A stretch of 50,921 nucleotides of DNA from Candidatus Poribacteria bacterium (GTDB lineage: Bacteria; Poribacteria; WGA-4E; WGA-3G), in contig JAPOZO010000068.1 of the NCBI GenBank assembly GCA_026706025.1, positions 1 to 50,921 on the forward strand. Reading direction: 5' to 3'. A program made the translations under genes and the position numbers. The notes below the pieces were generated by a model that worked only from the letters and a program-made list of their open reading frames with translations, was not told where the DNA came from and did not search any database. Shown here piece after piece: positions 1 through 50,921 of the stretch (the stretch's first letter is position 1; each line of letters opens with the position of its first letter).

Positions 1-897
1 ATAGACTTTAATATGCGGAACATTATCAAGCATGAGGCGTGCGACCGCAATGTTACGGAGATCTGTTAATCCCGTCGTTGAAGGTAGATACGCCATACGG
101 GTATTCGCAGGGTGGAAAGCGAGCGGAATAAAGGTCACAAACCCACCGGATTTATCTTGTTGTTCCCGTAGCCGGATCAGATGATCTACCCGATCCTCGT
201 TTGTTTCAAGGTGTCCATACAGCATTGTTGCATTTGTGGAAATACCGAGGCGATGTGCTATATCATGGACCTCTAACCAACCGTCAGCACTGAGTTTTCC
301 TGGACAAATTTTTTCGCGTGTCTCCTCTGCAAAAATTTCAGCACCCCCACCGGGCAAGGAATCCAAACCCGCCGCTCGTAATGCCGTTAAAACTTCTTCT
401 ATCGACATTTTAAAGATGCGTGAGAAGTGGTGGATTTCGACAGCGGTGAAAAATTTGAGGTGTACTTGTGGCATCCGTTCTTTGAGACCACGGATAATAT
501 CAAGGTAATAATCAAACGGCAGTTTAGGGTGTAATCCGCCGACACTGTGAATTTCGGTGCATCCGTGCTCTATAGAATACATCGCTTTATCTAAGAATTC
601 ATCAACACTCATTTCCCATGCCCCTTCCGTTTGCATGTTTTTTCGTGCAAAAGCACAAAAGTGGCACCGTGCGTGGAGGATACAAACATTTGAATAGTCA
701 ATGTGCTGATTGATATTATAGTAGGCAACGTTCCCATTTAAACGTTCACGGACATGGGTGGCAATAAACCCAACACCGGTAATGTCCGGGCTTTCGTAAA
801 GTGTGACCCCTTCCTCAAAAGAGAGCCGCTGTTCTGCCTTAATTTTTTCATAGATGGCAGACAATTTCGGATCCGTAAAACAACTATAGTGCTCCAT
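1..897 (-). CDS. mqnE: Aminodeoxyfutalosine synthase MqnE (radical SAM), partial
   Basis: The gene runs off the left edge, so the C-terminus is missing; about 299 codons are visible of the roughly 370 usual for the family. MqnE is a cytosolic radical SAM enzyme that makes 6-amino-6-deoxyfutalosine from 3-[(1-carboxyvinyl)oxy]benzoate in the futalosine route to menaquinone. Seen directly: an ATG at 895-897 with an AGGAT ribosome site upstream, a cysteine cluster at residues C72, C78 and C81 followed by AFARK, and family-like segments EIHSVGGLHPKLPF, KFFTAVEIHHF, LPGGGAEIF and NATMLYGHLE. The cysteine spacing reads CX5CX2C rather than the common CX3CX2C. MqnC or CofH are less likely alternatives. 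The ubiD-family gene at 10009-11454 could serve a late step of the same pathway, which is inference. Confidence 0.85.
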   Translation of the reverse strand, partial: MEHYSCFTDPKLSAIYEKIKAEQRLSFEEGVTLYESPDITGVGFIATHVRERLNGNVAYYNINQHIDYSNVCILHARCHFCAFARKNMQTEGAWEMSVDEFLDKAMYSIEHGCTEIHSVGGLHPKLPFDYYLDIIRGLKERMPQVHLKFFTAVEIHHFSRIFKMSIEEVLTALRAAGLDSLPGGGAEIFAEETREKICPGKLSADGWLEVHDIAHRLGISTNATMLYGHLETNEDRVDHLIRLREQQDKSGGFVTFIPLAFHPANTRMAYLPSTTGLTDLRNIAVARLMLDNVPHIKVY

Positions 898-975
898 TAT
901 TTTTTATCCTGATTGGTTATCAATTTTCGGCGGAACTCGCAAGCCAAAGCCTGCTATTGTAAAATTAAAAATTAC

Positions 976-1005
976 TTGACACTTGCCTCTGACTACAGGT
1001 ATTAT
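976..1005 (+). promoter_or_regulatory. Sigma-70-type promoter upstream of the isomerase gene
   Basis: TTGACA at 976-981 and TATTAT at 1000-1005 are separated by 18 bases, in an AT-rich gap between the divergent mqnE and isomerase genes. It points towards the gene starting at 1177. The predicted leader of about 165 bases contains a tandem CAGT/CAGC repeat and a palindrome. Confidence 0.6.
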
Positions 1006-1083
1006 AGCATAATAACTTTAAAGATGCAAGTCTTTTTTATCGTGAAGCTTAGAAGTAATTGGACATTAAACTGAATGGCTCTG

Positions 1084-1107
1084 AGTTGTCAGCAGTCAGC
1101 AGTCAAC
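1084..1107. repeat. Short TCAGCAGTCAGC-type intergenic repeat
   Basis: This is a tandem run of GTCAGCA-like heptamers. Similar runs occur in other gene gaps at 9892-9905, 11473-11507, 16364-16390 and 20521-20538. None lies inside a called gene. Confidence 0.55.
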
Positions 1108-1114
1108 CGTACAC

Positions 1115-1141
1115 GGTAAGAGTGGTTTGCAACCGCTCTTA
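1115..1141. repeat. GGTA-led palindrome, copy 1
   Basis: Arms TAAGAGTGGTT (1117-1127) and AACCGCTCTTA (1131-1141) pair over 11 bases with one G-T wobble around a 3-base loop. It follows the pattern C-GGTA-arm-GGTT-loop-AACC-arm also seen near 11666, 30943 and 44908, with different arm sequences. It lies in the 5' leader of the isomerase gene. Confidence 0.6.
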
Positions 1142-1176
1142 TCGGATTGGGGTATCAAAGAGGAGTAGATAAATTT

Positions 1177-1977
1177 ATGTCAAAGTTAGGACTGATTCAC
1201 TACAACTACGCCAGTAAATCGCTTGACGATTTCCTGAAATTTACGAGCGAAACGGGCTTCAGTTATGTTGAACTCCAGATCAGCGATGTATGGAATTCAG
1301 AGACGGCTGATCCTGAAAAGAACGCCGAAGCCGTGAGGGCACAAGTTGAAGGTTATGGCTTGCAAGTCTCGGCACTGGCAGCGGGGAACGATTTTGTTCT
1401 GCTCGAAGAAGAGACGATCCGTGCCCAAGTTGAGCGGATGGAACGTATTGCCGGACTCGCTAAACTGCTTGGCACTTCAGTACTCCGTACGGAAGGTGGT
1501 GCAGCGAAAGATGCTGTCCCCGAAAGTCAATGGGTCGAAGCGATGGCTGGCTGCTTAAAGCGATGCCTCGAATTTGCTGAACGCGACGCGGTCTACTTGG
1601 CTGTGGACAACCACGGTATCGTTACAAACGATGGCGATTTGCAGGTAGAACTCTTTGAGCGGGTCGGTTCCAAGTATGTCGGTGCGAATATGGATACGAT
1701 GAATTACCGCTGGGCGGGTCACGATTTAGAAACCGTAGGCAGATACTATGAAATTGTCGCGCCGTATACGTTGCACACACACCTGAAAGACGGGACAGGT
1801 TCACGTGGTGATTATCGCGGCGAGGCACTCGGCGAAGGTGAAATAGATCTCGCGAAGGCAATTCACTGCCTAAGAGAAGCGGGGTACGATGGTGTCTGGT
1901 GCTGCGAGTATGAAGGTAGAGAAAACGACGGCACGGGTCAGCGAAAAAGTTTTGCTTGGATGCAAGCGAACTTATAG
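1177..1977 (+). CDS. Sugar phosphate isomerase/epimerase family protein (xylose isomerase-like TIM barrel)
   Basis: A 266-residue cytosolic protein of the AP-endonuclease-2/xylose-isomerase-like TIM-barrel superfamily, whose members isomerise or epimerise sugars using a bound divalent metal. Metal-site segments are visible: VELQIS near the N-terminus, VDNHG in the middle, ANMDTMNYRW, LHTHLKDG and, near the C-terminus, GEGEID followed by WCCEYEG. The substrate cannot be read from the sequence. ATG 1177 is chosen over the upstream in-frame TTG at 1147 because AGGAG (1161-1165) lies about 11 bases before it and because the superfamily usually begins with a short lead into strand 1 (here KLGLIHYNYA). 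The next gene starts 9 bases downstream, so the two are probably co-transcribed. Confidence 0.85.
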   Translation: MSKLGLIHYNYASKSLDDFLKFTSETGFSYVELQISDVWNSETADPEKNAEAVRAQVEGYGLQVSALAAGNDFVLLEEETIRAQVERMERIAGLAKLLGTSVLRTEGGAAKDAVPESQWVEAMAGCLKRCLEFAERDAVYLAVDNHGIVTNDGDLQVELFERVGSKYVGANMDTMNYRWAGHDLETVGRYYEIVAPYTLHTHLKDGTGSRGDYRGEALGEGEIDLAKAIHCLREAGYDGVWCCEYEGRENDGTGQRKSFAWMQANL

Positions 1978-1986
1978 TTATTGGTA

Positions 1987-2796
1987 ATGGACAATCCATC
2001 TGGTATCATTACACTGACAACGGATTTCGGGACAAGTGATGCTTATGTTGGGATCATGAAGGGAGTGATCCTCGGCATCAATCCAGAGGTGCAGGCGGTC
2101 GATCTCACACATGCGATCCCACCGCAGGATATTCACGATGCTGCACTTTCAATCCATTCTGCGCATCGCTATTTTCCAGAAGGTACGATCCACACCATCG
2201 TCGTTGATCCGGGTGTCGGGAGCGACCGGCAGGCGGTGGTTTGCCAAACAGACCATGCTTTTTTCGTCTGTCCTGACAATGGAATATTGACCTATCTACT
2301 GCAAGAGATTGAGAACACTGGTGGACAGTCAATAAATGCGGTGGCAATTCAGAACCAGGCTTACTATCTACCAGAAGTGAGCAACACCTTCCACGGTAGA
2401 GATATTTTCGCACCTGTTGCAGCACACTTATCTCTTGGTGTGCCGCCTCTGGACATCGGTCCACCGGTGGAGGATCTCGTTCAACTCCCTGTTCCGATAC
2501 CTCAAGTCTCTGGAAGCACAATAATCGGACAAATTGTCAAAATTGATAGATTTGGGAACGCGATAACGAACATATCGGAAAGCGTGCTTGCTGGAATTGG
2601 CTCTACTTACGAGATTAGGGTTGGAGGTACGCGATTGATGCGGCTCAATCGTGCTTACGCTGAATCTGGCATCGGTAAGCCTTTGGCGATTATTGGGAGT
2701 TTTGGGTTGTTAGAAATTGCCATTAATGGTGGCAGTGCCGAAGTTAGTTTGGGGTTAAAATGGGGAGATGTCGTTGAAATTCAGAGGTATAATTGA
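1987..2796 (+). CDS. SAM hydrolase / SAM hydroxide adenosyltransferase (DUF62, chlorinase/fluorinase family)
   Basis: A 269-residue protein of the family that includes fluorinase and chlorinase. The common bacterial members use water to split S-adenosylmethionine into adenosine and methionine. Family motifs are visible: TLTTDFGTSDAYVG at the N-terminus, IPPQDIHDAA, VVDPGVGS, CPDNGIL, FHGRDIFAPVAA and, in the C-terminal domain, DRFGNAITNI. There is no halogenase-specific extension and the length is normal, so the hydrolase role is the best guess. The start is uncertain: ATG 1987 is taken, but TTG 1981 is in frame two codons earlier and neither has a clear ribosome site. Coupling to the upstream gene (stop at 1977) may supply initiation. 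Its stop codon is overlapped by the trpS promoter. Confidence 0.85.
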   Translation: MDNPSGIITLTTDFGTSDAYVGIMKGVILGINPEVQAVDLTHAIPPQDIHDAALSIHSAHRYFPEGTIHTIVVDPGVGSDRQAVVCQTDHAFFVCPDNGILTYLLQEIENTGGQSINAVAIQNQAYYLPEVSNTFHGRDIFAPVAAHLSLGVPPLDIGPPVEDLVQLPVPIPQVSGSTIIGQIVKIDRFGNAITNISESVLAGIGSTYEIRVGGTRLMRLNRAYAESGIGKPLAIIGSFGLLEIAINGGSAEVSLGLKWGDVVEIQRYN

Positions 2797-2821
2797 CATC
2801 TCAGGCTCAGCAAGGTATAAT
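2793..2821 (+). promoter_or_regulatory. Consensus promoter for trpS
   Basis: A perfect TTGACA (2793-2798), 17-base spacer and TATAAT (2816-2821). The -35 box overlaps the TGA stop (2794-2796) of the SAM hydrolase gene. Transcription should begin near 2828, giving a leader of only about 25 bases to the TTG start at 2854. Confidence 0.8.
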
Positions 2822-2853
2822 AAAGTCAGGAACAAAAAGGAGGATAAAAAAAA

Positions 2854-3849
2854 TTGAAACAGATTGCTTTAACAGGACTCAAACCGACAGGTCCCCCGCA
2901 TATCGGCAACTACCTCGGTATGCTTAAACCGTCGCTGGAACTGGCAGAACGGTATCAGGCACTCTACTTTATACCCGACTATCATGCCTTGACCACCGTC
3001 AGAGACCGTGAAGAGTTGACCAATCTCACCTATCAAGCAACAGCGACGTGGATAGCATTGGGATTAAATCCAGATGAGGTGATTATCTACCGCCAATCGG
3101 ATATTCCAGAGGTGTTTGAGTTGGCGTGGGTTTTGTCCTGTTTCACAGCAAAAGGCTTGTTGAACCGCTCGCATGCCTACAAGGCGATAGTTGATGACAA
3201 TATTGCTGAGGGACGCGAAGAGGACAAAAACATTAACATTGGACTCTTTACGTACCCGGTTTTGATGGCGGCAGATATCCTGCTCTTCGGCACACACGTT
3301 GTACCCGTCGGGCTTGACCAGCAGCAACACCTCGAAATTACGCGCGATGTCGCCCTTATCTTCAATAATACCTATGGCAACGTCTTGACAATCCCAGAAG
3401 CCGTAATTCGGAAAGAAGTGATGACTATCCCCGGTATTGATGGTAGGAAGATGAGCAAAAGTTATAACAACGTTATTCCGATCTTCGCACCGTCAAACCA
3501 AGTGCTTAAGCCCGTTAAACGTATTGTAACGGATTCCATGCGTCCCGAAGAGCCGAAAGACCCCAATGAATGCAACATCTTTGCAATCTATCAGCACTTC
3601 GCGGATGCGGATGCCGTTGCTGCGAAGCGGAAACTCTATCTTGAGGGTGGGCTTGCCTACGGTGCCATGAAACAGGAACTCTTTGAATTACTGGAATCTA
3701 CATTTGCCACGAAACGCGATCGGTATAATGACTTGATGAACAACACCGCTGAATTGGACAAAATACTTGGAGAAGGCGCGGAAAAAGCACGTGCCATCGC
3801 GGCACCGATCATGGCAAAAGTCCGTAAAGCCGTTGGTGTGCGTGGTTAA
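2854..3849 (+). CDS. trpS: Tryptophanyl-tRNA synthetase
   Basis: Class I aminoacyl-tRNA synthetase that charges tRNA-Trp with tryptophan in the cytosol; 331 residues, the normal bacterial length. The HIGH-type signature is PPHIGNYLG near residue 14, followed by YFIPDYHALT; the KMSKS loop is GRKMSKSYNN near residue 197. GLDQQQHLE and KTTVRD-like family segments are also recognisable. It begins with TTG at 2854, supported by AAGGAGGAT about 9 bases upstream and by a perfect promoter at 2793-2821 that leaves no room for an earlier start. No T-box or attenuator is visible in the very short leader, so expression is probably constitutive. The gene is followed by a small hairpin at 3859-3874. Confidence 0.96.
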   Translation: MKQIALTGLKPTGPPHIGNYLGMLKPSLELAERYQALYFIPDYHALTTVRDREELTNLTYQATATWIALGLNPDEVIIYRQSDIPEVFELAWVLSCFTAKGLLNRSHAYKAIVDDNIAEGREEDKNINIGLFTYPVLMAADILLFGTHVVPVGLDQQQHLEITRDVALIFNNTYGNVLTIPEAVIRKEVMTIPGIDGRKMSKSYNNVIPIFAPSNQVLKPVKRIVTDSMRPEEPKDPNECNIFAIYQHFADADAVAAKRKLYLEGGLAYGAMKQELFELLESTFATKRDRYNDLMNNTAELDKILGEGAEKARAIAAPIMAKVRKAVGVRG

Positions 3850-3858
3850 GCATAAAAC

Positions 3859-3874
3859 GAGGCATTGCTGCCTC
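3859..3874 (+). terminator. Weak hairpin after trpS
   Basis: GAGGCA, TTGC loop, TGCCTC form a 6-base-pair stem shortly after the trpS stop. A T-rich stretch follows only after several bases, so termination is uncertain. The rest of 3875-3996 shows nothing else recognisable. Confidence 0.35.
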
Positions 3875-3996
3875 ACCATCTCTTTTATACTGAATTATCG
3901 AAGTACATTGACATCTATTGGTAGGGTTTTTGATAGGGGGTTTCTTCGCGGTTTGGTAAAGTTCTCTGGTTCAGAAACTGTTCGGATTAATTTGCG

Positions 3997-4025
3997 TTGA
4001 AATCAATATAGAAATATGTTATAAT
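3997..4025 (+). promoter_or_regulatory. Promoter for the LamG protein gene at 4226
   Basis: TTGAAA (3997-4002), 17-base spacer and TATAAT (4020-4025). The predicted start near 4032 gives a leader of about 190 bases before ATG 4226. That leader holds no recognisable riboswitch. Confidence 0.65.
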
Positions 4026-4225
4026 TATAAAAATGGCATCGCCAGAAAAAAAAACTTGTGTTTTTATGCAAAATGTGTGAAAATGTCTATATCTCCTATT
4101 TTTAACGTTGCGGGGAACATCAGGCAGTTAATGCGCACTGATAGTTTTACAAATAGCGGATGAGTCAACGAAACAGATCCGCGCTGCGTCGCGGTAAATC
4201 TTTAAAGAAAGTGAGAGGAATTAAA

Positions 4226-5002
4226 ATGAAATTTAACGCTTTAACAGTTGTCCTGTTCAGTCTGGGACTGATGGCTTTAAGCCTCTTCATTGTCAATAGC
4301 AGTAACGCCGAAATTAGCCAGAACGATGTTGTCGGCATCTGGCTGTTCGACGATGGAGCCGGAAGCGTGGCGATGGACTCGTCAGGAAATAATAATCACG
4401 GGACGATTGTCAACGCCCCGATTTGGGTAGATGGTCGATTTGGCGGTGCCTTAGGCTTTGATGGCTCAGGCAACTGCGTGAACACCAACGCGAAACTCCT
4501 CAACGGTGTGCGTGAATTTACAGTCGTTGCTTGGGTGAAACCTGGGAATATCACCACCAATCGTGTTGGGGTGATAGGTCAGAACGACTCACCAGAATTC
4601 GGTTTTATTAACCCGACATCTGTCATGCTGTGGACACCTACAGCTGGCGGTAACGAAAATCCTTACGAACACCCGCCGGGTGAGTGGCATCATGTCGCTG
4701 CCGTTGCGACCCGAACCTTCACGAAGGTTTACGTTGATGGCAATCCGACGACGAAGGAAGGCAGCTGGATCAATCACGGCAGGTCCGATTTCAATGTGAA
4801 TATCGGTGGATGCGGCGTTTGGGACGGTAGCGGGAACTGGTTCACAGGGGCAATGGACGAGGTCGGTCTTTTCCACGCGCCTTTGACCGATGCAGATATC
4901 GTTGACCTGATGAATAACGGCTTGAACGCTTTGGGGGTTGCAGTAGAACCGGCGGGTAAACTTGCGCTAACTTGGGGGTCGCTGAAAGAAACAGAGTATT
5001 AA
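4226..5002 (+). CDS. Secreted LamG-domain protein with C-terminal TTWG-type tail
   Basis: A 258-residue exported protein. Residues 1 to about 28 form a signal peptide (MKFNALTVVLFSLGLMALS, cleavage after NSSNA). The rest is a concanavalin A/LamG-like jelly roll: GIWLFDDGAGSVAMDSSGNNNHG, FTVVAWVKPG, EWHHVAAVATRTFTKVYVDG and MDEVGLFHAPLTDADI are typical strands. Such domains often bind carbohydrate or extracellular matrix; the ligand here is unknown. After the domain comes the linker VAVEPAG and the tail KLALTWGSLKETEY, shared with five other proteins in the window. ATG 4226 is chosen over an in-frame ATG at 4160 because GAGAGGA precedes it and the signal peptide begins there. It appears to be a single-gene transcript. 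Confidence 0.85.
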   Translation: MKFNALTVVLFSLGLMALSLFIVNSSNAEISQNDVVGIWLFDDGAGSVAMDSSGNNNHGTIVNAPIWVDGRFGGALGFDGSGNCVNTNAKLLNGVREFTVVAWVKPGNITTNRVGVIGQNDSPEFGFINPTSVMLWTPTAGGNENPYEHPPGEWHHVAAVATRTFTKVYVDGNPTTKEGSWINHGRSDFNVNIGGCGVWDGSGNWFTGAMDEVGLFHAPLTDADIVDLMNNGLNALGVAVEPAGKLALTWGSLKETEY

Positions 5003-5026
5003 ACACCTCTGGACAGCGGAAATGTT

Positions 5027-5102
5027 GGGGAAATGGTACGCGTTACTATTTCCCCGCTTTGTCCCACTGTTGCACAGATAAGCCCCGGTTCGAGACCGGG
5101 GC
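5027..5102. terminator. Two hairpins between convergent genes
   Basis: The first hairpin has arms GGGGAAATGGTA (5027-5038) and TACTATTTCCCC (5044-5055) with one wobble pair. The second has arms GCCCCGGT (5082-5089) and ACCGGGGC (5095-5102). They sit between the LamG gene and the oppositely oriented RRM gene and could stop transcription from both sides. Neither has a long T tract on the plus strand. The rest of 5103-5203 shows nothing recognisable. Confidence 0.5.
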
Positions 5103-5203
5103 AAACTTATGAACCGCAGAGAACATCGTATGCCTCGCGGCATTTCCTTCCTACTTCAGAGATTCATGCAGGTGCAGTAGCACCGAAGCTAACAGGAAAC
5201 AAC

Positions 5204-5503
5204 CTATATTTCCATATCGTTGTCGTCTCTATCGTCGTACCGGCGTGGCTCGCGGCGTTCTGTGCGAGGACGCGCAGGATTGACTTTCAGGGGACGTCCC
5301 ATCATCTCTTGACCATCCAACGCTTCTATTGCTCGCTCGCCATCCTCTTGGTTTTCCATTTCAACAAATCCAAACCCTTTGGAGCGACCGTCGTACCGGT
5401 CACGGATAATCGTAGCGGTAGCAACTGGACCATACTCACCAAAGAGTGTTTCGAGGTCTTCTTCCGTGGCGGCGTAAGGCACGTTGCCAACGTAGATATT
5501 CAT
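5204..5503 (-). CDS. Small RNA-binding protein with one RRM domain
   Basis: A 99-residue cytosolic protein made of one RNA recognition motif plus a charged tail. RNP2 is IYVGNV (residues 3-8) and RNP1 is KGFGFVEM (residues 42-49), with the usual aromatic side chains for stacking on RNA bases. The tail is rich in Arg, Asp and Glu (PRTERREPRRYDDRDD). It resembles the cold-responsive Rbp proteins of cyanobacteria and RRM proteins of many Gram-negative bacteria, thought to act on mRNA folding or stability; the RNA targets are unknown. The ATG is preceded by AAGGAG. Its own promoter lies at 5857-5885, which gives an unusually long leader and suggests post-transcriptional control. Confidence 0.9.
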   Translation of the reverse strand: MNIYVGNVPYAATEEDLETLFGEYGPVATATIIRDRYDGRSKGFGFVEMENQEDGERAIEALDGQEMMGRPLKVNPARPRTERREPRRYDDRDDNDMEI

Positions 5504-5850
5504 CTCGTTTCTCCTTTTAGAAACTATATGTACCCTAACCCGACATTATAAGCACTTACGGTATACCCGCAGAACACACGGTGCGTCCATGCGAACCGAT
5601 ATTTTTCAGCATAGCGGCATAGGGTAATGAAAATACGGGAAAATGAGAAACTGAGCACTGTCAGCATTTTCAAAGGCAGAAATTTGGCAGCAAGCGTAGG
5701 AAAGATTTCAAAATTAGCGATCATCAATCTCTTTTCGGAACCCTTGGCCCCTCTCACAAAAGAGAGCAGTTTTGGTTCCAAACCGTAAAACTGTCAAAAC
5801 ACTACTCGTAACTTTGCCAGCGGACACTATCACATTTTCCTTAAAATGTA
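5504..5850 (-). promoter_or_regulatory. Long structured 5' leader of the RRM gene
   Basis: The promoter at 5857-5885 and the RRM start at 5503 define a leader of about 345 bases. Read on the minus strand it opens with TACATTTT-AAGG-AAAATGT, a hairpin at the very 5' end. Next come CAGTTTT...AAAACTG enclosing GGTT...AACC, then CTCTC-TTTTGT-GAGAG. A long folded leader is typical of cold-shock mRNAs. An 85-codon TTG-initiated reading frame (5524-5781) lies inside it but has no convincing ribosome site. Confidence 0.5.
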
Positions 5851-5856
5851 CCATAA

Positions 5857-5885
5857 ATTATATCACAACCTTTGCCGTTTGTCAA
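5857..5885 (-). promoter_or_regulatory. Consensus promoter for the RRM gene
   Basis: On the minus strand, TTGACA (5885-5880), a 17-base spacer and TATAAT (5862-5857). It lies just downstream of the polA stop codon and fires towards the RRM gene. Confidence 0.75.
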
Positions 5886-5911
5886 TTTTAAATTTCATTT
5901 TTAGAAAATTT

Positions 5912-8785
5912 TTACTTCGCGACCATCCAATTATCCCCAATTCCTGCTTCTGTCCGAAGCGGTACGAGCAGCGACATCGCATTTTCCATCTCTTCACAAA
6001 CAATCTCAGCCTGCTCCGCAGCGACTGTTTCCGGTACCTCAAGTACCAACTCATCATGAATCTGTAGCAGCATTTTTAACGGCAATTTATCCGCATCAAT
6101 TCGATGTTGTACATGTACCATCGCCGCCTTCATCAGATCCGCAGCAGAACCTTGCACGACGGTATTGATTGCCAAGCGTTCACCGAGACTGCGCCGACTT
6201 CGGTTGGTGGAATAAATTTCAGGAATCGCGCGTCGTCTACCGGTGAGTGTACGCACATATCCGTGATCTGATGCTTCTTGGACACACTGCTGCAGAAAAC
6301 GATCTATTCCCGGAAAACGCGTTTTGTAATCCTCAATGAGAGCTGATGCCTCTTTTACACGCATCCCCTTAATCCGACGCGCCAGACCTGTCGGGGAGAC
6401 CCCATAGATGATACCGAAATTAATAGTTTTCGCCTTATCACGGAGTTCTCGTGTAACCAATTCCGTCGGCAACTGAAACACCTGTGAGGCAACAGTTGTA
6501 TGGATGTCCAAATCTTCGGTGAATGTCTCAATCAGACTTTCATCTTCACTAAAGTGTGCCAAAATACGGAGTTCGATCTGCGAATAGTCCGCGCAGATTA
6601 ACTTATGTCCTTCTGGTGCCGTAAATGCACGCCGTAACTGTCTGCCGATCTCCGTACGGACAGGGATATTTTGTAGATTCGGACCGTCGGACTTCAAACG
6701 ACCCGTTGCTGTCGTTAACTGATAGAGATGTGTATGGATACGGTCTGTTCTTTCATCAATAGCACTCTGGAGCTGTGCCAGATAGGTGCTCTGTAACTTA
6801 CGATACTGGCGGTAATCAATAATTAAGCGTGGTACACTCGTCTTCGGATCGTTGACATCCTCTCTGAGGGAAAGTGCTTCTAACACAGTGACATCCGTGG
6901 AGACTTTGCCGCCGCGTGTCCGTTTTACCGGTTTGAAACCGAGCTCATCAAACAGGACTTGCGCCAATTGGCTTGGTGAATCAATATTAAACGGATACCC
7001 GACTATTTCGTGAATTTCTGCTTGCCGATCATTAACGAGTTTTTCAATGACCCCGCTTTGGCGTTTGAGTTCCGCTTTATCGCAAACGATGCCGTTATAT
7101 TCCATCTCAGCGAGAATCGGCGCGAGCGGTGATTCGATCTCGCGCACCAATTCTGTAATACCCAACGCATCAAGTTTCGGCGTAAGGAAGTGATAGAGAC
7201 GGAGCGTGATGTCTGCATCTTCTGCAGCGTAAACTGTGGCTTCCGCCAAAGGCACTTCATCAATTGTCTTCTGCCGTGTGTTCTCTGCCTCGAACAGTCC
7301 ATCCAATTGTTCTGCTTCGTCAGTAGACGTTGGATCGTTGGAATCCCGCGTTAGTTCCTCAAACGAGATCATTTTATGCTCTAAATGGAGCAGTGCCAAC
7401 GTATCAAGGTTGTGAGAGGGTGTCCGCGCATCGACCAATTGGCTTGCGAGCAGCGTATCAAAAACCACACCTTGAAGTTTAACACCGTTCCTAATGAGGA
7501 TACTTGCATCAAACTTCAGGTTATGTCCACATTTCGGTCGCGCCGGATCCTCAAGAATCGGCTTGAGTGCCGAAAGCACGGTGTCTATATCTAAATGGTT
7601 TTCAGGCTGCGGGGAACGCACCGGTACATAAACGCCTCGTTTCGGTTTCCAAGAGAAACTTAACCCACAAAGTTTCGCTTCACGATCCAAGCCATCTGTT
7701 TCGGTATCAAAACTGATGATTTCTTGTACCGATAGCGTCTCAACGAGCGCGTTCAGATCTTCGAGCGTAACAACCGCTGAATAATCGCCTGTTTCAGCGG
7801 TGCCGTAGCTGCCCTTGTCCAAAATAGCATCCGTTTTTTGTGCTAATTCCGCAACCCGTTCCTTGCGTGTTGCCGGTGCGGTTACAGACTCAGTATCCCC
7901 GCCTGCAAGTTTTGTTACAACCTGTTCATAACGTTTGAGTTCCAATTCCTGAAGCAGCGGGCGGATTTTCTGAAGGTCAAGCGGTTTGACGCGTGCCTGC
8001 TCTAAGGAAAAGTCCAAATCAGCGTCTCGTATCAAGGTTACCAGTTGTTTTGAAAGCGGAAGTTGCGCTCTCGCCTTTTCCAAATTCTCGCGACGTTTCC
8101 CTTTAATCTCATCAATGTTTTCAAAAATACCGTCAATAGAACCGTACTGCTGAATCAATTGTGCAGCGGTTTTCAAGCCTACTTTTTCGACACCGGGAAC
8201 ATTATCAGAAGTATCACCCATCAACGCAAGCGTATCAATAACTTGGTCCGGTTTTATACCTTTCGTCTCCCACAACGATCGCTCATCAACAATCTTATTG
8301 TTGTGGAGGTCGAGCATTGTCACCCGGTCCTCAATCAGCTGCTCCAGGTCTTTGTCTCTGGAAATAATAGAAACATCAACATTTTGTGCGTTTGGATCGT
8401 CAAGTATTGCTTGTGTAACAGAGGCGATGATGTCGTCTGCCTCCAATTCCGGTTTACCGAGCGTCAAAATACCAAATGCCTCAAGCAATTGCAGGATGCG
8501 ATGAATCTGGGTCACGAGGTCATCAGGGGCAGGAGAACGATTCGCCTTGTATTCCGAATAGAGTTCATTGCGAAACGTGTCGCCGGGTGTATCAATTGCA
8601 GCGACGACATACTTTGCCTGAAGCTCGGTTAAAATTCTAATCAGCGTTCCAGCGAATCCGAAGACCGCATGTGTCGCTTCACCGGTAATGCTGCTTGTTA
8701 ACCCACTACGAATCGCGTAGTAAGCGCGAAATATTTCGGCGTGCGTGTCAATAATATAGACAGTATCCTTTTGCTCGTTCTGCAT
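5912..8785 (-). CDS. polA: DNA polymerase I
   Basis: A 957-residue DNA polymerase I for Okazaki-fragment processing and repair synthesis. All three domains are present. The N-terminal 5'-3' nuclease (residues 1 to about 300) has IIDTHAEIFRAYYA, YKANRSP, LEADDIIAS, SRDKDLEQL and MGDTSDNVPGV. The 3'-5' proofreading domain looks active: FDTETDGL, GHNLKFDASIL and YAAEDADITLRLY supply the DEDY residues. The polymerase domain has motif A DYSQIELRILAHFS, motif B RDKAKTINFGIIYG and motif C QIHDELVLEVP. The ATG at 8785 is preceded by TAGGAGGGAC. It lies 18 bases downstream of the flavoprotein gene and is probably co-transcribed with it. An intact exonuclease site separates it from lineages whose PolA has lost proofreading. 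Confidence 0.97.
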   Translation of the reverse strand: MQNEQKDTVYIIDTHAEIFRAYYAIRSGLTSSITGEATHAVFGFAGTLIRILTELQAKYVVAAIDTPGDTFRNELYSEYKANRSPAPDDLVTQIHRILQLLEAFGILTLGKPELEADDIIASVTQAILDDPNAQNVDVSIISRDKDLEQLIEDRVTMLDLHNNKIVDERSLWETKGIKPDQVIDTLALMGDTSDNVPGVEKVGLKTAAQLIQQYGSIDGIFENIDEIKGKRRENLEKARAQLPLSKQLVTLIRDADLDFSLEQARVKPLDLQKIRPLLQELELKRYEQVVTKLAGGDTESVTAPATRKERVAELAQKTDAILDKGSYGTAETGDYSAVVTLEDLNALVETLSVQEIISFDTETDGLDREAKLCGLSFSWKPKRGVYVPVRSPQPENHLDIDTVLSALKPILEDPARPKCGHNLKFDASILIRNGVKLQGVVFDTLLASQLVDARTPSHNLDTLALLHLEHKMISFEELTRDSNDPTSTDEAEQLDGLFEAENTRQKTIDEVPLAEATVYAAEDADITLRLYHFLTPKLDALGITELVREIESPLAPILAEMEYNGIVCDKAELKRQSGVIEKLVNDRQAEIHEIVGYPFNIDSPSQLAQVLFDELGFKPVKRTRGGKVSTDVTVLEALSLREDVNDPKTSVPRLIIDYRQYRKLQSTYLAQLQSAIDERTDRIHTHLYQLTTATGRLKSDGPNLQNIPVRTEIGRQLRRAFTAPEGHKLICADYSQIELRILAHFSEDESLIETFTEDLDIHTTVASQVFQLPTELVTRELRDKAKTINFGIIYGVSPTGLARRIKGMRVKEASALIEDYKTRFPGIDRFLQQCVQEASDHGYVRTLTGRRRAIPEIYSTNRSRRSLGERLAINTVVQGSAADLMKAAMVHVQHRIDADKLPLKMLLQIHDELVLEVPETVAAEQAEIVCEEMENAMSLLVPLRTEAGIGDNWMVAK

Positions 8786-8803
8786 TATTTCTATGTGTCC
8801 CTC

Positions 8804-9874
8804 CTAATCCGGAAAGTGCCACCGACGCAAGGAGTCTGATGCCGACAAACCTGCTTCCTGGCCAAGTGCGAACGCCGTTGCGATCAGGTTTCGCTCACCA
8901 GATATAATATCGCCCGCGGCAAAGAGTCCAGGAATCGGGTCCCCATTGCTATCTAACATTTGCATATCTTCGTTTGCGATAATCAAACCTTCTTCGTCTT
9001 TCTGGTAATCCCATCCGTCAAGAAACTTCGTATTCGGGATTAAGCCTTCATCAACAAGGAAACCGTGGAAAAATAACTCGCTTCCATCAACCATCTCAAA
9101 CCCTAAAAGGTCTGTTTTTTCACCAATATGCCGTTTAATCTTTGTCTCAATGATATTAATTTTACGTGCCTTCACCTGTTCCAACACAGGCGGCGACATA
9201 CCGTGCGGTCTGCCGTTTGTTAGGATTGTGATTTTATCGGTAAAGTCTTGCGCACCGATCGCTGCCTCATAAATATAGTCGCCGACACCGAGGAGTGCTA
9301 AATGTTCATTGACATGGAGATGTCCATCGCACCGGATACAGACGTGCCACCCTTTTTTGTTACCGGCGTAGCGGAAGACGGTCGCATACTGCTTATAGAG
9401 GCGTTCTTCACCTTGTTCAAACTCAATATCGGGCCATTTGTCATCAAACCCGGCAGCAACGACCACGGTGTGAGATTTAAAATGTGTGACCTCTAAAGGT
9501 GTATTTTGTTTAAGTGTTTTTGTAGAGGCTTCAAGTTCAAAGAGATCACCGCTCCGTGTGAGTTTTTGCACCAATCCATCGCGTATATCAATGCCAGTTT
9601 TTCGTTTTTCCGATCCGAGCATGAAATCGACAACCGGGCGGCTCTCCATCCACTTCATGAGTTCCTTCGCAAAATTGGGGCCGATGATACCGGGAAAGAC
9701 CGGCGCGTCTTCAATCTCCACCGACTTTGACCAGTAAGCACGCCCGCGACTAAAACTGACTTTTCCAGAGTGTAGCATCAAGACATGCCGCATTTGATGG
9801 CTCGCTGAGACTGCGGCTTGTGTGCCAGCAGGTCCCGCGCCAATCACTGCAACATCGTAAATCGTTTCTGCCAT
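8804..9874 (-). CDS. Thioredoxin reductase-like FAD/NAD(P)-dependent oxidoreductase
   Basis: A 356-residue flavoprotein of the thioredoxin reductase/ferredoxin-NADP reductase fold. The FAD-binding P-loop is VAVIGAGPAGTQAA at the N-terminus; the C-terminal FAD motif is GLFAAGDIISGERNLIATAFALGQEA. The redox pair sits in CIRCDG, matching the CxxCDG of thioredoxin reductases, which suggests disulfide reduction. The segment where an NAD(P) dinucleotide motif should be reads ALLGVGDYIYEAA, a poor match to GxGxxA, so nucleotide preference is uncertain. It is about 40 residues longer than usual TrxB. The partner cannot be read from the sequence; no thioredoxin gene is nearby. AAGGAG precedes the ATG, and polA follows 18 bases later. 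Confidence 0.8.
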   Translation of the reverse strand: MAETIYDVAVIGAGPAGTQAAVSASHQMRHVLMLHSGKVSFSRGRAYWSKSVEIEDAPVFPGIIGPNFAKELMKWMESRPVVDFMLGSEKRKTGIDIRDGLVQKLTRSGDLFELEASTKTLKQNTPLEVTHFKSHTVVVAAGFDDKWPDIEFEQGEERLYKQYATVFRYAGNKKGWHVCIRCDGHLHVNEHLALLGVGDYIYEAAIGAQDFTDKITILTNGRPHGMSPPVLEQVKARKINIIETKIKRHIGEKTDLLGFEMVDGSELFFHGFLVDEGLIPNTKFLDGWDYQKDEEGLIIANEDMQMLDSNGDPIPGLFAAGDIISGERNLIATAFALGQEAGLSASDSLRRWHFPD

Positions 9875-9909
9875 CGTTTTTCTCCTTTAAAGTTATCAGT
9901 TGTCAGAGC

Positions 9910-9930
9910 GATTTTTTCTGCGAAAAAATC
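9910..9930. terminator. Perfect 9-base-pair hairpin downstream of ubiD
   Basis: GATTTTTTC, TGC loop, GAAAAAATC. It lies between the ubiD stop (10009) and the flavoprotein start and has T runs on both strands. A CAGTTATCAG/GTTGTCAG repeat lies beside it at 9892-9905. Confidence 0.5.
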
Positions 9931-10008
9931 TTTCATGCCTCGCAGTGAGATCAACGTAACTGCCACAAGGTAACTCTTAACTGATAACCATTCCTCCGAT
10001 AACCATCC

Positions 10009-11454
10009 TTAAAACCCATATTTTTTCCACTTCTCATCAACTAACGCAATCACGTCGTCAGACATCCGAATCTCCTCGGGCCACTCGCGTTGATACCCTT
10101 CCTCTGCCCACTTCGTCGTCGCATCAATACCCATCTTAGAACCGGCACCCATAAGTGGAGAAGCATGATCCAACACATCAACAGGTCCCTCGACGATTGT
10201 CACATCCCGTTTCGGATCAACATTGCTGCCGACATAGAAAAGCACCTCTTCAACATTCTGAACATCGACATCTTTATCAACAACGATGATGATTTTACTG
10301 AACATCAGCTGCCCGAGTCCCCAAAAACTGTGCATCATCTTTTTTGCCTGATAAGGGTAGTGTTTGTCGATAGAAATCAGTGCGAAATTGTGGAATACGC
10401 CGAACAAGGGTAGATTCATATCTACGAGTTCCGGGAGCTGCGTCTTAATCAACGGCATAAATATCCGCTCAGTCGCTTTCCCCATGTAGCAATCCTCCAT
10501 CGGCGGTTTACCGACGATAATTGTCTGATAGATGGGGTTTTTGCGGTGCGTAATCGCCGTGATGTGCATCAGTGGGTACTCATCTGCTAAAGAATAAAAC
10601 CCCGTATGATCACCAAACGGGCCTTCTATGCAAGTCTCGTCTGGCTCAATATACCCCTCAATCACGATGTCGGCATCTGCTGGGACAAGCATATCAATCG
10701 TCTTAGCAGGCACCATCTCAACATTCGATTTACGGAGAAACCCTGCAAATAAGAGTTCATCAATACCGGACGGCAGCGGTGCCGTACCGATGTAAGACAT
10801 TGCCGGATCGCCGCCGAGCGCGATTGCCACAGGCATCTGTTGCGCGGCTTGACGATATTCGCGATGATGCGCGGCACCATCGTGGTGAATCTGCCAATGC
10901 ATCGCTAATGCGTGTGGGGTTATCTTTTGCAAACGATACGTCCCGACATTTCGTTGACCTGTTTTGAGGCTATGCGTAAAAACTTGGGGTAAGGTGATAT
11001 ACCGGTCAGCATCGAGGGGCCAGCATTTAATAAGGGGTAGGACATCCAAGGATGCGTCTTCACCGGTCAAGACGACCTCTTGACACGCGCCTTTTTTCAC
11101 TGTTTTCGGTGGAAAGTTCGTCAGTTGGGATAGCATCCGAAGGATTTTCACTTTATCAAGGAGCGTATCAGGGGCATCCAATTTAATCATACTCTCAATT
11201 TCGGACGCGACCTGTCCAAGATCGTCAACACCGAGTGCCATCGCCATCCGCCGATACGAGCCGTAGGTATTAATCAGGAGCGGCATCTTGCTGCCCTCAA
11301 CCTTTTCAAACAGGAGGGCGGGACCCTCTGCCTTACTCACGCGATCGGTAATTTCGGCAATTTCGAGGTCCGGGGATACAGTCGTTTTAATGCGTTTGAG
11401 TTCGCCTGCACGATCCAAGGCTTTCACAAACTCTGTGAGGCTATCGTATGCCAT
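10009..11454 (-). CDS. UbiD-family prenylated-FMN-dependent decarboxylase
   Basis: A 481-residue member of the UbiD family, which reversibly decarboxylates aromatic or alpha,beta-unsaturated acids using prenylated FMN made by a UbiX partner. Seen directly: the N-terminal TEFVKALDRAGELKRI, EGPALLFEKVEG, CWPLDADRYITLP, the cofactor-binding region NVGTYRLQKI and HWQIHHDGAAHHREY, and the conserved EGPFGDHTGFYS, TIIVGKPPMED and DKDVDVQNVEEV. Candidate substrates are 4-hydroxy-3-polyprenylbenzoate (ubiquinone) or 1,4-dihydroxy-6-naphthoate derivatives (futalosine menaquinone route). The mqnE gene in the same window favours the latter, which is inference. No ubiX is visible here. The ATG follows AAAGGA. 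Confidence 0.88.
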   Translation of the reverse strand: MAYDSLTEFVKALDRAGELKRIKTTVSPDLEIAEITDRVSKAEGPALLFEKVEGSKMPLLINTYGSYRRMAMALGVDDLGQVASEIESMIKLDAPDTLLDKVKILRMLSQLTNFPPKTVKKGACQEVVLTGEDASLDVLPLIKCWPLDADRYITLPQVFTHSLKTGQRNVGTYRLQKITPHALAMHWQIHHDGAAHHREYRQAAQQMPVAIALGGDPAMSYIGTAPLPSGIDELLFAGFLRKSNVEMVPAKTIDMLVPADADIVIEGYIEPDETCIEGPFGDHTGFYSLADEYPLMHITAITHRKNPIYQTIIVGKPPMEDCYMGKATERIFMPLIKTQLPELVDMNLPLFGVFHNFALISIDKHYPYQAKKMMHSFWGLGQLMFSKIIIVVDKDVDVQNVEEVLFYVGSNVDPKRDVTIVEGPVDVLDHASPLMGAGSKMGIDATTKWAEEGYQREWPEEIRMSDDVIALVDEKWKKYGF

Positions 11455-11472
11455 GAAAATCCTTTCATTTTA

Positions 11473-11507
11473 ATCAGCGGTCAGCGATCGGCAGTCAGCA
11501 ATCAGTA
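11473..11507. repeat. TCAGCGGTCAGC-type intergenic repeat
   Basis: A run of TCAGCGG, TCAGCGA, CAGTCAGCAA and TCAG units directly upstream of ubiD, similar to those at 1084-1107, 16364-16390 and 20521-20538. Confidence 0.55.
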
Positions 11508-11543
11508 AATTGATTTTCCTGTTCATTGCGTGCCTTCTTTGTG

Positions 11544-11787
11544 TATAGTAACCCAAGTTGCTACCAATGGATTTTGAGCATTATAACACGGTTTTTCCCA
11601 CACTTTCTTCACCCCGTAGGGGTGGTATTGCTGCGCAGTGAGAATAGAAACTCCCAGGTCCGGTAGGTGCGGTTTCCTAACCGCACCGGACATCGGGAAA
11701 AAATTACCCGATTAAATTCTTAATCTTCATTAGGAGTGCCATTGCTTCGCAGTGAAAATAAATAGGTGGCAACTTGCGTTATAGTAA
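11544..11787. repeat. Putative small non-autonomous element with terminal inverted repeats
   Basis: The left end TAACCCAAGTTGCTACC (11549-11565) matches the reverse complement of the right end GGTGGCAACTTGCGTTA (11765-11781) at 15 of 17 positions. The 8-base direct repeat TATAGTAA occurs at both edges (11544-11551 and 11780-11787). Inside are a hairpin CACCCC-GTA-GGGGTG (11610-11624), two near-identical direct repeats (ATTGCTGCGCAGTGAGAATA from about 11627 and a TTCGCAGTGAAAATA version near 11742) and the dispersed repeat at 11653-11731. No reading frame is present. Confidence 0.45.
11653..11731. repeat. Dispersed repeat carrying a GGTA-led palindrome (copy 2)
   Basis: A unit of about 79 bases from CCCAGGTCCGG to TTAATCTTCAT. 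Its core hairpin has arms GGTGCGGTT (11666-11674) and AACCGCACC (11679-11687) with loop TCCT. Closely similar copies lie at 44898-44974 and, truncated, at 44836-44857 and 44976-45028. The neighbouring bases to 11936 show nothing else recognisable. Confidence 0.7.
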
Positions 11788-11936
11788 ATCACATTTGCTT
11801 GTGTGTGTCAAACAAAAAATGTGGATTCCGCGTTACAACGCAGTTCTTCCGACGAAGGGGAGTTTCGGTAACTGCACAAAGTTTTCTATGATAATCTAAT
11901 GCTTTGCGTTGTTTTCTATATTTTTCAAAAATGACA

Positions 11937-11965
11937 TTGAATTTTCCATAATGCTATGATATAAT
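11937..11965 (+). promoter_or_regulatory. Promoter for the discoidin-like protein gene
   Basis: TTGAAT (11937-11942), 17-base spacer and TATAAT (11960-11965), within an AT-rich tract that contains a second TATAAT-like box. The leader to ATG 12103 is about 130 bases. Confidence 0.6.
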
Positions 11966-12102
11966 ATCATATAATATGTTACTATAAAATACAGATTCGT
12001 AAGGATTGGTATAGTAAAATGGGTGCAGTTTATTCAAACTCACCTACTTAACACGAAGCTCACGTAAAAGTGAGATTCATTTCTCTTAGGAGATTGAACG
12101 GC

Positions 12103-12801
12103 ATGAAAATTATGTTAGTATTAGCAGGATTTGTGTTGATGATGGCCTACTGTATTATCGGAAACCCGATCGACATGGCACAGGCGGAGGAAGTCTTGGG
12201 AACGGGAACGGAGTCACTGCTCGGAGGCGACCTAACCGACCCAGAAGACAATGGCGAGCCTGACGCAGATAAGGGGTACGATGCCGAATTCTCATCTAAT
12301 GAGGAACCCGGGTTCGGGGGCGGCGAATTTTCGTTTAATGTCTTCGATAACCGCCTGGGTCCCATCAATGACAAATGGTGCTGCGGAAAGGGAGGCGGCA
12401 TCCCAGATGAAGGGTTATGGATAATGGCTGAGTTTGAGGAGCAGTACGCATTGACACACTTCACGGTATCTTCAGCGAACGATGTGCCTGCAAGGGATCC
12501 TACAGTGTGGGAGGTTCAGGGCTCGAACGACGGTAAGAAATTTGAGACCATCTATGCCCACGATGGCGATAGTTTTTGGGATCAGCGACTGCAAGTCGTC
12601 CTGTTTGAGGCGGGGGAAGATTACGACAAGCAAAAAACCGGGTATCGGTTTTTTCGGCATGTTACTTTTGACACCGCAGCGAACCCAGCTGGGGCATACT
12701 TCCAAATTGGCGAAATTGAGTTCTTCGGCGATGATAGTTATCCGGTAGATCCTAAAACCAAGCTCGCAACCACATGGGGGCGCATCAAAAACGCCCGATA
12801 A
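12103..12801 (+). CDS. Secreted F5/8-type-C (discoidin)-like protein with TTWG tail
   Basis: A 232-residue exported protein. The signal peptide is MKIMLVLAGFVLMMAYCIIG and onward, with probable cleavage near DMAQA. The mature part resembles a discoidin/galactose-binding jelly roll: EGLWIMAEFEEQYALTHFTVSSANDVPARDP is a surface strand and loop, then VWEVQGSNDGKKFETIY and YFQIGEIEFFGD, as in coagulation factor 5/8 C domains. The ligand is probably carbohydrate but unproven. It ends YPVDPKTKLATTWGRIKNAR, matching the tails of the LamG proteins although the domain is of a different type. ATG 12103 is preceded by AGGAG (12088-12092); an upstream in-frame GTG at 12070 lacks this. A strong terminator follows. 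Confidence 0.78.
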   Translation: MKIMLVLAGFVLMMAYCIIGNPIDMAQAEEVLGTGTESLLGGDLTDPEDNGEPDADKGYDAEFSSNEEPGFGGGEFSFNVFDNRLGPINDKWCCGKGGGIPDEGLWIMAEFEEQYALTHFTVSSANDVPARDPTVWEVQGSNDGKKFETIYAHDGDSFWDQRLQVVLFEAGEDYDKQKTGYRFFRHVTFDTAANPAGAYFQIGEIEFFGDDSYPVDPKTKLATTWGRIKNAR

Positions 12802-12827
12802 GCGCAAATATCGGACATTTTCTAAAT

Positions 12828-12872
12828 CGGAAACCTGAATCGAGTAATAACTCGGTTTGGGTTTCCGTTTTT
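12828..12872 (+). terminator. Strong rho-independent terminator
   Basis: The 18-base arms 12828-12845 and 12850-12867 pair fully if three G-T wobbles are allowed. The loop is AATA and five T residues follow. It also lies just before the end of the convergent TPR gene. Confidence 0.85.
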
Positions 12873-12920
12873 CATTTCCGACCGTTTCAATGAACTGCCT
12901 AAAAGCGGACAGCGTGTACT

Positions 12921-14768
12921 TCAGTCAGCCGCCAATTTACCAGAAATTTGTTTTAACCCTTGTTGATAGTTCCGATTTTCCGGTTCAAGTTCCAATGCCT
13001 TTCGGATCGCTTGTTCGGCTCGCCGATAATCCCCACGCCGAAATTCAATAAGTGCGAGTGTATTGTAGTAGCTTGCGACATTCGGATCCATATCAATCGA
13101 CTTTTGTGCGTAACGCCGCGCCGTTTCTAACACGCGTTTGGTATCCGCTTTATTTCCGCTGGCAACCTTCGCGGTTAACTGTGCTAAAGCATGATACGCC
13201 TTCGGTAAACCCGATGTTAAGTAAGCCTGCTCCGCCGCACCGAAATCGCCTTGACTCGCCTGAAGTTCACCGATAAGATAATAGGTTTCTGTCAAAAACG
13301 ATGGTTGAAGGGGTAATCGTTCCGTCGGTTGCAAATCACCCGTCTCGGATAACGAGAGATCAACAGCCTTTTCAAGGGCTTTTAGTGCTGCAGCGGTCAA
13401 ATCCTGATCGGGTTGTTGATGCGGATGACGCTTCCCCATTGCCTGATACGCATAACATAAACCGAGATTGTGATACGCTTCGGCATCGTCCGGTTGCAGT
13501 GAGATAATGGTTAGGTATGTATCCGTTGCCTCGGCATGACGCTTCTGATTCAACAAAATTATCGCAATTTTTAGATGTGCCTCCAAAAATTGAGGGTCCT
13601 GCTTAACCGCCTGTCGGTAATGTTTTAGGGCGAGTCGTGTCTTATTCTGCCTGAAATACGCCAATCCGATGCCTGCGTGTGCCTTTGCAAAGTTCGGTTG
13701 AAGTTCCAACGCCTTCTGTTGTGCAGTGATCGCTGCCTCGTATTTTTCAAGCATGGTATAGGCAACACCGATACCGTTATAAGCAACGACGAGTTGCGGA
13801 TCCATACCGAGTGCTTTCTGGTACGCCGAGACGGCTTTCTCATAATGCCCATCTTTGAGGTAAAATCTGCCGATATTGGCGAGAATCTGCGCGCGTTCGG
13901 TTGTGTCTTGTGTCCGCTGCAGTGCGCCGCGCAACTCGTGGAGCGGCGTAAGCGCGGCTTTCCGTTCCTCAAACAGTGCCATCTGTTCACGCGCCGCTGC
14001 AGCGTCCCCGGCACGGAGATACGCTTGTGCGAGATTATAGAGTGCCTCAACAAGTGCTGGATCGTTCTGATACGCGGTGCGATACGCACTGATAGCGTCA
14101 GTCCACCGCTTTTCGTGTACGTAGAGAAGTCCTAACTGATAGTGTGCAGCTGCGAACTGTGGTGCGATTCCAATTGCCCGTAGTTGATGTCGGACCGCAG
14201 CTGCGTGTTCCCCACGTTTACTATAGACGTTCCCGATTTGATGATGAATCATCTCATCGTCAGAATCCAACGCAACCGCTACTTTGTAGGCATCAAGAGC
14301 CTCGGCGTAACGGTGTGTGTTCGCGTAAGCACTCCCTAAAGCCGCGTGTGTATATGCCCAGTCGGGAGCAGACGCAATCGCGCCCTGGTATGCCGCAATA
14401 GCATCCTCAAATTTTTCAAGCCCGGTATACGCCAATCCTAAACCGTAGTAAGCCGCCGGAATATCCGAATCGGGTGTAGTTGCTGTGGTGCTCGGAATTC
14501 CGTTTGGTGCTACAGCTGCTATGACTTGCTGGTACTCGTTAACCGCTTCAGCATAAGCCTCAATTTGGAGGTAGACCTTAGCGAGTCTCAAGCGAACCTC
14601 AATCTGAGTGCCATCTGCAGCGAGTTGTGCTTTATGGGCGCGAATTTGTGCGGTGATGTCTGAGGCACCAGTTTCTTGGCAGAATGCGTCTGGAAGTTGA
14701 TAGAGGGTAAGGTGGTACCCTAAGAATACCACCCATACAACTGTATAATAGGAAAGTTTCGGTCGCAC
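12921..14768 (-). CDS. Exported TPR-repeat protein
   Basis: A 615-residue protein made almost wholly of tetratricopeptide repeats, which form helical scaffolds for protein-protein contact. The N-terminus (RPKLSYYTVVWVVFLGYHLTLY, then DAFCQE) looks like a signal peptide or anchor, so a periplasmic site is likely. About a dozen repeat units are seen, for example AAYYGLGLAYTGLEKFEDAI, AALGSAYANTHRYAEALDAY, AYNGIGVAYTMLEKYEAAI and YYNTLALIEFRRGDYRRAEQ. The start is GTG at 14768 with only a weak upstream site. It lies 35 bases downstream of a gene for a TTWG-tailed secreted protein on the same strand and may be read with it. A role as scaffold or receptor for the tailed proteins is conceivable but only speculation. 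Confidence 0.88.
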   Translation of the reverse strand: MRPKLSYYTVVWVVFLGYHLTLYQLPDAFCQETGASDITAQIRAHKAQLAADGTQIEVRLRLAKVYLQIEAYAEAVNEYQQVIAAVAPNGIPSTTATTPDSDIPAAYYGLGLAYTGLEKFEDAIAAYQGAIASAPDWAYTHAALGSAYANTHRYAEALDAYKVAVALDSDDEMIHHQIGNVYSKRGEHAAAVRHQLRAIGIAPQFAAAHYQLGLLYVHEKRWTDAISAYRTAYQNDPALVEALYNLAQAYLRAGDAAAAREQMALFEERKAALTPLHELRGALQRTQDTTERAQILANIGRFYLKDGHYEKAVSAYQKALGMDPQLVVAYNGIGVAYTMLEKYEAAITAQQKALELQPNFAKAHAGIGLAYFRQNKTRLALKHYRQAVKQDPQFLEAHLKIAIILLNQKRHAEATDTYLTIISLQPDDAEAYHNLGLCYAYQAMGKRHPHQQPDQDLTAAALKALEKAVDLSLSETGDLQPTERLPLQPSFLTETYYLIGELQASQGDFGAAEQAYLTSGLPKAYHALAQLTAKVASGNKADTKRVLETARRYAQKSIDMDPNVASYYNTLALIEFRRGDYRRAEQAIRKALELEPENRNYQQGLKQISGKLAAD

Positions 14769-14803
14769 TTGTTACCGTCCGTATGGCGAAACGGGAATAC
14801 CAC

Positions 14804-15475
14804 CTAAAGACGTTGTTTGATACGTCCCCATGTCGTCGTTAATTTACCCTGTGGTTCGACTGGTGTCTCACCGCCAACAATCTCATCACCAGAGACTTTG
14901 ACATCATCAAAACTCGCGGCGGTCTCCCATGCCCAGACACCGGCTTGCCCAGCGGCGTACCCGGCACCGGTTTCATCCTTAAGTTCGCCTTGGTCCTCAC
15001 CGTTAATCCAGAGTTTCATCGAAACGTCTTCCACAACGACCCGCATGTCAAACCATTCGCCGTTCGCGATAGTAACGTTAGTCCCAGCAAGTTCACCGAT
15101 CTTGTCGCGAGCATCCCACGCGCCTTCCTTATGCCGCCAAAGCTCAGTTTTGTTATTTGGGACGTTGAGATAGTAGACATAGTATTCCATCTCGCCCTGT
15201 GCGCGAAAGACAACACCTGCCCAATTCCCTTCATCAAGTCGAACTTTCGCCTCAACGGTGTAATCTTCCCATCCAACCTCACCGACGAGAGAATGCTCGG
15301 CTCTACCGCCTTTAGCAAGTTTATAAGTGCCGTCCTCAACACTCCAAGCACCGTTAGCGGGTGTCCAATCGGCTGCATCCGCTTCAAATGACCAAGACTG
15401 TTCGCCTGCAAAAGCAAAAGGCGCTACGAGTACGAGGAGAGAACACATCACAATAGTTGAAAATAGATATTTCAT
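14804..15475 (-). CDS. Secreted jelly-roll (DUF1080/LamG-like) protein with TTWG tail
   Basis: A 223-residue exported protein: a signal peptide (MKYLFSTIVMCSLLVLVAPFAFA) followed by a concanavalin-like jelly roll resembling the DUF1080/3-keto-disaccharide hydrolase group. Visible strands include WSFEADAADWTPANGAWSVEDG, YTVEAKVRL, WAGVVFRAQGEMEYYVYYLN, TELWRHKEGAWDARD and GVWAWETAASFDDVKVSG. No catalytic residues can be assigned. The tail is PVEPQGKLTTTWGRIKQRL. ATG 15475 is taken, with GGGAG seven bases upstream; ATG 15478 and a TTG at 15517 are in-frame alternatives. It is the intact sister of the broken gene at 15564-16244 and lies directly upstream of the TPR gene. Confidence 0.82.
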   Translation of the reverse strand: MKYLFSTIVMCSLLVLVAPFAFAGEQSWSFEADAADWTPANGAWSVEDGTYKLAKGGRAEHSLVGEVGWEDYTVEAKVRLDEGNWAGVVFRAQGEMEYYVYYLNVPNNKTELWRHKEGAWDARDKIGELAGTNVTIANGEWFDMRVVVEDVSMKLWINGEDQGELKDETGAGYAAGQAGVWAWETAASFDDVKVSGDEIVGGETPVEPQGKLTTTWGRIKQRL

Positions 15476-15563
15476 CATATCGCTCCCTTTATAGAAAATT
15501 GCCTCAAAAGTTTTCAACGCGGTTCTTACGCAGAAAACTTCTGAGGCTAAACCTTACGCAAAA

Positions 15564-16244
15564 TTAGTAAACCCGTTTGAGACGACCCCATGTCGTTGCG
15601 AGTTTGTTATTCGGCTCAACGGCAAGGGTATCCTCTATATTATCACCGTAGACGGTGAAATCGTCAAAACTCGCCTCGGTTTCCCATGCCCACACACCGA
15701 CTTGGCCGGTTTTGTAGGCATCATCTTCATGTTCGCCCTGAAGTTTACCGTTGAGGTGTATCTCAAATTCACTGCCCTCAACGACGACCTTCATATCAAT
15801 CTATTCGCCGTTCTTTATTTGGACCTTCTCAACAGCCGGGATTTGCGCGATATTGTCGCGGGCATTCCAGGCACCATCTTTGTGTCGCCAGAGTTCCGTT
15901 TTGTTATTTGGAACATTGAGATAGTAGACGTAGTACTCCATCTCGCTTTCAGCGCGAAAAACAATACCCGCCCAATGGTGGTTATCCAATCGAACTTTCG
16001 CCTCAATCGTGTAATTATCCCAGTCTTCTTCACCAACGAGAGAGTGTTCCGCTTGTCCACCCTTATCAACGTGGTAGACGCCTTTTGCGATTTCCCACTT
16101 TCCATTGGCAACTTTCCAGTCATCGTGCTTTTCCTCAAAGTCCCATAATTGGGTCCCTGCGTACGTCGGTAGCGAAAGCGCGATACCGAAAAGCACAACG
16201 AGACTTAATGCCGCTAACTTCGGCACTGTGATAGCCATTCTCAT
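15564..16244 (-). pseudogene. Paralogue of the 14804-15475 gene interrupted by an in-frame amber codon
   Basis: Two open stretches in the same frame form one gene: 16244-15801 (signal peptide MRMAITVPKLAALSLVVLFG, then the first two thirds of the jelly roll) and 15800-15564 (the remainder and the tail VEPNNKLATTWGRLKRVY). They are separated only by a TAG at 15803-15801. The intact sister reads NGEWFDM where this gene reads NGE-stop-IDM, so a single TGG-to-TAG change explains the break. There is no frameshift and no ribosome site before the next ATG (15794). TAG ends other genes in the window, so it is a real stop. The start has GGAGGAGC just upstream. It is either a recent nonsense mutation or a base error in the assembly. 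Confidence 0.82.
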
Positions 16245-16318
16245 AGTCGCTCCTCCATCTTTTCCGCTATAGTCTATACATTCCTCGCTATCACGATAAC
16301 AGCGAGAATTCTGAAAAT

Positions 16319-16347
16319 AGAATAACCTTAAACAATAAAAAAGTCAA
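16319..16347 (-). promoter_or_regulatory. Promoter for the tandem jelly-roll genes
   Basis: On the minus strand, TTGACT (16347-16342), a 17-base spacer and TATTCT (16324-16319). The leader contains a hairpin with arms CTCGCT and AGCGAG (about 16284-16306) before the start at 16244. It probably drives the broken gene, its intact sister and perhaps the TPR gene. Confidence 0.55.
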
Positions 16348-16363
16348 CATTAACTTGTGGTTA

Positions 16364-16390
16364 GTCATCAGCAGTCAACGGTCAGTTATG
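16364..16390. repeat. TCAGCAGTCAAC-type intergenic repeat
   Basis: GTCATCAGCAGTCAACG followed by GTCAGTTATG, related to the units at 1084-1107 and 11473-11507. The rest of the 16391-16570 gap shows no other clear element apart from the ribosome site of the next gene. Confidence 0.5.
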
Positions 16391-16570
16391 AGGGGTCTGA
16401 ATCAGGTAAGATGCTATCAGCGGAAAATCGAAATTATGGGAGAACTGAATGGTGCTACGCTGCTGAATAAGAAAACTTGCATTTGCGTCTACTATGATGT
16501 ATGATAGATAGTATTGAAACATACATTTTCCGTGTTTTTGAAAAAATTATCAGATGGAAAGGAGAACATT

Positions 16571-17548
16571 TTGCACATAAGAATTTTAGTTACAGTTTTT
16601 ATCGTTTGCTTTGCTGTGATAGAGACAAGCACGGCGGCACTGAAAGTCGGTCTCATCTACGATGTCACCGGGCGCGGTGACCTCTCATTTTGTGATGCTG
16701 CCTACGCTGGCGCGAAAAAAGCAGAAGACGAGTGGGGATTTAAACTCACAGAGGTCACCCCAAGCCAAAGCACTGATTCCGAATTGACACTCCGCAGATT
16801 AGCGAAACTGAAATACGATCTTATCATTGGTGTCGGATTCCTTTTTCAAGAACCGATGAAACGGGTCGCAAACGAATTTCCGGATGTCAAATTTGCCCTT
16901 ATCGACGCGGTTATAGAACAACCCAATGTCGCATCGCTCACTTACCGCGCACACGAAGGAACATTCCTTGCCGGTGTCATCGCAGCCTTGAAAACAGAGA
17001 CAAAACAGATCGGGTTTATCGGAGGCATGAAGGTACCGCTGGTCGAGGCGTTTGAAATAGGTTTCCGCGCTGGCATTAAGGCAACGAACCCTGATATTGA
17101 ACTGACAGCGGATTACGTCGGTGTCACGCCGCAAGCGTTCAACGATCCAGCGAAAGCCAAAGAGCTTGCCCTGACACAATATAATCGCGGGATAGATATT
17201 ATCCTCGCCGCTGCAGGCGCGAGTGGCCTCGGCGTGCTTGAAGCCGCGAAAGCCAAAGAAAAATCAATTATATGGGTTGACGCCAACGGCAACAATCTCG
17301 CCCCGGGTTTAGTGCTCACAAGCGTCATCAAAGGTGTGGAAATATCTGTTTACGAAACGATAAAGAGTGTCCAAGAAGGCAATTTCTCTGGCGGTCTCAA
17401 AGATTACGGACTCAAAGAGGGCGGTGTTGAGTATATCGTTGACGATGTGAACCGAGAACTTCTTCCAGATGAGGTTTTGAAACAGGTTGAGGCGTTCAAG
17501 GCGAAAATTATCGCGGGCGATATCGTCGTCCCGCATCAACGGCAGTAA
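16571..17548 (+). CDS. BMP-family ABC transporter substrate-binding protein
   Basis: A 325-residue exported protein of the basic membrane protein (Bmp/PnrA) family, which binds purine nucleosides or similar ligands for an ABC importer. The signal peptide is MHIRILVTVFIVCFAVIETSTA; it has no lipobox, so the mature protein should be soluble in the periplasm. Family segments include KVGLIYDVTGRGDLSFCDAAYAG, DLIIGVGFLFQEPMKRVA, FLAGVIAALKTETKQIGFIGGM and IIWVDANGNNLAPG. TTG 16571 is chosen because AAAGGAG (16558-16564) sits six bases before it; an upstream in-frame TTG (16514) has no such site. The ATPase gene begins two bases after the stop, so the two form an operon. The usual two permease genes are missing. 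Confidence 0.87.
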   Translation: MHIRILVTVFIVCFAVIETSTAALKVGLIYDVTGRGDLSFCDAAYAGAKKAEDEWGFKLTEVTPSQSTDSELTLRRLAKLKYDLIIGVGFLFQEPMKRVANEFPDVKFALIDAVIEQPNVASLTYRAHEGTFLAGVIAALKTETKQIGFIGGMKVPLVEAFEIGFRAGIKATNPDIELTADYVGVTPQAFNDPAKAKELALTQYNRGIDIILAAAGASGLGVLEAAKAKEKSIIWVDANGNNLAPGLVLTSVIKGVEISVYETIKSVQEGNFSGGLKDYGLKEGGVEYIVDDVNRELLPDEVLKQVEAFKAKIIAGDIVVPHQRQ

Positions 17549-17550
17549 CG

Positions 17551-19080
17551 ATGACACACACACCCATCATTGAGATGCACGGCATCAGCAAACAGTTTGG
17601 ACATGTACAAGCAAACGACTCGGTGGACTTCACGCTCCAACGCGGCGAAATTCATGCGATCGTTGGCGAAAACGGTGCTGGTAAATCTACGTTGATGAAA
17701 ATTCTCTATGGACTCTACCAACCCCAGGCAGGTGAGATCTTCGTTAATGGAAATCGCGTGAATATACCCTCACCGCGGCGTGCGATGCATCTCGGTTTGG
17801 GAATGGTGCAGCAACACTTCACGCTCATTCCGGTGTTCACAGCACTTCAGAATATCGTTCTTGCCAAAGAACCGCGCAAATTCGGTGCTCTCCTTGATTA
17901 CCAGCAGGCAGAAAAAACGATTACTGCACTCGCGGCGCAGCTCGGATTTGATGTGCCACTGAACGCACCTGTTGAGTCTCTACCGATTGGTACGCAGCAG
18001 CACACCGAAATCTTGAAAGTCCTTTATCACGGCGCGGACATTCTCATCATGGACGAACCGACAGCGGTACTGGCACCGCAAGAGGTCGAAGGGCTTTTTA
18101 ATTGTATGCGAAACCTCAAAAGTGAGGGGAGGAGTCTCATCGTCATCACGCATAAACTCGACGAAGTGATGGCAATCGCTGACACTGTCACAGTACTGCG
18201 ACGCGGGCAATCTGTCCACAGCTGTCCTATCGCTGATACCGATCCGGCAATATTGGCAGAAATGATGCTTGGTGAACCTATCATTCCAACCGCTGTCACG
18301 CGCGAGCAGACAGAGGAGACAACGCCAATGGTGCGGATGGAAGGCGTTACGCTCTCTAAAAGTTCAGAGCTCCTAAGAAAGCATAAATGGAAAAAAGTCT
18401 TGTCAAATAGAGACCCCGGCAAACAGTCCCTCAATGAAGTCAATCTTGAAGTGTTCCCCGGTGAAATCGTCGGGGTAGCAGGCGTGGAAGGGAACGGACA
18501 GACAGAACTGGTTCAGGTCCTGACAGGTCTACGAGAGATTGATAGCGGCACACTCACATTACATGGCGAACAGGTTGCACACATACCTGCTGATAGGCAC
18601 CGACACGGCATTAGTTTGAATGATCGTATTGATGATAACTTTATCGTCGGTCACCACAAAAAGAGACGGTTTTGTCGGAATGGGCTACTCCAGCGGAAAT
18701 CAATTCAGCGATCTGCTTTGAACGCACTGGATAAATACCAGATTCGTGTGGGGAACATCACGTATCCGATTCGAACACTCTCTGGTGGCAATCAACAGAA
18801 AGTCGTTGTTGCGCGGGAGTTAGAGGCAAATCCTGAAGTTATTATTGCCGCGCATCCGACACGCGGCTTGGACATTCACGCGGCGGAATTTGTCCATAGG
18901 CGACTTATTTATGCCCGCAACCGTGGTAAAGCGGTTTTACTGGTGTCCGCCGAATTAGATGAATTGCTCCATCTCAGTGACAGGATCGCAGTCATGTATG
19001 ATGGCAAGATTGTCGGGACTGTGAAACCTACGGAGACCAATAAAGAAGAATTAGGTGCCTTGATGCTGGGGCTAAATTAA
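17551..19080 (+). CDS. Duplicated-domain ABC transporter ATP-binding protein (BMP/nucleoside or sugar type)
   Basis: A 509-residue cytosolic ATPase with two fused nucleotide-binding domains, as in RbsA, MglA and the nucleoside importer ATPases. Domain 1 has Walker A GENGAGKST near residue 38, LPIGTQQHTEILK in place of the signature, Walker B ILIMDEPTAVL and switch ITHKLDEV. Domain 2 is degenerate, as is normal for the family: GVEGNGQTELV, LSGGNQQKVVVARELE, IIAAHPTRGLDIHA. It directly follows the BMP binding-protein gene. Permeases would be expected next, but an amidohydrolase gene follows 49 bases later, so the membrane subunits must be elsewhere or absent. Confidence 0.92.
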   Translation: MTHTPIIEMHGISKQFGHVQANDSVDFTLQRGEIHAIVGENGAGKSTLMKILYGLYQPQAGEIFVNGNRVNIPSPRRAMHLGLGMVQQHFTLIPVFTALQNIVLAKEPRKFGALLDYQQAEKTITALAAQLGFDVPLNAPVESLPIGTQQHTEILKVLYHGADILIMDEPTAVLAPQEVEGLFNCMRNLKSEGRSLIVITHKLDEVMAIADTVTVLRRGQSVHSCPIADTDPAILAEMMLGEPIIPTAVTREQTEETTPMVRMEGVTLSKSSELLRKHKWKKVLSNRDPGKQSLNEVNLEVFPGEIVGVAGVEGNGQTELVQVLTGLREIDSGTLTLHGEQVAHIPADRHRHGISLNDRIDDNFIVGHHKKRRFCRNGLLQRKSIQRSALNALDKYQIRVGNITYPIRTLSGGNQQKVVVARELEANPEVIIAAHPTRGLDIHAAEFVHRRLIYARNRGKAVLLVSAELDELLHLSDRIAVMYDGKIVGTVKPTETNKEELGALMLGLN

Positions 19081-19129
19081 GCGAAGTTGGAAACTCACCA
19101 GCGAAGAGAAACATTCTCAGGAGAAAAAA

Positions 19130-19978
19130 ATGATAATTGATTCACATACACACGCATGGCCCCGGTGGCCCTACCAACCACCCGTCCCTGATGACGAAAG
19201 CCGCGGTAAAATTGAACAACTCCTCCACGAAATGGATCTGCACAATGTTGACAAAGCAGTGCTTATCTGTGCACGCATTGAGAGAAACCCTGACAACAAC
19301 GATTACGTCGCAGCATGCGTCAAACGTTATCCGGAACGGTTGATTCAATTCGCCGATGTGGATTGCTCATGGACAGACACGTATCATACAGATGGCGCAG
19401 CGGATCGGTTGAAAACGGCAGCAGAAATGTACAACCTTAAAGGCTACACGCATTACCTCAGAGGCGATGATGATGGGAGCTGGTTTTTCTCTGAAGAGGG
19501 AGAACGTTTCTTTCACACAACATCTGAAATGCGACTCATTGCGAGCATTGCCATGGGAAGCCACCAACATGAGGCACTCCGTAAAATCGCTGCAGAGTTT
19601 CCGAGTATTCCATTTCTGTGTCATCACATGGGCGGCGCGCGGGCAGGCGAAGAACACCCGTATCCCCAACTCAAGCAGGTGCTCGCCTCAGCAAATGTCC
19701 CGAATATTCATATTAAGATGTCAGGCTTTGCCTATGTCTCGCAGGTCTCGTGGGATTATCCGCATTCGGATACACACTGGATTGTGCGCGCCCTTTACGA
19801 ACATTTCGGTCCCGGTCGTCTCTGTTGGGGATCCGACTATCCAGTTGTTCGCAACTTTATGACGTATCAACACGCGCTTGAGGCGTTTCGTACGCACTGT
19901 ACTTTTATCCCAGAGGCAGATAAAGCGGAGATTTTAGGCGGAACGCTCCAACGTCTATTAGCAGAAGCAGGAAAATAA
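19130..19978 (+). CDS. Amidohydrolase family protein (amidohydrolase-2 TIM barrel)
   Basis: A 282-residue metal-dependent hydrolase or decarboxylase of the amidohydrolase-2 group. Visible metal ligands and motifs: DSHTHAW at residues 4-10 (HxH), a middle block KGYTHYLRGDDDG, FLCHHMGG, IKMSGFAYVS and WGSDYPV, whose Asp is the expected catalytic residue. Relatives act on lactones, cyclic amides or aromatic acids; the substrate cannot be read. AGGAG precedes the ATG, and the gene lies in the same direction behind the ABC genes, so it may act on the imported compound (inference). Confidence 0.87.
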   Translation: MIIDSHTHAWPRWPYQPPVPDDESRGKIEQLLHEMDLHNVDKAVLICARIERNPDNNDYVAACVKRYPERLIQFADVDCSWTDTYHTDGAADRLKTAAEMYNLKGYTHYLRGDDDGSWFFSEEGERFFHTTSEMRLIASIAMGSHQHEALRKIAAEFPSIPFLCHHMGGARAGEEHPYPQLKQVLASANVPNIHIKMSGFAYVSQVSWDYPHSDTHWIVRALYEHFGPGRLCWGSDYPVVRNFMTYQHALEAFRTHCTFIPEADKAEILGGTLQRLLAEAGK

Positions 19979-20027
19979 TTAGCCTCCTTGCGAAGGACGA
20001 TCGCGAAATTAAAGGAGGATAGATCCG

Positions 20028-20507
20028 ATGCCCCGTTTAAATTTAGCGTTAATCTGCGTTTCATATCTGGTCCTCTCTGTTGATATTGCCTTTGCACAAA
20101 ACGACTTCCTACAGGGAGGCACAATCCGCGACGACTCCCTACAACAAGGTGGCACCGTCCGCGGACAGATTGTTGATACGACCGTGGAACAGAACCCAAT
20201 TGAAGGCGTTAGAGTCATCATTGTTGCTACAGATGGCACGGAGTTTACAACCACAACAGATCCCAACGGCGATTTTGAACATGCTGGCATCCCCGCAGGT
20301 AAATACCTTATCAGTATCTACAAAGATGGATACGATGATCGAGTTAGGGCCGTTATACTTGGTAAGGGTGGACATTATTATGTTCCGCTCAAGATGACCA
20401 AAAAGGACACTATTGTTGACTTTCTCGAAGCCCCCGTCCCTATGTACTGGGTGCTGATCCTTTGTGTTATCATAGTCATTTTAATTTTCGCGCGCACAAA
20501 TAGATGA
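20028..20507 (+). CDS. Exported carboxypeptidase-regulatory-like domain protein with C-terminal membrane anchor
   Basis: A 159-residue protein: signal peptide (PRLNLALICVSYLVLSVDIAFA), a short duplicated segment LQGGTIRDDSLQQGGTVRG, then a carboxypeptidase-regulatory-like beta sandwich (VRGQIVDTTVEQNPIEGVRVIIVATDG, TDPNGDFEHAGIPAGKYLISIYKDGY) and a terminal hydrophobic helix (MYWVLILCVIIVILIFA) ending in ARTNR. The layout suggests an inner-membrane-anchored periplasmic domain. AAAGGAGGAT precedes the ATG. It is followed on the same strand by a barrel protein and a lipoprotein, an arrangement that could form an envelope unit. No enzymatic role is visible. Confidence 0.75.
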   Translation: MPRLNLALICVSYLVLSVDIAFAQNDFLQGGTIRDDSLQQGGTVRGQIVDTTVEQNPIEGVRVIIVATDGTEFTTTTDPNGDFEHAGIPAGKYLISIYKDGYDDRVRAVILGKGGHYYVPLKMTKKDTIVDFLEAPVPMYWVLILCVIIVILIFARTNR

Positions 20508-20520
20508 CAGACCAAAGGCG

Positions 20521-20538
20521 TTCAGTTATCAGCAGTCG
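20521..20538. repeat. CAGTTATCAGCAGTC repeat
   Basis: A short copy of the CAGTTATCAGCAGTC-type sequence in the gap between 20507 and 20608, related to those at 1084, 9892, 11473 and 16364. Confidence 0.45.
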
Positions 20539-20607
20539 GTTCTCGTCAAGGTGCCCAAACCTAAAGGATGGAGATTTGACAGAAGAGTGTTAAGGAGGAT
20601 TAGACGC

Positions 20608-21321
20608 TTGAAAACAATCACATTACCGTTGGGATATTTCGTATTAATTGCCACCTTTTTAATACTCTATCCATTCGATAGTGCCCACGCTTTCAGAGAT
20701 CAGGAGCGCGACTTCATCTATGAAGAACGCAAAGACACGCTTGTCCGGTTGGTAAGGAAAAACTACCGTGGGAGGCGTAAAGGCTTTATTTTTGGTCTGG
20801 GTGTCGGTGTGGGTAGCACCAGTTTTACGAAACCGCTCGCCGAATACTATTGGAGACATGCGTACGAAAGCGAATGGTCAACCGAACGTCAAACAAGATC
20901 CGCATTGGTAACAGAGTTGAAAATCGGCCACGGACTTTCCGATCAGTTCTTACTCTACTACACGAGCCGCATTTCATGGCTTCCACTCCAGCATTTCTAT
21001 AAGGATACGATGGTTGCCAATGGTGCCGCGGGAATGGGATTCATGTATTTTCCATTCCGAAGGATAGGTCTTTACCTCGTCGGCAATATCGGGTTGGCAA
21101 CACTCGTAACGTGGCAACCGCCGCTTACATTGGAAAATGCCAGACAGACCGGAGTCTCTGTCTCAGGTGGTATCGGTTATGAATTCCTGTCTCACTGGAG
21201 TATTGACTTCACAGTGAATTCTGGCAACGCCAAGACAACGAGAGTTGATGACCCGAGTGAGATAATATTCAACGATGAAATTCTCACTTTTTCAGTAAAC
21301 CTCAATATGCTCGCTTATTAG
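20608..21321 (+). CDS. Probable outer-membrane beta-barrel protein
   Basis: A 237-residue exported protein. The signal peptide is MKTITLPLGYFVLIATFLILYP with cleavage near DSAHA. The rest alternates hydrophobic and polar residues in short strands with many glycines and aromatics (FIFGLGVGVGSTSF, LVTELKIGHGLSDQFLLYYTSRISW, GAAGMGFMYFPFRRIGLYLVGNIGLATLV, VSGGIGYEFLSHWSIDFTVNSG), as in 8-stranded OmpA/OmpW-like barrels. It ends in an aromatic residue (NLNMLAY), the usual outer-membrane assembly signal. TTG 20608 is chosen because AAGGAGGAT lies 8 bases upstream; an earlier in-frame GTG (20551) would put basic residues ahead of the signal peptide. Confidence 0.75.
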   Translation: MKTITLPLGYFVLIATFLILYPFDSAHAFRDQERDFIYEERKDTLVRLVRKNYRGRRKGFIFGLGVGVGSTSFTKPLAEYYWRHAYESEWSTERQTRSALVTELKIGHGLSDQFLLYYTSRISWLPLQHFYKDTMVANGAAGMGFMYFPFRRIGLYLVGNIGLATLVTWQPPLTLENARQTGVSVSGGIGYEFLSHWSIDFTVNSGNAKTTRVDDPSEIIFNDEILTFSVNLNMLAY

Positions 21322-21343
21322 CACATTTTCTGGAGGTGAAATC

Positions 21344-22000
21344 GTGTGCAGAAAAAGAAGTTTTGGAACTGGAGTGATCGTATTATTGGTGATAGCCGTA
21401 TCGGTATGCCTTCTGAGCTGCGGTGATGTTGACCTCGACATTGACCAAGAACAAACTGAGGAGCCACTCAAATTTATTGAATTTGTCCTGTTTCCGACAG
21501 CACCCTACATTGATAAGTCCTACGTAGAAAAAGTACCGGAAGAGGAAGTCGTCGTTAAACAAATTGATTATGAAGCCGAAAAACAAGCCATTCAGCAGGT
21601 CTATCGCGCTTTCATTAAAGCCTATGTAACAGAAGACATGACGGCACTCCAAGATACATTGGATATCACAGCGGGCATTGAATTTGGGACTAACACTACT
21701 GGCGTTGTCTATGGGTGGAACGATGTCAAAATTTATATTCAAGGAAGATGGGAGGAATTAGATTGTCAGGGCGATCCAAATTGGGAACTGATAGATTTTT
21801 ATATTCGCCCTGAGAATGTTAGTGCCCCTTGGGTAGAAGCGAGTGCAAAGGGCTCCATGTTTTACTATACCCCGGATTTACCCTCTAAGTGTTACAACGC
21901 ACTTGGACGTTTTTACTTCACAAAGAAGTCAGGTGAGTGGCGCATTCATCAAATTGATGGCTCGAAATACTTTACCGATAATCAGCATAAAGTGCCGTGA
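21344..22000 (+). CDS. Lipoprotein with NTF2/SnoaL-like domain
   Basis: A 218-residue protein with a lipoprotein signal (CRKRSFGTGVIVLLVIAVSVCLLSC, lipobox LLSC). A linker of about 45 residues leads to an NTF2-like cone: EKQAIQQVYRAFIKAYVTEDMTALQDTL is the usual opening helix pair, and VYGWNDVKIYIQGRWEEL, WVEASAKGSMFYYTPD and YFTKKSGEWRIHQIDG form the sheet. Such domains bind small ligands or act as partners; the ligand is unknown. It starts with GTG at 21344 with TGGAGGTG just upstream and lies 22 bases after the barrel gene, so the two are probably one transcript. Confidence 0.75.
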   Translation: MCRKRSFGTGVIVLLVIAVSVCLLSCGDVDLDIDQEQTEEPLKFIEFVLFPTAPYIDKSYVEKVPEEEVVVKQIDYEAEKQAIQQVYRAFIKAYVTEDMTALQDTLDITAGIEFGTNTTGVVYGWNDVKIYIQGRWEELDCQGDPNWELIDFYIRPENVSAPWVEASAKGSMFYYTPDLPSKCYNALGRFYFTKKSGEWRIHQIDGSKYFTDNQHKVP

Positions 22001-22053
22001 CCAGATTAGGTGAAAAAATAGAGAATTGAATGCCTCCGCTGTAATAAAAAAGG

Positions 22054-22082
22054 TTGACATCCTACACGCGTCAGGGTATAAT
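22054..22082 (+). promoter_or_regulatory. Consensus promoter for the DUF1326 gene
   Basis: Perfect TTGACA (22054-22059), 17-base spacer and TATAAT (22077-22082). Confidence 0.8.
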
Positions 22083-22089
22083 AACAGTA

Positions 22090-22178
22090 AACGGTGTAGT
22101 ATTCTGTTCGAGACCGGTAACGCGAACCCGGTTTGTAAACTACACGCCACTCAAGCAAAGCGTAAGGAGGAATAGCGC
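22090..22178 (+). promoter_or_regulatory. Structured leader of the DUF1326 gene
   Basis: Between promoter and start the RNA can form an outer stem GTGTAGT...ACTACAC enclosing GTTCG...CGAAC and a CCGG...CCGG pair. The fold ends about 20 bases before AAGGAGG. It matches no riboswitch class I recognise. Confidence 0.35.
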
Positions 22179-22832
22179 ATGAAAGGTATACTTGTTTTAA
22201 CAACACTCGCTTTGACCTTCGTAGCGGGGTTCGCTTTCGCGACTGAAACCCCAACAGTACAAGGCGAATACATTGAAGCCCGGTCAGCGAGTGTGTATGT
22301 CGGCGCGTGCCACTTCGGTGCCGAATATGTTGAAGGCGGGAGAGAAGCGACAGCCGTCTGGAACATCCATGAAGGGAATTGGAACGGCGTTTCACTGAAC
22401 GATTTAACTGTCGTCGCTGTTATCAGTGCGAAAAACAACTTGGCAACCGACACCCAAACCCGAAAAAGTGTGTTGTATGTAGACACAAACACCACACCGG
22501 AACAGCGTGCCGCGCTCAAAGACATGCTCACAACAAAACGCGCGGACGTTTTAGGTGAAGTCGTTGCGACCCAAACCGCCCCTATCACATTTACAAAAAA
22601 TGGAACCAAATACGATGTAACGGTCGGAAAAGCCCTCGCGCTCTCAGCCAACCGCTACCCGTGCGCAGGCTGCACACAACCGCATCAGATTTGGTATAAA
22701 CCGCTGACAACGCTTCAGAACGCCATCGTCGGTAAATCTGAAGTCTATCGCTATAAAGACACGCACCTCCCGGTGATGTGGCAGCAAAGCGGTGCTGAGA
22801 ACAACGTCTTTGTCGGCGACTTCTCGATGTAA
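22179..22832 (+). CDS. Exported DUF1326 family protein
   Basis: A 217-residue protein with a signal peptide (MKGILVLTTLALTFVAGFAFA). The mature part matches the DUF1326 pattern: YIEARSASVYVGACHFGAEY, GREATAVWNIHEGNWNGVSLNDLTVVAVI, and a central region in which the only further cysteines are in YPCAGCTQPH. C43 and the CAGC pair might bind a metal or form disulfides. The function of the family is unknown. It starts at ATG 22179 after AAGGAGG and is expressed from its own consensus promoter. A stable hairpin follows. Confidence 0.8.
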   Translation: MKGILVLTTLALTFVAGFAFATETPTVQGEYIEARSASVYVGACHFGAEYVEGGREATAVWNIHEGNWNGVSLNDLTVVAVISAKNNLATDTQTRKSVLYVDTNTTPEQRAALKDMLTTKRADVLGEVVATQTAPITFTKNGTKYDVTVGKALALSANRYPCAGCTQPHQIWYKPLTTLQNAIVGKSEVYRYKDTHLPVMWQQSGAENNVFVGDFSM

Positions 22833-22841
22833 CGTATTGAT

Positions 22842-22877
22842 GTCTGTAGTTGCCCATAGTTGGCGGCAGCTACAGAC
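22842..22877 (+). terminator. Hairpin after the DUF1326 gene
   Basis: Arms GTCTGTAGTTGCC (22842-22854) and GGCAGCTACAGAC (22865-22877) pair over 13 bases with one wobble. No strong T tract follows. It separates this gene from the dioxygenase array. Confidence 0.55.
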
Positions 22878-22987
22878 GCTTCCATTCTCCCTAAGACTCA
22901 GAAAATAACCAGTAAGCGCACCCCTGAAAATGGCGAGGTTCAAACGCGCAAACATCCCATGTTTTATTAGGGGCAAGGAAAAAATTA

Positions 22988-23833
22988 GTGAACACAACTC
23001 CCAAAGAACGGGAATTTAGACTGACCCCTGAAGAACGAGCCGCTTGGGACGAGAACGGCTACTTTGTCCGTTACGACGTTTTTACCGAAGCAGAAAATGA
23101 CCTTTTAACGCAAGTTGCTGATGACATCGCTCTCGGAAAGATACCCTTCCCAGACCACCGTATCTTTCAGAACGCGTTAGTGAGAGACGGAAAAGTTGAA
23201 GCATCCGGTATCCACGCGATGCACAGCATCCACCAAATGAATCTTTACTCTCCTGAATTCCTTGAACGCACGCGTGATCCGCGTCTTACCGACCCTGTTG
23301 TTGACATCCTCGGTCCAGATCTCCTCGGTCTCAATAGTCTCTATATCTGGAAACCGCCGAAAATTGGCTTAGGGTTCCCATGGCATCAGGATAGGTGGTA
23401 TACACGACCGCAGTTTAAAACCAAAACCACAGTCGGCACGTGGACGGCTATTGATGCCGCTGATAAAGAAAACGGGTGTCTATACGTTATACCCGGTAGC
23501 CATAAAATCGGCATCCTTGAGCATGTTGAGCTTGAAGGTTCACAACAACAGGAATTTAAGCAGGCAATCGGTGCGCGGGACGAAGATGGCGTCGCCGTTG
23601 AAATCCCACCCGGAAGTGTCATCTTTTTCGACAACCGGATCCTTCATAAAAGTACTGATAACAACACTGGACGCTTTCGACGAAGTAACATCGCACATTA
23701 TATCAGTGCGAAGGCAGAACGAGTGCCACATAAGAATTATATGCGTCCGCTTATGTGGGTTAGCGGTAAAATATACCCAACCCTGTCTGAGGGTGTCTAT
23801 CGTGACACTTTACCTATCACGGAATCCGAGTAA
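22988..23833 (+). CDS. PhyH-family dioxygenase, array member 1 (type A)
   Basis: A 281-residue non-haem Fe(II)/2-oxoglutarate-dependent oxygenase of the phytanoyl-CoA dioxygenase family. The facial triad is visible as H133 and D135 in PWHQDRW and H220 in ILHKSTDN; R229 to R231 in GRFRRSN should hold 2-oxoglutarate. The N-terminal block LTPEERAAWDENGYFVRYDVF is common to all five array members. It shares HQMNLYSPEFL, HQDRWYT and GSVIFFDNR with member 3. There is no signal peptide, so it should be cytosolic. The substrate cannot be read from the sequence. The start is GTG 22988 with AAGGA upstream. Confidence 0.9.
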   Translation: MNTTPKEREFRLTPEERAAWDENGYFVRYDVFTEAENDLLTQVADDIALGKIPFPDHRIFQNALVRDGKVEASGIHAMHSIHQMNLYSPEFLERTRDPRLTDPVVDILGPDLLGLNSLYIWKPPKIGLGFPWHQDRWYTRPQFKTKTTVGTWTAIDAADKENGCLYVIPGSHKIGILEHVELEGSQQQEFKQAIGARDEDGVAVEIPPGSVIFFDNRILHKSTDNNTGRFRRSNIAHYISAKAERVPHKNYMRPLMWVSGKIYPTLSEGVYRDTLPITESE

Positions 23834-23891
23834 AATAAAGACTGGTCGATGACTGGATCGTGCCGTATAAAACTTGTCAATAGGAGCATGC

Positions 23892-24746
23892 GTGAACACA
23901 AATATAACATCTGAGGAACGAAAATTTAGACTCACACCTGAAGAACGAGCCGCTTGGGAGGAAAACGGCTACTTTGTCCGTTACGACGTTTTCAGAAAAG
24001 AAGAGAATGACTTTTTAGCGCAAATCGCTGATGACATTGTTGATGGAAAACGACCCTTTCCAGGTTATCATATCTTTGAAAATGCTTTAGTCAGAGACGG
24101 TAAAGTCAAAGCACAAGGCATCTACGCAATGCACAATATCCAATATGTGAGTTGTAATTGCCCAGAATTCCTTGCACGGACGCGCGATCCGCGTCTCACT
24201 GACCCCGCCGTTGACATCCTCGGTCCAGATCTCCTCGGTCTCAACAACCTCTATATTTGGAAACCGCCAAAAATCGGTTTAGGGTTCCCGTGGCATCAGG
24301 ATAAATGGTATTTTAACCATCAATATAAAACAGGAACGACAGTCGCGACCTGGTCTGCTATTGATGCCGCTGATAAAGGAAATGGTTGTTTATACGTTAT
24401 CCCCGGCAGCCATAAGCATGGCGTTCGGGACCATAAGGAACTTGAAGGCTCACAACAAGGAGAGTTTAAACAGGCAGAAGGTGCTCGTGATGAAGACGGC
24501 GTCGCGGTAGAAGTTCCTGCTGGCGCGGTCATCTGGTTTAATAGCCAAGTCCTCCATAAAAGCACGGATAACCACAGTGAACGTTTCAGACGTGCAAATA
24601 TCGCACATTATATGAATGCTAAAGGAGAATGGACACGTCCTGAGGCTATGAATAAAAAACGTCCTCCGATGTGGATTCGGGGTAAAATCTATCCCGGCAT
24701 GGCAGATGGAGTGCAACGTGACGTTATACCGATTTTAGAGGAGTAG
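23892..24746 (+). CDS. PhyH-family dioxygenase, array member 2 (type B)
   Basis: A 284-residue paralogue of the preceding gene with the same triad (HQD in PWHQDKWYF, H in VLHKSTDN) and arginine region ERFRRAN. It differs at segments likely to line the active site: YVSCNCPEFL, HQDKWYFNHQYKT and GAVIWFNSQ, which it shares largely with member 5. GTG 23892 is taken as start because AGGAG lies five bases upstream and the resulting NTNITSEERKF matches its sisters; an in-frame TTG (23874) is an alternative. It lies 58 bases after member 1 on the same strand. Confidence 0.9.
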   Translation: MNTNITSEERKFRLTPEERAAWEENGYFVRYDVFRKEENDFLAQIADDIVDGKRPFPGYHIFENALVRDGKVKAQGIYAMHNIQYVSCNCPEFLARTRDPRLTDPAVDILGPDLLGLNNLYIWKPPKIGLGFPWHQDKWYFNHQYKTGTTVATWSAIDAADKGNGCLYVIPGSHKHGVRDHKELEGSQQGEFKQAEGARDEDGVAVEVPAGAVIWFNSQVLHKSTDNHSERFRRANIAHYMNAKGEWTRPEAMNKKRPPMWIRGKIYPGMADGVQRDVIPILEE

Positions 24747-24759
24747 GTCTTACCCTTGC

Positions 24760-24782
24760 GGGTGAGGTTTAAAACCCCGCCT
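24760..24782. repeat. Imperfect palindrome related to the GGTA/GGTT family
   Basis: Arms GGTGAGGTT (24761-24769) and AACCCCGCC (24773-24781) pair imperfectly. The flanks hold TTACCCTT and AAGGGTA in opposite orientation. It lies in the gap between array members 2 and 3. Confidence 0.4.
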
Positions 24783-24859
24783 GCATTGCTTGTTGTGTAA
24801 GGGTACACGAAAAGATGCGTAAGTTCTAAGTAGTGGGTCATGAATTATGAGGCGCATGG

Positions 24860-25717
24860 ATGGACATAAACATAACGCCTGAAAAACGCAAATTCCGCTT
24901 AACGCCTGATGAACGTGCTTTTTGGAACGAGAACGGCTACTTTGTCCGTTACGACGTTTTCAGTAAAGAAGAAAACGACTTTTTAAGTCAGGTCGCTGAT
25001 GACATTGCGCTCGGAAAAATACCCTACCCAGACCGTCACATCCATCAAAATGCGTTAGTCAGGGATGGAAAAGTCGAAGCATCGGGTATCCACGCGATGC
25101 ACAGTATCTATCAAATGAATCTTTATTCCCCTGAATTCCTTGCCCGGGCACGTGATCCCCGTCTCACCGACCCCATTGTTGATGTCCTCGGTCCAGATCT
25201 CCTCAGTCTCACCATTCTCTATATTTGGAAACCGCCGAAAATCGGTTTAGGGTTCCCGTGGCATCAAGATAGATGGTATACGCAATCTATGTTTAAAACC
25301 CCAACTACCGTCGGTACGTGGGCTGCCATTGATGCCGCAGATATAGATAATGGGTGTCTATACGTTATACCCGGTAGCCACAAAGACGAAATCCTTGAGC
25401 ATGTTGAACTTGAAGGATCGCAACAACAGGAGTTTAAACTGGCACTTGGTGCCAAGGACGAAGATGGGGTTGCCATTGAAGTGCCACCCGGAAGTGTCAT
25501 CTTTTTCGACAACCGACTCCTCCATAAAAGCACTGATAACACCACTGAGCGTTTTCGGCGGTGTAGTGTTGCACATTACTTGAGTGCAAAGGCGGAACGG
25601 ACCCTGTATAAGAATGTAAAGCATATACTTCCAGTCTCGTGGGTTCGGGGTAAAGTATACCCAACGCTGTCTGATGAAGTCCACCACGACACTTTACCCA
25701 TCTCAGAATCCGAATAG
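24860..25717 (+). CDS. PhyH-family dioxygenase, array member 3 (type A)
   Basis: A 285-residue paralogue closest to member 1: it shares YQMNLYSPEFL, HQDRWYTQ and GSVIFFDNRLLHKSTDN. The Fe-binding HxD and distal His and the FRRCS arginine region are intact. ATG 24860 gives DINITPEKRKFRLTPDERAFW, aligning with its sisters; the ribosome site is a modest GAGG. A 58-base block (25476-25533) is identical to the matching part of member 4, pointing to recent gene conversion. The substrate is unknown. Confidence 0.9.
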   Translation: MDINITPEKRKFRLTPDERAFWNENGYFVRYDVFSKEENDFLSQVADDIALGKIPYPDRHIHQNALVRDGKVEASGIHAMHSIYQMNLYSPEFLARARDPRLTDPIVDVLGPDLLSLTILYIWKPPKIGLGFPWHQDRWYTQSMFKTPTTVGTWAAIDAADIDNGCLYVIPGSHKDEILEHVELEGSQQQEFKLALGAKDEDGVAIEVPPGSVIFFDNRLLHKSTDNTTERFRRCSVAHYLSAKAERTLYKNVKHILPVSWVRGKVYPTLSDEVHHDTLPISESE

Positions 25718-25764
25718 AATACAGTAACGTGAAGGACTGAGAAATCATGTTGAAAGGAGCAAGA

Positions 25765-26628
25765 ATGGATACAAATACAACAACCGAAGAACGGAAATTT
25801 AGACTGACCCCTGAAGAACGAGCCTCTTGGGACGAAAACGGCTACTTTATCCGTTACGACGTTTTCACGAAAGACGAGAACGACTTTTTGGCGCAAATCG
25901 CTGATGACATCGCCACCGGTAAACGTCCCTTCCGTACGAAAAATGTCCACCAAAATGCGTTAGTCAGAGATGGAAAAACTGAAGCATCGGGGACCTACGC
26001 GATGCACTGTATTCATCATATAAATAATTACGCGCCTGAGTTCCTCGCACGCACACGTGATCCGCGTCTCACCGATCCCGTTGTTGACTTAATAGGTCCA
26101 AATATCCTCGGTCTCAACAATCTGTATATCTGGAAACCGCCAAAAATCGGTCTCGGTTTTCCGTGGCATCAAGATAGATGGTATTTTAATAGACAGTATA
26201 AGACGGACAAGACAGTTGGCACATGGACTGCGATTGATGCCGCAGATTTAGAGAATGGGTGTTTGTACGTTATTCCCGGTAGCCACAAGGACGGCGTTCT
26301 TGAGCATGAGGAGCTCGAAGGTTCACAACAAAACGAGTTTAAGAGCGCGCGCGGTGCCAAGGACGAAGACGGTGTCGCTGTTGAAGTGCCACCCGGAAGT
26401 GTCATCTTTTTCGACAACCGACTCCTCCATAAAAGCACCAATAACCACAGTGGACGGTTTCGTAGATGTAGTGTTGCTCATTATATCAGTGCGGATTCAG
26501 AACGTCTGCCGTATAAGAACATAAATCATATCAAACCGGTGATGTGGGTTCGGGGGGATACATACTCCGAGAAGATGGAACCCGTCTATCGGGACGCTTT
26601 GCCGATCCCCAAAGAACAGGAGGATTAA
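25765..26628 (+). CDS. PhyH-family dioxygenase, array member 4 (mosaic of types A and B)
   Basis: A 287-residue paralogue with an intact HxD (PWHQDRWYF), distal His (LLHKSTNN) and arginines (GRFRRCS). It reads as a mosaic: the central segment YFNRQYKT resembles type B, GSVIFFDNRLLHKS is type A, and the end WVRGDTYSEKMEPVYRD is shared with member 5. ATG 25765 is taken as start, with AAAGGAGC upstream; TTG 25747 is in frame but precedes the conserved beginning. Its TAA overlaps the ATG of member 5 by one base, so the two are translationally coupled. Confidence 0.9.
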   Translation: MDTNTTTEERKFRLTPEERASWDENGYFIRYDVFTKDENDFLAQIADDIATGKRPFRTKNVHQNALVRDGKTEASGTYAMHCIHHINNYAPEFLARTRDPRLTDPVVDLIGPNILGLNNLYIWKPPKIGLGFPWHQDRWYFNRQYKTDKTVGTWTAIDAADLENGCLYVIPGSHKDGVLEHEELEGSQQNEFKSARGAKDEDGVAVEVPPGSVIFFDNRLLHKSTNNHSGRFRRCSVAHYISADSERLPYKNINHIKPVMWVRGDTYSEKMEPVYRDALPIPKEQED

Positions 26629-27485
26629 TGGACACAAACACAGCACAACCACAACAGGAATTTGCGATAACACCTGAAGAACGATCTTTTTGGGAAGAAA
26701 ACGGATATTTTGTCCGTTACGACGTTTTCACAGAAAAAGAAAATGACAGTTTACGACACATCGCTGACGATATTGCTGTAGGAAAACGATCTTTCCCCAC
26801 GGCGAATATCAATCAAAACGCCTTGGTCAGAGATGGAAAAGTGGACGCATCGGGTATCCATGCGATGCACAAAATCCATCATGTGAGTTGTTACATCCCA
26901 GAATTCCTTGCGCGTGTCCGTGATCCGCGCCTAACGGATCCGATCGTTGACCTACTCGGGCCAAATCTACTGGGTCTCAATAATCTGTATATCTGGAAAT
27001 CCCCAAAGATTGGCTTAGGGTTCCCGTGGCATCAAGATAAATGGTATTTCAACCATCAGTACAAAACTGAAATGACCGTCGGCACGTGGACTGCGATTGA
27101 TGCCGCTGATCGAGACAACGGGTGTCTATACGTTATCCCCGGTAGCCACAAGCACGGTATTCTTAAGCATGAGGACCTTGAAGGTTCACAACAAGCGGAG
27201 TTTAAAATTGCACGTGATGCTAAGGACACAGATGGTGTCGCTGTTGAAGCACCGCCTGGGGCAGTCGTTTGGTTCAACAACCAACTCCTCCATAAAAGCA
27301 CCGATAATCACAGTTCGCGCTTTCGACGGTGTAATGTTGCACACTACATCAGTGCAAATGCAGAACGTATCCCTAAAAAGGATGCAAAAAATATCCGTCC
27401 TGTCGTGTGGGTTCGCGGGGGTACATACTCCGAAAAGATGGAACCGGTCTATCGCGACGTTTTGCCCATTCCAGAATCCGATTGA
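26628..27485 (+). CDS. PhyH-family dioxygenase, array member 5 (type B)
   Basis: A 285-residue paralogue of type B (HHVSCYIPEFL, HQDKWYFNHQYKT, GAVVWFNNQLLHKSTDN) with triad and arginine intact. KSPKIGLGF replaces the usual KPPKIGLGF. It starts at ATG 26628 inside the TAATG overlap with member 4, with AGGAGG a few bases before. It closes the array; the next gene begins 122 bases later behind its own GGAGGAGG site. The segment 27486-27607 shows nothing else recognisable. Confidence 0.9.
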   Translation: MDTNTAQPQQEFAITPEERSFWEENGYFVRYDVFTEKENDSLRHIADDIAVGKRSFPTANINQNALVRDGKVDASGIHAMHKIHHVSCYIPEFLARVRDPRLTDPIVDLLGPNLLGLNNLYIWKSPKIGLGFPWHQDKWYFNHQYKTEMTVGTWTAIDAADRDNGCLYVIPGSHKHGILKHEDLEGSQQAEFKIARDAKDTDGVAVEAPPGAVVWFNNQLLHKSTDNHSSRFRRCNVAHYISANAERIPKKDAKNIRPVVWVRGGTYSEKMEPVYRDVLPIPESD

Positions 27486-27607
27486 AAGGCGAAGATAGAA
27501 AATTCAGGCATTACTACCAAGAAACAGAGTTCGCTATTGACGCGTTTGCAAAGCACGCCTATTGAAAGATACCATTTACTTTATATACGGAGGAGGGACA
27601 CAATTAA

Positions 27608-29404
27608 ATGTCTCATACATACAAACAGATAACGCGATCTTGGAAACTGGCAAACTTTGCCAAGATTATCACAGTAGCCGCTTTATGCGTTACCATTGCT
27701 GCTACAGCCGTCGCCCAAACACCCAATTTTCCAGAACGGATGCCAATCGTCGAACGACCGTTCTCAAATGACCCAGACAAATTCAGTTTCGCGATTATCG
27801 GCGACAAAACCGGTGGCGGTTTGGATAAGTGGCCAGTGTTTGACCGCGCAATAGACGAAATCAACATATTGAAACCCGACTTCGCTATCATGGTCGGCGA
27901 CCTAATACAGGGAGACACAAGAGACCTTAAACAACTCACGGCGGAATGGAAAGAATTTTGGGGGCATCAGTCCGATTTAATCGTGCCTTTTCTTCCGTTG
28001 CCTGGTAACCATGATATTACCAACCCAGTGATGTATGACTATTGGAAAGAATATCTCGGACGCACCTATTCGGCGTTTACCTATAAAAATTGTCTATTTA
28101 TAATGCTGAATACTGAGGAGTGGCACCATCCTGTACAGGCAGAGGAATGGGACTGGGAGAAAGGCTGGTTTGGAGATGAGCAGACGAAGTATGTGGAAGA
28201 TGAATTAGCAAAACACTCGGATGTCCGACATACGTTTGTCCTGCTGCACAGACCGCTATGGCTTCAGGAACACTCCGGTTGGGAAAAAATTGAGGCGGCA
28301 CTCGGTGAACGTGCATATACAGTTTTCGCGGGGCACTATCATAACCTGACGCTTCATACACGCAACGATCACCGATACTTCGTCCTCGGTGCTACCGGCG
28401 GCGGATTTACACCGCAGGAAGTACGAGAATACGGTGCATTTGACCACTATAGTATTGTAACCGTAGATGACGAAGCGGTTAATATCGCGATTATTGAACC
28501 CGGGAATATCCATCCCGCGGACATTTCGACGGCAGCGTTTAAAAATCGGCTTGCGAACTTGCTTACTTTTAAGCCGCAGTTTAATCTCAACAGAGATCAA
28601 CCGCTCTCCAGCGGAAAACTTGAAATAATCCTCGAAAACACGCTTGAAAAACTGCTGAAACTTGAAATAGTTTTCAATTCAAGTGAGAATTGGCAGGTCT
28701 CCCCAAATCAACTCTCTCTTCAAGCCAAACCCGGGCAAACCGCAAAAACAACTGTCACCTTTTCAGTCCCATCGGATGACTTCCTCCCGCTGCCGACCTA
28801 CAATTATTCAGCACTCTATGGTGGTGAACAATTGTTGAGCAGGAGGCAGTTGTTCCACCCTATTGACGGAGAAGATATGCGTATCCTTAAAGATTGGATG
28901 CTTCTCGGTCCCTTTGCCCTTGATGTCACAGAAACTCCCGTCGATCAGAACGATGTCCCACAGAGTTTTCTCAAAATATCATTACCGGAATCCGATCTCA
29001 ATAAGATTTACCAAGGACAATCAGGAGAAATTACTTGGCAAGAACATCGTTCTGAATCGGAGCGCGTCAATTTAAATGATGTTTTTGGGGACGCTGAGTT
29101 GGCGTACGGCTTCGGCACCTCCTATATCAAAAGCCCTGATGCACGGCGTGTGTTTGCGCAGATCGGATGGGGAAGCAATCTCGGAAGACTCTATCTTAAC
29201 GGCGTTGAGATTTCTGGTGCCGCTATTCCGGGCAAACATCTATTTTCTTGGTGGGCACACTTTGAATTACCTTTGAAAGAGGGTTGGAACACCTTAACGA
29301 TCCTGTCTGCAGATTACAATGGCTGGTGGGATTATCGGATGGAAGTCGCAGACGCTACAAACGCGTTGCAGTTCAGCACGAAACCCACTGATCCCGAAGA
29401 TTAA
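27608..29404 (+). CDS. Exported calcineurin-like metallophosphoesterase with C-terminal beta domains
   Basis: A 598-residue exported protein. The signal peptide ends near TAVAQ (residue 37). The catalytic domain (about 60-300) has the metallophosphoesterase blocks FAIIGDKTGG, AIMVGDLIQGD, LPGNHD, VLLHRPLW and FAGHYHNL. The first block has GDKT where many members have GDxH, a variant found in the GDRTGG subgroup. The later half looks like a beta sandwich plus a galactose-binding-like domain (DWMLLGPFAL, IGWGSNLGRLYLNG, LPLKEGWNTLTIL). A phosphodiesterase or phosphatase role in the periplasm is likely; the substrate is unknown. It precedes the PhnY/PhnZ-like pair, so it could release phosphonate or phosphate from larger molecules (inference). 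GGAGGAGG precedes the ATG. Confidence 0.88.
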   Translation: MSHTYKQITRSWKLANFAKIITVAALCVTIAATAVAQTPNFPERMPIVERPFSNDPDKFSFAIIGDKTGGGLDKWPVFDRAIDEINILKPDFAIMVGDLIQGDTRDLKQLTAEWKEFWGHQSDLIVPFLPLPGNHDITNPVMYDYWKEYLGRTYSAFTYKNCLFIMLNTEEWHHPVQAEEWDWEKGWFGDEQTKYVEDELAKHSDVRHTFVLLHRPLWLQEHSGWEKIEAALGERAYTVFAGHYHNLTLHTRNDHRYFVLGATGGGFTPQEVREYGAFDHYSIVTVDDEAVNIAIIEPGNIHPADISTAAFKNRLANLLTFKPQFNLNRDQPLSSGKLEIILENTLEKLLKLEIVFNSSENWQVSPNQLSLQAKPGQTAKTTVTFSVPSDDFLPLPTYNYSALYGGEQLLSRRQLFHPIDGEDMRILKDWMLLGPFALDVTETPVDQNDVPQSFLKISLPESDLNKIYQGQSGEITWQEHRSESERVNLNDVFGDAELAYGFGTSYIKSPDARRVFAQIGWGSNLGRLYLNGVEISGAAIPGKHLFSWWAHFELPLKEGWNTLTILSADYNGWWDYRMEVADATNALQFSTKPTDPED

Positions 29405-29495
29405 GAGGTTGACGCAACACATCCTTCAAAATTTGACAAAAGACGTTCTCCACGTTATACTTGGGGCAAGAAAATTATCCGCGAGGAAAAACGTT

Positions 29496-30287
29496 ATGTC
29501 TTACCTAAATCCAGAACTTCACAGAGACTGGAAAACGAACGGTTATCTGAAAATCCCGCACTTCTTCTCCGCCGAAGAAGTGGTGGACCTGCAAACCTGG
29601 GTCTCTGAAATCTCAGATTGGGAACCGACATCCGGCAAGTGGATGCATCACTACGAATCCACACCGGACGGCGCACGGCTTTCCCGCTCAGAAAATTTCG
29701 TGCCGTATCACACCAATATGAAAACCACCGTGACGAGCGGCAAAGTGTTAGCCGTTGTTTCCGAGTTGATGGAAGAACCCGCAGTCCTCTATAAAGAAAA
29801 GATTAACTACAAATACCCGGGCGGTGGCGGTTACGCTGCGCATCAGGACGCGCCCGCCTACGAGTTTATCAATTTCCACATCACCTGTTTAATCTCGGTG
29901 GATTCAGCGACTCCCGAAAATGGATGTCTCTATTTTTCACCGGGTCGGCATCAAGAGGGATTCATCGCACTGGACGAAAAGGGATGCGTCGCGCCTGAGA
30001 CCGCCTCAGCGATGGAGTGGATCGCGGTACCAACAGACCCTGGAGACATTCTCCTTTTCGGTTCTTACATCCCACACAAAAGTCCAGCAAATCGTTCAGA
30101 GCAACCGAGACGTATCATCTATCTCACTTACAACGCCATCTCACAAGGCGACTGGCGTGAGAAGTACTATGCCGACAAACGGGAGGCATTCTCCCAATAT
30201 GAGAAAGATGGTTCAAATCGAGACAAACAAATTAGCAAAATCGCACATTTTCAAGGGAAAACAGTAAATCATGGCAAACTACATTGA
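29496..30287 (+). CDS. PhyH-family dioxygenase, PhnY/TmpA-like (phosphonate hydroxylase candidate)
   Basis: A 263-residue Fe(II)/2-oxoglutarate dioxygenase clearly distinct from the five-gene array. The triad is H116 and D118 in YAAHQDAP plus H194 in IPHKSPANRS, with R205 or R206 in QPRRIIY. Segments KEKINYKYPGGGGY and, near the end, TYNAISQGDWREKYYADKREAF resemble PhnY-type enzymes, which hydroxylate 2-aminoethylphosphonate or related phosphonates at C1. It overlaps the following HD-domain gene by 17 bases, as expected for a PhnY-PhnZ unit. ATG 29496 is chosen (GAGGAA upstream, conserved opening YLNPELHRDWKTNGYLKI) over longer in-frame starts inside the phosphoesterase gene. The exact substrate is open. 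Confidence 0.85.
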   Translation: MSYLNPELHRDWKTNGYLKIPHFFSAEEVVDLQTWVSEISDWEPTSGKWMHHYESTPDGARLSRSENFVPYHTNMKTTVTSGKVLAVVSELMEEPAVLYKEKINYKYPGGGGYAAHQDAPAYEFINFHITCLISVDSATPENGCLYFSPGRHQEGFIALDEKGCVAPETASAMEWIAVPTDPGDILLFGSYIPHKSPANRSEQPRRIIYLTYNAISQGDWREKYYADKREAFSQYEKDGSNRDKQISKIAHFQGKTVNHGKLH

Positions 30288-30867
30288 CCAGAGCCTCGCA
30301 TACGAAATGAAAAACGCAACAGCAGAACAGAAGGTGGATGCGTTGTTCAACTACATGGAAGCAGAAGGGCAGTCGTTCTACGATGAGGTCGTGACGCAGC
30401 TGGAGCACGCGCTCCAATGCGCTGCCCTCGCACAGCAAAACGATGCAAGTCTTACACTGATTACAGGGGCATTACTCCACGATCTCGGACATATCATCTT
30501 AGACGAACACAATGCCGATAAAGCCTTTCTGGACATAGACTTGAATCACGAGGAGATAGGGGCGGAGTATCTGGCACCGTTTTTCCCAGAAGCCGTCACA
30601 ACGCCAATTCGGTTGCATGTTCCAGCGAAGCGATATCTATGTGCGACCGATGCGTCTTACCACGACGGGTTATCCGAGGCATCGAAAAGGAGTCTCATAG
30701 TTCAGGGAGGCGTGATGTCAGATGAGGAACGTGAGGCGTTTGAACAGATCCCACATTTCCGAGACGCCCTCACGTTACGCCGATGGGACGATCTCGCAAA
30801 GGTCAAAGGGTTAGAGATTGCGGGGTTAGAGACCTACCGAGGCATCGTGCAACAGTGCTTGGCGTAG
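30271..30867 (+). CDS. HD-domain oxygenase, PhnZ/TmpB-like (C-P bond cleavage candidate)
   Basis: A 198-residue HD-domain protein. The metal ligands expected for a mixed-valence di-iron PhnZ-type oxygenase are visible: H46 (VTQLEHALQ), H70 and D71 (LLHDLGH), H93 (NHEEIG), H116 (IRLHVPAKRYL) and D173 (RRWDD). K120, S138 and the QGG turn near 145 also fit. PhnZ cleaves the C-P bond of a 1-hydroxyphosphonate, for example to glycine and phosphate. One oddity: where PhnZ carries its iron-linked Tyr there is F36 followed by Y37, so the aromatic ligand may be shifted or lost. The glutamate of that motif (E39) is present. The 17-base overlap with the PhyH gene supports a joint pathway. Confidence 0.86.
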   Translation: MANYIDQSLAYEMKNATAEQKVDALFNYMEAEGQSFYDEVVTQLEHALQCAALAQQNDASLTLITGALLHDLGHIILDEHNADKAFLDIDLNHEEIGAEYLAPFFPEAVTTPIRLHVPAKRYLCATDASYHDGLSEASKRSLIVQGGVMSDEEREAFEQIPHFRDALTLRRWDDLAKVKGLEIAGLETYRGIVQQCLA

Positions 30868-30938
30868 TTAGAGAATGCATTTTTCCTGTGCGAGCAAACT
30901 GTGCTCACGACGGTTATAGTATTCACGCCCCACTGCAC

Positions 30939-30964
30939 GGTAGGCGAGGTTTCCCAACCTCGCC
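30939..30964. repeat. GGTA-led palindrome, copy 4
   Basis: Arms GGCGAGGTT (30943-30951) and AACCTCGCC (30956-30964) with loop TCCC, preceded by CGGTA. The stem sequence differs from copies 1 and 2 but pairs fully. It lies downstream of the PhnZ-like gene and could also stop transcription. Confidence 0.65.
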
Positions 30965-31026
30965 GGAACTACAAAGAATAGGATTTTACGTAAGCCTTGT
31001 CTTATAAAAATCATAGAGGAATAAAA

Positions 31027-31704
31027 ATGAGTTATCAAACAGTCGAGTCAAAGTTTATCGCAACGCCAGAAAAAGGCGAAGTCTCCTCAATACTAATGCG
31101 TCCAGACGACGCGAAATGGCTGCTTGTGCTCGGACACGGGTCAGGTACAAACATGCGTAGTGCAACCCTCCAAACAATCGCAGAACGGTTAGCAGATATA
31201 AGTATTGCAACGTTCCGTTACCAGTTCCCTTATATGGAACGTGGTGGCGGCGGTAGGGAATCGGAGGCAGTCGCCCTCCAAACCGTCCGATCCGCTGCCA
31301 ATGCTGCACATGAAGCCGCAAGCGATTTATCCATCCTCGTCGGTGGACACTCCTATAGCGGGCGCATGTCCTCAATGTCCGCAGCGAAGGAACCTATTGA
31401 ACACGTCAAAGGTCTCGTGTTTTTCGCATTCCCACTGCATCCGTCTGGCAGAGAAGGCACGGAGCGCGCCGAGCACCTCGCTGATGTCACAATTCCGATG
31501 CTGTTCCTCTCTGGCACCCGTGATAAATTGGCAGTCCTCGAACTATTAGAGCCTGTCTGCGAAAAACTTGGCGACAAGGCAACCTTACATCTGCTGGACA
31601 CAGCGGACCATGGATTCAAGGTCCTCAAACGCCGTAAAACGGAAGAAGATGTTTTCGTTGAGATGGCGCGAGTTCTCAACGAATGGACTGAAACACTGAA
31701 TTGA
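31027..31704 (+). CDS. Alpha/beta hydrolase (KANL3/Tex30 or dienelactone-hydrolase-like)
   Basis: A 225-residue cytosolic alpha/beta hydrolase. The oxyanion region is LVLGHGSGTNM, the nucleophile elbow is GGHSYSGRM (Ser in GxSxG), the acid is the Asp of LSGTRDKLA and the base is the His of TADHGF. This matches the KANL3/Tex30-like group of small serine hydrolases whose substrates are mostly unknown. ATG 31027 is chosen because AGAGGAA lies just upstream; a TTG 30 bases earlier is in frame. It is followed by a clear terminator. Confidence 0.85.
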   Translation: MSYQTVESKFIATPEKGEVSSILMRPDDAKWLLVLGHGSGTNMRSATLQTIAERLADISIATFRYQFPYMERGGGGRESEAVALQTVRSAANAAHEAASDLSILVGGHSYSGRMSSMSAAKEPIEHVKGLVFFAFPLHPSGREGTERAEHLADVTIPMLFLSGTRDKLAVLELLEPVCEKLGDKATLHLLDTADHGFKVLKRRKTEEDVFVEMARVLNEWTETLN

Positions 31705-31727
31705 CAAACCTATTATTTAATTTCCTC

Positions 31728-31756
31728 GGCGAGGTTGCTCAACCTCGCCCTTTTTT
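31728..31756 (+). terminator. Rho-independent terminator (palindrome of the GGTT/AACC type)
   Basis: Arms GGCGAGGTT (31728-31736) and AACCTCGCC (31741-31749), loop GCTC, then C and six T residues. The same arms appear in the GGTA-led palindrome at 30939-30964, with a different loop and no T tract. The segment 31757-31914 shows only AT-rich DNA. Confidence 0.85.
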
Positions 31757-31914
31757 ATTCTTTTCCACCGCTTAAGAAAATAAAAAAAATATGTAAAGTT
31801 TTTGGCATTAGGCGTTCCTTTTCTCTTCTGTAAGGGATTTTTCATCCTATTTTGGAACGCACATCCAAGCGACATAATGATCGCAAAGAACCCTTCTCGT
31901 AAGCATCAAGTTTC

Positions 31915-31943
31915 TTGAAATTACACACCAATAATGCTATACT
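31915..31943 (+). promoter_or_regulatory. Promoter for the AlbA_2/ATPase gene
   Basis: TTGAAA (31915-31920), 17-base spacer and TATACT (31938-31943). Transcription would start near 31950, which rules out a start at 31915 and supports ATG 31966. Confidence 0.6.
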
Positions 31944-31965
31944 GTCGGACAATAGGAGAAAAGAT

Positions 31966-33183
31966 ATGTATGACAGTTTGACCGAACTCATAGAGAAAAT
32001 ACATCTTGGCGAAGATGCAACGATTGAATTCAAAAGAGAGTTGCCGCTTAGAAGTAGTCTTGCCGACGAAGTCGCCGCCTTTGCGAACGCAAGAGGTGGC
32101 GTGATATTGATCGGCGTTGACGACAATGGGGAAATCGTTGGAGTTGACCGACAAAAACTGGATGCAGCAGAAAAAACAGTCGTCGAAATATGTCAGGACA
32201 GTATTGATCCAATCGTTCTCATTTTTACAGAAAAACTACGGATTGATGACAAAAACCTGTTAAAAATTGAGGTGCCGAGAAGTCTTTTTGTTCATAAAAC
32301 CTCTAACGGCTACTTTATTCGTCAAGGCAGTAGCAAAAGAGAGATGCCCACCGAGCAGTTAGCGCGGTTGTTCCAAACCCGCTCACAAGCACGTATCATC
32401 GCTTTTGACGAACAGTTCGTACCAAATACGGATAAAGACACACTCAGACAAAACCTCTATCAGCGATTTATCACAGAAGGTGCTACAGATGATGAGATAG
32501 AGGATTTACTTCTTAAAAGGCATTTGCTCGTCAAGGAGGGTAATCAGAACCGCGCTTCTGTGGCCGGTGTATTGATGTGTCACGAGAAACCCGATGACTA
32601 CCTTTACAATAGCTTCATTCAAGCCGTTTTTTATCTTAGCAAGGAAAAGGATGCAGACCACCAACTTGATGCGCAGGACTTTAAGGGACCACTTGACCAA
32701 CAGATCATACACACCATGAGATTTGTTAAAAGATACAACGCCGTCGCAGCGCGGAAGGACATTGGCAGAATAGATTACCCTGAATATAGCATGCGCGCCG
32801 TATTCGAGGCGATAGTCAATGCGGTTGTGCATAGAGATTATTCAAAAACAGGCTCAAAAATACGGCTGTTTATGTTTGACGATCGGTTGGAACTTTATTC
32901 GCCGGGGGCATTAGCAAACACTGTGACGGTGGATAATCTGCGTTACAGCCAAGCCACGCGTAATGAACTGCTCGCGCGATTGCTTTCCGAAATCACATTA
33001 GACGATGAGATGGGTAGGCAGGTGAGTCGGCGACACTTTTTAGAACGTCGAGGAGAAGGTGTCGGTATCATCTTGAACGAGAGCGAGGCATTGAGCGGGA
33101 AGACCCCTGAATATGAAATGTTTGACGAAGAATTGCGTTTGACGATCTTCGCAGCAGAACCACCACCAGTAACGAAAGAATAG
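31966..33183 (+). CDS. AlbA_2-domain and GHKL-type ATP-binding protein (putative transcriptional regulator)
   Basis: A 405-residue cytosolic protein. The N-terminal AlbA_2/Schlafen-like domain shows EDATIEFKRELP and VAAFANARGGVILIGVDDNGEIVGV, with IRQGSSKREMP closing the domain near residue 130. The C-terminal part has the GHKL-type fold often called HATPase_c_4: FEAIVNAVVHRDYS, IRLFMFDDRLELYSPGAL and RRGEGVGIILNES. Proteins of this layout are annotated as DNA- or RNA-binding regulators; their real activity is poorly known, and some relatives occur in defence islands. There is no evidence for such an island here. ATG 31966 follows AGGAG and lies just downstream of a promoter. The next gene starts 7 bases after the stop. 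Confidence 0.85.
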   Translation: MYDSLTELIEKIHLGEDATIEFKRELPLRSSLADEVAAFANARGGVILIGVDDNGEIVGVDRQKLDAAEKTVVEICQDSIDPIVLIFTEKLRIDDKNLLKIEVPRSLFVHKTSNGYFIRQGSSKREMPTEQLARLFQTRSQARIIAFDEQFVPNTDKDTLRQNLYQRFITEGATDDEIEDLLLKRHLLVKEGNQNRASVAGVLMCHEKPDDYLYNSFIQAVFYLSKEKDADHQLDAQDFKGPLDQQIIHTMRFVKRYNAVAARKDIGRIDYPEYSMRAVFEAIVNAVVHRDYSKTGSKIRLFMFDDRLELYSPGALANTVTVDNLRYSQATRNELLARLLSEITLDDEMGRQVSRRHFLERRGEGVGIILNESEALSGKTPEYEMFDEELRLTIFAAEPPPVTKE

Positions 33184-33190
33184 AAAATCA

Positions 33191-34333
33191 ATGCTTACAG
33201 ATTCGTTCAAAATCACAGCCATTGAAAGCCAACTCTATGAATGGGACAAACCGCCTATCTGGAACGGCATGCATGTCTATGATAAAGGCAGGCTCCATCT
33301 GGTGAAGGTAACCGCCAAAAGTGGGACAGAAGCGCACGTCGGATACGGTTTTAATGGCGGCACCGCTGCAACCCGTCCACTCTCCATATTCCCAAAGTTT
33401 GTAGACCTGTTCCGCCCTGCCTTGATTGGTCACGATGTAACGGATACTGCCTATGTCTCACGATTAGCTGAGAACTACAAAATCTACGGACCCGGTGGGT
33501 ATCACACACAGGTACTCGCAGCCATAAACCAAGCGTGCTGGGATGTCCATGGAAAAATAGAAGGGAAATCGGTTCACGCCTTACTCGGTGGCACACAGCA
33601 ACGTATCTGTACCTATATCGCCGGTGGCTACTACGGTAGAGAGAAAGGGTTTGATGAACTCCGTGAAGAGATGTCGCGGAATATAAATGCGTTCAACGCT
33701 ACCGCGGTTAAGATGAAGATTGGCGACCCCGATGCAGGGATTAAAACGGACATCAAACGGATTGAAGTGGTTCGTGAAACAGTCGGCTCCGGTATTACCG
33801 TGATGGTGGACGCAAATTGTGCCTTGTCCATTGAAGAAGCGCGTGCGTTTCTGCCCGCGCTGCAGGCAAACAAAATCTTCTGGTTTGAAGAGCCAATTCA
33901 TAGCCACGATTACCGCGGACATAAGGCATTACGGGCAACAGCACAAGATTACGGTATACGAATCGCCACCGGCGAAAACGGATACGGATTACACTATTTC
34001 CAAACACTGATTGATTACGACGGCGCGGATGTATTCAATCTGGATGTCGCTATCCTCCCCGGCTATGACCCAGCGATGCAGGTCGTCGAAGAAGCGTCGG
34101 GAGCCGAAAAATTGATTGCCCCACACGGTGCGCAAGAATTGCAAATCCATATCGCTGCAAGTCGGGACAACGGTCTGATGTTAGAATACTATCCACCGGT
34201 TGTTGATCCGTTGCGCGGTGAAATGTTTCTCCCGCAGATGGTTTTAGATGCTGATGGATATGTTACAGTTCCGCCTCGGCCCGGCATCGGTTTTGAGCCG
34301 AATTGGGAACTGTTGAAGCATCATCGGGTTTAA
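33191..34333 (+). CDS. Enolase-superfamily enzyme (mandelate racemase/muconate lactonizing family)
   Basis: A 380-residue cytosolic enzyme of the mandelate racemase group, which abstracts the alpha proton of a carboxylate bound to Mg2+ and commonly dehydrates acid sugars. Visible: the lid GYGFNGGTAA, ALLGG, the KxK motif VKMKIG, metal ligands MVDAN, WFEEPI and ATGEN, and APHGAQELQIH, where the histidine is the likely second base. The carboxylate substrate cannot be read. It follows the regulator-like gene after 7 bases and has only a weak ribosome site, suggesting translational coupling. The LarA/TRAP genes downstream on the other strand also deal with hydroxy or sugar acids. Confidence 0.88.
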   Translation: MLTDSFKITAIESQLYEWDKPPIWNGMHVYDKGRLHLVKVTAKSGTEAHVGYGFNGGTAATRPLSIFPKFVDLFRPALIGHDVTDTAYVSRLAENYKIYGPGGYHTQVLAAINQACWDVHGKIEGKSVHALLGGTQQRICTYIAGGYYGREKGFDELREEMSRNINAFNATAVKMKIGDPDAGIKTDIKRIEVVRETVGSGITVMVDANCALSIEEARAFLPALQANKIFWFEEPIHSHDYRGHKALRATAQDYGIRIATGENGYGLHYFQTLIDYDGADVFNLDVAILPGYDPAMQVVEEASGAEKLIAPHGAQELQIHIAASRDNGLMLEYYPPVVDPLRGEMFLPQMVLDADGYVTVPPRPGIGFEPNWELLKHHRV

Positions 34334-34419
34334 GTGCACTGTTATAGGCATATTTACAGATCAGCGATCAAAAAAGCACTCACCAAAGTTAGAAACCTTA
34401 ACACGAGAAAAAAGAAGAG

Positions 34420-35706
34420 TTAGAGAAGTGGTGCTGATGTTTTTCCAAAGACTCGCGGGAGCCAGAGACTCAACTCCGGCACATACGTCACCAAAACAAG
34501 TGCTACCAGTAGCAGCGCGATAAATAAGAGGACAGAACGGTAGAGCAGCACGACAGACCGATCAAATTTCATGCTGGAAATGAACAGATTCATGCCAACA
34601 GGCGGGGTCAAATACCCAATTTCGAGGTTGGTTAAGACGATGATCCCGAGATGCGCCTTATCAATCCCGAATTGCTCAGCAATAGGAAGCAGCAACGGCA
34701 CCACGATAATTATCGCCGAAAAGATGTCCATCAGACACCCAATGATGAGCAAGAAGACGTTGAGTCCGATGAGTGTAATGACACGACTTTCTGTTGTTGA
34801 TTGAATCCAGTCGAGGACGGCTGTCGGTACATCAAGCGTGATGAGATAGTTTGTCAACCCTAAGGCGATACCCAAAATAATAAGGATTGCACCAACAAGT
34901 AAGGTGCTCTCCTTGACGATACGCGGTAACACTCTCAACGAAATAGAACGGTGGATGCCCATTTCTACGATACAGGCATAGATGGCTGTTAGTGCAGCCG
35001 CCTCGTCCAATGTAACGATACCCGATAAAATACCACCCAACACAATAAACGGCAGCAGGAGTTCCCACTTCGCTTCCCAGAGTGTTCTTAGGAAAACCGT
35101 CAAATCAAACGGTGTTGTCTCACTCTTCTTGATAACACTCCATCCACAGCAATAGAAACTCAGAACACCGAGAATCAGGAGACCGGGAATAATCCCCGCG
35201 AGGAACATCCTGTCAATAGGAACCTGGGCGATAATCGCGTAGAGGATGAGCGGAACGCTCGGGGGAAAGAGCAGCCCGATACTTCCAGAAGCCGTTATCA
35301 AGCCGAGAGAAAATTTTTCGTTATAGGTTTGCCGCAGGATCGGATAGACCAATCCACCGAGGGCAATAATCGTTACGCCGGACGCGCCTGTGAAAGTAGT
35401 AAAGAAAGCACACGTACCGAGAACGACGACAGCAATACCGCCCGGTAACCAGCCAACACTCGCACGCGCGAACGCAACCAACCGTTGCGGTGCCTTCCCT
35501 TCAGCGATAATGTATCCTGCAAAGGTGAAAAGTGGGATAATGAGGATTGTCGAATTCCGGGTGAGCCGGTTGAAATCAATCAGGATTGTCGCAATCGGTT
35601 CGCCTGCCATGGCATATCCAATAATCGAGGCACCACCGAGTAAAACGAAAAGCGCGCCACCGAGGAGTGCGAAACCTATCAAACCGATGCCAATTATGAG
35701 TCCCAT
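34420..35706 (-). CDS. dctM: TRAP transporter large permease
   Basis: A 428-residue, very hydrophobic inner-membrane protein of the DctM family, the transport-carrying subunit of tripartite ATP-independent periplasmic transporters. Characteristic segments: IIPLFTFAGYIIAEGKAPQRLVAFA, FTTFTGASGVTIIALGGLVYP, SLGLITASGSIGLLFPPSVPLILYAIIA and LTNLEIGYLTPPVGMNLFI. It imports organic acids such as C4-dicarboxylates or sugar acids by sodium symport. Its ATG overlaps the dctQ stop by one base (TGATG). No DctP binding-protein gene is present in the operon. Confidence 0.94.
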   Translation of the reverse strand: MGLIIGIGLIGFALLGGALFVLLGGASIIGYAMAGEPIATILIDFNRLTRNSTILIIPLFTFAGYIIAEGKAPQRLVAFARASVGWLPGGIAVVVLGTCAFFTTFTGASGVTIIALGGLVYPILRQTYNEKFSLGLITASGSIGLLFPPSVPLILYAIIAQVPIDRMFLAGIIPGLLILGVLSFYCCGWSVIKKSETTPFDLTVFLRTLWEAKWELLLPFIVLGGILSGIVTLDEAAALTAIYACIVEMGIHRSISLRVLPRIVKESTLLVGAILIILGIALGLTNYLITLDVPTAVLDWIQSTTESRVITLIGLNVFLLIIGCLMDIFSAIIIVVPLLLPIAEQFGIDKAHLGIIVLTNLEIGYLTPPVGMNLFISSMKFDRSVVLLYRSVLLFIALLLVALVLVTYVPELSLWLPRVFGKTSAPLL

Positions 35707-36245
35707 CAGTCAGGTTCCCCCTCGATAGCATCTGGCGTATCCGCACTCCCTGTTAGATGGATGCCAATCTGGAGTACCACATGAACACCAATGAGAACAA
35801 AACCGTACGGAATAATAGTTTTCGCCCACCACAACGGGACACTGCCAATTAATACAGCCTCGCTTGACTGTTCATCTCCAAGAAAGAGAAAACCGTAATA
35901 CGCTAAAATCCCGACAACGACCAAGGCGATACAGTCAATAACGAGATGGGTCCAACGCGTGACGCTTCTCGGCAGAATCCGACTCAGTACATCAATACTG
36001 ATATGTCGTCTCTCACAGGTAGCGAGCGCGGCACCGAAGAAGCAGAGCCAGAGCGTCAAGTGTTGCAGCATTATATCGCTCCACAACAGACTGGTGCTGA
36101 ACACGTAACGCAGGACAATTTTGAGTATCGCAAGCCCGAGCATCATGGCGACAATGAGACACAACGCGCCGGTCTCGACTTTACCGAGGAAAGTATTAGC
36201 GTTTTGCAGGAAAGCATTACCCGTACTTTCTTTTCGTATCGGCAT
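35706..36245 (-). CDS. dctQ: TRAP transporter small permease
   Basis: A 179-residue inner-membrane protein with four hydrophobic segments, of the DctQ family. Typical features are LAILKIVLRYVFSTSLLWSDIM, LWLCFFGAALATCERRHISIDVLSRILP and LVVVGILAYYGFLFLG. It partners with DctM. Its ATG directly abuts the TAG stop of the preceding larA-like gene, and the ribosome site GGAGAA lies within the end of that gene. It is therefore part of the same transcript as the two LarA homologues. Confidence 0.9.
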   Translation of the reverse strand: MPIRKESTGNAFLQNANTFLGKVETGALCLIVAMMLGLAILKIVLRYVFSTSLLWSDIMLQHLTLWLCFFGAALATCERRHISIDVLSRILPRSVTRWTHLVIDCIALVVVGILAYYGFLFLGDEQSSEAVLIGSVPLWWAKTIIPYGFVLIGVHVVLQIGIHLTGSADTPDAIEGEPD

Positions 36246-37505
36246 CTATTTCTCCGGGGCTAACACCTGAATTCCAGCGGAAGGTAGAACAGCGACTTTC
36301 GCCTGAGATGGCAGTCTCTCGGCGAACAGCGCGATCAACTGATCAAGATCTCTAAAGAGGAGGTCCCCCGGATGTTTTTTGTAAAAATCATCGACTAAAA
36401 AGTGTTCTGACCAGACGTGCAGTTGGTCTTGCGTTCCGAGTTGTGCGGGTGGGAGTTCAGATTGCGCCCGCTCCGCCCGCTGTTGTAAGAAGCGTGCGAA
36501 ATCAATCTCCTCAAACAGTCCATGGTAGCAGATACCGTCTGATGCGGGGTTGAGTGCCATTTTATACGCTTTTTCAAAATAACGCGTCGCCCACAACGCT
36601 TTACCCGTTTGGATCGGATCGCTGTCAAGTGGGTAGCAGTTGAGTACAACTAAATCGGTCTCTTTTCGACTCGCTTCCGGTATCTCTGTGCCGTAAGTGT
36701 CTAAAGCGAAGTGCGCCCCTTTACGGTGCGCCTGCACAAAATCACCTACGAACAGTCCACAGATTTCACGGCGGCTGTTGAGTACCGTGTTGACAATCAC
36801 ATCAAGCCCGAGGACACCCGCTACTTCCTCAGCGAAATCTCGATGATCCGGTTCACTCCCCTTTCTTTCAATAACGGCGTGTCCGCGTCCGGGTGAGAAC
36901 GTATGGAAATAAAACATTGTGGCGAAACCTGCGATTCCCGGCACGACCAATTTCGCGCCGCCACCGAAACCGACGGATCCGTGTGGATAAATACCACCAA
37001 GACAGATTTTGAAATCCGCATCCGCAATGACACGATTGAGATAGATAGGCATCCCGTTACTAAGATTTCCCAGCGCACGCAGATCGCCGCTCATGAAATC
37101 GTGACTCGTTGCTTCATATTCAGCGGCGACAGTCGCACCAATCTTCTTCGCAACCTCTTCATCAGTGAGAGGTCGGTGAGAACCACCACCGACAACGAAT
37201 CGGATTGCGGACTTCGGGACACCTGCTGTGGCTAACTCACGCAGAAGCATAGGGATAACCTTCGCTGCAGGTGTCGGACGGCTCAAGTCATCAACGACGA
37301 TAGCAGCACTCTTTTTCCCTTTCGCGAGTTCCGATATACGAGGTGTGCCGATCGGTTCAGCAAATGCCTGTTCAATTTGTGTATCCGAAAGCACGGGCGC
37401 GTCTTTGGGGCCGAGTACCTCCACCTCCCAACCGGTCGGAAAATTCAAAGTCAGTTCTTCATCTCCATACCAAGCACTGGAGTAGACTGTAGCAGTGTTA
37501 TTCAT
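36246..37505 (-). CDS. LarA-domain protein (nickel-dependent lactate racemase family), copy 1
   Basis: A 419-residue member of the LarA/DUF2088 family, which racemises or epimerises 2-hydroxy acids with the nickel-pincer nucleotide cofactor. Recognisable features are VDDLSRPTPAAKVIP, VVGGGSHRPLTDEE (cofactor-region histidine) and CLGGIYPHGSVGFGGGAKLVVPG, whose Lys is the expected cofactor attachment site. LarB, LarC and LarE, which build the cofactor, are not in the window. It is a close tandem copy of the gene at 37534-38802, starts 28 bases after it and has AGAGGA upstream. The substrate may be the acid imported by the adjoining TRAP permeases (inference). Confidence 0.88.
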   Translation of the reverse strand: MNNTATVYSSAWYGDEELTLNFPTGWEVEVLGPKDAPVLSDTQIEQAFAEPIGTPRISELAKGKKSAAIVVDDLSRPTPAAKVIPMLLRELATAGVPKSAIRFVVGGGSHRPLTDEEVAKKIGATVAAEYEATSHDFMSGDLRALGNLSNGMPIYLNRVIADADFKICLGGIYPHGSVGFGGGAKLVVPGIAGFATMFYFHTFSPGRGHAVIERKGSEPDHRDFAEEVAGVLGLDVIVNTVLNSRREICGLFVGDFVQAHRKGAHFALDTYGTEIPEASRKETDLVVLNCYPLDSDPIQTGKALWATRYFEKAYKMALNPASDGICYHGLFEEIDFARFLQQRAERAQSELPPAQLGTQDQLHVWSEHFLVDDFYKKHPGDLLFRDLDQLIALFAERLPSQAKVAVLPSAGIQVLAPEK

Positions 37506-37533
37506 AATCGTCCTCTATCTTATAGAAAGGTTT

Positions 37534-38802
37534 TTAACCCCGATGTTGTTCCCCTAATATCTGAATTCCGGCTGCTGGCAGAACACCGACGCGTGCGTGT
37601 TTTGGAAGTTTCTCTGCAAAGAGCTGAATCACTTGTTCAAGGTTGCGAAAGAGGCGTGCAGCTGGGTATTCTTTGTAGAATTCATCTGCGCCAAAGTACT
37701 CAGACCAGACGTGTAGTTGGTTGCGGGGTCCGATTTGCGGCACTGGTGGTTCCATCGGAATCTGTTCCGCGCGCTGCTGGAGATAGCGCGGATAATCAAG
37801 TCTATCGTACAGACCGTGGTAGCAGCTGCCATCACTGGCAGGATAGAGTGCCAATGTATAGGCGTTCTGAAAATAACTAAAGGCTGCCAGTGCCTTATCC
37901 AGTTGGATTGCATCAGAATCGAGTGGATAGCAGTTCGCCACAATCAAATTAGTCGCTTTTTCACTCGTTTCGGATATCGGTGTACTATAAGTCTCCAAAG
38001 CGAAACGCGCACCCGCACGATGCGCTTTTACAAAGTCCCCTAAGAACACGCCAGAGATCTCACGATGGGTATTCAGCGTCATGTTTACAATGGCATCAAG
38101 TCCAAGAATTTTTGCTGCCAGCTCAGCACAAGCGCGTCGGTCAGGTTCATCGCCTTCTTCCCCCTCAATAATTCCTGGACCGCGGCTTGATGAATAGGTA
38201 TGAAAGTAAAATATTGTCGCGAATCCTGAGACACCAGGTACAATCAACTTTGCCCCCCCAGTAAAACCGACAGAACTGTGCGGATAAATACCACCGACAC
38301 AGATTTTAAAATCCGCATCTGCAACAATACGGTTAATATAGATAGGCATCCCATTATCAAGGCTACCGAGGGCACGTAGATCACCGCTCAGGAAATCATG
38401 GTTCGTCGCTTCATATTCAGCCGCTACATCTGTCCCAATTTTTGTCGCGATCTCTTGATCGGTCAACGGACGGTGGGAGCCGGGCCCAACAACAAATCGG
38501 ATCTCGGATTTCGGGACACCTGCCGATGCCAACTCACGTAGGATAAACGGGATAACTCTCGCGGCAGGGGTCGGACGGCTCAGATCATCAACAACAATAG
38601 CGGCACTCTTTTTCCCCTTCGCGAGTTCTGCTATACGCGGGGTACCAATCGGCTCAGCAAATGCCTTTTCAATTTGCGCATCAGAAAGGGCAGGCGCGTC
38701 TTTCGGACCTAATACCTCAACTTCCCAATCGATCGGAAAATTCAGCGTCAGTTCCTCATCCCCGTACCAAGCACGGGAACGAACTTTAGCTGTGTTGTTC
38801 AT
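37534..38802 (-). CDS. LarA-domain protein (nickel-dependent lactate racemase family), copy 2
   Basis: A 422-residue homologue very similar along its length to the gene at 36246-37505, with VDDLSRPTPAARVIP, VVGPGSHRPLTDQE and CVGGIYPHSSVGFTGGAKLIVPG. The histidine and lysine expected to hold the nickel cofactor are retained, so both copies look active. Differences lie mainly in the C-terminal half (for example SSSRGPGIIEGEEGDEP). AAGGAG precedes the ATG. It begins 16 bases after the pyrG stop, which makes it part of a six-gene minus-strand run. Confidence 0.88.
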   Translation of the reverse strand: MNNTAKVRSRAWYGDEELTLNFPIDWEVEVLGPKDAPALSDAQIEKAFAEPIGTPRIAELAKGKKSAAIVVDDLSRPTPAARVIPFILRELASAGVPKSEIRFVVGPGSHRPLTDQEIATKIGTDVAAEYEATNHDFLSGDLRALGSLDNGMPIYINRIVADADFKICVGGIYPHSSVGFTGGAKLIVPGVSGFATIFYFHTYSSSRGPGIIEGEEGDEPDRRACAELAAKILGLDAIVNMTLNTHREISGVFLGDFVKAHRAGARFALETYSTPISETSEKATNLIVANCYPLDSDAIQLDKALAAFSYFQNAYTLALYPASDGSCYHGLYDRLDYPRYLQQRAEQIPMEPPVPQIGPRNQLHVWSEYFGADEFYKEYPAARLFRNLEQVIQLFAEKLPKHARVGVLPAAGIQILGEQHRG

Positions 38803-38818
38803 TGCTCTTCTTCTCCTT

Positions 38819-40432
38819 TCATATTTTCATTTCGGATTGATAGGAGAGCACCGCTGCGATGAATTCACGAAAAAGCGGATGTGGCGCAAGCGGCTTGGAT
38901 TGAAATTCGGGGTGGAATTGTGAACCTACCATCCATGGATGATCCGTTACCTCAGCGATTTCGACGAGACTTTCGTCCGGCGACAACCCGCTGAAACAGA
39001 GTCCCGCCGATTCTAATTGCGATCGGTATAGGTTATTTAACTCATAGCGATGACGGTGACGCTCCAAAATAATAGGTTGCTGATAAGCGTCATAACTTTT
39101 AGTATTTTCTTTAAGTACACACGGATAATGTCCGAGTCGCATTGTTGCGCCGAGGTCGGCTATTGAACGCTGTTCATGCATTAAATCTATAACCGGATAG
39201 AGTGTATTCTCGTCTACTTCTGTGGTATTTGCATTTTTTAGTTTCGCAACGTGCCGGGCAAACTCAATTACAAGACACTGCATGCCGAGACATAATCCCA
39301 AATACGGGATTTTATTTTCACGGGCGTATCGTGCAGCAACCAACATCCCTTCAATACCGCGATAACCGAACCCACCCGGTACGAGTATCCCATCAGCATT
39401 CTCAAAAACAGCGTCAAGGTTCGGATGTTCCGTGAGCGACTCCGCCTCTATCCACTCAATGTCGACCGAGGTTTCGTTAGCGATTCCACCATGTTTGAGA
39501 GCTTCCTGAACACTGATATAAGCATCGTTGCCGGTCGTGTATTTTCCAACAATCGCAATTCGGGCTTTCCGTTTCGGGTTTTTTAATTTTTCGACCATCG
39601 CGCACCATTCGGCATCCATCGGCGCGCGTGTCTCAAGTCCAAGCCTCTTTAAAACGAGATGTCCCATCCCTTGTCGTTCAAAATTAAGAGGTATTTCATC
39701 AACACACTTTGTGTCCAATCCCTCGAAAATGCATTCTTCAGTAATACCACAAAGAAGGGCAATTTTCCGACGGAAAGCTTCATCCAGCATTTGGCTGGTG
39801 CGACAAAGTAGGACATCTGGCAGTACCCCCAACTCTTGGAGTTTGCGGATGCTATGCTGTGTCGGTTTACTCTTGCTCTCGCCATTGGGTAAGGTATAAA
39901 TGAGTGACACATGGAGGAACATTGTATCCTCGCGTCCGACCTCGACTGCCATTTGTCGGATGGCTTCAACGAAAGGTGGCATTTCAAAATCGCCGATAGT
40001 TCCGCCTATTTCCGTAATAACGATTTCAGCTTCGTTATCCTCACCGATCTGGTAGATGCGTCGCTTGATCTCATCCGTAATGTGCGGAATCAGCTGCACG
40101 GTTTCACCGAGATAGTCGCCCCGTCGTTCCTTCTCAATTACTTCCTTATAGACAGAACCGGTGGTAAAGTTAGAATATTTGTTCAGATCTATACCGAGAA
40201 ACCGCTCATAATTGCCTAAGTCAAGATCGGTTTCCGCACCATCACGGGTGACGAAAACTTCACCATGTTGGAATGGATTCATCACACCCGCATCAACGTT
40301 AAGGTATGGATCAATTTTGACGACAATCACCTTAAACCCGCGATTGATAAGCAACCTGCCGAGAGATGCGGTCGTAATGCCTTTACCGATGCCTGAGATA
40401 ACGCCGCCCGTCACGAAAATGTATTTTGTCAT
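38819..40432 (-). CDS. pyrG: CTP synthase
   Basis: A 537-residue cytosolic enzyme that aminates UTP to CTP using glutamine and ATP. The N-terminal synthetase domain shows FVTGGVISGIGKGITTASLG, KIDPYLNVDAG, GEVFVTRDGAETDLDLGNYERF and VITEIGGTIGDFE. The C-terminal glutaminase has PGGFGYRG, the nucleophile cysteine in LGLCLGMQC and the HPEFQSKP block. GGVISGIGKG is a slight variant of the usual GGVVSxLGKG. AGGATA precedes the ATG. The kdsB gene ends only 9 bases upstream, and its product uses CTP, a common pairing. Confidence 0.97.
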   Translation of the reverse strand: MTKYIFVTGGVISGIGKGITTASLGRLLINRGFKVIVVKIDPYLNVDAGVMNPFQHGEVFVTRDGAETDLDLGNYERFLGIDLNKYSNFTTGSVYKEVIEKERRGDYLGETVQLIPHITDEIKRRIYQIGEDNEAEIVITEIGGTIGDFEMPPFVEAIRQMAVEVGREDTMFLHVSLIYTLPNGESKSKPTQHSIRKLQELGVLPDVLLCRTSQMLDEAFRRKIALLCGITEECIFEGLDTKCVDEIPLNFERQGMGHLVLKRLGLETRAPMDAEWCAMVEKLKNPKRKARIAIVGKYTTGNDAYISVQEALKHGGIANETSVDIEWIEAESLTEHPNLDAVFENADGILVPGGFGYRGIEGMLVAARYARENKIPYLGLCLGMQCLVIEFARHVAKLKNANTTEVDENTLYPVIDLMHEQRSIADLGATMRLGHYPCVLKENTKSYDAYQQPIILERHRHRYELNNLYRSQLESAGLCFSGLSPDESLVEIAEVTDHPWMVGSQFHPEFQSKPLAPHPLFREFIAAVLSYQSEMKI

Positions 40433-40441
40433 GAAAGTATC

Positions 40442-41173
40442 CTATGAAGCCTCCAAAATCTGTTTGACCCGTTCCAAGTCGGCAGGAACATCAACCCCAA
40501 TAAGCGGAGTGTCAGTTTCGACGACATGAATAGGGATACCGTTCTCCAAGAAGCGTAACTGCTCTAAACCCTCCGCCAGTTCGTAGGGGGTTCTGCTCCA
40601 CTTCGTGAAAGCGAGGAGTTGTTCCCGTCGGTAAGCGTACAACCCGACATGCCGATATATAGGGAATTTATGTAACGCCGTCTCAGGGACGCTACCGGGC
40701 ATAGATGCACGTGAAAAATATAACGCATCGCCGTGAAGATCTGTGACGACTTTCACGACGTTAACATCCCGATAATCTACAATGGTTTTAACTCGCTGTT
40801 TTAGCGTACAAACCTGGATCTCTGGTTTGTCAAGGATAGGTCGCAGCATCAGGTCTATTTGCGCAGGTTTAAGTAACGGTTCATCTCCCTGAATGTTGGC
40901 GATAATATCACACGCTAAGTGTTCCGCGACAACAGCGACGCGTTCGGTCCCAGTTTCACACGCACCTGTCATCTCAACGTTTCCACCGAATCCGGCTACC
41001 ACGTCGTAAATCCGGCGATCGTCCGTTGCGACAATCACTTCATCCAGCGTTTCTGCGCGACAAGCACTTTCATAGACATGCTGCACCATCGGCTTTCCAA
41101 GGAGATCCACTAATGGCTTGCCCTCAAAACGGCTTGAGGCATAGCGAGCCGGAATAATTCCTACACTTTGCAA
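40442..41173 (-). CDS. kdsB: 3-deoxy-manno-octulosonate cytidylyltransferase
   Basis: A 243-residue cytosolic enzyme that activates Kdo with CTP to CMP-Kdo for lipopolysaccharide assembly. Motifs: GIIPARYASSRFEGKPL (nucleotide-binding start), VIVATDDRRI, ANIQGDEPLL, FSRASMPGSVP, YRHVGLYAYRRE and the end DTPLIGVDVPADLERV. The start is TTG at 41173, which gives the usual short lead QSVGIIPARYAS; a GGGGG tract lies a few bases upstream. Its presence indicates a Gram-negative envelope. It heads a minus-strand run with pyrG, two larA-like genes and the TRAP permeases. Confidence 0.94.
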   Translation of the reverse strand: MQSVGIIPARYASSRFEGKPLVDLLGKPMVQHVYESACRAETLDEVIVATDDRRIYDVVAGFGGNVEMTGACETGTERVAVVAEHLACDIIANIQGDEPLLKPAQIDLMLRPILDKPEIQVCTLKQRVKTIVDYRDVNVVKVVTDLHGDALYFSRASMPGSVPETALHKFPIYRHVGLYAYRREQLLAFTKWSRTPYELAEGLEQLRFLENGIPIHVVETDTPLIGVDVPADLERVKQILEAS

Positions 41174-41267
41174 CCTTAGCCCCCGTTCGACACCTTAAAT
41201 TTCCCATCCATATTTTAAATCAGTCTACCGCAAAATGAAGTTAAAATCAAGAAAATTTTGATTTCCA

Positions 41268-41297
41268 TTGCACACCCGAATAGAAAAGTGGTAAACT
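41268..41297 (+). promoter_or_regulatory. Possible promoter for the tandem LamG genes
   Basis: TTGCAC (41268-41273), 18-base spacer and TAAACT (41292-41297). Only a moderate match. The predicted leader to ATG 41365 is about 60 bases. Confidence 0.4.
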
Positions 41298-41364
41298 TTT
41301 AATACGAGAAGTCGTTTGAAAAAAAATGAACGAACAATTCATCAAAGTCAAAGGAGATTTTAAA

Positions 41365-42201
41365 ATGAAACGCAATTTAATATCTTTAACATCGAATTGT
41401 AGGTTAGTCCCGTATCTGGTATGCTTACTTCTGATAGGCGCGCTCTGTTTACATACGACAGAATTCGCGTCGGCGGAGGCCTTAGATCCGGATTTAGTAC
41501 TGTATTTCGATTATGAAGACTTCAAGGGAGACACTGTCCTTGAAAAATCCGGACGCGGTTACGACGGCGCGATCAACGGAAAGGTCACACAGTCTAATGA
41601 CGGGAAGTTTGGCAAAGCCGCCCATTTCGTTACTGGCAGCTTCCTTGACTTAGACGGTCCCAATATCGACCCTGATGATATCCCTACCGAAGGCATGAGT
41701 ATCGTCGCGTGGCTCAACGTTGAAGCCATCGCAGATATGGCGATTTTCAATGCCCGTGCTGGCGACAACACATGGCTTGTACATCCAGAAGCACGTGGGA
41801 GTGGCAAGTATCGTTGGCTCAATCGTAGCCCCGGTGGGGCAACTATCTTTGATATTCGGGCTGGCGATAACAAAGCCAATGAATGGCAGCATTACGCTGG
41901 AACGTTCAGCCGAGCAGACGGATTAGCTGTTCTCTACATCAACGGAAAAAACGTTATGGAAGAAAAAGCTCGCGTCGGTACACCTATTGCCGGAGATTGG
42001 GATTCTGGTGCTCGCGTCGGCTATAACATTGACGACAACCGACCCTTCGCTGGACTCATGGATGACCTGAACGTCTGGAAGCGCGGCTTGACTGAAGAAG
42101 AAGTCAATACCATTATGAACGAAGGCGTTGACGCGTTTCTCGCTGTGGAAGCACGCGGTAAACTGGCGACGACCTGGGGAAAACTTAAGGCATCAAAATA
42201 A
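41365..42201 (+). CDS. Secreted LamG-domain protein with TTWG tail (tandem copy 1)
   Basis: A 278-residue exported protein. The signal peptide ends near FASAEA. The mature part is a LamG/concanavalin jelly roll: DLVLYFDYEDFKGDTVLEKSGRGYDG, KAAHFVTGSFLDLDGP, MSIVAWLNVEA, EWQHYAGTFSRADGLAVLYINGKN and FAGLMDDLNVWKRGLTEEEV. It ends AVEARGKLATTWGKLKASK, the shared tail. ATG 41365 is chosen because AAAGGAGA lies just upstream; the in-frame ATG at 41326 precedes the signal peptide. It is followed after 35 bases by a near-copy and then by a sulfatase, suggesting a role in binding sulfated polysaccharide (inference). Confidence 0.87.
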   Translation: MKRNLISLTSNCRLVPYLVCLLLIGALCLHTTEFASAEALDPDLVLYFDYEDFKGDTVLEKSGRGYDGAINGKVTQSNDGKFGKAAHFVTGSFLDLDGPNIDPDDIPTEGMSIVAWLNVEAIADMAIFNARAGDNTWLVHPEARGSGKYRWLNRSPGGATIFDIRAGDNKANEWQHYAGTFSRADGLAVLYINGKNVMEEKARVGTPIAGDWDSGARVGYNIDDNRPFAGLMDDLNVWKRGLTEEEVNTIMNEGVDAFLAVEARGKLATTWGKLKASK

Positions 42202-42236
42202 ACGGATGATTCATATTAAAGGAGTACCCCAAACTA

Positions 42237-43058
42237 ATGAAACGAAACCTTATACTAACCGCTTATCTGATGTGCTTACTTCTGATCAGTGCGCTCTGTA
42301 TGCTTATAGCAGAAATTCAGGAAGCATCCGCTCAGATTTTAGATCCGGATTTGGTACTGTATTTCGACTATGAAGACTTTGATGGAAATACCGTCATTGA
42401 AAAGTCTGGACGTGGCTACGATGGCGAGATTAATGGAGATGTTACACAGTCTAATGATGGAAAGATCGGGAAAGCCGCCCATTTCGCATCCGGCAGTTTT
42501 CTGGATTTAGATGGTCCCAATGTTAAGGCTGAAGACATCCCTACCGAAGGTATGAGTATTCTCGCGTGGCTCAACGTTGAAGCCGTTTCAGATATGGCGA
42601 TTTTCAACGCCCGCGCAGGCGATAATACATGGCTTGTCCACCCAGAAGCGCGCGGGGGCGGAAATTATCGCTGGCTCAATCGGAGTCCCGGTGGTACAAC
42701 GATATTCGACATTCGTGGTGGCGAAAACAAGGCGAATGAATGGATACATTACGGCGGCACATTCAGTCGGGCAGATGGGTTAGCGGTACTTTACATCAAC
42801 GGTGAAAAAGCCGGTGAAGAAGCAGCTCGCGTCGGTACGCCTATCGCAGGCGATTGGGATCAGGGGGCACGTGTCGGCTATAACATTGACAATAACCGTC
42901 CGTTCACCGGACTGATGGACGACCTCAATATCTGGAAACGCGGTTTGTCAGCGGAAGAGGTCAATAACATCATGAATAACGGGCTTAGCGCAGTGCTCAC
43001 TGCAGTAGAAGCACAAGATAAACTCGCAACTACTTGGGGCAGGCTTAAAGCACATTAA
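42237..43058 (+). CDS. Secreted LamG-domain protein with TTWG tail (tandem copy 2)
   Basis: A 273-residue duplicate of the preceding gene, with nearly the same jelly-roll strands (DLVLYFDYEDFDGNTVIEKSG, SILAWLNVEAVSDMAIFNARAG, FTGLMDDLNIWKRGLSAEEV). The signal peptide MKRNLILTAYLMCLLLISALCM lacks the insert present in copy 1. The tail is AVEAQDKLATTWGRLKAH. Codons in the tail differ from those of copy 1, so the tail is kept by selection on the protein. AAAGGAG precedes the ATG by 13 bases. A GGTA-led palindrome lies between it and the sulfatase. Confidence 0.87.
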   Translation: MKRNLILTAYLMCLLLISALCMLIAEIQEASAQILDPDLVLYFDYEDFDGNTVIEKSGRGYDGEINGDVTQSNDGKIGKAAHFASGSFLDLDGPNVKAEDIPTEGMSILAWLNVEAVSDMAIFNARAGDNTWLVHPEARGGGNYRWLNRSPGGTTIFDIRGGENKANEWIHYGGTFSRADGLAVLYINGEKAGEEAARVGTPIAGDWDQGARVGYNIDNNRPFTGLMDDLNIWKRGLSAEEVNNIMNNGLSAVLTAVEAQDKLATTWGRLKAH

Positions 43059-43088
43059 CGAAAGTGGGAAGGATTCAAACCATTTTCC

Positions 43089-43115
43089 GGTAGGCGTGCT
43101 GGTGAAGCGCGCCTA
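43089..43115. repeat. GGTA-led palindrome, copy 6
   Basis: Arms TAGGCGTGCT (43091-43100) and AGCGCGCCTA (43106-43115) with one wobble and loop GGTGA, preceded by CGG. The central GGTT/AACC is replaced by GCT/AGC. It lies in the 91-base gap before the sulfatase gene. Confidence 0.5.
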
Positions 43116-43149
43116 TCAAATTTGCCTAAATATTAAAAAAAGAGGACAC

Positions 43150-44595
43150 ATGGCTAACCGACCCAATATACTCTGGATTTGTAGCGATCAACAGCGGTTT
43201 GATTCGTTAGGTTGTTACGGAAATCCATTTGTTGAGACACCGAATTTGGACCGGTTGGCACAAGAAGGCGTTCTTTTTCAACACGCCTACTCGCAAAGTC
43301 CGGTCTGCACACCGAGCAGAGCCAGTTTTCTCACCGGACGCTACCCACGTACAACACGATGTAGGCAAAATGGACAAGCAATCCCACCCGACGAAGTGTT
43401 GGTGACGAAGTTACTCCGCGATGCTGGATACGTCTGCGGTTTATCCGGAAAATTACACCTCGCACCTTGTAATCCACGCGTCTGCAAAGGGACAGAAGAA
43501 CGGATTGATGATGGCTATGATCAATTCTTTTGGTCACACGATCCGAGCGATGCTTGGTTCACGCACGACTATATCCAATGGCTACGCGATAAAGGTCTCT
43601 GCCGAGACAGTAAACCGTTTCAAGAATCGAAATATGTCCAAGTGATTCCGTCAGAGGAACACAGCCAAACGACATGGTCCATCGAGCGTGCAATGTCGTT
43701 TATCGGAAGTGCTGAACGTTTTAAGCAGCCCTGGCTTTTCTCGGTGAATATGTTTGACCCGCACCACGCATTTGACCCACCAGTAGCAGCATTGGAACGA
43801 TATCGCGATATACTTGATGATATTCCGCTGCCTAACTATGTTGAAGGCGAACTCGACAATAAACCGATCTGGCAACAGGTTGATCATGCCGGTGCTTATG
43901 GCAATAGGTCTGGATACCCTTATGCCGAAATGAGCGACACAGATCATCAGTGGGTCCGGGCTGCATATTGGGCGATGATTGATGTCATCGACGCGCAAGT
44001 TGGACGCTTGCTGGACTTTTTGCAAGAAACCGGACAGCGCGAAAACACGATTGTTATCTTCACATCCGACCACGGCGAGATGCTCGGTGACCACGGTATT
44101 TATCTAAAGGGACCCTACTTTTATGAACCTGCTGTCCGTGTGCCACTGATTATTTCTGGACCGGGAATGCTGAACAACGGCGCACGTTCGGACGCACTTG
44201 TGGAATTAGTAGACTTGGCACCGACACTGCTTGAGGCAAGCGATATGGAACCTTATGCCGGTATGCAAGGACAGAGTCTATTGCCGCTGTTGATGGGCAA
44301 AAAAGCGTTAAATACACACCGCGATGATGTCTATTGCGAGTATTATAACGCCATGGGATGGCACCGCGAACCTGCCGCGCATGCTACTATGGTGCGAAGC
44401 AAACAGCATAAAATCGTCGTCGCCCACGGAACCGGTGGCGGAGAACTCTACGACCTTCACTTGGACCCACAAGAAACAGACAATCTTTGGGATTCCTCTG
44501 ATCACACGGCTATCAGGCTGGAAATGCAGGAACGGGTTATGGATCGGATGGCTTGGACGGTGGATCCGCTTCCGAAGCGTCAGGCTCCGTGGTAA
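43150..44595 (+). CDS. Type I sulfatase (CTPSR, arylsulfatase/choline-sulfatase-like)
   Basis: A 481-residue sulfatase. C53 in SPVCTPSRASFLTGR is the formylglycine position, matched to a formylglycine-generating enzyme. Metal and substrate residues are seen in ICSDQQRFDSLGCYGN, SGKLHLAP, FDPHHAFDPP and FTSDHGEMLGDHG. The ending WDSSDHTAIRLEMQERVMDRM is typical. It has no signal peptide from ATG 43150 (AGAGGAC upstream), so unlike the neighbouring LamG proteins it should be cytosolic and act on small imported sulfate esters. Upstream in-frame codons would add a short non-hydrophobic stretch. The 3' end overlaps the convergent HTH gene by 59 bases. Confidence 0.93.
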   Translation: MANRPNILWICSDQQRFDSLGCYGNPFVETPNLDRLAQEGVLFQHAYSQSPVCTPSRASFLTGRYPRTTRCRQNGQAIPPDEVLVTKLLRDAGYVCGLSGKLHLAPCNPRVCKGTEERIDDGYDQFFWSHDPSDAWFTHDYIQWLRDKGLCRDSKPFQESKYVQVIPSEEHSQTTWSIERAMSFIGSAERFKQPWLFSVNMFDPHHAFDPPVAALERYRDILDDIPLPNYVEGELDNKPIWQQVDHAGAYGNRSGYPYAEMSDTDHQWVRAAYWAMIDVIDAQVGRLLDFLQETGQRENTIVIFTSDHGEMLGDHGIYLKGPYFYEPAVRVPLIISGPGMLNNGARSDALVELVDLAPTLLEASDMEPYAGMQGQSLLPLLMGKKALNTHRDDVYCEYYNAMGWHREPAAHATMVRSKQHKIVVAHGTGGGELYDLHLDPQETDNLWDSSDHTAIRLEMQERVMDRMAWTVDPLPKRQAPW

Positions 44596-44827
44596 TCTCT
44601 GAAACCGAAAACGCGTTGAGTAACTCGGTGCGATAATCGTCTTGTGAGAGTAGTTCTTTATTGGCGCGGAGACTCGCTTCATGGAACCGATAGTCATTTT
44701 TGCCGCGTCGATAGTAACACTGCAGGTGTTCAGCGTCAACTGCCCATTTGAGGGCGGCTGGTGAGATATCAAGCATCGCCGCCGCTTCCTTGATATCATA
44801 CTCAACCACGGCATTGCGTATCTGCAT
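44537..44827 (-). CDS. Small helix-turn-helix (excisionase/MerR-like) protein
   Basis: A 96-residue protein whose first 60 residues fit an excisionase-type winged helix: YDIKEAAAMLDISPAALKWAVDAEHLQCYYRRGKNDYRFHEASL. The remaining tail (EPDASEADPPSKPSDP) is low-complexity and is encoded where the gene overlaps the sulfatase end. It starts at ATG 44827 with only a purine-rich stretch upstream. The dispersed repeat begins nine bases beyond the start, so its promoter would lie inside that repeat. A DNA-binding role is likely; no integrase is nearby. It could be a chance open frame antisense to the sulfatase, but the HTH pattern argues for a gene. Confidence 0.6.
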   Translation of the reverse strand: MQIRNAVVEYDIKEAAAMLDISPAALKWAVDAEHLQCYYRRGKNDYRFHEASLRANKELLSQDDYRTELLNAFSVSEITTEPDASEADPPSKPSDP

Positions 44828-44835
44828 CTTTTTTC

Positions 44836-45028
44836 CCCAGGTCGGTAGGTGCGGTTTGATGAAGTTTAAGAAAATGGATCGGTAATTCTACATTTTCCCA
44901 GGCCCGGTAGGGGCGGTTTCCTAACCGCACCGGGCTTCGCCAAGAAATTACCGAATTAATAAATTAATCTTCATGCAACCGCACTGGACTTTCACAACAA
45001 ATTACCGAATTAATTTTTTAATCTTCAT
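44836..45028. repeat. Cluster of dispersed repeats with GGTA-led palindrome (copy 3)
   Basis: A full copy (44898-44974: CCCAGGCCCGG to TTAATCTTCAT) closely resembles that at 11653-11731. A truncated left end lies at 44836-44857 and a truncated right end at 44976-45028. The full copy has the hairpin arms GGGGCGGTT and AACCGCACC with one mismatch. The repeat unit is about 77 bases and fills the gap between the HTH and PAP2 genes. Confidence 0.7.
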
Positions 45029-45078
45029 CTCACGAAATTATAAAAGATACAACGTCATAGGTCAAGCGGAATTTCATA

Positions 45079-45696
45079 ATGCAGTATCGGTATGTCAGTT
45101 ACATCTTCGCGAGAGGCTTTAAACCGTGGTTTATATGTATTACGGTTTTCTGCACTTTCATGACAGGATTAGAAACGAATGCTGAAAATTTCCTGTCACG
45201 CTGGGACCAAACACTTTTTGACCGTATCTACGATTCACCACCACGTCAAGAGCCGATATGGACAGGCATGAAAGGCATCTCAAGGCTCGGAGATTACCGA
45301 GGTGTGATGGGTGCCTCAATCCTCCTATTTTCTTATGGAAATGAATCCCATCGGGAAACTGGAAAACTTTTGTCTTCGGCATACATGGGAGCGGGGATCA
45401 TAACCTTTGGGATGAAAAGATTGGTCGGCAGGAAACGACCTCTTGATGAAACACTCGGGAACCCAGCGATGCCATCAGGGCATGCATCCATTACGTTCAG
45501 TGTTGCGACAATTTTAGGGTATCGGTATCCGAAATGGCGAATTCCACTCTATATCGGCGCAGGTCTCGTTAGTTTCTCACGTGTCTATTTAGGGCGGCAC
45601 TATACCTCGGATGTAGTCGTTGGCGCGGCAATCGGGACTGCGACAGGGATGCTCGTCTGGCATAACCGCACCACATTGTTAAAATGGGAGTTTTAA
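45079..45696 (+). CDS. PAP2-family membrane phosphatase
   Basis: A 205-residue membrane protein of the type 2 phosphatidic acid phosphatase family. The active-site signature is complete: KRLVGRKRP, PSGHAS and SRVYLGRHYTSDVVVG. The N-terminal segment (FKPWFICITVFCTFMTG) may be a signal or anchor, and three to four hydrophobic segments follow. Members dephosphorylate lipid phosphates such as undecaprenyl pyrophosphate or phosphatidate. The substrate is not decided by the sequence. The ATG at 45079 has only a weak ribosome site. A hairpin follows the stop codon. Confidence 0.88.
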   Translation: MQYRYVSYIFARGFKPWFICITVFCTFMTGLETNAENFLSRWDQTLFDRIYDSPPRQEPIWTGMKGISRLGDYRGVMGASILLFSYGNESHRETGKLLSSAYMGAGIITFGMKRLVGRKRPLDETLGNPAMPSGHASITFSVATILGYRYPKWRIPLYIGAGLVSFSRVYLGRHYTSDVVVGAAIGTATGMLVWHNRTTLLKWEF

Positions 45697-45698
45697 CG

Positions 45699-45734
45699 AT
45701 AGGTTGCGTATCACATGTAGTTCCGGCAACCTAT
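45699..45734 (+). terminator. Hairpin after the PAP2 gene
   Basis: Arms ATAGGTTGC (45699-45707) and GCAACCTAT (45726-45734) around an 18-base loop, in an AT-rich context. No clean T tract follows. Confidence 0.45.
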
Positions 45735-45755
45735 ATCTATTAAAAAATAAAAATC

Positions 45756-45784
45756 TTGACAATGAAATTCACATTGCGTAAAAT
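45756..45784 (+). promoter_or_regulatory. Promoter for the lipoprotein gene
   Basis: TTGACA (45756-45761), 17-base spacer and TAAAAT (45779-45784). The leader to ATG 45810 is about 20 bases and contains GGGAGGG. Confidence 0.7.
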
Positions 45785-45809
45785 ATAATTACATGGGAGG
45801 GTTAAACTC

Positions 45810-46577
45810 ATGGCTCGCAGGAAAAATCGCATCAATTTCCGGTATCAACTTATGTGCAGCATCGGTTTGCTTCTGCTCACAGGGGCATTGTTGGCAGGAT
45901 GTGCTGCTGCACCACAACCCTCAATCGATGTTTATATGGAACCTATTACGGGACGGTTTAACGCCGAGATCAATGCAGAAACAGGGGCCGCAACTGTCGT
46001 AAAAAAGGGCGTTGCTGTTACTATCAAACCACTTGATGAAGTGGAATTGTTCACGCTCACCGAAGATCCGAAAGCGAATCCCTACCTTATCGTCAAGAGG
46101 AACGGTGCCGTTGAACCTATCTACACAGTGTTTGAGATTATAGTCCACAATCGCGAGAATCGTCGCGTTCTTGTCGAAGACGCAGCGATACTCATGGATG
46201 CAAACGGCGCGCAATACGCGAATTTGCCTAACGATTACTTTGATTCACTTTACGACGACGTGAATCTCTCGCAGGGTGATCCATGGAATGCTGCGTATCC
46301 CTATGCCGCTACGACTTACCCCTCTTACTACGGTTATTATCAGTCTTATGTAGATGCTGAGGCGTTAGAGTGGGGACGTATTGTGATAGAGGACACTGTT
46401 TTTGAAAGCGGTAAATTATTCTCCGGCGCGAAACGGAGCGGTTTCTTAATTTTTGACCGTCTTGAGAGTCATGCAACGGATCTCAGAATTATTGTGCCAG
46501 ACGTTCGGATCGTCCGTTCAGATGGCAAAGAAGATAAATTGAAATTTAAAATTGACTTCAGACAGATTTTGCCGTAA
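45810..46577 (+). CDS. Lipoprotein of unknown function
   Basis: A 255-residue protein with a basic N-terminus, hydrophobic stretch and lipobox (SIGLLLLTGALLAGC, Cys near 31). The mature part has a region EINAETGAATVVKKGVAVTIKPLDEVELFT, then a mixed beta domain (VFEIIVHNRENRRVLVEDAAILM) and a Tyr/Pro-rich patch (AYPYAATTYPSYYGYYQSY) that may be surface-exposed. I do not recognise a family. It starts at ATG 45810 after GGGAGGG. A LivK-type gene begins 64 bases after its stop, so the two may share a transcript, though no functional link is evident. Confidence 0.7.
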   Translation: MARRKNRINFRYQLMCSIGLLLLTGALLAGCAAAPQPSIDVYMEPITGRFNAEINAETGAATVVKKGVAVTIKPLDEVELFTLTEDPKANPYLIVKRNGAVEPIYTVFEIIVHNRENRRVLVEDAAILMDANGAQYANLPNDYFDSLYDDVNLSQGDPWNAAYPYAATTYPSYYGYYQSYVDAEALEWGRIVIEDTVFESGKLFSGAKRSGFLIFDRLESHATDLRIIVPDVRIVRSDGKEDKLKFKIDFRQILP

Positions 46578-46641
46578 AATAAGCATATTTCGGATTGATA
46601 GCACGCAAGATTTGTCAGAAAATGAAGGGAGCATAGATAAC

Positions 46642-47841
46642 ATGAGAAATTGGCTTGTAGGGTTGCTAATAGTCGGGTTTGTGTCCGTTTTCGGATGTCA
46701 ACCTCAAGATAAGAAGAATACAAGCGAAACACAGAAACCACAAAAAGAGTTAAAAGTCGCCGTTGCAGCACCCTATACAGGTGGGGCTGCAGCGTTTGGA
46801 GAAATGATCCGACGCGGTGCTGAGCTGAAGGAAAAAGAAATTAACGAAGCAGGCGGCATCAACGGTATGAAACTGACGCTACTTTTTGAAGATGATGCTG
46901 GCAAAGGTTCAGAGGCAAGCCTCGTCGCAGAACGCATCGCCAACAACCCGCAAATTGTCGCAGTGGTTGGACATTTTAATAGTGACTGCTCATTAGCCGG
47001 TCAAGAAATTTATGACCGCGCAGGTATTGTTGAACTGTCCCCGGGGTCAACGGCTGTAGAAGTCTGTGAAGGAAGCCCGTGGACCTTCCGAAATTTGTAC
47101 CACGACGGTTTTCAGGGGAAATTTATTGCGCAATATCTTGATAACGTCTTGATGGGTATTGAATCGGTTGCTGTTTTCTTTGATAATGATGCTTATGGTC
47201 GTGGTCTAAGAAACGCGTTCGTAGCGGAAGCCGAGAAAATCGGACTTACCCTCGTCGCTTCGGAAGCTTATGAAAGAGATAGTACCAATTTTAAGGCACA
47301 ACTCACGAGCATTAAAGCCAAAAATCCTGACGCTATTTTTATCTCTGGACTCTACACGGAAGCGAGCTTAATTGTTAAACAGGGACGTGAAGCTGGGATT
47401 ACCGCACAGTTTTTCGGTGCCGATGGCGTGGATTCACCAGATTTCCTCACAATCGCAGGCTCCGCCGCAGAGGGTGTTTATCTAACAACACCTTTTACAT
47501 TTGGCGCAGGGGGCGCAGAGGCACAACAGATGGCAGCGGATTTTGAGACACTTCACGGTGTAGCTCCTGATACATGGGCTGCATTGACCTATGATGCCGT
47601 CGGAATGATCGCTGAAGCACTTGAAAAAACTTATAACACCGAAGCATCCATTGCAGATAACCGAAAAGCCATCCGTGAGCATTTAGCCTCCTTAGACACA
47701 CCTGAAGAAGGTTACCAAGGGATTACAGGGTTAACCTATTTTGATGTAAAAGGTGATACCGTTAACAAACCGGCTTACGTAAAAATTGTGAAAGATGGAC
47801 AATTTGTTGCCGCAGAGAAACAGCTGTCTGAGTTGAAATAA
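46642..47841 (+). CDS. Branched-chain amino acid (Liv-type) ABC transporter substrate-binding lipoprotein
   Basis: A 399-residue lipoprotein (lipobox VSVFGC, residue 19 region) of the Leu/Ile/Val-binding (periplasmic binding protein type 1) family. Family blocks: KVAVAAPYTGGAAAFGEMIRRGAELKEKEINEAGGINGMK, VAVVGHFNSDCSLAGQEIYDRAGIVELSPGST, FFDNDAYGRGLRNAFV and EGVYLTTPFTFG. The ligand is probably a branched-chain or other amino acid, but related proteins bind urea or amides. ATG 46642 is chosen (GAAGGGAGC upstream) over an in-frame start at 46552 inside the previous gene. It is followed by the two permeases, but the ATPase genes are not in the window. Confidence 0.9.
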   Translation: MRNWLVGLLIVGFVSVFGCQPQDKKNTSETQKPQKELKVAVAAPYTGGAAAFGEMIRRGAELKEKEINEAGGINGMKLTLLFEDDAGKGSEASLVAERIANNPQIVAVVGHFNSDCSLAGQEIYDRAGIVELSPGSTAVEVCEGSPWTFRNLYHDGFQGKFIAQYLDNVLMGIESVAVFFDNDAYGRGLRNAFVAEAEKIGLTLVASEAYERDSTNFKAQLTSIKAKNPDAIFISGLYTEASLIVKQGREAGITAQFFGADGVDSPDFLTIAGSAAEGVYLTTPFTFGAGGAEAQQMAADFETLHGVAPDTWAALTYDAVGMIAEALEKTYNTEASIADNRKAIREHLASLDTPEEGYQGITGLTYFDVKGDTVNKPAYVKIVKDGQFVAAEKQLSELK

Positions 47842-47927
47842 GCAGTTTTATTCAAAGCAGAAGGTAAGCAGCAGAAACGTCCAGAGTCTTTTTTTTTCTA
47901 CAAGGTTAACACCCGAAGAAGTTAATT

Positions 47928-48851
47928 ATGGCGCAATTATTGGAACAATTTATTAACGGGTTGGTGTTAGGCGGCATTTACGCACTTATTGCCGTAGGCT
48001 ATACCATGGTCTACGGCATTATCCAGTTGATTAACTTCGCACATGGCGAGATTTTTATGTTTGGTGCCTACCTCGCCCTGATGCTTATTGCGGTTTTCAA
48101 TATACCGTTTTGGATAGCATTACCCGCCAGTATGCTCCTATGTGCACTGTTAGGGATGTTGATAGACCTCGTAGCGTACCGACCCCTTCGGGACGCGCCG
48201 CGTTTATCGGCGTTGATTACAGCGATAGGCATATCCCTTGTGCTTCAAAACCTCGCCCGGATGATTTGGTCAGCGAGACCCCAGCAATTTCCAACCGAAA
48301 CGCTTCCAGCATTCCTCGTAAGCGAAGTCAATATGCAAACAGGCGAGATTTTAAACGCCATACCCCTGCCGGGCGGGGGTATCCTCCCTTATCGTGACGT
48401 GTCTATTCTCTTACTGGCAGTTGTTTTAATGATCGCCTTAAACAGACTGATTTACCTGACCAAAATAGGTAAAGCGATGCGGGCTTGTGCACAAAACCGT
48501 GTAGCGTCAAATTTAATGGGAATTAAGACAAACCAAGTCATTGCAGTAACATTTGCTATTGGTTCCGCTTTAGGGGCAGTTGCTGGTATAATGGTAGGCT
48601 TGAGCGAAAATATTACACCTACTATGGGGTATTACAAAGGGGTCGCAGCGTTTGCAGCTGCCGTTCTTGGCGGTATTGGCAACATCACAGGCGCAATGCT
48701 CGGCGGCATCATCATCGGCTTAGCCGAAGTTTTCGGAGCCGGATACATCTCCTCAGGGTATCGGTTAGCAATTGCTTATATTATCATGATTGCAGTGATT
48801 GTTATTCGTCCATCTGGACTGTTCGGAAAATCAACAGCAAATCGAGCTTAA
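47928..48851 (+). CDS. livH: Branched-chain amino acid ABC transporter permease LivH
   Basis: A 307-residue inner-membrane permease of the LivH type, with about eight hydrophobic segments. Signature regions are FINGLVLGGIYALIAVGYTMVYGIIQLINFAHGEIFMFGAY, LGMLIDLVAYRPLRDAPRL, KIGKAMRACAQNRVASNLMGI and GALAGIMVG-like ALGAVAGIMVGLSENITP. It translocates amino acids together with LivM and the LivG/LivF ATPases. The ATG at 47928 lies 87 bases after the binding-protein gene, with a weak GAAGAAG site. One base separates its stop from the livM start, showing coupled translation. Confidence 0.94.
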   Translation: MAQLLEQFINGLVLGGIYALIAVGYTMVYGIIQLINFAHGEIFMFGAYLALMLIAVFNIPFWIALPASMLLCALLGMLIDLVAYRPLRDAPRLSALITAIGISLVLQNLARMIWSARPQQFPTETLPAFLVSEVNMQTGEILNAIPLPGGGILPYRDVSILLLAVVLMIALNRLIYLTKIGKAMRACAQNRVASNLMGIKTNQVIAVTFAIGSALGAVAGIMVGLSENITPTMGYYKGVAAFAAAVLGGIGNITGAMLGGIIIGLAEVFGAGYISSGYRLAIAYIIMIAVIVIRPSGLFGKSTANRA

Positions 48852-48852
48852 T

Positions 48853-49851
48853 ATGAAAGATAAACTCACACCCAAAACTATAACCTTTGGCTTAGTTGTC
48901 TGTTTTTTACCCTTACTGATGTATGGTGTAGATGACATAATTACTTTTCTGTCAAAGTACGGTATCTATCTTGGATGGCCGGGTGGCGAGTATATGCTAC
49001 GGATTATCGTTCGGGCATGCGTCTACATGCTGCTCGCGGTCGGACTGAACATTGTGTGCGGATTTACTGGATTACTCGATTTGGGGTATGTCTGTTTTTA
49101 CCTTATCGGTGGTTATACAGCAGGCATACTGATGGCACGGCTCGGCGTTAGTTATTGGGTTGCCCTCCCCCTCGCTGTGCTACATGGAACCGTGTGGGGG
49201 TTATTGCGTGGTGCTCCGACTTTGCGACTTACCGGTGATTACTTTGCGATTGTTACTTTTGGTTTTGCTGAGTTGTTCTTCCGTATTGTGAGAAACGAAC
49301 AGTGGTTGGTTGGCGCGCCAAACGGTCAGCTGCGTGGCATCCCCTCTCCTACACTTTTTGGAGTATCCTTCAATCAAAATTGGCATAACTACTACCATAT
49401 TCTTATCCTGCTAACGTTGGTTGTCTTTATCACTTATCGGCTACAGCATTCCCGTGTCGGTAGAGCATGGGTCGCTATCCGTGAAGATGAACAGGCAGCA
49501 GAAAGTATGGGAATTAACGTCAGTCGCTATAAATCGCTGGCATTCGCTGTGAGTGCTGCGATTGGAGCACTCGGTGGAGGGTTCATTGCGCAATTTCAGG
49601 TTAGTATCAGTGTGCCATTCTTTGATTTTTGGGAATCTATCTTGATCTTGTGTATGGTAGTCCTCGGTGGTATGGGAAGTATCCGAGGTGCCATGATAGG
49701 CGCAGCGATTCTCGGTTCTTTAGGTGAAGTTTTGAGACCTGGTTTCATTATTCCCTACCAATTCGGCAACGCTCGATACCTCATCTTCGGAATCATCCTC
49801 ATTCTTTTGATGCGCTTCCGTCCAAGCGGGTTATCCCTAAAAAAAGCATAA
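48853..49851 (+). CDS. livM: Branched-chain amino acid ABC transporter permease LivM
   Basis: A 332-residue inner-membrane permease of the LivM family. Recognisable blocks are LLAVGLNIVCGFTGLLDLGYVCFYLIGGYTAG, LRLTGDYFAIVTFGFAELFFRIV, RVGRAWVAIREDEQAAESMGI and MVVLGGMGSIRGAMIGAAILGSLGEVLRP. It is the partner of LivH. ATG 48853 is chosen because the upstream in-frame codons lie inside livH. It is the last plus-strand gene. ATPase genes would be expected next but a terminator and a gene on the opposite strand follow, so the ATPases must lie elsewhere. Confidence 0.94.
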   Translation: MKDKLTPKTITFGLVVCFLPLLMYGVDDIITFLSKYGIYLGWPGGEYMLRIIVRACVYMLLAVGLNIVCGFTGLLDLGYVCFYLIGGYTAGILMARLGVSYWVALPLAVLHGTVWGLLRGAPTLRLTGDYFAIVTFGFAELFFRIVRNEQWLVGAPNGQLRGIPSPTLFGVSFNQNWHNYYHILILLTLVVFITYRLQHSRVGRAWVAIREDEQAAESMGINVSRYKSLAFAVSAAIGALGGGFIAQFQVSISVPFFDFWESILILCMVVLGGMGSIRGAMIGAAILGSLGEVLRPGFIIPYQFGNARYLIFGIILILLMRFRPSGLSLKKA

Positions 49852-49855
49852 TATC

Positions 49856-49887
49856 AACCGAATCCTAACCAACACTGTTCGGTTTTT
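49856..49887. terminator. Rho-independent terminator after livM
   Basis: Arms AACCGAA (49856-49862) and TTCGGTT (49878-49884) followed by TTT. It overlaps the last two bases of the convergent VWA gene. Confidence 0.6.
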
Positions 49888-50914
49888 AACGGCGTGGTTT
49901 GCGAAACAATAGGGTAAAGTGTAGCACCTCACAGATAAGCAAAATTAACGCCCCAGCAACAAACCATTGGAAGCGGTCTTGATAGTCGCCATCAGCGCGG
50001 ATTCTGAATTTTTGCTTTTCGAGCCGTGCTAAATCCGTTGCTAACTGCGTAATCCCTGCTGTTGCATGGTAATAGTTGCCGTCTCCAGCTTTGGCGATTT
50101 CTCGCAAGCGCGTCTCATCTAACGCTGTAAGCACGAGTTGACCATTGGCATCACGCTTGTAGGGTGTAGCTTCTGTCCCGGTATCGCTCGGCAGTGGTAT
50201 AGGCACAGACCTGACAGGGCTACCAACACCGACACAATAGATATGTACACCTCTCTGGGTCGCTGTTTTCGCCGCCTCAACTGCCCCGCGTCCGTGATCC
50301 TCTCCGTCTGAAAAAAGAATCAGGACCTTCTGTCCACCGAAATCGGACGTGATTGTTGTCCGATTTTGATCTGGAATAAGTCGATCTATTGCTGTTTCAA
50401 TAGCGTTACGAATACGGGTGCCACTGTGCGCAAGCGTTTCTACGGTTATCGCCTCCAAGAATTCCCTGAGTGTTACAGTATCACTCGTCAGAGGACATAC
50501 CACGAAACTCGCCTCTGCAAAGTAGAGTAATCCGATCCTGTCCCCCTCAAGCGCATCTAACAGTGAGAATATGGACGCCTTGGCGTGGTCAAGTCGCCGA
50601 ACGGTTTTCTCATCTTCCGCGAGCATACTCGTTGAAATATCAAGTGCTATCATAACATCCAACCGCTCAGCGACTGATTCGGGTTTCGCGCCCCACTGCG
50701 GACGCGCAATTGCGAGCGTGATGCAAAGATAACTTAGGAGCAACAATCCGGCTTGAATCTTATGGTGTTTTAGATGCGTGGAATCGACATTACTGTGGAA
50801 TCGTAGCAGGGCATTCTGCTTCTGTCGCAGTCCAAAGAGAAATAAGAAAATTAGAGGTGGCACTGCCCATAGAAGATGGAGATATTCGGGATTGCCAAAA
50901 CGGAGCCAGTCCAT
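49886..50914 (-). CDS. BatA-like von Willebrand factor A domain membrane protein
   Basis: A 342-residue membrane protein of the BatA/BatB (aerotolerance) type. The N-terminus has two hydrophobic segments (YLHLLWAVPPLIFLFLFG and LLLLSYLCITLAIA), then the VWA domain with the metal-ion-dependent adhesion motif ALDISTSML near residue 92 and LILFSDGEDHG. A last membrane helix lies near the C-terminus (WFVAGALILLICEVLHF). The domain would face the periplasm and bind partners through the metal site. BatA, BatB and an AAA ATPase (MoxR) usually form an operon; further members would lie beyond the right edge. The ATG is at 50914, seven bases from the window edge. Confidence 0.88.
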   Translation of the reverse strand: MDWLRFGNPEYLHLLWAVPPLIFLFLFGLRQKQNALLRFHSNVDSTHLKHHKIQAGLLLLSYLCITLAIARPQWGAKPESVAERLDVMIALDISTSMLAEDEKTVRRLDHAKASIFSLLDALEGDRIGLLYFAEASFVVCPLTSDTVTLREFLEAITVETLAHSGTRIRNAIETAIDRLIPDQNRTTITSDFGGQKVLILFSDGEDHGRGAVEAAKTATQRGVHIYCVGVGSPVRSVPIPLPSDTGTEATPYKRDANGQLVLTALDETRLREIAKAGDGNYYHATAGITQLATDLARLEKQKFRIRADGDYQDRFQWFVAGALILLICEVLHFTLLFRKPRR

Positions 50915-50921
50915 ATTTTTA

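Follow-up and report, generated by a model that had tools for sequence, protein, structure and literature searches.

A hydroxylase and HD-domain oxygenase gene pair of Candidatus Poribacteria, probably of the methylphosphonate type

Described systems and the poribacterial gene pair

The closest described systems are: (i) PhnY*/PhnZ1 of Gimesia maris, for methylphosphonate, reportedly described in 2019, (ii) PhnY/PhnZ of the uncultured bacterium HF130_AEPn_1, for 2-aminoethylphosphonate (2-AEP; PDB 4MLM, 4MLN, 4N6W and 4N71), and (iii) TmpA/TmpB of Leisingera caerulea (PDB 6NPA), for N-trimethyl-2-aminoethylphosphonate. A phnY/phnZ pair of Poribacteria was already published in 2014 and assigned to 2-AEP (Kamke et al., PMC3909097), in the sole paper naming both Poribacteria and phnZ in the literature that was searched. 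The pair analyzed here shares with it the phylum, the gene pair itself and a further phosphohydrolase gene nearby, but lies nearer the methylphosphonate branch, whereas theirs was assigned from 40% identity to PhnY. What is new is that the pair is reassigned to the branch of the methylphosphonate enzymes, that the loop provides a signature and that sponge Gemmatimonadota and Latescibacterota have HD relatives without a partner.

The window, i.e., the whole stretch of 50,921 nucleotides that was analyzed, comes from a poribacterial genome of 6.27 Mb in 103 contigs. The features under study are the following:

27608..29404, + strand: metallophosphoesterase with a probable signal peptide, frequent upstream neighbour (PF00149, 1.6e-8)
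29496..30287, + strand: PhnY*-like Fe(II)/2-oxoglutarate dioxygenase of the PhyH family, 263 aa (PF05721, NF052437, residue conservation)
30271..30867, + strand: predicted PhnZ1-like HD-domain mixed-valent di-iron oxygenase, 198 aa (NF052439, TIGR03276, PDB matches, AlphaFold2 fold)
30271..30287, + strand: 17-nt overlap of the PhyH and HD reading frames (ORF coordinates)
30376..30387, + strand: FYDE motif (F36-Y37-D38-E39), putative short-loop gate (alignment and 54-row tree)

An earlier note made from the sequence had placed both genes at these positions with a 17-base overlap, and both reading frames were confirmed there. In relatives, homology sets in about 775 nt ahead of the HD start, in agreement with a PhyH start at 29496. 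The overlap is also 17 nt in most poribacterial loci, with overlaps of 8 to 44 nt or short gaps elsewhere, and suggests translational coupling. In each of the 37 poribacterial loci that were examined, the pair is complete, with the hydroxylase gene directly upstream of the HD gene, and synonymous codon differences from six relatives exceed non-synonymous ones; the conservation of the pair far exceeds chance. The HD gene is present in 59 of the 85 genomes of the phylum, and metagenome-assembled genomes (MAGs) of Candidatus Poribacteria encode proteins sharing up to 97% identity with the HD protein of the window. Partnered relatives were also found in planctomycetes, cyanobacteria, a gammaproteobacterium, a Rhodospirillaceae genome, an Acidimicrobiales MAG and two actinobacterial plasmids. 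The source genome carries one HD gene of the PhnZ-like oxygenase kind and 44 matches to the PhyH profile. Searches of this genome found no PhnJ of C-P lyase and one weak match to a phosphonate-binding protein, away from the pair; the genes next to the pair include no dedicated phosphonate transporter.

Family, ligands and fold of the two proteins

The best profile of the HD protein is hydroxymethylphosphonate dioxygenase NF052439 (264.8 bits, cut-off 300), and it scores 214.0 bits on TIGR03276, the phosphonate degradation HD-domain oxygenase family, against a cut-off of 214.6. On NF052439, proteins of Gimesia (399 bits) and Rhodopirellula (256) serve as yardsticks, as do PhnZ (124) and TmpB (140), both of them partial sequences taken from a PDB alignment. 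Among PDB sequences, PhnZ (2.2e-34) and TmpB (5.5e-31) were matched. Residues H46, H70, D71, H93, H116, K120 and D173, which the earlier note had listed, are all present and, together with Y37, do not vary in an alignment of 38 sequences, in which E39 is at least 90% conserved; the HD protein has the full set of ligands of the PhnZ/TmpB di-iron oxygenases. Structure prediction, one of the checks proposed for the HD protein, gave an AlphaFold2 model (pLDDT 91.4) nearest to PhnZ (Z 25.4) and TmpB (Z 25.1), followed by MIOX (Z 11.6), and not to HD hydrolases, other HD proteins reaching about 9 or less. Foldseek agrees with this ranking.

These data bear on the idea that the locus is an ordinary HD phosphohydrolase beside an unrelated PhyH oxygenase. 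The 44 PhyH-profile matches of the genome make a chance adjacency conceivable, but the fold and ligands are of the oxygenase type and the pairing is kept in the 37 poribacterial loci and in planctomycete, cyanobacterial, proteobacterial and actinobacterial ones. On fold, ligands and gene pairing together, this idea was ruled out and its residual probability is negligible.

The upstream protein matches PF05721 at 3.8e-30. Its best NCBIfam family is methylphosphonate hydroxylase NF052437, with 361 bits for a cut-off of 500, the next family reaching 18 bits. On this profile, presumed Prochlorococcus genomes give 219 bits, presumed Synechococcus genomes 232-234 and the pairs of the Dietzia and Rhodococcus plasmids 258-261, compared to 130-167 bits for unpartnered PhyH proteins of Nostoc and Rhizobium; therefore, the PhyH protein of the window is well inside the partnered group. 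It is 53-54% identical to Gimesia relatives and 40-41% to those of the presumed Prochlorococcus and Synechococcus genomes. Its candidate metal ligands (H116-x-D118 and H194) and candidate 2-oxoglutarate-binding arginine (R205 or R206) are invariant in 32 partnered relatives. The YYADKREAF block, which the earlier note described as ending the protein and as seen in PhnY-type enzymes, does exist but at residues 224-232 of 263 rather than at the C-terminal end. Partnered relatives share only Y224-Y225 throughout, and the complete block is confined to Poribacteria and some planctomycetes.

Since both proteins score below the equivalog cut-offs of NCBIfam (361 of 500 and 264.8 of 300 bits), the pair is filed as the nearest branch and not as an equivalog of these families, although they are its best ones.

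Pathway and probable substrate

The profile matches, sequence, fold and gene pairing strongly support the proposal that this is an oxidative, C-P cleaving pair of the PhnY/PhnZ type. Comparison with profiles also placed it, as anticipated, near characterised phosphonate oxygenases, but with the methylphosphonate pair as best match and 150 bits on the TmpB profile. The other part of the initial proposal, an aminoalkyl phosphonate as substrate, was not borne out, both proteins being nearest the methylphosphonate branch and TmpA belonging to the TauD family and not to PhyH. The pair probably carries out phosphonate oxidation in two steps, as a pathway of the PhnY*/PhnZ1 type. Like the G. maris system, it has the same best profile for both proteins, a PhyH gene upstream of the HD gene, the short Y-D-E loop and the HQDAPAY metal motif; it differs by the identity to Gimesia relatives (53-54% for PhyH, about 55% for HD), by scores below both equivalog cut-offs and by reading frames that overlap in most Poribacteria.

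In the PhyH tree, the Poribacteria group with planctomycetes (support 98/95) and then with Gimesia (82/88), the cyanobacterial proteins falling outside; this tree leaves out the 2-AEP-specific PhnY branch, and its comparison genomes, which include a Gimesia MAG and presumed Prochlorococcus genomes, differ from the assayed strains. G. maris is a methylphosphonate user, and so is Prochlorococcus MIT9301, which is unable to use 2-AEP (PMC6581173; PMC10574752). Therefore, lineages with methylphosphonate users flank the protein of the window in the PhyH tree. When a 2-AEP PhnY was sought as an outgroup, by way of PhnZ, in 385 genomes from the class to which a SAR11 genome belongs, none was retrieved at a strict and maybe too strict threshold, and two plasmid relatives of PhnZ are devoid of a PhyH neighbour.

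Under the preferred assignment, the PhyH enzyme would use Fe(II), 2-oxoglutarate and O2 to convert methylphosphonate into hydroxymethylphosphonate, and the predicted mixed-valent di-iron site of the HD enzyme would then cleave the C-P bond oxidatively, yielding phosphate and formate. The expected outcome is phosphorus acquisition without methane release. It should also be emphasized that the HD enzyme alone leaves the substrate unfixed, because, according to a review (PMC10574752), the PhnZ of Gimesia can also cleave the intermediate derived from 2-AEP.

A 2-AEP pathway (PhnY/PhnZ sensu stricto), in which 2-AEP would be hydroxylated to 2-amino-1-hydroxyethylphosphonate and this product cleaved into glycine and phosphate, appears unlikely. 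It agrees with the assignment of Kamke et al. (2014), made from identity to PhnY before the methylphosphonate pair was described, with 2-AEP phosphonolipids reported in sponges (both PMC3909097) and with E39, which corresponds to the Glu binding the amino group of the substrate in PhnZ and is kept in all Poribacteria. The HF130_AEPn_1 system shares with the pair the HD fold, the di-iron ligands, K120 and the catalytic logic. However, the HD protein of the window reaches 265 bits on the hydroxymethylphosphonate profile compared to 124 for PhnZ, a distant score, its loop is one residue shorter than that of PhnZ, and its identity is about 55% to Gimesia relatives compared to about 39% to PhnZ.

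The TmpA/TmpB pathway for N-trimethyl-2-aminoethylphosphonate can practically be dismissed: TmpB is homologous to the HD protein (5.5e-31) and has the same oxygenase fold and ligands, but its partner TmpA is of the TauD/butyrobetaine-dioxygenase type (577 bits on NF049936 for a Labrenzia relative), its loop is of the long YxxE type, and the HD protein of the window reaches 150 bits on the TmpB profile NF049941 for a cut-off of 300. The partner family, PhyH here and TauD-type there, rules out membership in this system.

If methylphosphonate is the substrate, Poribacteria would gain phosphorus from it without methane release, and the published 2-AEP assignment would be corrected. Poribacteria are among the commonest sponge symbionts. 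In contrast, a C-P lyase route has been proposed for other sponge symbionts (PMC9999580).

The short loop, neighbouring genes and relatives elsewhere

Tyrosines Y24 of PhnZ and Y30 of TmpB cap an iron and have been shown to swing away with substrate. In the resting HD enzyme of the window, Y37 would likewise cap one iron and swing away upon substrate binding. Loss of the Tyr/Glu motif, which was to count against an oxygenase, was not observed, Y37 and E39 both being there, with a spacing (Y37-D-E39) one residue shorter than the Y-x-x-E of PhnZ and TmpB (Y24/E27 in PhnZ). A loss of the gating tyrosine had been considered, phmmer having set F36 opposite Y24 of PhnZ, and was rejected: a multiple alignment of 38 relatives pairs Y37 with all other tyrosines, and therefore the loop is shorter, not mutated.

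The short loop occurs in 42 of the 54 tree rows, including Gimesia, other planctomycetes and presumed Prochlorococcus relatives, and the long YxxE loop in the other 12 (PhnZ, TmpB and 10 others). All short-loop rows are on one side of a branch whose support is weak (60/81). The HD tree shows an unresolved backbone. All partnered rows have the short loop, and the flanks of the 10 long-loop rows whose neighbourhood is known yielded no PhnY-like PhyH gene. The Glu is sometimes replaced by Asp or Pro in short-loop relatives, which would fit a substrate lacking an amino group; Poribacteria always have Glu.

Proteins 57-62% identical to the HD protein of the window are encoded by MAGs of Gemmatimonadota and Latescibacterota, with no PhnY-like gene near the HD gene. 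Elsewhere in these MAGs, the best PhnY-like match reached 82-86 bits in four genomes, and none was found in five others (E 1e-20). We tentatively propose, as a rather speculative idea, that the short loop marks a distinct class of HD oxygenases for substrates without an amino group and that the partnerless symbionts feed on hydroxymethylphosphonate from their neighbours; incompleteness of the MAGs and transfer between symbionts are alternative explanations for the missing hydroxylase. In ocean surveys, phnZ-like genes are often counted together; if the substrate of the pair is methylphosphonate, Y-D-E versus Y-x-x-E would be a short sequence mark sorting them by likely substrate. Among the partnerless short-loop loci (L077-L084, L087), neighbours include ABC/FtsX-type genes and, in L079 and L080, a gene that looks phosphoesterase-like by eye.

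The exported phosphoesterase that had been noticed upstream of the pair is a metallophosphoesterase (PF00149) whose N-terminal stretch resembles, by eye, a signal peptide. Because it is upstream of the pair in 18 of the 34 poribacterial loci with enough flank, it is a frequent but not a fixed neighbour; an ester-cleaving role in the pathway is possible. Its recurrence in these 18 loci, across families of the phylum, and the scores of both proteins below the equivalog cut-offs would suit a pair acting on another phosphonate (ethyl-, hydroxyethyl- or esterified) made available by this enzyme. However, about half of the loci lack the phosphoesterase and no characterised relative has such a substrate, which makes this quite improbable compared to the methylphosphonate assignment. 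Most of the closer loci also keep an alpha/beta hydrolase gene downstream of the pair.

Five related PhyH-family genes arranged in tandem (22988-27485) immediately precede the phosphoesterase gene; the one member that was compared with the PhnY-like protein shares only about 21% identity with it. Poribacteria are rich in PhyH genes (PMC3909097). Further downstream (34420-38802), the window carries genes encoding a TRAP transporter DctM protein, a small neighbour and a lactate-racemase-like (Lar_N) protein, which has a similar second copy on the - strand, with an enolase-superfamily gene nearby (33191-34333). This DctM/Lar_N/enolase-superfamily group is likely a separate sugar-acid module.

On the Dietzia and Rhodococcus plasmids (L142, L143), the pair is accompanied by a GPR1/FUN34/YaaH family transporter and another 2-oxoglutarate oxygenase. 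In Gimesia SAT87 (L136), the hydroxylase match contains one in-frame TAG, which could be an assembly error or an over-run of the match. Lastly, a record deposited under the name of a Pseudomonas phage (OQ658365.1) carries at its end (61055-61570) an HD relative with 44% identity, which may be host DNA at the edge of this record.
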